A DNA stretch of 43,493 nucleotides from Patescibacteria group bacterium. GTDB lineage: Bacteria > Patescibacteriota > Patescibacteriia > SG8-24. The DNA lies in assembly GCA_028714475.1 (NCBI GenBank), contig JAQTNC010000002.1, forward strand, positions 86,042-129,534, written 5' to 3'. Under the pieces are notes generated by a model, which searched no databases, was not told where the DNA came from, and was given only the letters and a program-made list of their open reading frames with translations. Shown in pieces: positions 1 to 43,493 of this stretch. Position 1 is the stretch's first letter. Each line of letters opens with the position of its first letter. A program made the translations under genes and the position numbers.

Positions 1-1
1 T

Positions 2-244
<243 letters not shown>

Positions 245-246
245 TC

Positions 247-322
247 AGCCGTAAGCCATAAGCCATAGGCCGTAAGGGATTCATTGGCATTTCCTTATGG
301 CTTAAAGCTTACAGCTTATAGC
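247..322. repeat. Inverted array of TAAGCCR-type heptamers between atpE and atpF
   Basis: The left arm (247-278) is a run of 7-nt units such as TAAGCCA and TAAGCCG. The right arm (293-322) is the same kind of unit on the other strand (for example TTATGGC and TTACAGC). The two arms can pair across a loop of about 14 nt. The array starts directly after the atpE stop and ends just before the atpF start. Similar arrays lie at 5100-5130 and 5501-5564. Confidence 0.7.
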
Positions 323-330
323 TCTCACAT

Positions 331-867
331 ATGGTTGTCGAAGCAAAACAAGTCGCCGAATCCGCCGGCATTCTCGGGCCGCTCGGCGTGGACGTGAAGC
401 TTTTCCTCGCCCAGCTGGTCAATTTCGGCGTGGTCATGTTCGTGATGTGGCGCTGGGTTTACCGGCCGCTCCTCAAGGTCATGGATGAGCGCACGGGCAA
501 AATCGAGACCGGCTTGAAACAAGCCGAGGAAGCCGCAGCCTTGCGCGCCGGCGCTGAGACCGACAAGGAGAAAGTCATCATGGAAGCCCGGCTCAGGGCC
601 AAGGAAATAATGGAAGAGGCCGAACGCCTCGCCACGGAAGAACGTGCCGCGTCAGTCGCCAAGGCGAAAACCGAAGTGGAACGCCTCGTGAGCCAGGGCA
701 AATCCCAGCTCGCGGAAGAGAAAACGCGCATCGTCCAGGAAGCCCGCGCGGAAACCGCGGAGCTGGTCGCGTTGGCGGTGGAGAAGATTGCCGGCGAGAA
801 ACTCGACATGCGCAAGGATGAGGCGATTATTCGTGCGGCTTTAACCCAGGCCGGCGGACGCCAATAA
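331..867 (+). CDS. atpF: ATP synthase F0 subunit b
   Basis: Peripheral stalk subunit that links F0 to the F1 head. At 178 residues it has the usual length. An N-terminal membrane segment (about residues 22-40) is followed by the typical RPL-x-K-V-M-D-E-R boundary and then a long charged, Ala/Glu/Lys-rich coiled coil to the C-terminus. The start ATG sits in a CATATG context with no Shine-Dalgarno, like several other operon genes. Lies between the heptamer array after atpE and atpH, 6 nt downstream. Confidence 0.92.
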   Translation: MVVEAKQVAESAGILGPLGVDVKLFLAQLVNFGVVMFVMWRWVYRPLLKVMDERTGKIETGLKQAEEAAALRAGAETDKEKVIMEARLRAKEIMEEAERLATEERAASVAKAKTEVERLVSQGKSQLAEEKTRIVQEARAETAELVALAVEKIAGEKLDMRKDEAIIRAALTQAGGRQ

Positions 868-873
868 AATATT

Positions 874-1275
874 ATGAAATACGGCGCGAAGGAAATGGCG
901 AAAGCGCTTTACGCGGTGACCCGCGAACTCGACGAGGCTGCCAGCCGTGCCGCCATTCAGCGTTTTGCCGCTGAAACGGTGCGCCGCTACGGACCGGCCC
1001 GCCTGGCCAAGGTTCTGCATCTCCTGCCGGTTGCGGCGGACGAGATTGACGGCCGGCAAAAGGCCGTCATCGAGACCGCGCGCGAACTGTCACCGGGATT
1101 AGCGAAAACCGCCGTCGCCGCTCTCGGCATTGACCCGAACCGCACTGCCATCACGACTGTCGTCCGCCCCGAACTCATTGGCGGCATCCGCGTGCGCTTG
1201 GCTGACCGCGTCTTCGACGCCACCGTGCGCCGCCGGCTCGACCTCTTCCGCCGCGCCGTTACCCAAAACGAATAA
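874..1275 (+). CDS. atpH: ATP synthase F1 subunit delta (short form)
   Basis: Connects the b-stalk to the top of F1. The C-terminal signature is clear: R-P-E-L-I-G-G-I-R-V-R followed by D-A-T-V-R-R-R-L, matching the conserved end of delta/OSCP. The product is 133 residues, against about 175-180 in E. coli, so the N-terminal helical domain is shortened. The start is ATTATG, without a Shine-Dalgarno. Position between atpF and atpA supports the call. Confidence 0.87.
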   Translation: MKYGAKEMAKALYAVTRELDEAASRAAIQRFAAETVRRYGPARLAKVLHLLPVAADEIDGRQKAVIETARELSPGLAKTAVAALGIDPNRTAITTVVRPELIGGIRVRLADRVFDATVRRRLDLFRRAVTQNE

Positions 1276-1293
1276 CCGCTTGACTTATCGCAT

Positions 1294-2799
1294 ATGGCTA
1301 CCAAGGAATTCATCATCGACTCCCTGAAGAAGGAAATCAGTCGGCTCGGCGAACCCGCAGCGGTGGAGAAAATCGGCACCGTCATTGAGGTTTCCGACGG
1401 CGTTGCGCGCATGACCGGCCTCGCGGAATGCATGGCCGCGGAAATGTTGGAATTCCCCGGCGGCACGATGGGCGTCGCGCTCAACCTCGAGGAGGAGACC
1501 GTCGGCGCGATGATCATGGGCGACTACAGCCACATCAAGGAAGGGGATGAGGTCCGCTCGACCGGCCGCGTTTTGTCGATTCCCGTTTCGGAAAAGATGA
1601 TTGGTCGCGTCATCAACCCGCTCGGCCAGCCGATTGACGGCAAGGGCCCGATTGCCGCGGAAAAAACCATGCCGGTCGAGAAGATCGCGCCCCGCGTCAT
1701 CACCCGCCAGGGTGTCAACCGGCCGCTCCAGACCGGTCTCAAGGCCGTTGACTCGATGATTCCAATCGGCCGCGGCCAGCGCGAACTCATCATCGGCGAC
1801 CGACAGACCGGCAAGACCGCCATCGCCGTTGACACCATCGTCAACCAGAAAGGCCAAGGCGTCGTCTGCATCTACGTCGCCATCGGCCAAAAGGAATCCA
1901 AGATCGCCAAGATCGTCGCCAAGCTTGAGGAAGCCGGCGCCATGGACCACACCATCGTGGTCGTGGCGGGCGCGTCCGACCCGGCGCCGCTCTCCTACAT
2001 CGCGCCGTATGCCGGCACGGCCATCGGCGAATTCTTCATGGAGCAGGGCAAGGATGCGCTCGTCGTGCACGACGACCTCTCGAAGCATGCCTGGGCCTAC
2101 CGCGAAATCTCGCTCCTCTTGCGCCGACCGCCGGGCCGCGAAGCCTATCCGGGCGACGTTTTCTATCTCCACTCCCGCCTGCTTGAGCGCGCCGCGAACC
2201 TCAACAAGGAGAACGGCGGCGGTTCGCTTTCGTGCCTGCCCATCATCGAGACGCAGGCCGGCGACGTTTCCGCCTACATCCCGACGAACGTCATCTCCAT
2301 CACTGACGGTCAGATCTTCCTCGAGACCGATCTCTTCTACCGCGGCATCCGCCCGGCCATCAACGCCGGCATCTCGGTCTCGCGCGTTGGCGCGGCCGCC
2401 CAGACCAAAGCCATGAAGAAGGTCGCCGGCAAGCTTCGTCTCGACATGGCCCAGTACCGCGAACTCGAGGCCTTCGCGCAATTCGCCACCGACCTTGATG
2501 AGGCCACCAAGCGCCAACTCGAGCGCGGCAAGCGCGGCATGGAGGTGCTCAAGCAGGGCCAGTACGCCACGCTCTCCATGGCCCACCAGGTCTGCATCCT
2601 TTATGCGCTCACGAACGGTCTGCTTGACGACGTGCCCGTGAAGGAAGTCAAGAATTGGGAAATGCAGTTCTACAAATACCTCGACACGGCCCGCCGCGAT
2701 GTCGTGAGCGCCATCGACAAGGAAAAGGTGCTCTCTGAAGCGACCGAAAAGACGCTCGTCGAGGCGATTGCCGAATTCAAGAAGACCTTCACCGCCTAG
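1294..2799 (+). CDS. atpA: ATP synthase F1 subunit alpha
   Basis: Non-catalytic nucleotide-binding subunit of the F1 hexamer. At 501 residues it is full length. The P-loop GDRQTGKT is at residues 168-175, and the downstream segment with SYIAPYAG and [11 protein letters not shown]-like motifs is typical of alpha. The start codon is again CATATG with no Shine-Dalgarno. The long antisense frame across the same interval is a codon-bias shadow. Followed 5 nt later by atpG. Confidence 0.97.
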
Positions 2800-2804
2800 C
2801 AAAT

Positions 2805-5129
<2,325 letters not shown>

Positions 5130-5130
<1 letters not shown>

Positions 5131-5513
5131 TGGAAAAGTTCCAAAAACTCGAGGTATGGAAAAAGATGCACCAAATCATACTGCTGGTTTATAGGCATAC
5201 AACAAATTTTCCGGATTCGGAAAAATACGGTCTGGTTGGTCAAATGCGACGAGCCGCCGTGTCCGTGGCCGCCAACATCGCAGAAGGAACCAAACGCAGA
5301 AGCACTGCTGACAGAAATCATTTCCACACAATGGCTGATGCATCTCTGGAGGAACTGAAATACTACTTCATTCTTAGCTCTGACTTGGGCTACATAGCCA
5401 AAGATGAGGCCGACAAAATGCTTGCCGACGCAAGAGAGGTCGGGAGCATGCTAAATGGCCTCATGAAAGCCATCGCGTCAGGCAAATCAAATCAACAATC
5501 GCCTACGGCTTAA
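5130..5513 (+). CDS. Four-helix-bundle protein, S23/23S rRNA intervening-sequence family
   Basis: A 127-residue protein of the S23/IVP four-helix-bundle family. The hallmarks are the N-terminal F-x-K-L-x-V-W, the central Q-M-R-R-A-A-V-S-V-A-A-N-I-A-E-G, and the A-S-L-E-E-L-K-Y-Y segment. The family has no catalytic residues; members bind nucleic acid, and the Avd accessory proteins of diversity-generating retroelements share the fold. Function here is unknown. The GTG start is chosen because it gives the full family N-terminus; the nearby ATG is out of frame. Base composition is visibly more AT-rich than the flanking atp genes. It interrupts the atp operon and is bracketed by inverted heptamer arrays; its last codons (S-P-T-A) and stop lie inside the right array. 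This suggests insertion as a unit. Confidence 0.88.
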
Positions 5514-5564
5514 GGCTTGGGGCTACGGCTCAACCTTACGGCTTACGGCTTACGGCTTATGGCT
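5501..5564. repeat. Right heptamer array, overlapping the atpC start
   Basis: Seven-nt units of the ACGGCTT/TACGGCT type repeated about nine times with some degeneration. It is the reverse complement of the array at 5100-5130. It covers the end of the four-helix-bundle ORF, the whole gap, and the atpC start codon (GGCTTATGGCTT). Confidence 0.72.
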
Positions 5565-6008
5565 TCGATCAAACTCGAACTCACCACCCCTGAACGCAAT
5601 CTCTTCCGCGAAACGGTTGACGCGGTGACTTTGCCGACGCTGGAGGGCGAAATCACGGTGTTGCCGAATCACGTGCCGCTCGTCGCCGTGCTCGTGCCGG
5701 GCATGATGACCGTGAAACGCGGCGCGGCAGAAGAGTATGTCGCTGTTTCCGGCGGCTTCATCGAAGTCCAACCCGGTAGCCAAGTGGTCATCCTCGCCGA
5801 CACCGCCGACCGCGCCGAGGAGCTTGACATCAAGAAGGTCGAGGAGGCCCGCGAACGCGCCCAGAAACTGCTTGAGGAGAAACGCGACGCCGACGATGTC
5901 GCGATGGCCGGCATAACCGCAGCAATTGAGCGCGAAACCGCCAGGCTGAAAGTCATCCGCAGACATCGGGGACAGACAGCGTTACCGCACGTCGAATCCG
6001 CCAATTAA
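5559..6008 (+). CDS. atpC: ATP synthase F1 subunit epsilon
   Basis: Epsilon regulates F1 and sits at the foot of the rotor. The 149-residue product begins ASIKLELTTPERNLF and contains the beta-sandwich segment EGEITVLPNHVPLVAVLVPG, with a C-terminal helical hairpin rich in Glu/Arg. The ATG at 5559 is chosen over the upstream in-frame start at 5517, because residues encoded upstream come from the repeat array. Last gene of the operon; an intrinsic terminator follows within 6 nt. Confidence 0.93.
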   Translation: MASIKLELTTPERNLFRETVDAVTLPTLEGEITVLPNHVPLVAVLVPGMMTVKRGAAEEYVAVSGGFIEVQPGSQVVILADTADRAEELDIKKVEEARERAQKLLEEKRDADDVAMAGITAAIERETARLKVIRRHRGQTALPHVESAN

Positions 6009-6013
6009 GCCCA

Positions 6014-6038
6014 GCCGCCGGAAACACCGGCGGTTTTT
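6014..6038 (+). terminator. Terminator of the atp operon
   Basis: CCGCCGG (6015-6021), loop AAACA, CCGGCGG (6027-6033), then TTTTT. Confidence 0.88.
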
Positions 6039-6053
6039 GTATTCGTTGGTGTC

Positions 6054-6082
6054 TTGACCTTTTGTGAGAGGCCTGTTAAGTT
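6054..6082 (+). promoter_or_regulatory. Candidate promoter for the carbonic-anhydrase-like gene
   Basis: TTGACC at 6054-6059, a 17-bp spacer, then TAAGTT at 6077-6082. The -35 is strong and the -10 weak. It sits directly after the atp terminator and 40 nt before the chosen ATG. Confidence 0.5.
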
Positions 6083-6122
6083 GCTTGTCGTGCGTCCAAC
6101 CATTGCGCACGAGCGAGGTCAC

Positions 6123-6914
6123 ATGAAACAGAACCAGATTGCTCACGGTTGTGCCTTGACCGTCCTCACTGATTCATCGGTCTTTCAACACGGCTACGCG
6201 GCGGACGCCCTCATTCGCAAGGCCATTCGTCGCGCCTTGGGCAGCCAGTTTGGCGACAATCCGCACTACGACCTGCTGACCATCCCCAACATAGGTCGCA
6301 TCTACGAGGATGGTGAGCTGCCGCAGGTCGCGGCCGACGTCAGCCTGGCCCTGGGTCTGCACTCGACCGAGCACCTGATCGTCATCAAACCCGGCCCTTT
6401 CATGCTGGAGGATATCGCCACTCGCCTGGGAAGCGACCCGCGACTGGCTGATATCGGCGGCATCCACGTCACTCATGTCGAGCCGCCCGACCCGATGCTC
6501 TCTAGCGACACGGCGGTCATCGCCTGCATGGACTACCGTCAGCACGGACCCGGCGGCTTCATGCGGCGAATCGACGAGCTTTTCCAGGCGCCTGACGGCT
6601 ATCACCTCATCTGTATCCCAGGCGCGGCCAAAGACATTGCCGGATCGCGAGGCCCGGCGGTAATCCGTTGGCTCACGCACCTCCGTGAGAACTGGAGTGT
6701 CGAGCGGGTCATCATCGTCTCCCACCTCGACTGTGGGGCGTATGGCGGCACGGCCCGCTTCAACACGGAAGGCGAAGAGCGCAACACGCTGGCCCGCGAC
6801 CTCGTGGCGGCCGTCCTCCACCTGCGGCAATACGTGCCTCAAGGCATGTATTACTCGCTAGGTATCGCCGAAATCGATGGGGAAACGACGGGGCAAATTC
6901 GGCTCGTCACGTGA
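6123..6914 (+). CDS. Beta-carbonic-anhydrase-like protein with a degenerate N-terminal repeat
   Basis: The C-terminal half carries the beta-carbonic anhydrase zinc-site pattern: C135-x-D137-x-R139 (run ACMDYRQ) and H201-x-x-C204 (run SHLDCGAYG). The Asp-Arg pair is also typical. The N-terminal half repeats the same layout without the ligands: VLTDSSVFQHG (14-24) aligns with IACMDYRQHG, YDLLTIPNIG (49-58) with YHLICIPGAA, and HLIVIKPG (84-91) with the SHLDCG region. So the 263-residue protein looks like two fused beta-CA domains, one dead. CO2 hydration is possible but unproven; a non-enzymatic zinc protein is the alternative. The ATG at 6123 follows GCGAGGTCAC (a modest Shine-Dalgarno) and is preferred to the TTG at 6054, which lies in the promoter. 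Own terminator downstream. Confidence 0.72.
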   Translation: MKQNQIAHGCALTVLTDSSVFQHGYAADALIRKAIRRALGSQFGDNPHYDLLTIPNIGRIYEDGELPQVAADVSLALGLHSTEHLIVIKPGPFMLEDIATRLGSDPRLADIGGIHVTHVEPPDPMLSSDTAVIACMDYRQHGPGGFMRRIDELFQAPDGYHLICIPGAAKDIAGSRGPAVIRWLTHLRENWSVERVIIVSHLDCGAYGGTARFNTEGEERNTLARDLVAAVLHLRQYVPQGMYYSLGIAEIDGETTGQIRLVT

Positions 6915-6927
6915 ACCCGACACACAG

Positions 6928-6960
6928 CGACCCTCTCCGTCCTGGAAAGGCGTCGTTTTT
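6928..6960 (+). terminator. Terminator after the carbonic-anhydrase-like gene
   Basis: CGAC plus CCTCTCC (6928-6938) pairs with GGAAAGG (6944-6950), a bulged C, and GTCG (6952-6955). One mismatch; TTTTT follows. Confidence 0.75.
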
Positions 6961-6973
6961 GTTTAGGCCGGAT

Positions 6974-7027
6974 TTGACGAACCACTTCCTCGTTTGTCAT
7001 CCTGAAGACAGACCCCCACCAAGGAGG
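6974..7027 (+). promoter_or_regulatory. Candidate promoter and strong RBS of nuclease-like gene 1
   Basis: TTGACG at 6974-6979 with a weak -10 (TGTCAT, 6995-7000, 15-bp spacer). A perfect AAGGAGG Shine-Dalgarno at 7021-7027 lies 5 nt before the ATG at 7033. Confidence 0.45.
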
Positions 7028-7032
7028 CGGTC

Positions 7033-7515
7033 ATGGTTCCTTTCCTCAAGGACGAAGCCGTTTGGGACGGCGTCATGCTGGTCAGCCGCAATGTCGGCGC
7101 TCATGAAAACCCTGATCTGGTCTTGGACGGCTACCAATACTGTACCGTCGGCGAATATCAGCTCGCCATCCTGCTCAAAGCGGCTGGCGTGGACTTCATC
7201 CCGGACGTACGCTTTCTCATGCCGACACCAGAGGGCAAAATACGGGATTACACGCCCGATTTCATTCTCCGAGAACCGTGGATTTGGCGCGGGCGCTCGG
7301 GCCATTACGAGCTCGTACACGGCTTCGAGGCCAAGCGCCGCCGACGGGATAACGAATTTCCGGTCAGGGCCGCCGTCAACATCAAACTGCTCTGGGAGGC
7401 ACGTCGCATCTACATCAAGCTGATGTCGGACGACGCCATCCTGCGGCTCTATCAGCGTCATCTGGCTGAACCAAAGTCCTGCCCTTTGCCGATTGTCCGT
7501 CTGCCGAACCTGTGA
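7033..7515 (+). CDS. PD-(D/E)XK nuclease-like protein, paralogue 1
   Basis: A 160-residue soluble protein. The restriction-endonuclease-fold active site is readable: E41 (run GEYQLAILLKAAGVDF), D76 (YTPDF) and E99-A-K101 (HGFEAK), with the spacing of small PD-(D/E)XK enzymes. The target is not known; DNA-end or structure-specific cleavage is a family-level guess. The gene 118 nt downstream is a clear paralogue, with E41, D85 and E109-A-K111. The ATG is fixed by a perfect AAGGAGG. No methyltransferase or specificity subunit is adjacent, so a classical restriction-modification pair is not supported. Confidence 0.65.
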   Translation: MVPFLKDEAVWDGVMLVSRNVGAHENPDLVLDGYQYCTVGEYQLAILLKAAGVDFIPDVRFLMPTPEGKIRDYTPDFILREPWIWRGRSGHYELVHGFEAKRRRRDNEFPVRAAVNIKLLWEARRIYIKLMSDDAILRLYQRHLAEPKSCPLPIVRLPNL

Positions 7516-7543
7516 GTCATTCCGGCTCCGGGTTCGGCTTTTT
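7504..7543 (+). terminator. Terminator overlapping the end of nuclease-like gene 1
   Basis: CCGAACC (7504-7510) pairs with GGTTCGG (7531-7537), followed by CTTTTT. The same stem recurs after the paralogue at 8111-8150, so gene and terminator appear duplicated together. Confidence 0.75.
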
Positions 7544-7559
7544 GGTTATCGAGACATCA

Positions 7560-7588
7560 TTGACTATTTCCGCCATTAACGGTTAACT
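7560..7588 (+). promoter_or_regulatory. Candidate promoter of nuclease-like gene 2
   Basis: TTGACT at 7560-7565, 17-bp spacer, TTAACT at 7583-7588 in an AT-rich tract. The Shine-Dalgarno AAAAGGGG ends 6 nt before the ATG at 7634. Confidence 0.45.
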
Positions 7589-7633
7589 AATAAGCCACCG
7601 CCCATCCAACCCGAACCAAAAAAGGGGCGATGA

Positions 7634-8110
7634 ATGACGACTCTAGTCGATCGCGCCAATTGGCGCGGCGTGATTGTCGAAAGCGAAGCGGTGAACGGCG
7701 GTTCAGTCGACCCGCGCCTGCGTCATGAAGGCGTTCAGTACGTGACGGAAGGGGAGCTACTGCTTGCCAAACTGCTCTGCCAGATGAGTGTCGCCTTCAC
7801 TCCAAACGTCAAGTTTCTACTGGCGCCGTCCGGCAACAAGCCGCCTCGGGGACGAATCAGATTTGTGCCCGTGATCTACGTGCCGGACTTCGTCTTCAAT
7901 CGCCTGGGGCTCATCTGGACGAACGAGGACGGAACGACGGAGATCGTCCACGGCCTCGAAGCGAAGAGTGTCCGTTCGCACTTCAAGCCTCAGGCGCTTC
8001 GGAAGGCGAGACTGCTCGCCGAGCAGCGCAGCATCCACATCAAGCTCCTTAGCGAAACCGACATCAGGCGCTATGCCGCTCTCGGCACCCTGCCGATCAT
8101 TCGCCTCTAG
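7634..8110 (+). CDS. PD-(D/E)XK nuclease-like protein, paralogue 2
   Basis: A 158-residue paralogue of the preceding gene. Candidate active site: E41 (run GELLLAKLL), D85 (YVPDF) and E109-A-K111 (HGLEAK). Both paralogues share the order GVQY/GYQY, then Glu, then V-K/R-F-L, PDF, VHG-x-EAK, I-K-L and a closing P-I-I/V-R-L. The second has a longer loop between E41 and D85. ATG 7634 is used because it keeps the frame and the RBS spacing; the overlapping ATG at 7630 is out of frame. Own promoter, RBS and terminator. Function unknown; divergent rather than recent duplicates, since protein identity is low outside motifs. Confidence 0.63.
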   Translation: MTTLVDRANWRGVIVESEAVNGGSVDPRLRHEGVQYVTEGELLLAKLLCQMSVAFTPNVKFLLAPSGNKPPRGRIRFVPVIYVPDFVFNRLGLIWTNEDGTTEIVHGLEAKSVRSHFKPQALRKARLLAEQRSIHIKLLSETDIRRYAALGTLPIIRL

Positions 8111-8150
8111 CCGAACCGTTGAGCCCTTCCGGCTCCCGGTTCGGCCTTTT
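8111..8150 (+). terminator. Terminator after nuclease-like gene 2
   Basis: CCGAACC (8111-8117) starts directly after the stop codon and pairs with GGTTCGG (8138-8144); CCTTTT follows. Same stem as at 7504-7543. Confidence 0.75.
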
Positions 8151-8212
8151 GTAATATGCGATAAAGAGATAAACTATTATCGCCAGATTGTGCTGAATTC
8201 ACCGACGTGACC

Positions 8213-11200
8213 ATGCCCAAATCAACAAAAAATCCCGCGGAAAAAACCAGACGCCCCACACCGGCTATTCCGCCGGAGCAGGGGAGTCTTTTGGCTGTCA
8301 CCCCTATAGCCGAAAAGGGGCCAGCTCAAACTTCAAACAACGTCGCTTCTGACCCCTCCCTCACCGGCCTGAACGCCGCCCAGCTCAAGGCCGTCACCCA
8401 CGACGGCGGACCGCTCCTCATCGTCGCCGGCGCCGGCACGGGCAAGACGACCGTCATCACGCGCCGCCTCGCCTGGCTCATCGCCACCGGCCGCGCCAAG
8501 CCGGAGGAAATCCTCGCGCTCACCTTCACCAACAAAGCCGCCGAGGAGATGACCAACCGCGTGGATGAACTTCTCCCCCTCGGTTATGCCGACCTGCATC
8601 TCTCCACCTTCCACGTCTTCTGCCGCGAGCTGCTTGAGGAAAAAGGCCTCGACATCGGCCTGCCCAACGACTTTCGCCTCATCGACGAGACCGACGCCTA
8701 CCTGCTCATACGCCAGAACTTCGACCGCTTCCCGCTCGACTACTATCGTCCGCTCGCGAGCCCGACCAAATTCATCAAGGCTCTCATCAAACATTTCTCC
8801 CGCGCGAAGGACGAGGACGTTTCGCCGCCCGAATACCTCAAGTACGTGAACGGCCTCAAACTCGACGCCGACGACGCCGAAGGGATGGACGAAACCAAAC
8901 GTCTACGCGAACTCGCCGAGGCCTATCATGTCTATCAGCAAATCCTGCTCGAGAACGACAGCCTCGATTTCGGCGACCTTCAGACCTATGCCATCCGGCT
9001 GCTGCGCGAACGCCCGGCCATCCTTGCCGAGATGCGCCGCCGTTTCAAGTATGTGCTCGTGGACGAGTTCCAGGACACCAACTGGTCGCAGTACGAGCTC
9101 GTGAAGATGCTGGTCGGTCCGCAAGGCAACCTGACCGTAGTCGGCGACGACGACCAATCCATCTACAAGTTCCGCGGCGCTTCGGTCGCCAACATCCTGC
9201 AATTCAAGACCGATTTCCCGACTGCCAAGGAGGTCGTGCTCACGGAAAATTACCGCTCGCGCCAGGGCATCCTCGACCTCGCCTACAGCTTCATCCAGAA
9301 GAACAACCCCAACCGTTTGGAAGCGCGCCTCACCACCAGCGACGGCCAGCCGCTCGTCAAGCGCCTGACCACCCCACGCGCCGGGGCCGCGGTCATCGAG
9401 CATTGCCGATACGCAACGCACGAGGAGGAGGTGAGCGGCGTCGTCGAAAAAATCATCAGCCTCAAGGAAGCCGACGCCGACCGCAACTGGAACGATTTCG
9501 CCGTGCTCGTCCGCTCGAACTTGAGCGCCGACGATTACAGCCGCGAATTCCAGCGTCGCGGCGTGCCGTACCAGTTCCTCGCGCTCCGCGGCCTCTACGC
9601 CAAACCCGTCATCCTCGACTGCCTGGCCTGGTTCGCGCTCCTCGACGACTACCACGAGAGTCCGGCACTCTACCGCATCCTGTCATCGCCGCCGTACTCC
9701 ATTCCCGGCGCTGATCTCATCGAACTCGCTCATGAAGCCAAACGTGCCGCTGACTCGCTCTACAGCGTCATCAAGCGGCGCGACACGCTCGCGTGGCTTT
9801 CGGCCGAAGCGCGCGTTCAGCTCGACCGACTGACCACCGACCTCGCCAGACACCAGCAAATCGCCCGCGATAAAAACGTCACTCATGTCTTCCTCGCTTT
9901 CCTCATTGATTCCGGTTATCTCAAGCTGATCAAGTCCGGCGACGAAGGCAAAGCCCGCGAACAGTTCGGCTACCTGCATCAGCTCCTCGACCGTCTCAAG
10001 AAATTCGAGGAAACGCACGACGAACCGACGGTGCGCCGTTTCCGTCAGGAACATGCGCTCACCATCGAATCCGGCGACGAAGGGGGATTGGCCTTCGATC
10101 CGGACGTCGGCCCGGACATGGTGCGTATCCTCACCGTCCATGCCGCCAAGGGTTTGGAGTTCCCTTACGTCTTCATCGTGGACCTCGTGGACAAGCGCTT
10201 CCCGACCGTCGCCCGCGGCGGCGACATCGAATTGCCGCCAACGCTCGCCAAGGAGGAACTTCCGGAAGGCGATTTCCATTTGGAGGAAGAGCGTCGCCTT
10301 TTCTACGTCGCCCTGACTCGCGCCAAGGACGGCATTTTCCTGACCTCGGCCGAAGACTACGGCGGCAAACAAAAAAAGAAGCCGTCGCTCTTCCTGAACG
10401 AACTCGGCCTCGATGGCGTACCGCTCCTCGCCCCCACGGGCGAGCGCTTAAGCGAACCCGCACCCGCGCCAACAAGCGGCAAAATAACGCTAAAAACCCC
10501 GTCTTACTTGAGTTTTTCGCAGGTCGCGGCCTACGACAACTGCCCACTCCAGTACAAATACGCCCATGTCATCCGCATCCCGTCCTTCGGCAAGCCGACG
10601 CAGAGCTTCGGCAATACCATGCACAACGTCCTCGAGTGGTTCATGCGCGAAACCTCGGAACGGTCGGCGAAGAGCCAGGGGTCGCTGTTCGGCGAAACCG
10701 CATCGGCCCCACCGGACAGCCTGCCGGTATCGCTCGATGAACTGCTCACCAAGTACGAAGAACTCTGGCAGGACGAGTGGTACGAAAGTCGCGACCAAAA
10801 GGACAAGTACCGCGCCAAGGGCCGCGAGATGCTCAAGCTTTTCTATTCTCAATGCCAAGCCGATCCGCCCAAGCCACGCTTTCTCGAACAGGAATTCAGC
10901 CTCAAGCTCGGCGAATTCGCCTTCAAGGGAAAGGTTGATAGAATAGACGATGTCGAGGGCGGCGTGGAAATTGTTGACTACAAGACCGGCAAGCCGAAGA
11001 CCGCCGAGGATTTGGACTTCGACGCCAAGCGCCAGCTCCTGCTCTACCAAATCGCCGCGGAAAGACTGCTGGGATTAAAACCCGTAAGATTGACCTTCTG
11101 CTACCTTCAGGACGGTAGCCGCGCCAGCTTCCTCGGGACGGATAAACAGCTCGCGAAAGTCGAGGAGCAAGTCCAGCAAGCCTACGACCACATCAAGGCC

Positions 11201-11275
11201 GGCGAATTCGAGCCGACGCCCGGCCACCATTGCCGCAACTGCGATTTCCGCGACATCTGCGAATTTAGGGAATAG
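8213..11275 (+). CDS. UvrD/PcrA-family DNA helicase fused to an Fe-S PD-(D/E)XK nuclease
   Basis: A 1020-residue helicase-nuclease. Counting from the ATG at 8213 (a GTG two codons upstream is also possible): the SF1A helicase has Q-motif LNAAQLKAV, Walker A AGAGTGKT (about 72-79), Walker B/motif II DEFQDTN (from D284), and motif VI near VALTRAKDGI. The C-terminal domain is RecB/AddB-like, with catalytic D909, E919, D922 and K924 (run EIVDYKTGK). Four cysteines, C777 and C1007-x2-C1010-x5-C1016, match the Fe-S-stapled nucleases. Likely role: processing of double-strand breaks or stalled forks in one polypeptide, in place of AddAB/RecBCD (inference). The N-terminal 40 residues are low-complexity. 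Intergenic heptamers follow. Confidence 0.9.
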   Translation: MPKSTKNPAEKTRRPTPAIPPEQGSLLAVTPIAEKGPAQTSNNVASDPSLTGLNAAQLKAVTHDGGPLLIVAGAGTGKTTVITRRLAWLIATGRAKPEEILALTFTNKAAEEMTNRVDELLPLGYADLHLSTFHVFCRELLEEKGLDIGLPNDFRLIDETDAYLLIRQNFDRFPLDYYRPLASPTKFIKALIKHFSRAKDEDVSPPEYLKYVNGLKLDADDAEGMDETKRLRELAEAYHVYQQILLENDSLDFGDLQTYAIRLLRERPAILAEMRRRFKYVLVDEFQDTNWSQYELVKMLVGPQGNLTVVGDDDQSIYKFRGASVANILQFKTDFPTAKEVVLTENYRSRQGILDLAYSFIQKNNPNRLEARLTTSDGQPLVKRLTTPRAGAAVIEHCRYATHEEEVSGVVEKIISLKEADADRNWNDFAVLVRSNLSADDYSREFQRRGVPYQFLALRGLYAKPVILDCLAWFALLDDYHESPALYRILSSPPYSIPGADLIELAHEAKRAADSLYSVIKRRDTLAWLSAEARVQLDRLTTDLARHQQIARDKNVTHVFLAFLIDSGYLKLIKSGDEGKAREQFGYLHQLLDRLKKFEETHDEPTVRRFRQEHALTIESGDEGGLAFDPDVGPDMVRILTVHAAKGLEFPYVFIVDLVDKRFPTVARGGDIELPPTLAKEELPEGDFHLEEERRLFYVALTRAKDGIFLTSAEDYGGKQKKKPSLFLNELGLDGVPLLAPTGERLSEPAPAPTSGKITLKTPSYLSFSQVAAYDNCPLQYKYAHVIRIPSFGKPTQSFGNTMHNVLEWFMRETSERSAKSQGSLFGETASAPPDSLPVSLDELLTKYEELWQDEWYESRDQKDKYRAKGREMLKLFYSQCQADPPKPRFLEQEFSLKLGEFAFKGKVDRIDDVEGGVEIVDYKTGKPKTAEDLDFDAKRQLLLYQIAAERLLGLKPVRLTFCYLQDGSRASFLGTDKQLAKVEEQVQQAYDHIKAGEFEPTPGHHCRNCDFRDICEFRE

Positions 11276-11281
11276 CCGCAG

Positions 11282-11310
11282 CTACTACAAACAACAAACT
11301 ACGAACTACT
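11282..11310. repeat. Short AAACTAC-type heptamer run
   Basis: Units AAACAAC, AAACTAC, GAACTAC in the gap before the small membrane protein. Same 7-nt periodicity as the other arrays but a different unit, and no inverted partner seen. Confidence 0.5.
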
Positions 11311-11313
11311 CTC

Positions 11314-11700
11314 ATGACCCTCCGCCAATACCTCGTCGTCATGGCCGGCGGCACCACGCTCTGCGGCGCGACCACCGCCCTCATCATCCTCGCGGTTGAC
11401 CCTGAACGCACGCATGCGGCCGTTTTCGTCGCGTTTTACGCCAGCCTTTTCCTGACCCTAGCCGGAATCGCCGCCCTCGCCGGCCTCGGCCTGCGTCTCT
11501 GGTTGCGGCGCAGTACTTGCGTCTTGGCCTGCCAAGTCGAGGCCGCCTTCCGGCAAGCATTACTGCTGTCCGCCGCAATCATCATCGCCCTGCTGTTGGT
11601 GCGCCAGGGGCTGCTTGGGTGGCTGAACGGCCTCCTGTTGCTTTCCGCAACCCTGCTCATTGATCGTTTCCTGGCCTCCCTACGCGCCAGACCCCACTAG
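11314..11700 (+). CDS. Small four-helix membrane protein of unknown function
   Basis: A 128-residue protein with about four hydrophobic helices (roughly 8-28, 38-60, 82-96, 100-115). Features are a VDPER motif after helix 1, FYASLFL in helix 2, and a FRQA motif before helix 3. From memory this pattern (DP..., FYxSLF, FRQ) recurs in hypothetical proteins of Parcubacteria; I cannot verify that here. Located between the helicase-nuclease and mreB, same strand. The start follows the heptamer run with no Shine-Dalgarno. Confidence 0.7.
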   Translation: MTLRQYLVVMAGGTTLCGATTALIILAVDPERTHAAVFVAFYASLFLTLAGIAALAGLGLRLWLRRSTCVLACQVEAAFRQALLLSAAIIIALLLVRQGLLGWLNGLLLLSATLLIDRFLASLRARPH

Positions 11701-11709
11701 TCTAGGCGC

Positions 11710-11738
11710 TTGCCACTACCGCGTCCTCTGGCTATACT
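11710..11738 (+). promoter_or_regulatory. Promoter of mreB
   Basis: TTGCCA at 11710-11715, exactly 17 bp, TATACT at 11733-11738. Each box has one mismatch to the sigma-70 consensus. It lies 46 nt before the mreB ATG. Confidence 0.75.
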
Positions 11739-11742
11739 TCTG

Positions 11743-11765
11743 ACGGCAACCAAAAGCCGTTTTTT
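11743..11765 (+). terminator. Terminator-like hairpin at the 5' end of the mreB transcript
   Basis: ACGGC (11743-11747), loop of 8, GCCGT (11756-11760), then TTTTT. Because the -10 box ends at 11738, the hairpin begins near the predicted transcription start. It could end upstream transcripts or cap the mreB mRNA. Confidence 0.5.
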
Positions 11766-11783
11766 AGCTAATGAACAATAAAG

Positions 11784-12851
11784 ATGTTCATGCGCCTCTT
11801 GGGAAAATTCAACGCCGCTCTCGGCATCGATCTCGGCACGGCCAACACCCTCGTCTACTGCAAGGACAAGGGCATCTTGATTAACGAGCCGTCAGTCGTT
11901 TCCCTGAACGTCAAGACCGGGCAGATTCTCGCGGTCGGCAACGCCGCCAAGGAAATGGTCGGCAAGACGCCGGCGCATATCGCCACGGTGCGCCCGCTCG
12001 TCTCCGGCATCATCTCGGATTTCGAGGTGACGGAGAAGATGTTGCGTTACTTCATCGAGAAGATATACAAGGACTCGTGGCTCTTCACGCCGCGACCGAC
12101 CGTCGTGGTCGGCGTGCCGCTTGACCTCACGGAAGTGGAGCGCAAGGCGGTCGAGGACGCCGCGCTGAATGCCGGCGCCCGCGAGGTTTACCTAATCGAG
12201 GAACCGATGGCCGCCGCCATCGGCGCGCGCCTGCCCATCAGCGAACCGATCGGCAACATGATCGTGGACATCGGCGGCGGCACGACCGAAATCGCCGTCA
12301 TCTCGCTCTCCGGCGTCGTCACCTGGAAATCCCTGCCCATCGCCGGCGATGCCTTCAACAAGAACATCGTCCAGTTTGCGCGCGACAAGTTCAACCTCGT
12401 CCTGGGCGAACGCGTCGCGGAGAACATCAAGATGCGCATCGGCTCGGCCGACGAGCTGCCGGAGCCGGTCACGATGGAAATGCGCGGCCGCGACATGATT
12501 ACCGGCCTGCCCAAGGAAATCGCCGTCACCGACGCGCAGATCCGCGAGGCCTTGGCCCGCTCGGTCAGGACCATCGTCGAAAACGTCAAGTCCGCCCTGG
12601 AAATGACCCCGCCGGAGCTGGTCGCGGACATCTACGAGCGCGGCATCGTCATGACCGGCGGCGGCGCCATGCTCAAGGGCCTGGACTCGGTCATCTCCCG
12701 CGTGGCTGAAATCCCGGTTCGCGTCGCCGATGACCCGCTCACCTGCGTCGTTCGCGGCACCGGCATCCTGCTCGAGAACTTCGAACTGCTCAAGGACATC
12801 GCCCTGCCGTCATCGCAGGAAACCGGTCACGGCAAGCGCGGCCGAAGGTGA
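11784..12851 (+). CDS. mreB: Rod-shape-determining actin homologue MreB
   Basis: Filament-forming actin homologue that positions elongation-mode peptidoglycan synthesis under the membrane. At 355 residues it is of usual length. Actin-fold motifs: phosphate-1 GIDLGTANTLVY (near residue 14), phosphate-2 IVDIGGGTTEIAVIS, adenosine motif MTGGGAMLKGLD. The N-terminal MFMRLLGKF could act as a membrane-binding amphipathic helix. ATG 11784 is chosen; the ATG at 11790 is an equal alternative. First gene of mreB-mreC-mreD-mrdA, with a good promoter directly upstream. Confidence 0.96.
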   Translation: MFMRLLGKFNAALGIDLGTANTLVYCKDKGILINEPSVVSLNVKTGQILAVGNAAKEMVGKTPAHIATVRPLVSGIISDFEVTEKMLRYFIEKIYKDSWLFTPRPTVVVGVPLDLTEVERKAVEDAALNAGAREVYLIEEPMAAAIGARLPISEPIGNMIVDIGGGTTEIAVISLSGVVTWKSLPIAGDAFNKNIVQFARDKFNLVLGERVAENIKMRIGSADELPEPVTMEMRGRDMITGLPKEIAVTDAQIREALARSVRTIVENVKSALEMTPPELVADIYERGIVMTGGGAMLKGLDSVISRVAEIPVRVADDPLTCVVRGTGILLENFELLKDIALPSSQETGHGKRGRR

Positions 12852-12853
12852 GT

Positions 12854-12944
12854 TTAGTCCATAGTCATCAGTCAATAGTCTTTAGCTTAAAGGAAGAAAT
12901 TCTTTTAGACGCTGCCGACTAATGACTACTGACTAATGACTAGT
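12854..12944. repeat. Inverted array of TAGTCAN-type heptamers between mreB and mreC
   Basis: Left arm 12854-12884: units such as ATAGTCA, TCAGTCA, ATAGTCT. Right arm 12916-12944: GACTAAT, GACTACT, GACTAAT, GACTAGT. An 18-nt stretch of one arm matches the reverse complement of the other at 16 positions. The spacer of about 31 nt is AT-rich. The right arm overlaps the ATG at 12936, an alternative mreC start. Confidence 0.7.
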
Positions 12945-12947
12945 GCT

Positions 12948-13757
12948 ATGGCCAGATACGGATCGGACAACAGGCGTCTTGTCGTCGGCCTCGCCGTCGG
13001 CGCTTTGGTATTCTCGGCCTTGGCCGCTTCCGGCGCCCTGACGACGATCTCGCGCCCCGTGACCCGCGCCTTCCTCACCCTGGCCGGACCGCTGCATGGC
13101 GCGGGCGCAGCCATGAGCGGCTGGTTCGGCCGCTTGGCCGCCGGCTGCGACCCCGAAGACTGGCGCGGCAAATATGAGGAGCTAAAAACGGAGCAAGCCA
13201 AGCTTCTGGCGCTGGCCGCCGAGAACGCGAGCCTAAAGGAGGCGGTGGCTTACCGTGAAACGGCCGGAACGAATGTGGTGACGGCCCGCGTGGTCAACGA
13301 ATCCGGCGACGATTATTCACGCGCCATCATCATCGACCGCGGCAGTGCTGATGGCCTCGTCGTAGGTCAACCCGCCATCACCGGCAACGGCATCATCGTC
13401 GGAAAAATCATCGATGTCGGCGCGAATTCGGCCGTCATCCAGCCTCTCACCGACTCCCGCAGCCGCTTAGCCGTTACCGTCCAGAACACCCAAGAAACGA
13501 TCGGCGTGCTGGAAGGGGAGCGGGGTTTGGGTCTGATCATCTCGCTCATCCCGCAAGCGGAAACCGTTCTTGAAGGCGACACGGTCATCACTTCCGGATT
13601 GGAACCGGGCATCCCGCGCGGTCTCACGGTCGGCATCGTGGGCAAAGTGACGGCCTCAACGCAGGATCCTTTTCAGACCGCCTCCATTCAGCCGTTCAAG
13701 GCGTCGCTCCACCCGACTTACGTTCAGGTCGTCCGCACGACGGCCACTGAACGCTAG
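12948..13757 (+). CDS. mreC: Rod-shape-determining protein MreC
   Basis: Periplasmic scaffold linking MreB to the elongation penicillin-binding protein. At 269 residues it shows a short cytoplasmic start, one membrane helix (about 11-33), a coiled coil (about 70-95, KYEELKTEQAKLLALAAENASLK) and the double beta-barrel with the typical G-x-G-I-V-G-K-I and L-T-D-S-R-S-R motifs. ATG 12948 is preferred over 12936 because codons between them are repeat sequence. Followed 11 nt later by mreD. Confidence 0.92.
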   Translation: MARYGSDNRRLVVGLAVGALVFSALAASGALTTISRPVTRAFLTLAGPLHGAGAAMSGWFGRLAAGCDPEDWRGKYEELKTEQAKLLALAAENASLKEAVAYRETAGTNVVTARVVNESGDDYSRAIIIDRGSADGLVVGQPAITGNGIIVGKIIDVGANSAVIQPLTDSRSRLAVTVQNTQETIGVLEGERGLGLIISLIPQAETVLEGDTVITSGLEPGIPRGLTVGIVGKVTASTQDPFQTASIQPFKASLHPTYVQVVRTTATER

Positions 13758-13768
13758 CGATACCATGT

Positions 13769-14293
13769 ATGCTGTTTGAATTCTTCATCGTCTTGGCGGC
13801 CGTCGTCCTGTCACTCGTTGAGTCCTCGTTTCTGTCCGCCTTGCCGCCCGGCTGGAATTTCACGCCCTCCCTCATCCTGATCATCGGCCTGATCGCTGTA
13901 TTCCGTTTCCGGACCGCGCTCATCGCCGCTGCCGCGGCCGGCTTCGTCGCCGACGCGGTCACTTCGACCTTCGTCGGGCCTCATCTCGTTTCGGCTCTGG
14001 TGACCGCCGGGGCGGGTTGGTGGCTGTTCACGCGCGTTTTCGCCAACCCGACCCTGCCGTCGTTCCTGGCGATGAATGCCAGCGTCTTCGCCGTCCACCG
14101 CTCGCTGGCTTACCTCGTCCGCACGGCGGGCGACTCGCTGACGGTCGGTGCCGTCAGCCCGCCCTGGCCCTCCCTGGCCACCTTCGAAGCGCTGCTGCTC
14201 CAGCTTCTGGCCGCGGCGGCGGCCCTGGCTATCGCGCGTTCAGCCCGACGCTTCCTGGCGGCCCGGTTTATCTTCTCCGGACATGCCGCTTGA
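13769..14293 (+). CDS. mreD: Rod-shape-determining membrane protein MreD
   Basis: A 174-residue integral membrane protein with about five to six hydrophobic helices. It is recognised mainly by position between mreC and mrdA and by the early E-S-S-F-L and P-S-L-I-L-I-I-G pattern, since MreD is poorly conserved. ATG 13769 is used; the ATG at 13765 opens only a five-codon frame. The last 11 nt overlap the start of mrdA, suggesting translational coupling. Confidence 0.82.
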   Translation: MLFEFFIVLAAVVLSLVESSFLSALPPGWNFTPSLILIIGLIAVFRFRTALIAAAAAGFVADAVTSTFVGPHLVSALVTAGAGWWLFTRVFANPTLPSFLAMNASVFAVHRSLAYLVRTAGDSLTVGAVSPPWPSLATFEALLLQLLAAAAALAIARSARRFLAARFIFSGHAA

Positions 14294-16238
14294 AGACCTG
14301 ACCAATTTCCCGAACGGCAACCCCTTCCCCCTGCAGGATGACGATGCCGCGGCCTGGCGCGTTCAACGCCTTCACGATGTCTCGACCATCGAGGAGCTGC
14401 CTTCGGACGAGCAACCGGAAAACGCCGGCTGGCATTATTTGGGCGTTTCCGTCAGCACCCAACAGATTCGCCGCTTCTTCGTCCTGCTGGCGGTCGTTTT
14501 TGGGCTGCTGCTCATGCGTCTCGGCCAATTGCAGATAGCCAAAGGCGACGAGTACCGACGGCTGGCCGAAGGCAACCGCAGTCGCATAGAAACGGTCCGT
14601 TCCCAACGCGGCATCATCTATGCCCGTGACGGAACGCCGCTCGTCCACAACGTGCCGAATTTCTCCGCCTACGTGGCGCCAGGCCGGTTGCCTACGGACG
14701 AGGCCGCCAAAAGAACCTTGCTCCTGAAGCTGGCCGACGCGGTCGGACGTGGACCAGCGGACATCGAAGCCGCCCTTGCCGCCGGCCGACGGGAAGACGA
14801 CCGGCCAGTGCTGGTCGCCGACCGACTGACCGGCGACCAAGCCGTGTTGGTTTCCATTGTCGCCGCCGCCAATGACGCCATCAGCCTTGACGTCGGCTCG
14901 CGCCGCGAATACGCCGAAACGATTTCCTTTTCGCACCTGATCGGATACGAAGGCCGGGTGAGCGAAACCGATCTGCAGAACAATGAATACCAGCCCACTG
15001 ACCAGATCGGCAAAGCCGGCTTGGAAAGGCAATACGAGGAGACCTTGCGCGGCAAGTACGGCCGCCAGGTTTACGAGGTTGATGCCGCCGGACGGCGCAA
15101 GGGCCTCATTGCCGAAGACCCCGGGATTGACGGCGGCAATCTGGAACTGACCGTAGATCTTGATCTCCAGCGCGCCGCGACCGCCTTCCTCAAGAACGAG
15201 CTCAACGCCGCCGGCAAGAAGCGCGGGAGCGTCGTGGTTCTCGATCCCAAAACCGGCGAGGTGCTGGCGCTGGTGAGCGAGCCGGGCTTTGACAACAACC
15301 TGTTTGCCAAAGGCATCGCGCCCGATGACTTCCGGAAAATCGTCGCCGATCCGGACAACCCGCTCTTTAACCGGGCCATCGGCGCCTCGCTGCCCGCCGG
15401 TTCGGTCTTCAAGCCGGTTGTCGCGGCGGCGGCGCTCGAGGAGGGGACAATCACCTCACGCACTTCCGTCGTCTCCACCGGGGGAATCAGCGTCGGCGCG
15501 TGGCGGTTCCCTGACTGGAAGGCCGGAGGTCACGGCGTCACCGACGTCAGAAAAGCCATCGCCGAATCCGTCAACACTTTCTTCTACGCCATTGGCGGCG
15601 GGTACGACAAGATTCCGGGCCTCGGCGTGGAACGCATCGTCGCGTACGCGCGCCGGTTCGGCTTGGGCGAAAAGCTCGGCATCGACCTGGTCGGCGAAAA
15701 CGCCGGTTTCCTGCCAAGCAAGGAATGGAAGCAGGCCACGAAAGGGGAGAAATGGTACATCGGCGACACCTACCATTTGGCCATCGGCCAGGGTGATCTC
15801 CTGGTGACGCCGTTGCAGGTTGCGGCCTATACCGCGGCTTTCGCGAACGGCGGCCGTCTGATGCGCCCCTACCTCGTCGGCGCCATCATGAACGGGTCGA
15901 GCGAGCGTCGCCCCACGAAACCAGAAACGCTGAACCAACAGGTGGTGAGTCGCGAAACGATTGACATCGTCCGCCAGGGCATGCGCCAGACCGTGACCGC
16001 CGGTAGTGCCCGTTCGCTCGCCAACCTGCCGGTCGCCGTCGCGGCCAAGACCGGCACCGCCCAGTGGCACAGCGACCGACCGACCCATGCCTGGTTCACG
16101 TCCTTTGCCCCGTATGACGACCCGCAACTGGTCGTCACCGTCAACATCGAGGAAGGGGGCGAAGGCTCCGTGACGTCAGCGCAAGTGGCCAAAAACATCT
16201 ACCAGTGGTACTTCCTGCGACATCCGGCCAAACCTTGA
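14283..16238 (+). CDS. mrdA: Penicillin-binding protein 2 (elongation transpeptidase)
   Basis: Class B PBP that cross-links peptidoglycan during elongation. At 651 residues from ATG 14283 (chosen because it is the first Met after the mreD overlap): cytoplasmic N-terminus of about 60 residues, a membrane helix (about 63-81), a pedestal domain starting KGDEYRRLAEGNRSR, then the transpeptidase domain with S374-x-x-K377 (SVFK), S429-V-N431 and K589-T-G591. All three catalytic motifs are intact. Last gene of the mre operon; its stop overlaps the greA promoter. Confidence 0.95.
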   Translation: MPLEDLTNFPNGNPFPLQDDDAAAWRVQRLHDVSTIEELPSDEQPENAGWHYLGVSVSTQQIRRFFVLLAVVFGLLLMRLGQLQIAKGDEYRRLAEGNRSRIETVRSQRGIIYARDGTPLVHNVPNFSAYVAPGRLPTDEAAKRTLLLKLADAVGRGPADIEAALAAGRREDDRPVLVADRLTGDQAVLVSIVAAANDAISLDVGSRREYAETISFSHLIGYEGRVSETDLQNNEYQPTDQIGKAGLERQYEETLRGKYGRQVYEVDAAGRRKGLIAEDPGIDGGNLELTVDLDLQRAATAFLKNELNAAGKKRGSVVVLDPKTGEVLALVSEPGFDNNLFAKGIAPDDFRKIVADPDNPLFNRAIGASLPAGSVFKPVVAAAALEEGTITSRTSVVSTGGISVGAWRFPDWKAGGHGVTDVRKAIAESVNTFFYAIGGGYDKIPGLGVERIVAYARRFGLGEKLGIDLVGENAGFLPSKEWKQATKGEKWYIGDTYHLAIGQGDLLVTPLQVAAYTAAFANGGRLMRPYLVGAIMNGSSERRPTKPETLNQQVVSRETIDIVRQGMRQTVTAGSARSLANLPVAVAAKTGTAQWHSDRPTHAWFTSFAPYDDPQLVVTVNIEEGGEGSVTSAQVAKNIYQWYFLRHPAKP

Positions 16239-16263
16239 CGCCACGCCTCACGGAACGTATCCT
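16235..16263 (+). promoter_or_regulatory. Promoter of the greA-lysS unit
   Basis: TTGACG at 16235-16240 (containing the mrdA stop TGA), 17 bp, TATCCT at 16258-16263. Confidence 0.65.
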
Positions 16264-16316
16264 CAACTAGTCATTGGCTGTCAGCCGATAGCGCGTGGCC
16301 AAAAGCCAGACCGAAT

Positions 16317-16778
16317 ATGTCCATCAATCCGCTTTACATTTCCGCGGAAAAACTGGCGGAAATGAAAAAGGAAATCGAATACCTCAAGACCTTCAAACGT
16401 CGCGAAATCGCCGATCGCATCGAGAAAGCGAAGGATCTCGGCGATCTTTCGGAGAATGCCGACTACACCGACGCCAAAGAGGACCTGTCTGCGAATGAAC
16501 TCCGCATCGTCAAGCTCGACAACGATATCCGCAGCGGAATCGTCATCGAAACCCAAGGCGGCGACCAAGTGGCCATCGGCAACACCGTCCAGGCCAAGGT
16601 CAACGGCAAGGATCGCGTCCTTAAGGTTGTCGGCGCGGCCGAAGCCGACCCAATGAGCGGACAAATCTCCAACGAATCGCCAATTGGGTTGGCGCTCCTT
16701 GGTCGCAAGGCTGGCGACAAGGTCACGGTTCAGGCGCCGGCCGGACCGGTAGAATACGAAATCATCGCCATCAGCTAG
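16317..16778 (+). CDS. greA: Transcription elongation factor GreA
   Basis: Rescues backtracked RNA polymerase by stimulating RNA cleavage. At 153 residues it is close to the family length. The N-terminal coiled coil has the acidic tip motif DLGDLSENADYTDAKED, where the Asp/Glu pair acts at the polymerase active site. The C-terminal FKBP-like domain ends with SPIGLALLGRKAGDKV. The start is AATATG without a Shine-Dalgarno. 25 nt separate it from lysS. Confidence 0.95.
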   Translation: MSINPLYISAEKLAEMKKEIEYLKTFKRREIADRIEKAKDLGDLSENADYTDAKEDLSANELRIVKLDNDIRSGIVIETQGGDQVAIGNTVQAKVNGKDRVLKVVGAAEADPMSGQISNESPIGLALLGRKAGDKVTVQAPAGPVEYEIIAIS

Positions 16779-16803
16779 GCGGTGGATCATAGGTTGTAGG
16801 CTT

Positions 16804-18282
16804 ATGCCTGATATCAATCCAATCGAGGAGCGCGTCGTGCGCCGCGAGAAACTCAAGGCCTTGCTAGACGCCGGCGTGAACCCTTACCCGTCCCGAGTGA
16901 CGCGCAGCCATGCCGTGCGCGAGGTTTTGGCTGCCTTTGGCCGTCTTGCGGAAAGCGGCACGGCCGTAACGGTAGCCGGACGCTTGCGCGCGGTGCGCAT
17001 CCACGGCGGCGCGGCTTTCGCCGATCTTGAGGATGACGGCGAAAAGATCCAGCTGCATTTCAAGCAGGACATCCTCGGCTCCGCTTTTGATCTTTTTATC
17101 GCCACCGTTGATCACGGCGATTTCATCGGCTGCAACGGCAAGGTCTTCGTCACCAAACGCGGCGAAAAAACCGTGGAAGTCGCCGGATGGGAAATGCTGG
17201 CCAAGGCGCTGCGGCCGTTGCCGGCCAAGTGGCATGGGCTTACGGACACCGAAGTCCGTTACCGAAAACGCTACTTGGACCTTCTCGCCAACCCCGAAGT
17301 GCGCGGCATTTTCGAAAAGCGCTCGGCCATCGTCCGTGCCATCCGTGACTTCCTGCAAGGCGAGGGGTTCATCGAGGTCGAGACGCCCGTCCTCCAGCCG
17401 ATTGCCGGCGGCGCTGATGCCCGGCCGTTCATCACCCACCATAACGCCCTCGACATCGACCTGTATCTCCGAATCGCGCCGGAGCTCTACCTGAAACGCC
17501 TGGTCGTCGGCGGGTTCCCCAAGGTCTTCGAGATGGCCCGCTGTTTCCGCAACGAGGGCATCGATCACCTGCATAACCCGGAATTCACGCAGGTCGAGTT
17601 CTACCAGGCCTATGCCGACTACAACGATCTCATGAACCTGACCGAGCGGCTCCTGCCCAAGGTGGTCGAAAGCGCCGTCGGCAAGCTGACCGTCGAATAC
17701 GGCAATCAAACCTTGGATTTCACGGCGCCGTATCCGCGCCTGACGTTTAAGCAGGCCCTGCTTGAATTCGGCCAAATCGAACTTGATGATTGTCCGGATC
17801 GGTCCAGTCTCGCCAAAGCCGCTGAGAATCGCGGCGTCGAGGTGCTTTCGAGCGACGGCCCAGGCCGCATCATCGACAATCTTTACAAGAAGCTCATCCG
17901 GCCAAAAATCATCCGGCCGACCTTCGTCATCGATTATCCGACGGACATGAAGCCGCTCGCCAAGCGGACCGCGAATGATCCGCGTTTTACCGAGTCGTTT
18001 CAGCTGCTCGCGGCCGGGGGCTTCGAACTGCTGAACGCCTTCACCGAACTCAACGATCCGCTCGACCAACGCGCCCGTTTCGAGGAACAGGAAAGGCTCC
18101 GCGAGGCAGGGGACGAGGAAGCCCAGCGCATTGACGAGGATTTTCTGGAAGCGCTCGAGACCGGCCTGCCGCCGACGGCCGGGTTTGGCATGGGCATCGA
18201 CCGCCTGACCGCGCTCCTCACCGGCTCGCATTCGCTCAAGGAGGTCATCCTGTTCCCGACCCTGAGGCCGGAAGAAAAATGA
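16804..18282 (+). CDS. lysS: Lysyl-tRNA synthetase, class II
   Basis: Charges tRNA-Lys. At 492 residues it has an N-terminal OB-fold anticodon-binding domain (about 50-150) and a class II catalytic core. Motif 2 is MARCFRNEGIDHLHNPEFTQ and motif 3 is GFGMGIDRLTALLTG near the C-terminus, both characteristic of LysRS-II. Ends in TGA; a short Ser-rich leader ORF begins 2 nt after the stop codon, so lysS, leader and serS are probably on one transcript. Confidence 0.97.
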   Translation: MPDINPIEERVVRREKLKALLDAGVNPYPSRVTRSHAVREVLAAFGRLAESGTAVTVAGRLRAVRIHGGAAFADLEDDGEKIQLHFKQDILGSAFDLFIATVDHGDFIGCNGKVFVTKRGEKTVEVAGWEMLAKALRPLPAKWHGLTDTEVRYRKRYLDLLANPEVRGIFEKRSAIVRAIRDFLQGEGFIEVETPVLQPIAGGADARPFITHHNALDIDLYLRIAPELYLKRLVVGGFPKVFEMARCFRNEGIDHLHNPEFTQVEFYQAYADYNDLMNLTERLLPKVVESAVGKLTVEYGNQTLDFTAPYPRLTFKQALLEFGQIELDDCPDRSSLAKAAENRGVEVLSSDGPGRIIDNLYKKLIRPKIIRPTFVIDYPTDMKPLAKRTANDPRFTESFQLLAAGGFELLNAFTELNDPLDQRARFEEQERLREAGDEEAQRIDEDFLEALETGLPPTAGFGMGIDRLTALLTGSHSLKEVILFPTLRPEEK

Positions 18283-18284
18283 TT

Positions 18285-18347
18285 ATGAAAAGCCGCCAAA
18301 TGACCTCCATCTCGTCGTCTTCCTCCTCCGCTGTCGCGGGAGGCTGA
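18285..18347 (+). CDS. Serine-rich leader peptide of the serS attenuator
   Basis: A 20-codon ORF: MKSRQMTSI, six consecutive Ser codons (TCG TCG TCT TCC TCC TCC, 18312-18329), then AVAGG and TGA at 18345-18347. Eight of 20 residues are Ser. The ATG lies 2 nt after the lysS stop, so translation may be coupled; a second in-frame ATG at 18300 would also keep the Ser run. The stop codon overlaps the 5' arm of the antiterminator (18336-18345). It lies upstream of seryl-tRNA synthetase, the expected target for such a control peptide. The layout matches trp/his/phe-type attenuation; no T-box motif is present. The ORF and pairing are seen directly; the regulatory role is inferred. Confidence 0.75.
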   Translation: MKSRQMTSISSSSSSAVAGG

Positions 18348-18397
18348 TTGGCGCTGACAAACCCAGCCCAGCAAGCCTCCCGCTTTGGGAGGTTTTT
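18336..18397 (+). promoter_or_regulatory. Transcription attenuator of serS (antiterminator/terminator pair)
   Basis: Antiterminator: GCGGGAGGCT (18336-18345) is perfectly complementary over 10 bp to AGCCTCCCGC (18374-18383). Terminator: CCTCCC (18376-18381), loop GCTTT, GGGAGG (18387-18392), TTTTT (18393-18397). The two share 18376-18381, so only one can form. CCTCC copies inside the leader (18304-18308 and in the TCC run) can also pair with GGAGG at 18339-18343, giving a third, protector hairpin when no ribosome is present. A ribosome stalled in the Ser run would leave 18336-18345 free; one reaching the stop codon would cover it. Confidence 0.78.
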
Positions 18398-18425
18398 GAA
18401 CACATCACCGTTCAGGCCAAAAATA

Positions 18426-18491
18426 TGCTAAAATGTGATAAATAATGGCCAAAATCTCCATCTTGTTTAAGCTGATGGAACATGTCATTAT
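18426..18491 (+). promoter_or_regulatory. Candidate internal promoters between the attenuator and serS
   Basis: An extended -10, TG-C-TAAAAT (18426-18434), and a second candidate, TTGTTT (18463-18468), 17 bp, CATTAT (18486-18491), lie in an AT-rich stretch after the attenuator terminator. If active they would give serS a basal supply that bypasses attenuation. Confidence 0.4.
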
Positions 18492-18517
18492 TAAGCAGTC
18501 CATATTCCAAAAATATT

Positions 18518-19783
18518 ATGATTGACATCAAATTGATCCGTGAAAACCCCGAGGCCGTGAAAGCCGGCTGTCGCGCCAAGAACGCCGACGTTGATATCGA
18601 CGCCGTCATCAGGCTTGATGCCGAACGGCGCGAACTGATCCAGAAATCCGAGGGGCTGAAGGCCCAACAGAATCGCGAGTCCGAGGAGGTCGCCAAGGCC
18701 GCGCCCGCGGAACGCGCCGCCAAAATCGAGGCGCTCAAGAAGATCAAGGACGAATTCAGGGCCTTGGAGGCGAGGCTTGATGCAACGAGTGCCGAACTCG
18801 ACAAGCTCTTGCGCCTCATCCCGAACCTGCCGCGTCCGGACGTGAAGGTCGGCAAGGACGACTCGGAGAATTTCGTCATCAGCACTTTCATGGAGCCGAC
18901 AAAGTTCGACTTCGATCCGAAAGACTACATGACGCTCGGCGAGAAACTCGGCATCATCGACGTCGAGCGCGCGGGCAAGGTGAGCGGCGCCCGTTTCGGT
19001 TTCCTCTTGCGTGAAGGCGCGCTTCTTGAGTTCGCCCTCGTCCAATACGCCATGAAGACCCTCCTGCCTGAAGGCTTCGCTCCGGTCGTCCCGCCGGTCA
19101 TGATCAACGAGAAGGCGATGGGCGGCATGGGCTATCTTGATCGCGGCCGCGACGAAATATATCACCTCGCCGAAGACAACCTTTTTCTCGTCGGAACTTC
19201 CGAGCAGGTCATCGGCGCGATGCACATGGACGAAATCATGAATGAGGTGGACCTGCCACTCCGGTACGTCGGCTTCTCCTCCTGCTTCCGCCGCGAGGCC
19301 GGCTCCTACGGCAAGGACGTGCGCGGCATCCTGCGCGTGCACCAGTTCGACAAGCTGGAGATGTTTTCGTTCACCACGCCGGAAGTCTCGGACAAGGAAC
19401 ACGAATTCCTGCGCTCCATGGAGGAAAGGCTCCTGCAGGGGCTGAAACTGCCGCATCACGTGCTCGGCATCTGTTCGGGCGACCTCGGCGATCCGGCGGC
19501 CCGCAAGTGGGATCTCGAGACGTGGATTCCGTCGCAGAATACCTACCGCGAAACCCATTCCACCTCCACCTGCACGGACTACCAGGCCCGCCGCCTCAAC
19601 ATCCGCCTGCGCCGCAAGGACGGGACGGTCGAGATTCTGCACACCCTGAACGGCACGGCTTTTGCCATCGGCCGCACCATCATCGCCATCCTCGAGAATT
19701 ACCAGCAGGCTGACGGCTCAATTCGCGTGCCGGAAGCGCTGCAGCCGTACATGAACGGCATAACCGTGATTGGCCCACGCTAG
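18518..19783 (+). CDS. serS: Seryl-tRNA synthetase
   Basis: Charges tRNA-Ser. At 421 residues it has the N-terminal antiparallel coiled-coil arm that reads the long variable arm of tRNA-Ser (about 30-100), then the class II core. Motif 2 lies in YVGFSSCFRREAGSYGKD and motif 3 in NGTAFAIGRTIIAILENYQ. ATG 18518 is preferred to 18482 because homologues begin MIDIKLIRENP. Start context is AATATTATG, no Shine-Dalgarno. Preceded by the Ser leader/attenuator and followed by alr, ddl and ftsQ without a terminator. Confidence 0.97.
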   Translation: MIDIKLIRENPEAVKAGCRAKNADVDIDAVIRLDAERRELIQKSEGLKAQQNRESEEVAKAAPAERAAKIEALKKIKDEFRALEARLDATSAELDKLLRLIPNLPRPDVKVGKDDSENFVISTFMEPTKFDFDPKDYMTLGEKLGIIDVERAGKVSGARFGFLLREGALLEFALVQYAMKTLLPEGFAPVVPPVMINEKAMGGMGYLDRGRDEIYHLAEDNLFLVGTSEQVIGAMHMDEIMNEVDLPLRYVGFSSCFRREAGSYGKDVRGILRVHQFDKLEMFSFTTPEVSDKEHEFLRSMEERLLQGLKLPHHVLGICSGDLGDPAARKWDLETWIPSQNTYRETHSTSTCTDYQARRLNIRLRRKDGTVEILHTLNGTAFAIGRTIIAILENYQQADGSIRVPEALQPYMNGITVIGPR

Positions 19784-19802
19784 GGCGGGGCAGGGAATGC
19801 TT

Positions 19803-20942
19803 ATGGCCAGACCGGCGGCCAAAACCTGGCTGGAAATTTCGCGCTCGGCGTTGCGCCACAACGCCGCCGCTTTGAAATCGCTGGTCGCGCCAGCTGAACT
19901 GGTCGCCGTGGTCAAAGCCAATGCCTACGGGCACGGCCTGGCCGCTACAGTAAATGCTATCGACGACATCGCTGACCGATTTGCCGTTGACTCGCTCGAC
20001 GAGGCTTTGGCCGTGCGCGCCGCCGGCTCCATTCGGCCGGTCATCATCCTGGGTTATACGCCCCCCAGCCGCCTCGCCGAAGTCGTCCGCCACGGATTCA
20101 GCCAGACGATCTATGACATTGCCGCCGTCAAACTCATGTCTCGCCACGCCACGTCTCGCCGACCGGCAAAGGTTCACATCAAGCTGGAAACCGGCACCTC
20201 ACGACAGGGCGTGTTGGCCGCTGACTTGCCGGCCCTCGCCAAGACGATTCGCAAACTGCCAAACCTGACGGTCGAAGGCGTCCATACCCATTACGCCAAC
20301 ATCGAGGACACCACCGACAGCTCTTACGCCATGCTCCAGCTGAAGCGCTTCCGGTCAGCCCTGCGTTTGCTCGACCATTGTGACATTCGTCCTCCGCTCG
20401 TTCACACCGCCTGCAGCGCCGCCGCCATCCTGTTCCCGGAAACGCGCTTCGCCGCCGTCCGCACCGGCATCGCCCTTTATGGGCTGTGGCCGTCTAAGGA
20501 AACCTTTCTTCAGGCAAGGCACAAGAACATCGCCTTGAAGCTCCAGCCCGCCCTGACCTGGAAAACTTCCGTAGCTCAAGTGAAACGCCTGCCGGCGGGC
20601 ACGCCGGTGAGCTACGGCCTAACGGAAAAACTCCACCGACCGTCAACGATTGCCGTTCTGCCGTTCGGCTATTATGACGGATACGATCGCGGCCTATCAT
20701 CCGCCGGCGAGGTGCTTGTTAACGGGCATCGCTGCCGCATTCTCGGACGCGTCTGCATGAACATGTGCGTAGTTGACGTGACGTCCGCTGGCCGCATTAA
20801 GCCCGACGACGAGGTCGTTCTCCTGGGCCGACAAGGACGAGAAGTCATTTCAGCCGAGGAAATCGCCGGCCGGATCGGCACCATCAACTACGAGATAGTC
20901 AGCCGCATCAATCCGCTGTTGCCGCGCGTGGCAGTCAAATGA
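19803..20942 (+). CDS. alr: Alanine racemase
   Basis: PLP enzyme making D-Ala for peptidoglycan. At 379 residues from ATG 19803 (an ATG at 19797 is an alternative) it has the PLP lysine K38 in VVKANAYGHG and the second catalytic base Y271 in PVSYGLT, with the C-terminal motif GRVCMNMCVVDVT. Full length. 19 nt after serS and 1 nt before ddl, so co-transcribed with D-Ala-D-Ala ligase, the enzyme that uses its product. Confidence 0.95.
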   Translation: MARPAAKTWLEISRSALRHNAAALKSLVAPAELVAVVKANAYGHGLAATVNAIDDIADRFAVDSLDEALAVRAAGSIRPVIILGYTPPSRLAEVVRHGFSQTIYDIAAVKLMSRHATSRRPAKVHIKLETGTSRQGVLAADLPALAKTIRKLPNLTVEGVHTHYANIEDTTDSSYAMLQLKRFRSALRLLDHCDIRPPLVHTACSAAAILFPETRFAAVRTGIALYGLWPSKETFLQARHKNIALKLQPALTWKTSVAQVKRLPAGTPVSYGLTEKLHRPSTIAVLPFGYYDGYDRGLSSAGEVLVNGHRCRILGRVCMNMCVVDVTSAGRIKPDDEVVLLGRQGREVISAEEIAGRIGTINYEIVSRINPLLPRVAVK

Positions 20943-20943
20943 T

Positions 20944-22062
20944 ATGGCCAAGAAGCTCAAGGTCGCGGTCATCTATGGCGGGCGGTCCGGCGAACACGAG
21001 GTGTCCCTGCAGTCCGCCGCTTCGGTCATCGCCGCTTTGAATCCGAAGAAATACGATGTTCTGCCGATCCGCATCGCCAAAGACGGGCGCTGGCTGAACG
21101 AGCCGCAGCTGCTGCCGGATCGAAAGCCGCGTCAACTCAAAGCCACCAAGGCCACGCCGATCAATTCCCTAGTCGCCGTAACCGAGGCCAAAACTTCGGA
21201 CGGGCTATTTGACGTTGTCTTGCCCATCGCGCACGGCACGGGCGGAGAGGACGGCAGCCTGCAAGGAATGCTCGAGCTGGCCGGCCTTCCTTACGTCGGC
21301 AGCGGCGTGCTCGGTTCGGCCGTCGGCATGGACAAGGCCGTGCAGAAAAACATCTTGCGCCAAGCCGGGGTGCCGGTTGTCAAATCCGTCGACTTCCGCG
21401 TCGGCGAATGGGAGCGCGGCGCTGCCGATGTCGTCCGCAAGGTCGTGCGGGCGCTCGGTTTCCCGGTTTTCATCAAGCCTGCCAACCTCGGCTCGTCCGT
21501 CGGCATCAGCAAAGCGCGCGACGAACGTGAACTGGTCAAGGGCATCAAGGAGGCCTTGCGCTACGACACCAAAATAATCATCGAGGAAGGGTTAGAGAAT
21601 ATCCGGGAGATCGAGTGTGCGGTCATCGGCGAAACCGAGTGGCCGCGCACTTCCGTGCCGGGCGAAGTCGTCACCGGTCACGACTTCTACGATTACCACG
21701 CCAAGTACACGGATGGCGAATCGCGCGTCGTCATCCCGGCGCGGCTGCCATCGGCGGTCGCAAAAAAGGTGCGGCGGTTGGCCGGCCAGGTCTTCACGGC
21801 CCTCGACGCCCATGGTCTCGCGCGCGTTGACTTCTTTGTCACCAAATCCGCCCGCCCGAAGATCATCGTGAACGAGATCAACACGATTCCCGGGTTCACG
21901 CGTTTCAGCATGTTCCCGCGCCTGTGGGAAGCTACTGGCTTGCCTTACGACAAGCTGCTGGACGAGCTGATTCGCCTGGCCCTCGTCCGCGGTAACCGCC
22001 AAAAGAGCCTTATTCGCGACTTCCGACCGGCACCAACCGGTGATAGGGGAGGGAGGAGATAG
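20944..22062 (+). CDS. ddl: D-alanine--D-alanine ligase
   Basis: ATP-grasp enzyme joining two D-Ala for the peptidoglycan stem. At 372 residues the motifs are the N-terminal YGGRSGEHEVSL, the grasp loop FIKPANLGSSVGISKA, and the C-terminal metal site VNEINTIPGFTRFSMFPRLWEA. Starts 1 nt after alr in a GATATG context. The C-terminal tail past LVRGN is short and basic. The GGAGG near its 3' end may serve ftsQ. Confidence 0.95.
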   Translation: MAKKLKVAVIYGGRSGEHEVSLQSAASVIAALNPKKYDVLPIRIAKDGRWLNEPQLLPDRKPRQLKATKATPINSLVAVTEAKTSDGLFDVVLPIAHGTGGEDGSLQGMLELAGLPYVGSGVLGSAVGMDKAVQKNILRQAGVPVVKSVDFRVGEWERGAADVVRKVVRALGFPVFIKPANLGSSVGISKARDERELVKGIKEALRYDTKIIIEEGLENIREIECAVIGETEWPRTSVPGEVVTGHDFYDYHAKYTDGESRVVIPARLPSAVAKKVRRLAGQVFTALDAHGLARVDFFVTKSARPKIIVNEINTIPGFTRFSMFPRLWEATGLPYDKLLDELIRLALVRGNRQKSLIRDFRPAPTGDRGGRR

Positions 22063-22067
22063 ACGTT

Positions 22068-23171
22068 ATGCGACGCATCCGTCACGGCAACGCCCACACC
22101 CTCACGTATTCTCGCCGCCTGCAGAAAAACCGGCTGGGCAATCCGCTTTTCGCGACTCGACGCTCCAGGGCGCGGCCGACAAACTGGCATCTCATCGGAA
22201 TAATTTTCATGGTCGCCTTGCCTTTGGCGGCCATGGTGACCAGCGCCGGCTACGTCGTTTGGGGACCGTGGTTTCGCATCCAAACCCCAGTCATTACCGG
22301 CGCAACTCCCGACACGTCCGAGGCGATTCACGTTCTGCTTTCGGCCAGGCTCGCCGACCGCCGTTTCGGCTTGCTCCCTGAAAACAGCCTGTTCGTTTTC
22401 AACCGTTCCGAATTCATCAAGGATCTCGGCGACAGGTTTCTCTTTGACGCCCTGAAGGTTTCCCTGCACTGGCCCAACCGCCTGACGATTGACGTCAAGG
22501 AAAAGGACGTGATGGCCGTATTCCTGTCCGGCGGCCGGTTTTACGCGCTGGATGATGACGGTCGCGTCATCCGCGATCTGTACGTCAAGGAACTGGCGCG
22601 TCTTGGGGAATTGCCGCCAGGCTATCCCAACGCCATGTCCAAGGTGAGCGGCGTAGCGCTGGTCGAGGTGCCCAACCCAGCCCCAACCAACGCCGAAAAC
22701 GGCGCCGCGCCACCAGCGACTTCCGGCGACGCGACAACCGTGGCCGCCAGCCCGTATCCAATTGTTCTTGACGGTACGCCAGCGGACAGCCAGAAGGAAT
22801 TCCGCGTCGGCGATTCCGCCATGCCGCGCGCAGCCCTGCTGGTCGCGCGTCAAGCGGGTGCCCGTTGGCCGGCCTCCGTGAGCGTGCCGATCCGGTGGTA
22901 CACGATCCGTGACGCAGGCGAGACCCTCGAGGTCATGACCGGCGAGGGCTGGCGAGCGATTTTCGGCGTCTCCTTGCCGTTTGATGCCCAGCTGGCCCGC
23001 TTGGCGCTGGTGCTCAAGGATAAAATTGGTTCCGACAGTTCGCGCCTCGATTACGTTGACTTGCGCTACAACGAAAGGATTTTTTACAAGCTCCGCGAAC
23101 CCGACGCGGCGCCCGAACCCGACGCTTCGTCCGTCCCAAGCCGCGAGGAAAATCCGACCACCACGCGATAA
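22068..23171 (+). CDS. ftsQ: FtsQ/DivIB-like cell division protein
   Basis: Bitopic divisome protein. A 367-residue product with a basic cytoplasmic N-terminus (about 40 residues), one membrane helix (about 43-65) and a POTRA-like segment right after it (FRIQTPVITGATPDTSEAI, then the LHWPNRLTIDVKEKDVMAVF strand). The rest is a variable extracytoplasmic domain with a Pro/Ala-rich insert around 205-235 and a Pro/Glu-rich tail. Identification rests on topology, the POTRA pattern and the classic ddl-ftsQ order. Last gene of the operon; a strong terminator follows. Confidence 0.75.
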   Translation: MRRIRHGNAHTLTYSRRLQKNRLGNPLFATRRSRARPTNWHLIGIIFMVALPLAAMVTSAGYVVWGPWFRIQTPVITGATPDTSEAIHVLLSARLADRRFGLLPENSLFVFNRSEFIKDLGDRFLFDALKVSLHWPNRLTIDVKEKDVMAVFLSGGRFYALDDDGRVIRDLYVKELARLGELPPGYPNAMSKVSGVALVEVPNPAPTNAENGAAPPATSGDATTVAASPYPIVLDGTPADSQKEFRVGDSAMPRAALLVARQAGARWPASVSVPIRWYTIRDAGETLEVMTGEGWRAIFGVSLPFDAQLARLALVLKDKIGSDSSRLDYVDLRYNERIFYKLREPDAAPEPDASSVPSREENPTTTR

Positions 23172-23181
23172 TGCGCTGTCC

Positions 23182-23207
23182 CGGGCCTGCAAAAGCAGGC
23201 CCGTTTG
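23182..23207 (+). terminator. Terminator of the greA-ftsQ unit
   Basis: CGGGCCTGC (23182-23190), AAAA loop, GCAGGCCCG (23195-23203), then TTTGATT. Perfect 9-bp stem. Confidence 0.87.
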
Positions 23208-23224
23208 ATTATGTCTCGGACGTC

Positions 23225-23303
23225 TTGCCAGAATCGACCGTTCCTGCTAGGGTCAAAAACTAGTCCTTTTCACTTAGCCATACGTCACTATATATAGGAA
23301 AGG
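23225..23303 (+). promoter_or_regulatory. Promoter region and strong RBS of the ftsH-like gene
   Basis: TTGCCA at 23225-23230, 17 bp, extended -10 TGC-TAGGGT (TAGGGT at 23248-23253). An AT-rich TATATATA stretch follows (about 23289-23296). The Shine-Dalgarno AAAGGAGG ends 4 nt before the ATG at 23311. Confidence 0.5.
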
Positions 23304-23310
23304 AGGCGCC

Positions 23311-25047
23311 ATGGCGCGCTTTAACCTGTCCGGAAACAAACGTCATCTCATCAGGCTGACCATAGGGGCAGCCCTGCTAGCGGGCACCTGGCTGCTGTAC
23401 ACGAACCACCAGAACGGTCAGGCGTCTAACGCCCGGACCGAGACCGTGGACGCGAACGACGGCGTTGTCGTGATCCAAGCGGATCAGGCCAAGCAGGTCA
23501 AAACGCCCGGCGGAAACATCGAAATCCGGGTCGAGCCCGCTAGCGGCGGGAGCGGCAACACGCTGCTCATTGTCCTGATGGTCGCGTCGCTGCTCGGTTT
23601 TGGTGCCCTGATCCTCTACAACGGTCACCGGGTAGCCAAGTCCCAAATCAAGGACCGCGCCCAGTTCAGCAAGGCCGCCTTCAAGCGCTTCGATAACAGC
23701 ACCGTCCGCTTTTCGGACGTGGCCGGCATCGACGAGGTCAGACAGCGTCTGGAGGACTTGGTTGACGTGCTGCGTCACCCGGAGAAATATGCGAAGCTGG
23801 GCGGGAAGATTCCCCGCGGCGTTTTGCTCCACGGTCTGCCCGGCGTCGGGAAAACCCTCATCGCCATGGCGGTCGCCGGAGAAGCAGGCGTCCCGTACTT
23901 CAGCATGAGCGGCTCCGAGTTCGTGGAGATGTTCGTTGGCGTCGGGGCCAGCCGCATCCGTGACCTGTTCGCGGAAGCGCGGAAGGCCGGAAGCTGCATC
24001 ATCTTCATCGACGAGGTCGATGCCCTGGGCGGGTCGCGCGACCGGCCCACCAACGGCGGCGCCGAACACGAGCAGACGCTGAACCAGCTTCTGGCGGAGA
24101 TGGACGGCATCAACACCGACGGCTGCTCAATCATGGTCATTGGCGCCACCAACCGCATGGCCATGATGGATCCCGCGCTCCTGCGCGACGGCCGATTCGA
24201 CTTCAAGGTGTACGTGCCGATGCCGGACATGAATGGACGGTTGGCCATCCTGCGGGTTCACGCCAGCAAGCGTCCCATGGACGACGACGTCGACTTGTCC
24301 GTCATTGCCAAGTCAACGGCCACCAAGCCTGGCTCGACTTTGGCCGCCATCATGAACGAGGCGTCCCTCAAGGCGGCCAGGCGAGGCGCCGAAAAGGTCG
24401 GCCAAGCCGACCTGATAGAGGCCATGAACGAGAAGCTGCTTGGCGGTCCGGTTCGTCGCAGCCTGCGGCAGTTCCGGGACGAAATCCGCGCTGTCGCCAT
24501 TCACGAAGCCGGGCATGGCCTAGCGACGCACCGGGATCCGGATGCCGACCCCCTGCGAATGCTATCCATTCTGCCTCGCGAAAGCTCGCTCGGCATCGCG
24601 GTGACATACCCGGACCACGATCATCACGGCTGGACCAAAAAGGGGCTATGCTCCAAAATGCGGTTCATGCTGGGCGGTCGAGCCGCTGAAACGCTGTTTC
24701 TCGACGACATCAGTTCAGGAGCCGATGCCGATATCCAGTCCGCCACCAGCATCGCGGAGCAAATGGCCCGAAGACTCGGCATGGTGGATGAGCTTGGTCC
24801 ACGATGCTACGGCCGTCGCGATGATGGCTTCTGCGCCGCCCCCACCACGGGCGACATCAGTGAGGCGACCAAGGCCCGAATTGACGCAGCCGTCGACGGA
24901 CTGCTTGCCGAAGCGCTTGCTGAAGACCTACGTGTCCTCACCGCGCACAAGGATGAGCATGCCAAGCTGGTGGCAGCCTTGATGGAGAGGGAGACCCTCT
25001 GCGAGGAGGAAATCATAGCCCTCGTCGGCCCGCGTTCGACTGCGTAG
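23311..25047 (+). CDS. ftsH: FtsH-type membrane AAA+ zinc protease
   Basis: Membrane-anchored protease for damaged or regulatory proteins. At 578 residues it is slightly short for the family. Two membrane helices (about 13-31 and 78-99) flank an extracytoplasmic segment; Walker A GLPGVGKT is at 175-182, the pore loop is in EFVEMFVGVGASR, Walker B acidic residues are D234-E235, and the second region of homology ends RDGRFDF. The protease has H398-E399-A-G-H402 and probable third ligand D474. The usual RFDR is RFDF here, and otherwise both Arg of the finger motif are kept. Monocistronic: own promoter, perfect RBS and terminator. A divergent extra paralogue alongside a housekeeping ftsH elsewhere is possible. 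Confidence 0.92.
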   Translation: MARFNLSGNKRHLIRLTIGAALLAGTWLLYTNHQNGQASNARTETVDANDGVVVIQADQAKQVKTPGGNIEIRVEPASGGSGNTLLIVLMVASLLGFGALILYNGHRVAKSQIKDRAQFSKAAFKRFDNSTVRFSDVAGIDEVRQRLEDLVDVLRHPEKYAKLGGKIPRGVLLHGLPGVGKTLIAMAVAGEAGVPYFSMSGSEFVEMFVGVGASRIRDLFAEARKAGSCIIFIDEVDALGGSRDRPTNGGAEHEQTLNQLLAEMDGINTDGCSIMVIGATNRMAMMDPALLRDGRFDFKVYVPMPDMNGRLAILRVHASKRPMDDDVDLSVIAKSTATKPGSTLAAIMNEASLKAARRGAEKVGQADLIEAMNEKLLGGPVRRSLRQFRDEIRAVAIHEAGHGLATHRDPDADPLRMLSILPRESSLGIAVTYPDHDHHGWTKKGLCSKMRFMLGGRAAETLFLDDISSGADADIQSATSIAEQMARRLGMVDELGPRCYGRRDDGFCAAPTTGDISEATKARIDAAVDGLLAEALAEDLRVLTAHKDEHAKLVAALMERETLCEEEIIALVGPRSTA

Positions 25048-25061
25048 TGACATGTGCGCCC

Positions 25062-25094
25062 ACCCCTGTCCGGTCCGCCGCGACGGGGGTTTTT
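25062..25094 (+). terminator. Terminator of the ftsH-like gene
   Basis: ACCCCTGTC (25062-25070) pairs with GACGGGGGT (25082-25090) with one G-T pair; loop of 11; TTTT follows. Confidence 0.85.
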
Positions 25095-25095
25095 G

Positions 25096-25421
25096 TTTCT
25101 GCAAATATTTATCTAAATCTAGCTAATTTAGCTAAAATAAGCGAAATTTTAACTTGCAGCAAATGTCGATTTATCGGCGCCAACATATTTATTGATTACG
25201 CAGACAATCAAGCACAAATGAGATAAACCAAACACAGAGGGGAAATGAGATCATTGCATAACAAAATCCAATCCAGTTGCGGACGCCCCGTAACACAACG
25301 GCATAGATACGCGAAGCCAACGCCAAACGCCATAGCAAAAGCCTTTCCGCCTTATCATGTGTCGCCTAAGATATATTGTCAGACACTAGACCTATTATCT
25401 CCCCTAGACAAGTAGCCTACC
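25096..25421. other. AT-rich gap between convergent genes
   Basis: About 330 bp with clearly lower GC than the rest of the window. It holds an imperfect palindrome around CTAGCTAATTTAGC (25118-25135) and a weak TTGATT/AATCAA inverted repeat (about 25192-25210). No tRNA, tmRNA or CRISPR signature was found. One short ORF with a Shine-Dalgarno is listed separately. It could also harbour an unrecognised small RNA. Confidence 0.6.
25245..25415 (+). CDS. Possible 56-residue small protein, unrecognised
   Basis: ATG at 25245 is preceded by AGAGGGGAA, a usable Shine-Dalgarno, and the frame is open for 56 codons to TAG at 25413-25415. The product is basic and has no membrane segment or motif I recognise. 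The codon choice is AT-rich and unlike the neighbours, so this may be a chance frame in a non-coding stretch. Confidence 0.22.
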   Translation: MRSLHNKIQSSCGRPVTQRHRYAKPTPNAIAKAFPPYHVSPKIYCQTLDLLSPLDK

Positions 25422-25457
25422 ATAAAACAAAAGAGCCGATACCTCAAAGGCACCGGC
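25422..25457 (-). terminator. Terminator of the tagA-gltX-M23 operon (minus strand)
   Basis: On the minus strand GCCGGTGCC (25457-25449) pairs with the complement of 25443-25435 fully if G-U pairs are counted; read as plus-strand RNA two pairs are lost. A T-rich tract (TCTTTTGTTTT) follows on the minus strand. Confidence 0.7.
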
Positions 25458-25513
25458 CAAGGCAGATGCAGCAGCGTCAGGAATTGAATGCAGAGCGTCA
25501 ATCGTGCTAATCC

Positions 25514-26893
25514 TTATCCTCCCAAGGCCGTATCAGAAACCAGATATTTCAGCGGATCAACCGGAAGCCCGTCAAGACGCACCTCGAAATGAAGGTGCGG
25601 GCCGGTGGTCATGCGCCCGGCGCCAGCCGTGCCCGGCATACCTCCGGAATAGCCGATTATTTCCCCGCGCTCGACAAAACTGTCCTCCTTGGCCGTGATG
25701 CGCGTCAGGTGTCCGTAAACGGTGGACAAGGTGCCGCTATGCATCAACATCACGTAGCTGTAGCCCATGCCGGCGTTCTTGGCCCGCGCCACGATGCCGG
25801 CGGCGGCCGCCCGCACGGGCGTGCCCTGGTAGGCCCGGATATCCACGGCCGGATGCTCGAAAATGTAGCGGAACGGATAATCTGGATCATGGAAGACGGA
25901 CGACAACCCTCGTGTCGGAACCACGGGCCACGACAAGATGGCTTTCTCGCCGGCCAACCGCGTTGCCAAATCCTTTTTTTCGCGCATGACCTTCTCCAGG
26001 TACATGATCTCCGAATCAGCATCGCTTTGCTCCCGCTTCAGGTCAACCAACAGGTACCGATACTCCAACTCCGAGGATTTGGTCTCCATGAGCATCTCCT
26101 GCTTGAGGAACCGCTGGTCCTCAAGGTCAAGCTTGGCCACCTCCAGCTTTCGCTTTTGCTCCATGGCCTCCATTCGCCGTGTCTCACGGTTCGACTTGTC
26201 CTGCTCGAGGCCCGACCGCAAAGACTTAACCTGTTCGACGGCGTCGTCCACCGTGAGCTGAAGCCGCGTCAGCGCATGCAGCTCGTTGAAGAATTCCGAA
26301 AAAGTGCGGTGCGCGAGCAGGAGTTCCAGCAGGCTCCGGTGCGCTTGGGCACGGTACAGCTTCCGCGCCAGCGCCCCCAGCAACTCACGCTGCCTCGTGA
26401 GCTGCTCCTCCTTATCCCCTATCTGCCGGTCGAGCAGTTCGATTTCCAATTCGACGGACTGTATCTCCTGTTTGGTGATGTCAATCTCCAGCTGCTCCTT
26501 GGCGATGCGGTTGTCGATCAGTGCGACGTCATCGGCCAACGAGGCCGCTTCGGCATTCTTCTGCATGGCCAAGGATTCGTATTGCCGAATGCGGCTGTTG
26601 ATGGCGTCCAAATCCTTCTTCTTGGTGGTGACGTTGCCCTTAAGGTCGTCGATCTGCTCGGTCAGCTCACCCACGTCAACTTCAGCCTTCTTTTCCTGAT
26701 CCTGTTCAGCGGTCGCGTCGCCGGACGGCTGATCCGACGCCGTCGCCGTTGTTTCCGTCACGGTTTCCGCCGCGCTTTCCGATGTTGTTTCCTGCGCCGA
26801 CGCGCTGACGGTCATCACCGCCATCAACGCCAAAACCGCCAGCGTTATCGCCGTGTTTCGCCACGTCAACGATGATGAAGCCGACATTTTCAT
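25514..26893 (-). CDS. Secreted coiled-coil M23 metallopeptidase (EnvC/NlpD-like)
   Basis: Peptidoglycan endopeptidase or amidase activator at the cell surface. At 459 residues from the ATG at 26893: signal peptide (about 1-34, ending SASAQ), a Thr/Glu/Ala-rich linker, a long coiled coil (about 70-310), then a C-terminal LytM/M23 domain. Zinc-site residues are present: H347-x3-D351 (HPAVD) and H433-L-H435 (HLHFE), with YGHL between, so it is probably catalytically active, unlike E. coli EnvC. The start codon overlaps the gltX stop (ATGA), indicating coupled translation. An upstream in-frame start at 26953 is rejected because it lacks the signal peptide at the N-terminus. Confidence 0.9.
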   Translation of the reverse strand: MKMSASSSLTWRNTAITLAVLALMAVMTVSASAQETTSESAAETVTETTATASDQPSGDATAEQDQEKKAEVDVGELTEQIDDLKGNVTTKKKDLDAINSRIRQYESLAMQKNAEAASLADDVALIDNRIAKEQLEIDITKQEIQSVELEIELLDRQIGDKEEQLTRQRELLGALARKLYRAQAHRSLLELLLAHRTFSEFFNELHALTRLQLTVDDAVEQVKSLRSGLEQDKSNRETRRMEAMEQKRKLEVAKLDLEDQRFLKQEMLMETKSSELEYRYLLVDLKREQSDADSEIMYLEKVMREKKDLATRLAGEKAILSWPVVPTRGLSSVFHDPDYPFRYIFEHPAVDIRAYQGTPVRAAAAGIVARAKNAGMGYSYVMLMHSGTLSTVYGHLTRITAKEDSFVERGEIIGYSGGMPGTAGAGRMTTGPHLHFEVRLDGLPVDPLKYLVSDTALGG

Positions 26894-28404
26894 GACAGCA
26901 AGGTGATGGCCTTTCGCAGGCGCTTGACGGTCTGGACCTGGCCAATCGCCCAAGCGACCTCAAAGGGACTGGGCGAGGCCGCGAGGCCGGTCAGGGCCAC
27001 CCGCATCGGCCAAAGCGAATCGGCGTTGGTCCAACCCTTTTCAGCGACATAACCGACGAACTCACGTTCCAACGCCTTCGGGTCCGCGTACGTTTCCGCC
27101 GGCAAACGCTCGGCCAGTTCCAGCAAGCCGCTCAAGCGATCTGCGGCCACCTCCTTGGTCGATTTTTTCCAAGGGATGACGGCGGGGTCAACGGGCAGGT
27201 CTTCGGCAAAATAGAAGCCGGACCCTTCCGCCAGCTGGGACAGACGATCAACGCGCTGGCGTTCGAGGGCCAAAACCCTCTTCAGCCGCTCGGTCATGTC
27301 CGGGCCGTCCGGATGAGCCAGCAGGTTCTCCCCTACTCGCGACAGCAAACCCTGCTCAATGAAGAACGGCAAGGCCACGTCCAACAGCCGTTCCGCCGAA
27401 AGCGACTTGATGTATTCTCGATTGAACCAGTCCAGCTTCTCGCGGTTGAAGACCGCTCCAGCCTTGTTGATTTTCTCCAAATTGAATTCCGCAACCAACT
27501 CGTCCTTAGAATAGATTTCGCGATCGGCCGACGGATTCCAACCCATGAGCGCGACGAAATTCACGAGTGCCTCGGGCAGGTAGCCGGCGCGGCGGTAGTC
27601 CTCGACCGCCACGTCGCCTTGGCGTTTGGAAAGCTTGGAGCGGTCCGCGTTAAGAAGCAGCGGCAAATGCGCGAAGACCGGCGGCTCCCAACCGAAAGCG
27701 CGATAAAGCAGGATGTGCTTGGGCGTGGACGGCAGCCATTCCTCGGCGCGGATGACGTGCGTTATCCCCATGAGATGATCGTCAATGACGTTGGCGAGGT
27801 GGTAGGTCGGGTAACCGTCGGATTTCATCAATACCTGGTCGTCTATCAACCCGTTCTCAAACGACACCTGGCCGCGGACCGCGTCGGCGAATTCCGTCTT
27901 GCCGGTTTCCGGCATCTTGAGGCGAAGGACAAAAGGCTCGCCGGCTTCAGCGCGCCGCGTCGATTCCGACGGCTCATGTGCCCGACAGCGTTTGTCGTAC
28001 ATGATGGCTCGGCCAGCGGCGGCCTGGGCCTGTTTCATGCTCTCCAACGTTTCCGCCGAACAGAAGCAACGGTAAGCATGGCCGTCCGCGAGCAGCTTTT
28101 CCGCATACTCCTTATAAAGCCCCAACCGCTCCGACTGGACATAAGGCCCGCTCTCGCCTTTCTGCCGGATATTGCCGTCCTTGTCCAGATACGGCCCCTC
28201 GTCCACCGTGAGGCCGGCCCATTCGAGCGTCCGCAAAAGGTTCTCGACCGAACCGGGCACGTACCGGTTGCGGTCCGTGTCTTCGATGCGCAGTATGAAA
28301 CTGCCGCCGTGGTGGCGGGCAAACAGCTCATTATAAAGCGCCGTGCGCAGGCTTCCGATGTGCACGTAACCGGTTGGCGATGGGGCGAAACGGACGCGAA
28401 CCAT
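26890..28404 (-). CDS. gltX: Glutamyl-tRNA synthetase
   Basis: Charges tRNA-Glu. At 504 residues it is a class I synthetase with the HIGH-type motif in PSPTGYVHIGSLR (H15-I-G17) and the KMSKS-type motif K257-L-S-K-R261. The Met at 28404 is chosen over 28428 because homologues start V-R-V-R-F-A-P-S-P-T-G. No Shine-Dalgarno. Stop codon overlaps the M23 gene start by 4 nt; tagA lies 24 nt upstream on the same strand, so the three genes form one operon. Confidence 0.96.
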   Translation of the reverse strand: MVRVRFAPSPTGYVHIGSLRTALYNELFARHHGGSFILRIEDTDRNRYVPGSVENLLRTLEWAGLTVDEGPYLDKDGNIRQKGESGPYVQSERLGLYKEYAEKLLADGHAYRCFCSAETLESMKQAQAAAGRAIMYDKRCRAHEPSESTRRAEAGEPFVLRLKMPETGKTEFADAVRGQVSFENGLIDDQVLMKSDGYPTYHLANVIDDHLMGITHVIRAEEWLPSTPKHILLYRAFGWEPPVFAHLPLLLNADRSKLSKRQGDVAVEDYRRAGYLPEALVNFVALMGWNPSADREIYSKDELVAEFNLEKINKAGAVFNREKLDWFNREYIKSLSAERLLDVALPFFIEQGLLSRVGENLLAHPDGPDMTERLKRVLALERQRVDRLSQLAEGSGFYFAEDLPVDPAVIPWKKSTKEVAADRLSGLLELAERLPAETYADPKALEREFVGYVAEKGWTNADSLWPMRVALTGLAASPSPFEVAWAIGQVQTVKRLRKAITLLS

Positions 28405-28428
28405 AAGCAAGAAGATAAGGGAAACCAA

Positions 28429-29193
28429 TTATTCATTATACCGCTGACGGGAGGTTATCACCAACCACGGAAACACGATAAAGGCGACAATGATGCGGCG
28501 CCAGCGCTTAGGCTCACGAATGAGCCTCCATAGCCACTCCAGGCCCAAACGTCGCATGATGGCCGGAGCGCGCCGAGCGCGGCCGGCGATGAAGTCGAAC
28601 GAGCCGCCGACCCCCATGGCCACGGCCACCGACGGCAGGCTCGGCAGGTTTTGGGCAATCCACTGCTCCTGCTTGCGGTGGCCGAACGCAACGAAGAGGA
28701 GATCGGGCTGTGCCGACCTTAGTTCCTCCATGACCCGGTCATCCGCGAGCCAATCTCCGTTCGGCGCGCCGTAAACCTGGCCGCCGCTCTCGGCACCGAC
28801 GATTTTGATGTTTGGGTGGCGTTTCCGAAGCGCCGCCGCCGCCCGCTCGGCGGTATCCGGCTCAATTCCGCCCAAAAGGAAAACCGTTCGGCCGGTTTCT
28901 GCCGCCCAGGCCACCAGCCGTTCCATGAATTCCACTCCCGGCACCCGACCCGGCAACCGTTCGCCCTGGAACCGTGCCGCGAAAAGCAGCCCCGTGCCGT
29001 CAGCGATATTCAGGTCGGCCCGGCGCAAGGTGTCAGCAAAATTATTATCGCGGCTGGCCAACACCAGCATCTCCGGATTGGGCGTGGCCACGAACAAGCC
29101 GCGTCGCCCAGACAGGACGGCATCCGTCACGAAACGGAAGGCCTGGTCGGCCGTCACGGCATCAATCGGAACACCCAGAATATTGACTCTCAT
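28429..29193 (-). CDS. WecG/TagA/CpsF-family glycosyltransferase (GT26)
   Basis: Probably transfers an N-acetylmannosamine-type sugar to a lipid-linked precursor of a wall or surface polymer at the membrane face. A 254-residue protein with family motifs TPNPEMLVLA (about 36-45), IADGTGLL with the catalytic Asp (about 64-71), the FLLGG strand, LLFVAFGHRKQEQWI, and the C-terminal VGGSFDFIAGRARRAPAIM with LGLEWLWRLIREPKRW. A hydrophobic C-terminal stretch (about 230-246) fits membrane association. First gene of the minus-strand operon tagA-gltX-M23; a TATAAT lies only about 10 nt upstream of the ATG. Confidence 0.9.
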   Translation of the reverse strand: MRVNILGVPIDAVTADQAFRFVTDAVLSGRRGLFVATPNPEMLVLASRDNNFADTLRRADLNIADGTGLLFAARFQGERLPGRVPGVEFMERLVAWAAETGRTVFLLGGIEPDTAERAAAALRKRHPNIKIVGAESGGQVYGAPNGDWLADDRVMEELRSAQPDLLFVAFGHRKQEQWIAQNLPSLPSVAVAMGVGGSFDFIAGRARRAPAIMRRLGLEWLWRLIREPKRWRRIIVAFIVFPWLVITSRQRYNE

Positions 29194-29202
29194 ACCAGGT
29201 TA

Positions 29203-29208
29203 ATTATA
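29203..29208 (-). promoter_or_regulatory. -10 box of the tagA operon
   Basis: A perfect TATAAT on the minus strand, 10 nt upstream of the ATG at 29193. The predicted transcription start is about 3 nt from the start codon, so the mRNA would be almost leaderless. No convincing -35. Confidence 0.5.
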
Positions 29209-29308
29209 CATGAATTGAGCAATTTCCGGCCGCCGCGCCATAACTTATCCCCAGAATCATCAAAATGTAGCCAGTATCCTTGAGACACGGCGCCCCAAGA
29301 AACCCATC

Positions 29309-29337
29309 TTGACTTTCATTATTATATGGCTAATAAT
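29309..29337 (+). promoter_or_regulatory. Promoter of clpB
   Basis: TTGACT at 29309-29314, 17 bp, AATAAT at 29332-29337, directly followed by the CIRCE operator. Confidence 0.75.
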
Positions 29338-29341
29338 GCCT

Positions 29342-29368
29342 TTAGCACTCTGGCAAGCCGAGTGCTAA
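29342..29368. promoter_or_regulatory. CIRCE operator (HrcA binding site)
   Basis: TTAGCACTC (29342-29350), nine bases, GAGTGCTAA (29360-29368): an exact match to the CIRCE consensus. It covers the predicted transcription start of clpB, so HrcA would block initiation until heat stress. hrcA itself is not in the window. Confidence 0.95.
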
Positions 29369-29393
29369 TCCCCTTTCCAAGCTATAAACCGCT

Positions 29394-32039
<2,646 letters not shown>

Positions 32040-32042
32040 ATG

Positions 32043-32077
32043 AAAAGGTCGCTGGCATGAACCTGCGGCCTTTTCGT
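32043..32077. terminator. Terminator after clpB, usable on both strands
   Basis: AAAAGGTCGC (32043-32052) pairs with GCGGCCTTTT (32065-32074) with one G-T pair; the A- and T-tracts make it plausible in either direction. Confidence 0.8.
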
Positions 32078-32080
32078 TAT

Positions 32081-32208
32081 GTTCTTCCCCGAGCGGAGCG
32101 CGGTCGGTGCACCATAACGTAATATTTCGCCGCCGCCCCGGCCCGGGAGCCGGGGCGAGGGGCACCACGCCACGCGCAACCGGCCCTCGACTACGCTCGG
32201 GCAAGAAC
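32081..32208. repeat. Inverted repeat enclosing a GC-rich palindrome
   Basis: GTTCTTCCCCGAGCG (32081-32095) matches the reverse complement of 32194-32208 at 14 of 15 positions. Inside is CCCCGGC/GCCGGGG (about 32139-32159). This fills most of the 304-bp gap between clpB and lexA; the remainder holds a candidate 24-aa ORF. A similar CCCCGAGC-type element is at 36886-36953. Confidence 0.6.
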
Positions 32209-32243
32209 TTTCTGGCAAGCGGACGAATCACCGCGTCTCTCCA

Positions 32244-32318
32244 TCACTCCCCCATCACCACGTCCTTCACGGCCCCGAAGAACTGGCGATACGCGGCACG
32301 AATTTGGCGTTTAGTCAT
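32244..32318 (-). CDS. Possible 24-residue peptide downstream of lexA
   Basis: Minus-strand ORF from ATG (32318-32316) in the CATATG context shared with lexA and atp genes, to TGA at 32246-32244. The peptide begins MTKRQIRAAYRQFFGAV and is basic at the N-terminus with an amphipathic-helix pattern. A perfect TATAAT (32339-32334) lies 15 nt upstream, so it may have its own near-leaderless transcript or ride on the lexA mRNA. Not recognised; could be a chance ORF. Confidence 0.35.
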   Translation of the reverse strand: MTKRQIRAAYRQFFGAVKDVVMGE

Positions 32319-32343
32319 ATGTTCAAACAATTAATTATAAAGG

Positions 32344-32964
32344 TTATCCGGCGTAATTCCTGATGAGCCCCCGCACGATGCCCTGCACCAACACGTCCTT
32401 AACGTAAATCGGTTTCATGCTGCTGTTGGCCGGTTGGAGGCGGACGCGGCCGGGCTCGCGGTAGTAGCGCTTGAGCGTGGCGTACATGTTGTCGAGGATC
32501 GCCACGACGATGTCGCCGTTCTGCGCCTGCTTGCCCCGCTCGACCACTACGTAATCGCCGGAATTGATGCCGTCCTCGATCATCGACTCGCCATTCACCT
32601 TGAGAACATAGGAATCCCCCGCTTCGCGCACCATCGAGGCTGGCACGTCAATCGTCTCGTTGCCCTCGATGGCCTCAATCGGCTCGCCGGCCGCAATCAA
32701 ACCAAGTAAAGGCAGCTCCAGCGCCCGCGACGCGCGCAAGACCGCCGGCGCCACGTCAATCGTCCGCGGCGTCTCGCCTTCCGCGTCCCGCAGGTATCCC
32801 TTGGATTCCAGGTTCTTGACGTGTTCGTGAACAGTAGCCGTGGACGAAATGCCCAGTTCCTCGCCGATCTCGCGGTATGACGGCGCATAACCGTTTTCCC
32901 GCATGAAACCGACGATGTAATTCAGGATTTCCGTCTGGCGTTTGGTAAGTTTGGCGATGCTCAT
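32344..32964 (-). CDS. lexA: LexA repressor, SOS regulator
   Basis: DNA-damage repressor that self-cleaves on RecA filaments. At 206 residues it has an N-terminal winged HTH (about 1-65; recognition region SSTATVHEHVKNL, Bacillus-like), the cleavage bond A92-G93 in LIAAGEPIEA, catalytic S127 in NGESM and K165 in ATLKRY. All autoproteolysis residues are present. Start in CACATATG without Shine-Dalgarno. Promoter has a perfect -10 and a GTTC-N7-GTTC direct repeat between the -35 and -10, consistent with autoregulation. The 5' UTR of about 85 nt includes a GAAA-loop hairpin (32977-32996). Confidence 0.96.
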   Translation of the reverse strand: MSIAKLTKRQTEILNYIVGFMRENGYAPSYREIGEELGISSTATVHEHVKNLESKGYLRDAEGETPRTIDVAPAVLRASRALELPLLGLIAAGEPIEAIEGNETIDVPASMVREAGDSYVLKVNGESMIEDGINSGDYVVVERGKQAQNGDIVVAILDNMYATLKRYYREPGRVRLQPANSSMKPIYVKDVLVQGIVRGLIRNYAG

Positions 32965-32976
32965 ATGTGCTTCTGG

Positions 32977-32996
32977 ATCCCCGCTTTCGCGGGGAT
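32977..32996. repeat. REP-like palindrome in the lexA 5' UTR
   Basis: ATCCCCGC, TTTC loop, GCGGGGAT; on the lexA mRNA this is a stem with a GAAA tetraloop ending 12 nt before the start codon. Related copies, GGATYCCCGC-type, are at 38003-38022 and 38065-38090. Confidence 0.65.
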
Positions 32997-33027
32997 GACC
33001 TCCGTTTAATACATTATGGTGGGTCAG

Positions 33028-33121
33028 TTATCCACAGGGCTTACCCCTCACTAACATTATAACCGAACAAAAACCGAACAGCAATAGCCCCACCGTCCCC
33101 GCCGTCCCGCCGTGTGGATAA
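33028..33121. promoter_or_regulatory. Two consensus DnaA boxes flanking the lexA promoter
   Basis: TTATCCACA at 33028-33036 (plus orientation) and its reverse complement TGTGGATAA at 33113-33121. Both are perfect matches to the DnaA-box consensus and face each other 76 bp apart, with the lexA promoter between them. Confidence 0.55.
33056..33084 (-). promoter_or_regulatory. lexA promoter with direct-repeat LexA operator
   Basis: Minus strand: -35 TTGCTG (33084-33079), 17 bp, -10 TATAAT (33061-33056). In the spacer the plus strand reads GAAC (33065-33068), N7, GAAC (33076-33079), i.e. GTTC-N7-GTTC on the lexA strand. This is the direct-repeat form of LexA box known from Alphaproteobacteria. 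Repressor bound here would sit between the two promoter boxes. Confidence 0.65.
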
Positions 33122-33134
33122 CCGCCAACGAATA

Positions 33135-33143
33135 TGCTAGAAT
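33135..33143 (+). promoter_or_regulatory. Extended -10 of the LigB/MEMO-family gene
   Basis: TG-C-TAGAAT at 33135-33143, 9 nt before the ATG at 33153; the transcript would be nearly leaderless. No clear -35. Confidence 0.45.
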
Positions 33144-33152
33144 ATATGTAAT

Positions 33153-33947
33153 ATGGCGCTCGTGTTTGCTGGCATTGCCGCCCACACCCCGCTCCTCCTG
33201 CCGACCATCAGCAAGGAGAATTTGGCGCTGGTCGAGAAGACGCGGCAGGCCATGCAGCAAATGGCGGCGTCGCTCGAAGCCGCCAAGCCGGAAACCATCA
33301 TCGTCATTTCCCCCCACGGTCCAGCCCTGCCGGACGCCGTGGTCATTAATGTTAATCAGGAATACGCGAGCAATTTCGAGGAATTCGGTGATCTCATGAC
33401 CAAAATGAAGTGGCGTGCGGACATCATGCTGGCCGACCGCGTCCGCGAGGACTTCAAGCTCAAACACCTGCCGCTGGCGCTAGACAGCGCGGACCGGCTC
33501 GACTACGGAACGGCCGTGCCTCTTTTTTACCTGACGCCCAACCTCCCGCAGACGAAAATCATACCGATGGTGCCGGCCCAACTGGACATGCGCGCGCATT
33601 TCAATATCGGCCGAGAGCTCAAGGACGAAATCATGAGCGCGACGACCCGCGTCGCCGTCATCGCCTCGGCTGACCTGTCTCATTGCGTCGGCGAGCAGTC
33701 TCCGGAAGGTTTGAACCCGCGCGGCGTGGCGCTGGACGAGAAGGTCATCTCCCTGATTGAGGCAAACAACCCGGTCGGCATCCTCGACGTGGACGAGCCT
33801 TGGGCGACGGAAGCCAAGGCCTGCGGACTTAAGGGTCTTGGCATCCTGGCCGGACTCATGGACGACGTCCATTTCGAAACGCGCATCCTCTCCTACGAAA
33901 AGCCGGTCGGCGTGGGGTATCTGGTGGCGGAAATGCGCATCGGCTGA
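33153..33947 (+). CDS. LigB/MEMO-family protein (class III extradiol dioxygenase fold)
   Basis: A 264-residue protein of the LigB-type extradiol dioxygenase fold, which includes the MEMO proteins (AmmeMemoRadiSam system protein B). Candidate metal ligands in family order are H11 (AAHTPLL), H55 (ISPHGP) and E260 near the C-terminus (LVAEMRIG); the SADLSH motif is at 172-177. No AMMECR1 or radical-SAM partner and no aromatic catabolism gene is nearby, so a substrate cannot be named. Start context AATATG, no Shine-Dalgarno; divergent from lexA and sharing its 188-bp intergenic region. Confidence 0.82.
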   Translation: MALVFAGIAAHTPLLLPTISKENLALVEKTRQAMQQMAASLEAAKPETIIVISPHGPALPDAVVINVNQEYASNFEEFGDLMTKMKWRADIMLADRVREDFKLKHLPLALDSADRLDYGTAVPLFYLTPNLPQTKIIPMVPAQLDMRAHFNIGRELKDEIMSATTRVAVIASADLSHCVGEQSPEGLNPRGVALDEKVISLIEANNPVGILDVDEPWATEAKACGLKGLGILAGLMDDVHFETRILSYEKPVGVGYLVAEMRIG

Positions 33948-33972
33948 AGTTGGCGACGATGAAAAAAATCCG

Positions 33973-33993
33973 GACGGCGAAAGCCGTCTTTTT
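33973..33993. terminator. Terminator after the LigB/MEMO-family gene
   Basis: GACGGC, GAAA loop, GCCGTC, then TTTTT; an A-rich tract precedes it, so it may also act on the minus strand. Confidence 0.85.
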
Positions 33994-34005
33994 GATACTA
34001 CTAAA

Positions 34006-34025
34006 CCCGCGCAAGTTGGCGCGGG
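34006..34025 (-). terminator. Hairpin after the minus-strand membrane protein gene
   Basis: CCCGCGC, 6-nt loop, GCGCGGG; on the minus strand TTTAGT follows, a weak U-tract. Probably works together with 33973-33993. Confidence 0.5.
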
Positions 34026-34067
34026 TCGAATAAGATGCGCTTGGTTCCTCTCGAATCACGAAACGAT

Positions 34068-34667
34068 TTACCAAAGCCGCTTCGTGCCGAACCAAGGATG
34101 GCCTGCCGCCTTGGCAATCACAAGGAGCAGGGCGGCCAAACCGAGCAGGGCCGGCAACGCGTTGGCCAGTGACACCGTTAAGGAAAGCGAGGCCAGCGTG
34201 ACGGAAACCAAAATCGACAACGGATATCCACGCAGCCCGCCCTCTCGAGCCGCGCTCCTGACGTCGCCGATTATTGCCGTAATGCCACCGATTGACCATC
34301 CGCCCAGGACAACGGCCATGAAACAATAACCAACGACGGCGGGGCGCCCGGGCGCATGGATGGCGGCCGTCAAGGCTTGCCAGCAAAGGCCGAAAAAGAG
34401 GCCGGTGTACGCCAACGTCCCGTAGGCCAAGGCCGCTCGGTTAACCGTCCACAGCTCGGAATCCTTCTTCTTGAAATCCGCGGCGCGGTTGGCCCGACGG
34501 ACGAGATGTTTGGACCAGGCCAACGACAAGGCGAACGTGCTGGCCGCGGACAAGACCGCTTTGTAGAGAGCCGAATCGATGGTCCAATGCGCCAGCAGGT
34601 ACACCGCCGACGTCACGCCGAGAGCCGCGAGGTTAGCAATCAGGAAACGCTTCAGGGTGATGGGCAT
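34068..34667 (-). CDS. Multi-pass membrane protein, unknown function
   Basis: A 199-residue protein with about five to six hydrophobic helices: roughly 8-26, 34-50, 80-100, 108-128, 150-172 and 172-190. A basic cytoplasmic loop (about 52-75, KHLVRRANRAADFKKKD) lies between helices 2 and 3. The topology and the early RFLIANLAALG resemble small polytopic families such as GtrA-like proteins, but I do not recognise a diagnostic motif. The start is fixed by a strong GGAGGAG Shine-Dalgarno and follows a good sigma-70 promoter; it ends at its own hairpins, so it is monocistronic like the ftsH-like and nuclease cassettes. Confidence 0.75.
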   Translation of the reverse strand: MPITLKRFLIANLAALGVTSAVYLLAHWTIDSALYKAVLSAASTFALSLAWSKHLVRRANRAADFKKKDSELWTVNRAALAYGTLAYTGLFFGLCWQALTAAIHAPGRPAVVGYCFMAVVLGGWSIGGITAIIGDVRSAAREGGLRGYPLSILVSVTLASLSLTVSLANALPALLGLAALLLVIAKAAGHPWFGTKRLW

Positions 34668-34723
34668 GACGACTCCTCCTTCCGGTTTTGCCGGCTGGTT
34701 GAATGGTGCGAGATGCTGACGGA

Positions 34724-34752
34724 AGTCTAACGAAAACGGCCATCTTGGTCAA
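34724..34752 (-). promoter_or_regulatory. Promoter of the minus-strand membrane protein gene
   Basis: Minus strand: TTGACC (34752-34747), 17 bp, TAGACT (34729-34724). Confidence 0.7.
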
Positions 34753-34789
34753 ACGGCAGCGGTTGTTGCCGTCGTGTCGACGAAATAAA

Positions 34790-34907
34790 ACGTAGCGGCC
34801 GGACCCTGTCCGGCACCACCTTAAACGCGCCTTGCGTTTGTTGTGGTTGCGTCAGGGTCTCGCCGCTACGTCAAAATTATCGGTGCGAGACAGGGTCGCG
34901 CCGCTAC
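34790..34907. repeat. Three related GTAGCGGC...GACCCTG repeats
   Basis: ACGTAGCGGCCGGACCCTG (34790-34808) matches the reverse complement of 34853-34871 at 17 of 19 positions. A third copy in the second orientation (34891-34907) runs into the stop codon and last residues of the neighbouring minus-strand gene. Confidence 0.62.
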
Positions 34908-35746
34908 TTGTTCCAGAACCCTTTCTTGTCGCGCAGGGCGTCAAGACCGGCGACGATCATCTGTTCGGCGTATTTCAGGTTCGGCGCGCCGACGTTATGG
35001 AAGGCGAGGCCCTTGCGGACGAGGTCGCTGTTCAGGTTCACCTCGCCGCACACGAGCCAGCGCAGCTTCGCGCCGTCCGCCGCCTGGTCGGTGAAGTCGC
35101 CCTGCACACTGCAGGAGTTCTCGCCGGCCACCGCCTGGATGCGGGCTTTCGCGCTCTCCTGCAAGTCCGGATTCGACGGCACATCCACGCCGATGAGGCG
35201 CACGGTCGAGCCGTCATCGAGCTTCACCGTGTCCGCGGCCTCGACGCTCGTAATCTTATGCTCGCCGGTCGGCGGCGGCACGGCGTCACCCGGTTCGAGC
35301 GGGATGCGATCAATGACCGAAGACGACACCGGCGTGCCGGCGCGCATGATGAGCAAGGCGTCGCCAGGCGTGGCCAGACGAAAACGATAAACAAGGATGG
35401 GCCTGACATACCAGGCGGCACCGAGCAAATCGTTCGGCAAGAGCACGCGGCCGGCTTGGGTCGCGGCGAACGCCGCATCCCCCGCCGTCTGCCCCTCAAG
35501 CGGTATCTTCTCGATATCGCTGAACTGCATGAGCACGGCGCGCCTCGTCAGGCGCTCGAGCGCCTCGGCCGGGCGGCCGAGATAGACGCGCTGGCTGGTG
35601 GCGGGACTGATGTAATACGCCTCGCCGTGACGGCCGGCGTCAATCAGGATTTGCCCGACGTAGGACATGTCCGGACCGGCAGCCAGAACGGCGGTGGGCG
35701 CGACGAAAGCGACGGCAACGACGAGCGTGGTGAGAAATCGGCGCAT
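34904..35746 (-). CDS. Secreted protein with two WYxxP-type repeats and a degenerate thermonuclease-like domain
   Basis: A 280-residue exported protein: signal peptide (1-23, ending AVLAAG), two copies of a repeat (41-60 GEAYYISPATSQRVYLGRPA; 109-130 beginning GAAWYVRPILVYRF), each closed by an I-x-x-I-P-L segment, then an SNase-like domain (about 164-280). In that domain R183 and D188 align with catalytic R35 and D40 of staphylococcal nuclease, but the E43 position is S191 and R87 is not evident, so it is probably inactive. The WYxxP/YLG repeat is, from memory, common in surface proteins of Patescibacteria. Start 35746 is chosen so that the signal peptide is N-terminal; 35809 is rejected. 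Expected location: cell surface or secreted. Confidence 0.78.
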   Translation of the reverse strand: MRRFLTTLVVAVAFVAPTAVLAAGPDMSYVGQILIDAGRHGEAYYISPATSQRVYLGRPAEALERLTRRAVLMQFSDIEKIPLEGQTAGDAAFAATQAGRVLLPNDLLGAAWYVRPILVYRFRLATPGDALLIMRAGTPVSSSVIDRIPLEPGDAVPPPTGEHKITSVEAADTVKLDDGSTVRLIGVDVPSNPDLQESAKARIQAVAGENSCSVQGDFTDQAADGAKLRWLVCGEVNLNSDLVRKGLAFHNVGAPNLKYAEQMIVAGLDALRDKKGFWNK

Positions 35747-35780
35747 AGGTAGTCTGTATAAGGGGTTTGTTTGCCTTATA

Positions 35781-35809
35781 TTTATCGCAAATTTCGGCTG
35801 GAAAGTCAA
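35781..35809 (-). promoter_or_regulatory. Promoter of the thermonuclease-like gene
   Basis: Minus strand: TTGACT (35809-35804), 17 bp, GATAAA (35786-35781), about 35 nt before the ATG at 35746. Confidence 0.6.
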
Positions 35810-35900
35810 CCCCCAAGAAATATCTTCCGAATCTGGTGTTTCTGGAGTAAAATAGGCGTATTGTCAGTTAGGAACAGCCGAGATGTACGCCGAGAAAGCC

Positions 35901-35929
35901 TTGACAGACAGGCAAAAATGCTCTAAATT
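35901..35929 (+). promoter_or_regulatory. Promoter of the def unit
   Basis: A perfect TTGACA (35901-35906), 17 bp, TAAATT (35924-35929); the ATG at 35977 lies 47 nt after the -10. Confidence 0.78.
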
Positions 35930-35976
35930 ACCTTGTTGGCCGAGTAGACGGCCGCCTGCCGACCACCGACTATAAT

Positions 35977-36873
35977 ATGAAGAAAATCGGCTCGCTCCTG
36001 GGCGCGGCCTTGGCCAAACCCAAACCGGACGACAAGGCCCAGGCCACGCGCCACCAGCAGGACGCGGCCGAAACCGCCGAGATGTTCGACGACCTCAAGT
36101 CCATCGGCGTCTACCTGAACATCTTTAAGCGCTACGGCGCCCGCCGGCTAGAACTCATCCGGTGCCGCGAGTGGGTGATGTCGCTCAAGGGAGCCACCAA
36201 CCGCGCCAAGATCTTCACCGCCTCGTACCCGAAATTCGTTTCCAAGCAGGACGAGTCCGGGGAGAAAAAGCCGAGTCGCCCCAAGTCGAAGAAGATTGGG
36301 CAAAAAATCCCGCCGCTGATAAAATCCAGTCGGGGCAAATCAACGCTAAACATTCCGTCACTGCGCGTCCCCGCACCCCCGCAACTCCGCATCTCATCAA
36401 ATATGGCCGTCCGAAAAATCGTCACCGAGGGCGATCCGGTGCTTCGCCGCCGAGCCGCCAACATCCCGACCGCCGAACTGGGCAGCGCCAAGCTGCGCCG
36501 GCTGGTTGAGGACATGGCCGAAACGATGGTTGCCGCCAGCGGCGTCGGCTTGGCCGCGCCACAGGTGGGCGAAGGCATCCGCCTGTTTGTCGCCGCGACG
36601 GCCGACGGCACGGTTGCCCTGGCCAACCCGACCATCACCAAGCGCTCGCGCAAGACGGCGAGCGAAGAGGAAGGCTGCCTCTCCGTGCCCGGCACTTGGG
36701 GCGTGGTCGAGCGCGCCGCGACCGTCACCGTGAACGCACAGACGATGAACGGCGCCAAGGTCACCTTCGTCGCCGAAGGCATGCTCGGCCGCGTCTGCCA
36801 ACACGAAATCGATCACCTTGACGGCATTCTGTTTATCGACCGCGCCAAAGGCGAAGTGAAACGCCGCCGCTGA
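35977..36873 (+). CDS. def: Peptide deformylase with a long in-frame N-terminal extension
   Basis: The C-terminal 156 residues are a complete peptide deformylase, which removes the formyl group from nascent proteins. Numbered from Met at 36403: motif 1 G47-VGLAAP-Q54, motif 2 E90-G-C92-LS, motif 3 H134-E-I-D-H138. The open frame, however, begins at 35977 and adds 142 residues: a basic helical region (about 35-95, with IGVYLNIFKRYGARRLELIR) followed by a Lys/Pro/Ser-rich linker (95-142). Either this is a real fusion or, more likely, an upstream small gene has lost its stop and def starts at 36403, whose AAATATGGCC context equals other starts here. The upstream part is not recognised. fmt follows, as is usual for def. 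Confidence 0.8.
   Translation: MKKIGSLLGAALAKPKPDDKAQATRHQQDAAETAEMFDDLKSIGVYLNIFKRYGARRLELIRCREWVMSLKGATNRAKIFTASYPKFVSKQDESGEKKPSRPKSKKIGQKIPPLIKSSRGKSTLNIPSLRVPAPPQLRISSNMAVRKIVTEGDPVLRRRAANIPTAELGSAKLRRLVEDMAETMVAASGVGLAAPQVGEGIRLFVAATADGTVALANPTITKRSRKTASEEEGCLSVPGTWGVVERAATVTVNAQTMNGAKVTFVAEGMLGRVCQHEIDHLDGILFIDRAKGEVKRRR
36317..36405 (+). promoter_or_regulatory. Possible internal promoter and alternative def start
   Basis: Extended -10 TG-A-TAAAAT at 36317-36325 within the linker of the fused ORF, and ATG at 36403-36405 in the AAATATGGCC context. The DNA from about 36340 to 36400 is CCCCGCA-rich and looks intergenic. Together these support separate expression of def. Confidence 0.4.
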
Positions 36874-36885
36874 CGGTCGCCCATG

Positions 36886-36953
36886 TTCTGCCCCGAGCTT
36901 GTCGAGGGGCGAAACGAGTGAGGTGCCTGCCCCTCCACAGGGTCGGGGCAGAA
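36886..36953. repeat. Nested inverted repeat between def and fmt
   Basis: Outer arms TTCTGCCCCGA (36886-36896) and TCGGGGCAGAA (36943-36953) are perfect complements; inner arms GAGGGGC (36904-36910) and GCCCCTC (36929-36935). It ends 11 nt before the fmt start, with no T-tract typical of a terminator. Confidence 0.7.
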
Positions 36954-36964
36954 AAAGCTTTATT

Positions 36965-37945
36965 ATGAACCAACCCTTGCACATCATCTATTTCGGCACG
37001 GCTGACTTCGCGGTCGCTCCGCTCGAGCGCCTCGTGTCTGACCCGCGCCGTTTTGAGGTCGTCGCGGTCGTGAGCCAGCCCGACAAGCCAGCGGGGCGCT
37101 CCGCCGCGCCGCAGAAATCGCCGATCGCGCTCGCGGCCGACCAGCGCCATTTGACATTAATGCAACCGGAGCGCCTGCGCGGCAACGACGAATTCCGCTC
37201 GGCCATCACCGCCCTCAACTCGGATTTCATCATCGTCGCCGCTTACGGGAAAATCCTGCCGCCGGAACTTTTGGCGATCGCGAAACACGGCACGCTCAAC
37301 CTCCACGGGTCGCTCCTGCCGAAATACCGCGGTGCCTCCCCTATCCAGGCCGCCATCCTCGCGGGCGAAACCGAAACCGGCGTCTCGCTCATGCTCATGG
37401 ACGCCGAGCTCGACCACGGCCCGGTCTATGCCGAGGCGCGGCTTTCGATCGGCGGTGCCGACTCGTACGGCTCGCTGGCCACGCGGCTGTCGCATGCCGC
37501 GGCTGACCTGCTCGCTGACCATCTCGAAAAAATCGCCGAGGGCCAACTCGCACCGCAGGAGCAGGATCATGACGCCGCGACTTACACGCGCATCATCGCC
37601 AAGGAAGATGGCCGCGCCGATTGGGAACACGCTACGGCGGTTGAGTTGGAACGCCGCCTGCGCGCCTATGCGCCGTGGCCGGGGCTGTTCACTTTTTGGA
37701 CTCGAAACGGGCGCGTCCTTCGCCTCAAGATCATCGCCGCCCAGACCGTGACGGACAGCGTCGGCCACCGCGTGGGCGAGGTCTTCTCGACGCCGGACGG
37801 TTCCCCGGCCGTGGCCGCCGCCGAAGGTGCCCTCGCCCTCACCGAACTGCAAATCGAGGGCAAGGCCGCCCAGAACGGGCGGGAATTCCTCCGCGGCTAC
37901 AAGGATTTCGTCGGGTCGGTGCTGGAATCGCCAAATGCAGAATAG
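36965..37945 (+). CDS. fmt: Methionyl-tRNA formyltransferase
   Basis: Formylates initiator Met-tRNA, the counterpart of deformylase. At 326 residues it starts MNQPLHIIYFGTADFAVAPL. The catalytic region is N112-L-H114-G-S-L-L-P-K-Y-R-G followed by ASPIQAAILAGETETGVSLM, with the catalytic Asp in ELDHGPVYA. The C-terminal OB-like domain follows from about residue 215. ATG 36965 is chosen over 36899, which would translate the inverted repeat. Downstream of def on the same strand. Confidence 0.96.
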   Translation: MNQPLHIIYFGTADFAVAPLERLVSDPRRFEVVAVVSQPDKPAGRSAAPQKSPIALAADQRHLTLMQPERLRGNDEFRSAITALNSDFIIVAAYGKILPPELLAIAKHGTLNLHGSLLPKYRGASPIQAAILAGETETGVSLMLMDAELDHGPVYAEARLSIGGADSYGSLATRLSHAAADLLADHLEKIAEGQLAPQEQDHDAATYTRIIAKEDGRADWEHATAVELERRLRAYAPWPGLFTFWTRNGRVLRLKIIAAQTVTDSVGHRVGEVFSTPDGSPAVAAAEGALALTELQIEGKAAQNGREFLRGYKDFVGSVLESPNAE

Positions 37946-37972
37946 ATAACTCCGTGCCAATTTGCTATAAAA

Positions 37973-38149
37973 GAGTTAATTAAAGTTTCATTTTTTTCTA
38001 CCATTCCCGCGAAAGCGGGAATCCAGTCCGAGCCGACTCCTTCACTTTGCTATTTGGATTCTGGATCCCCCCGCAGTACTGCGGGGGGATGGTAGCTTAT
38101 TTGTGTCACGGCATCAGTGCTTTTACCAAAACGAAACTTTAATTAACTC
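37973..38149. mobile_element. MITE-like element with terminal inverted repeats
   Basis: A 177-bp non-coding element. Terminal arms of 22 bp (37973-37994 and 38128-38149), starting GAGTTAATTAAAGTTTC, match at 21 of 22 positions. Inside are a REP-like hairpin ATTCCCGC-GAAA-GCGGGAAT (38003-38022), a perfect 26-bp palindrome ATCCCCCCGCAGT/ACTGCGGGGGGAT (38065-38090), and TACCAT/ATGGTA (37999-38004, 38089-38094). No exact target-site duplication is clear; TATAAA occurs near both ends but not adjacent to both. Could instead be a large composite terminator. Confidence 0.55.
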
Positions 38150-38160
38150 CAATATAAAGA

Positions 38161-38191
38161 AAAGCCGCAGCCTCAAGGGCCGCGGCTTTTG
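38161..38191. terminator. Terminator of the giant surface protein gene
   Basis: AAAAGCCGC (38161-38169) and GCGGCTTTT (38183-38191) form a 9-bp stem; on the minus strand CTTTTCTTT follows. It lies 25 nt after the minus-strand stop and may also act on the plus strand. Confidence 0.8.
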
Positions 38192-38215
38192 CTCGTGCCG
38201 TTTTGCGTGTAATTG

Positions 38216-41200
38216 CTAACGTCGGTTCGCTTCTCGCGCCTTCTTGTCGGCCACTGACCTCGCCTTCTCCCCGACCTCCGCCGCCTTGGCGGACCATTTC
38301 GGGGCGAGCTTGCTGACGCGGGTGCGGACGCCCTTCTCTATCCCCGCCTCCATGCGGCTGCGCATGCCCTCGAGCGTGGCGTTGACCCTGGTCGGCGCCT
38401 TGCCGGGGTGGCTGGCGGTGAGCGTGAGGCCGAAGTCGGGCTCCGGGCTGCCGACGTCCACGGCGCGGAAGAGGAAGACCTTGGACTCGTTGCGGAGCAC
38501 GGTGCTGACGCAGCTTTCCGTCGTGACGACGTCGCCGTTCTCGTCGAGCACTCCCGCTATCTCGTACCCCGCCGGCACCTCGAGGCAGGCGTCAACCGTC
38601 CAGTCGTTGTCATCGGCCGTGAGCACGAAGGGGTACAGCTCCTCCTCGCCGCTCCAGACCACGTAGTCCGGCTGGAGGACGTCGAGGCGCGAGCCGGTCA
38701 CGACCGTCAGCTTCCCGCCGTCGAGCTTCACTTCCCCGTTCTTCTTGATGTGCTTGATGATATGGAGGTTCTTGGTGAGCATGAGCCAGTTCGGGTTGAC
38801 GTCCTCGAACACGTCATCGTCGTCGTCCTCGGCGTCGAAAGCGTTGCGGACGGACTTCCTGAACTCCTTGAGCTTGCCGGTGTACACGGACTGCGCGCCT
38901 TCCGTGTGCTTCACGACGACCAGGAAGCGGCCGGGGTGGTCCTCGCCCGCGAGGCAGGTCCCGGCGGCGTCCGTCACGCACGCGCCGACGAGGCCGACGC
39001 CGGACTCGTACACGTCGTCCATAAGGTGCTTGGCCGGCCTCCGGCCGCCGAAGGCCGAGATGAAGTCGGCGTCGTCGCGGTCGAAGACCTTGACCGTGAC
39101 TCCCGCGAGGGGCCTGGTGCATTCGACGATTGGCTTGCCGTCGGGGCGGTACCCGCACTCGCCGGTCTTCGCGGAGTCGATTATCCTCATGTCCACGTTC
39201 GTCCGGTCGGCGAAGGGGCAGCCGTTCCTCTCGGGCGCGCCGGGGACCGCCGGGCAGTCGTCGTCGGCGTCGAGGACGCCGTCGCCGTCAGCGTCGGGGC
39301 TCACGACCGTCCAAGCCCACGTCGCGAGGGTGGTATCGGGGTTGCCGGCGGGGTCGGAGGCATAGACGGAGAAGGAGTGGGCGCCGAGGGCTAGGCCGGA
39401 ATACTCTTTGGGGCTCGCGCACGGCTCCGCAGTGACCCCGTCGAGCGAGCAGGAGAAGACACTCCCCTCCTCGGTCGCGGCGAAGGCGAACGCCGCGGAC
39501 GTCTCCGTCGTGGTCGCCGCCGGGCCGGAATCGATCGTCGTGTCGGGCGCAATCGTATCAAGGGTGACGGTGACGATGGCCGTCGCGGGGTTTCCGGCGG
39601 CGTCGGTCGCCGTCGCGGTGAGCGCGTTCGCGCCCTCTACGAGCGGCAGGTCGGCGCACATCCAAGCGCCTTCAACGTTTTCGCAATTCGCGCCGTTCAC
39701 GCTCACGGACGCGAGGCCGGAGCCGGAATCTGACGCCGTGCCGGAAACCGTCACGGTCGGCTGGTTCGTGAGCAGGCCGTCGTTCGGGGCCGAGATGGCG
39801 ACGGCCGGGGCAACGGTGTCAACCGTCCATTCAATCGTCGCCGGGGTCGGGTCGTCGTTGCCTGCGGCATCCGTGGCGCGGACGGCGAAGGAGTGCGGCC
39901 CGTCGGCGAGTCCGGCGAGGCTCGCGGGGCTCGCGCACGTCGAGAATACCGCGCCGTCGAGCGAGCAGGCGAAGGCGACGCCGTCCTCCGTGGCGTGGAA
40001 CGCAACGGTTGCGTCAGCGGAGCTGACAAGTTCTGCTGGACCGGAATCGATGACGGAGTCTGGCGGAACCGTGTCGAGGGTGACGGAGACGGAGGCGATG
40101 GCTGAATTGCCCGCGAGGTCGGTCGCCGTCGCCGTGAGCGCATTGGACCCTTCGGCAGAAAGCGGGACAGCCGGGCACGACCAGTCATTTCCGGAAATGC
40201 CGCAGGCGGTACCGTTAACCGAAACGGCGGCCAAGCCCGATTCGGCGTCGCTGGCGGTCCCAAAAACGGCAATCGTGGGCTGTTTGGTCAACAAGTCTTC
40301 GGCCGGGAAGACGATCGCAACACTCGGCGAAGCCGCGTCGGTCGCCTGGAACGTTATGGTCGGACCGTCGCCGACGTTCCCGGCGGCGTCCGCACATCGA
40401 ACGAAGACGTCATGTCCGCCGTACACGGCAAATGAATGAGCAAGTGTCGCTATTCCGGTCACACCGCTCGGAGCCGACAGACTCATGATTCCCTGTTCGT
40501 CGCCGTCGACAAGCAGAGTGCAGGCCGTCACGCCGGTGTCGTCGGAATATGCGGCGGATAGAGTCACCGTTTCGCCCATTGGCGCGGACAACGGCGAGAC
40601 TTCACCGACGACCGGAGGGCTCGCGTCAACGACCGTCACCGGCTCGTCCGGGTTCGTCGGGTCGAAGTTGGCGTCATACGCCAGGACCTGGCCGGGCTGA
40701 ATATTTCCGCCCACGACAGACAAGCCTTCTGAGCCGCCGCTCGAGACGGCCATGTGGTATTCGCCCCCTTCGGCCACGCCAGTGAGCTCGACATGATACT
40801 GGCCCGGTAGTGGGTCGGGTATGAACACGACCTTGACCCCAGCCGGGTCGCTCTCGCCGGAGTACTCGGCACCGGGGATGCCGTTTGAGTCGCTCGTTAT
40901 CACCCTGCCCTGCGGGTCGGTGATCCTGACCGAGACGGGCGAGGCGAACCAGTAGCTGATGAAGTCGGCGTAGCTCGGGCTGGGGACATAAGTCTGCGGC
41001 AGGGCGCCGAGGATGCGCGCCACCACCGGTTCGGAGGAGTCGAGGATGCCCGTGTGTGTGGCCGGGATAACAGTCTCCGAGTCAACACCCTCGATTGTTG
41101 CGGAAGCCCTCAAGACCGTTCCGTCACCCAACAGACTGTTCGCCACTGGATCAATCGGATCCGGCCTGCCGTCAACCCACAGCGGCGCATCATCCTCGCT

Positions 41201-43493
41201 TCTGGTCACGACGGGGATGGAATCGACCGTGGGCTCGCCTGTGCCTATTATCGTATGAACGTGTGCCCTAGACAGGAGAGTCGAAAGATTCGAGTTCATG
41301 GACGGCAGTAACTGGTTCCTTTCGATCAACGACGCGCTGGGCACCGTCTCCCCATCCCTGACGACGTAGTCGTAGGTGGGGAGAAACTCCTGAACTGAAT
41401 TAACGTTGCTATGAATTGTGAGATATCTACCTTCGTCAGTTAAGCCAAACAATTTATTGTCTGACAACGACCACAGGTAACCAGCCATAAATGACTTTGT
41501 CTTTGCATCCCAACTTTTCGGTATCCTCCCGCCCTCCCAAAGTCCATATGATGTCGACGAGCCCTGGTTGGGCACAGCGACAAGCACAAGCTGGTGAACA
41601 TCCTCGCGCCCGACATAGCGATCGCTCTCGATGTAGCTGCGGGAAAGGAGCCCGCCCATGCTGTGCGCCACGACGTCAACCTGTCCGCAGTTGCAGGCCG
41701 CCTTCGCCCTGTCTATCATGGGGATGAGGTAACTGTCCACCGAGTTCCCGGCTTGGTTCACATCGTTGGATTTGCGCCAGTCGTAGAACGCGACGAACAG
41801 GTCCGTGTCCATCTCGTATCCAGCCTCCTCGAACGTACCGATCAGACCGTCATAATATTCGTTGCCGGGAGAAAAGCTCCAGCTGTCTGGCAATGAGTCG
41901 TGAAGCATGACGTTCCAGTTCCAAGAACCCATGATGCCCGGCACAATTACGACGGGATGCCTAAGCGTCACGCGTGTGTCGACGGTGGCCTCGTTGCCCG
42001 AGTTGTCGCGAGCCATTACGTGAAGGGTATTCTCACCGTCCTCGAGTTCCACACCGGGACACGCCCATTGGCTGCCGGCGATTGCACAGTCGGAGCCGTT
42101 GACGCTGACGGAGGCGATGCCGGAGCCGACACCGTCGTCAGCCGTCCCCGATACGTTGACTGTTGTCGTCGCCGTCCTGCCGCCTTCCTGCGGCGTTATG
42201 ACGGCCAGCGACGATACCATTGTGTCGATTGTCCATGAAGCCGAGGCCGGAGAAAGGTCCGCGTTTCCGAATGGGCCGATGGCATAGACCTCGAATGAAT
42301 GTTGACCTTCCGCGAGGCCGGAGTACGTCTTCGGGCTCTGACAAGCCTCCCAAGACCCTCCATCGAGGCGGCACTGGAAGGACCTGCCGAATATCGACCG
42401 GAACGACACCGAGGCATCGCCTGTCTTCACAAACCCAGTAGGGGCGAAGGAAATGGCCGTCTCGGGGACAATCGGGTCGTAGTCGAGCCAGGGCGAGTAG
42501 GTGACGTTGGCGGAGACCTTCTGCCCCGAGCACGGCGGGACGATGGTGTCGAGGCATAGGCCGCCCCCACCCCACCAGTTGTTCTGGGCCTCGACGACGG
42601 TTGAGCCGGCGTTTCTTATGGCATAAGCGTTGTCGTGGACGCTGGAGCCCGTGACCGAGGCCGAGCCGGACTCGACCCTGACGCCGGCGTCCTGGTGGTC
42701 GATCTCGGATCCGGAGACGGAGAGCGAGCCGCCCCTGACCCTCACGCCGGCGTCGGCGACGTAGCCGGAGCCGGTCTTGCAGGCCGTGACGCGGGAGCCG
42801 GACAGGGAGAGGGAGCCGCCGGCCTCGGCGAGGAGGCAGGCGCGGGGGTCGCCCGAGTAGACGGAGTAGCCGCCGTAGCGGACGACGGCGCCGTCGATGG
42901 AGACGGACGAGCCGGACTTGGCGACGACGGCGTTCCAGTCGCCGGGGGCCGGGGAGGTGGCGGCGCCGTCGCCGTTGGTGTCGCCGCCCGCGGAGTCGTC
43001 CTTGAGGCTGGTGAAGTAGACCGGGGCCTCGGGGGTGCCGTTCACGTCGAGCGTCCCGCTGACGTTCAGGCCGTGGTAGCCGCCCGTCCGGGACTTGACC
43101 ACGGCGCCGGGGCCGACGGTGAGCGTGGCGCCGGCGGGGACCGCGACCGCGCCGGAGACTACGTACGGCAGGTCGGCGTTCCAGAGGGCGCTCGCGGCTA
43201 GGGTGCCGGAGACGAGGAAGCCGGCGGACGCCCCGCCCGTGGCGGAGTTCCCTGAATGGGTCAGGGAGACGGCGGCACTGACGTTGGCCGCGGCCAGGGC
43301 GTTCGCGTCGAGCGAGGTGCCGGTCACGGAGAGCGTCCCGGCGTCGGCGCTGATCCCGTAGGAGAGGTTGTCGTGGACGCTGGAGCCCGTGACCGAGGCC
43401 GAGCCGGACTCGACCCTGACGCCGGCGTCCTGGTGGTCGATCTCGGATCCGGAGACGGAGAGCGAGCCGCCCCTGACCCTCACGCCGGCGTCG
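38216..43493 (-). CDS. Giant surface protein with beta-helix repeats, Ig-like domains and an embedded alpha/beta-hydrolase (5' end outside window)
   Basis: At least 1,758 codons; the frame is still open at the window edge. Order from N to C: right-handed beta-helix repeats rich in G-S-L-S-V-S-G and D-A-G-V-R-V (43493 to about 42500); two Ig-like domains (to about 41970); a serine alpha/beta-hydrolase (about 41965-41000); a beta domain; further Ig-like modules in two alternating types (about 40640-39310), with VSVNG..C and CSLDG..CASP cysteine pairs; a calcium-type DADGDGVLDADDDC repeat (about 39300-39230); and a C-terminal region ending in a basic helix. Hydrolase triad by pattern: Ser (AHSMGG, codon 41662-41660), Asp (GDGTV, 41125-41123), His (PATHTG, 41056-41054), with the oxyanion-type VPGIMGS at its start. 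Resembles lipase/LCAT-like enzymes. Expected at the cell surface; a role in host contact or lipid attack is inference. Confidence 0.83.
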   Translation of the reverse strand, partial: DAGVRVRGGSLSVSGSEIDHQDAGVRVESGSASVTGSSVHDNLSYGISADAGTLSVTGTSLDANALAAANVSAAVSLTHSGNSATGGASAGFLVSGTLAASALWNADLPYVVSGAVAVPAGATLTVGPGAVVKSRTGGYHGLNVSGTLDVNGTPEAPVYFTSLKDDSAGGDTNGDGAATSPAPGDWNAVVAKSGSSVSIDGAVVRYGGYSVYSGDPRACLLAEAGGSLSLSGSRVTACKTGSGYVADAGVRVRGGSLSVSGSEIDHQDAGVRVESGSASVTGSSVHDNAYAIRNAGSTVVEAQNNWWGGGGLCLDTIVPPCSGQKVSANVTYSPWLDYDPIVPETAISFAPTGFVKTGDASVSFRSIFGRSFQCRLDGGSWEACQSPKTYSGLAEGQHSFEVYAIGPFGNADLSPASASWTIDTMVSSLAVITPQEGGRTATTTVNVSGTADDGVGSGIASVSVNGSDCAIAGSQWACPGVELEDGENTLHVMARDNSGNEATVDTRVTLRHPVVIVPGIMGSWNWNVMLHDSLPDSWSFSPGNEYYDGLIGTFEEAGYEMDTDLFVAFYDWRKSNDVNQAGNSVDSYLIPMIDRAKAACNCGQVDVVAHSMGGLLSRSYIESDRYVGREDVHQLVLVAVPNQGSSTSYGLWEGGRIPKSWDAKTKSFMAGYLWSLSDNKLFGLTDEGRYLTIHSNVNSVQEFLPTYDYVVRDGETVPSASLIERNQLLPSMNSNLSTLLSRAHVHTIIGTGEPTVDSIPVVTRSEDDAPLWVDGRPDPIDPVANSLLGDGTVLRASATIEGVDSETVIPATHTGILDSSEPVVARILGALPQTYVPSPSYADFISYWFASPVSVRITDPQGRVITSDSNGIPGAEYSGESDPAGVKVVFIPDPLPGQYHVELTGVAEGGEYHMAVSSGGSEGLSVVGGNIQPGQVLAYDANFDPTNPDEPVTVVDASPPVVGEVSPLSAPMGETVTLSAAYSDDTGVTACTLLVDGDEQGIMSLSAPSGVTGIATLAHSFAVYGGHDVFVRCADAAGNVGDGPTITFQATDAASPSVAIVFPAEDLLTKQPTIAVFGTASDAESGLAAVSVNGTACGISGNDWSCPAVPLSAEGSNALTATATDLAGNSAIASVSVTLDTVPPDSVIDSGPAELVSSADATVAFHATEDGVAFACSLDGAVFSTCASPASLAGLADGPHSFAVRATDAAGNDDPTPATIEWTVDTVAPAVAISAPNDGLLTNQPTVTVSGTASDSGSGLASVSVNGANCENVEGAWMCADLPLVEGANALTATATDAAGNPATAIVTVTLDTIAPDTTIDSGPAATTTETSAAFAFAATEEGSVFSCSLDGVTAEPCASPKEYSGLALGAHSFSVYASDPAGNPDTTLATWAWTVVSPDADGDGVLDADDDCPAVPGAPERNGCPFADRTNVDMRIIDSAKTGECGYRPDGKPIVECTRPLAGVTVKVFDRDDADFISAFGGRRPAKHLMDDVYESGVGLVGACVTDAAGTCLAGEDHPGRFLVVVKHTEGAQSVYTGKLKEFRKSVRNAFDAEDDDDDVFEDVNPNWLMLTKNLHIIKHIKKNGEVKLDGGKLTVVTGSRLDVLQPDYVVWSGEEELYPFVLTADDNDWTVDACLEVPAGYEIAGVLDENGDVVTTESCVSTVLRNESKVFLFRAVDVGSPEPDFGLTLTASHPGKAPTRVNATLEGMRSRMEAGIEKGVRTRVSKLAPKWSAKAAEVGEKARSVADKKAREANRR
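42629..43493. repeat. 738-bp period direct repeat in the beta-helix coding region
   Basis: The 127 bp at 42629-42755 recur, without a difference that I can see, at 43367-43493, where the window ends. The spacing is 738 bp, or 246 codons, so frame is kept. Further copies may lie beyond the window. Confidence 0.8.

Follow-up and report, generated by a model that had tools for sequence, protein, structure and literature searches.

The locus between lysS and serS raises the question of whether a short, serine-rich open reading frame and the hairpins following it regulate transcription of the seryl-tRNA synthetase gene. The window, that is, the whole stretch of DNA analysed (43,493 nucleotides), belongs to genome G000. 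The best explanation, to which we assign a probability of roughly 80%, is a transcription attenuator of the trp type, mediated by ribosomes, which senses tRNA-Ser charging and controls read-through into serS; this Ser attenuator is probably functional. Its components are as follows.

16804-18282, + strand: lysS, lysyl-tRNA synthetase (NCBIfam PRK00484/lysS_bact, above cutoff)
18279-18347, + strand: Ser leader peptide MIMKSRQMTSISSSSSSAVAGG*, its ATG overlapping the lysS stop codon; 18285 and 18300 are in-frame alternatives for the start
18312-18329, + strand: putative regulatory codons, six consecutive UCN Ser codons (read from the sequence; Ser runs kept in G008 and G009)
18322-18331, + strand: segment 1, a pyrimidine-rich stretch of Ser codons that can pair with segment 2 (folds, stem scan)
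18336-18345, + strand: segment 2, 5' arm of the antiterminator, GCGGGAGGCT; overlaps the stop codon of the leader (sequence, folds)
18374-18383, + strand: segment 3, 3' arm of the antiterminator, AGCCTCCCGC; overlaps the 5' arm of the terminator (sequence, folds)
18376-18397, + strand: intrinsic terminator (segments 3:4) with a T5 tract (sequence, folds)

The preliminary description had reported a 20-codon leader ORF at 18285-18347 (MKSRQMTSISSSSSSAVAGG*), and re-reading of the sequence reproduced these coordinates as well as the Ser run at 18312-18329 (TCG TCG TCT TCC TCC TCC). The ORF is present as described; its likelier start is the ATG at 18279-18281, so that the leader probably comprises 22 codons, with an additional in-frame ATG at 18300. 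The upstream ATG shares bases with the lysS stop codon (ATGA; A-TGA), and this overlap suggests that the leader is translationally coupled to lysS. Runs of TCN codons alone are not rare in G000 (76 five-codon matches), so the Ser run by itself is weak proof, and its combination with the switch is what counts. The exclusive choice of UCN codons within the run was also considered as a signal and was set aside as not significant (72% of Ser codons in the sampled window genes are UCN).

The two arms of the perfect 10-bp antiterminator, 18336-18345 and 18374-18383, were found as previously described, and the terminator reads CCTCCC-GCTTT-GGGAGG-TTTTT. The window-wide pattern scan for terminators missed this hairpin, probably since its rule lets some of the T tract base-pair with the stem. 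The leader stop codon (18345-18347) overlaps the end of segment 2. RNA folding, proposed in the preliminary description as a check, showed that three alternative hairpins are possible: 1:2 (inside the Ser codons), 2:3, and 3:4. The fold of the full element was more stable than that of its shuffles (z = -3.7), and the antiterminator fold (z = -3.8) was reached by none of 200 shuffles. The 1:2 hairpin, which in such attenuators favours termination as long as the leader goes untranslated, can form in all four genomes carrying the element (G000, G005, G008, and G009), the window copy taken alone being ordinary by energy (z = -1.0 against shuffles). When the 1:2 and 2:3 stems were scored jointly, both were matched by 0 of 400 shuffles of each of the four elements, and only 2 of 512 background terminators, the window's own included, scored as high on both. 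Folds, stem scan, and shuffles showed the antiterminator and terminator to be mutually exclusive in all four. Constrained folding of each gave the antiterminator with a ribosome placed on the Ser run and the terminator with a ribosome placed on segment 2.

Stalling, termination, transcript origins, and regulation are parts of the attenuator model that we infer from this arrangement. With ample charged tRNA-Ser, the ribosome on the leader would cross the Ser run, reach the stop codon, and cover segment 2, whereupon segments 3:4 would form the terminator. When charged tRNA-Ser is scarce, the ribosome would stall in the first Ser codons and mask segment 1, leaving segment 2 free; the 2:3 antiterminator would then form, and transcription would read through into serS. 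A ribosome halted at the final Ser codon would already start to occlude segment 2, and stalls early in the run are therefore expected to matter most.

Placement of G000 in Patescibacteria is based in part on its nearest named SerRS hits, one from Kerfeldbacteria and one from another genome of the phylum. The comparison covered twelve genomes of the order, of which ten belong to the family. A leader precedes serS in four genomes, namely G000 (SSSSSS), G008, G009, and, in a weaker form, G005. The leaders of the three relatives are the following.

G008, before serS: MNNQSNNTFNSSSSSV*
G009, before serS: MNIRFNLNLSSSSST*
G005, before serS: MKKEIVSTTYQLSRSASGLFGR*, weaker, only Ser-enriched

Two of these three other carriers (G008 and G009) have an SSSSS run, and the stop codon in all three lies a few nucleotides before, or inside, segment 2. 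The four serS elements include two from close relatives, G008 and G009, between which the indel in the Ser run is one codon long. The -35 region, the -10/ATG region, most of the Ser run, the stop codon, the antiterminator, and the terminator are kept in this pair, whereas the N-terminal part of the leader and the spacer that follows the terminator have diverged. Compensatory changes, another proposed check, were found at alignment stem pairs 23-57 and 25-55, where both sides change, in an alignment of only four sequences. A covariance model recovered one strong copy in each of the four genomes, always at serS, and no copy as strong outside them among 381 class genomes; the model was built from the same four copies and shows uniqueness, not independent support. 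Its input was slightly trimmed (the loops of G000 and G005 were shortened for stem register), and its scores for its own copies are high by construction. Thirteen weak matches of this search (E about 1e-4 and above) were inspected and set aside, as they look like common terminators or coding regions and lack a leader of this kind.

General conservation of the Ser leader was not borne out. Of the nine remaining genomes of the family, at least five lack the element, among them the ones whose SerRS is closest (G006, G002, G003, and G007). A terminator with no convincing Ser-rich ORF, named beforehand as a warning sign, occurs in G007 and G006; the G006 ORF MAGKVGSYSS* before the terminator was judged unconvincing as a Ser leader. 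The element is sporadic in the family, and one origin with losses and several origins are both compatible with the data. The same gene cluster holds two distant SerRS types, one in G001, G004, G005, G008, and G009 and the other in G000, G002, G003, G006, and G007, with identities to the window SerRS of about 45-50% and 60-72%, respectively; leaders occur with both types. Their presence at the same cluster position suggests in-place replacement. In G005, the interval from the attenuator's terminator to serS holds a 42-codon ORF, MNLDKKPDPCLQTNSKYKSIIPNQLKLYQIMRTNSGLNLAKK* (L009, reverse strand).

Codon specificity was evaluated against several backgrounds. Among 104 Patescibacteria serS upstream regions, Ser was the only residue to give runs of at least four in five before a terminator, and did so at three loci. 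A scan of 909 kb yielded 553 terminator-like hairpins, of which only eight follow a short ORF with at least five of six identical residues, three of these pairs being the Ser leaders at serS. No cognate run with a terminator was detected at other synthetase genes (PF00587 class II; PF00133, ileS/valS/leuS/metS-type; pheS) of the four carrier genomes, nor in G004, G006, and G007, where the same search covered the PF00587 group only, with fewer genes. In G008 and G009, the region before a class II synthetase gene (L189 and L194) has a strong hairpin with a T-rich tail at the start of the open frame, and no cognate codon run accompanies it. A covariance search for T-boxes (RF00230) gave no match in the window or the family serS loci; the same search found T-boxes at four of five Firmicutes serS loci.

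These comparisons bear on the simplest alternative, in which the hairpin is a plain lysS terminator, the Ser-rich ORF is accidental, and serS is transcribed from its own promoter. It accords with the absence of the element from most relatives, with G007, where a plain terminator separates lysS and serS without a Ser ORF, and with a promoter-like site (P2) downstream of the window terminator. We nevertheless consider it improbable, though the best of the alternatives, since other genomes show the Ser run, antiterminator, and terminator jointly at serS, the Ser run has been preserved despite divergence of the remaining leader, and ORFs of this kind occur at so few terminators.

The attenuator reading gains further from another gene. 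In a model search of 380 phylum genomes, the hisS upstream region of G575 was matched (E 5e-6). Its leader, MQKQNAKAPAFHHHSSI* (L271 1461-1575), is followed by an equivalent switch, and the downstream gene is HisRS by TIGR00442. Upstream regions of 70 hisS genes were then sampled from the order of G575, a different order of the phylum (L276-L305, L306-L345). Twenty of them have at least two His in three codons before a terminator, in the same layout, and 13 have at least three His in four, other residues reaching at most 3 on the same count. In most of the 20 leaders, the 2:3 stem was rarely matched by shuffles, and in 17 the best -10-like hexamer, often of strong consensus, ends 6-11 nt before the leader ATG. 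Taken with the Ser runs at serS, the His runs at hisS indicate that the leader codon matches the downstream synthetase in this phylum. It is likely that an undescribed set of leader-peptide attenuators is present at Patescibacteria synthetase genes (His at hisS, Ser at serS), many of them leaderless, and that it would provide a direct response to amino-acid starvation without T-boxes. The trp-type Ser attenuator first suggested for the window is supported both by recurrence of the complete arrangement in G005, G008, and G009 and by these cognate His leaders.

The extent to which the attenuator governs serS and the genes beyond it depends on the promoters and the downstream cluster.

18426-18434, + strand: extended -10-like motif TGCTAAAAT, a weaker candidate promoter (read from the sequence; low promoter score)
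18463-18491, + strand: P2, promoter-like site for serS, TTGTTT-17-CATTAT, downstream of the terminator (consensus matching)
18518-19783, + strand: serS, seryl-tRNA synthetase (NCBIfam TIGR00414); ATG 18518 by homology (start motif MIDIKLIREN), the ORF extending to 18482
19770-20942, + strand: alr, alanine racemase, overlapping the serS end; its true start may be later (Pfam, synteny)
20944-22062, + strand: ddl, D-Ala-D-Ala ligase (Pfam, synteny)
23182-23203, + strand: terminator-like hairpin of good G+C content after the ORF 3' of ddl (pattern scan)

Relatives widely retain the gene order lysS-(X)-serS-alr-ddl, X being nothing or what we take, from reading the sequences, to be an rdgB-like or a cytidylyltransferase-like gene. 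In the window, the ORF after ddl, the putative ftsQ of the preliminary description, had no family match in the profile search, and the serS cluster appears to end at 23182-23203. Farther downstream, the reverse strand contains a 1755-codon ORF (38216-43483, -). Promoter matches before the leader were found in G005, G008, and G009, with scores of 11.8-13.2 against a background 99th percentile of 12.5. Each ends 6 nt before the leader ATG, and a leaderless leader mRNA is therefore predicted in these relatives. G000 has no such match before its leader ATG; there the lysS transcript probably carries the leader, which, given the overlapping start and stop codons, is probably translated by ribosomes arriving from lysS. 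A P2-like site, TTGNNN-17-CANNAT (18-nt spacing in G001), stands just ahead of serS in most genomes of the family, whether they have a leader or not, with scores of 6.6-11.5 by consensus matching only; its block is identical in G008 and G009. At the serS 5' region of these two genomes (L007/L008), about 42 nt around TTGCGGCTCGGTGCCGCAGATGGCATCATTACTCGGG are identical and contain inverted repeats, a candidate promoter, operator, or RNA structure.

It had been proposed that Ser-tRNA charging might also gate alr, ddl, and ftsQ. As stated, this is not supported, given the conserved promoter-like site between the terminator and serS: P2, if real, would give basal serS transcription bypassing the attenuator, which weakens the case for gating of alr, ddl, and the following gene. 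Attenuation probably adds an inducible layer of read-through on top of this basal transcription, and its hold on the entire set of downstream genes is uncertain. P2 could even leave the attenuator marginal for serS. Carried further, the leader might act chiefly through a small transcript or peptide of its own, or set the 3' ends of lysS mRNA, serS being essentially P2-driven. The identity of the P2 block in G008 and G009 and the similar sites present with or without a leader agree with such a role, and a trans-acting leader peptide, peTrpL, is known elsewhere (PMC7298713); the fit of the regulatory codon to the downstream synthetase at both serS and hisS argues for control in cis, and we give this possibility somewhat less credence than an accidental ORF. 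That the switch answers a signal other than seryl-tRNA, e.g., a protein or general translation speed, is very improbable: 1:2, 2:3, 3:4 switching alone names no signal, but the codons are Ser at serS and His at hisS with other residues near background, and no Rfam family matches the window.

The response of Patescibacteria, a reduced and mostly uncultivated group, to amino-acid shortage is little known. If the Ser attenuator, together with the cognate His leaders at hisS, operates as proposed, ribosome-mediated attenuation would extend to this phylum, serine would join the amino acids whose codons regulate synthetase genes, and these organisms, which probably rely on others for their amino acids, would offer a testable starvation sensor. 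Among the open-access published papers searched (subscription journals and preprints excluded), none was found joining Patescibacteria or the candidate phyla radiation with leader peptides and attenuation, or joining ribosome-mediated attenuation with serS.

In the trp, his, and pheST attenuators of Proteobacteria, a short ORF with regulatory codons is followed by a 1:2 hairpin, a 2:3 antiterminator, and a 3:4 terminator, with the stop codon at segment 2; pheST is a known leader attenuator at a synthetase gene. The serS element shares the ORF, the 2:3 and 3:4 stems, and the stop codon at segment 2, can form a 1:2 hairpin, and differs in its Ser codons, its target gene, its occurrence in Patescibacteria, and its leader start, which overlaps the upstream gene in the window or sits at the predicted transcript start in relatives. 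In Streptomyces, attenuators with a cognate-rich leader peptide have been predicted before leuS and trpS2 (PMC1262725); these concern Leu or Trp and Actinobacteria, and the text makes no mention of serine or serS. In bacilli, the synthetase-family genes hisS*/hisZ are under a His-run leader, and leaders can replace T-boxes (PMC2965389); these systems belong to Firmicutes and to His, serS and serine being unmentioned in the main text. The serS T-box of Firmicutes (RF00230) likewise senses tRNA charging and controls serS by termination, but it binds the tRNA directly, without a leader ORF. In B. subtilis, ribosomes pause on UCN codons under serine starvation (PMC3862929), which favours the stalling proposed for the serS leader; serine sensing through sinR acts within a coding gene, without a terminator switch.
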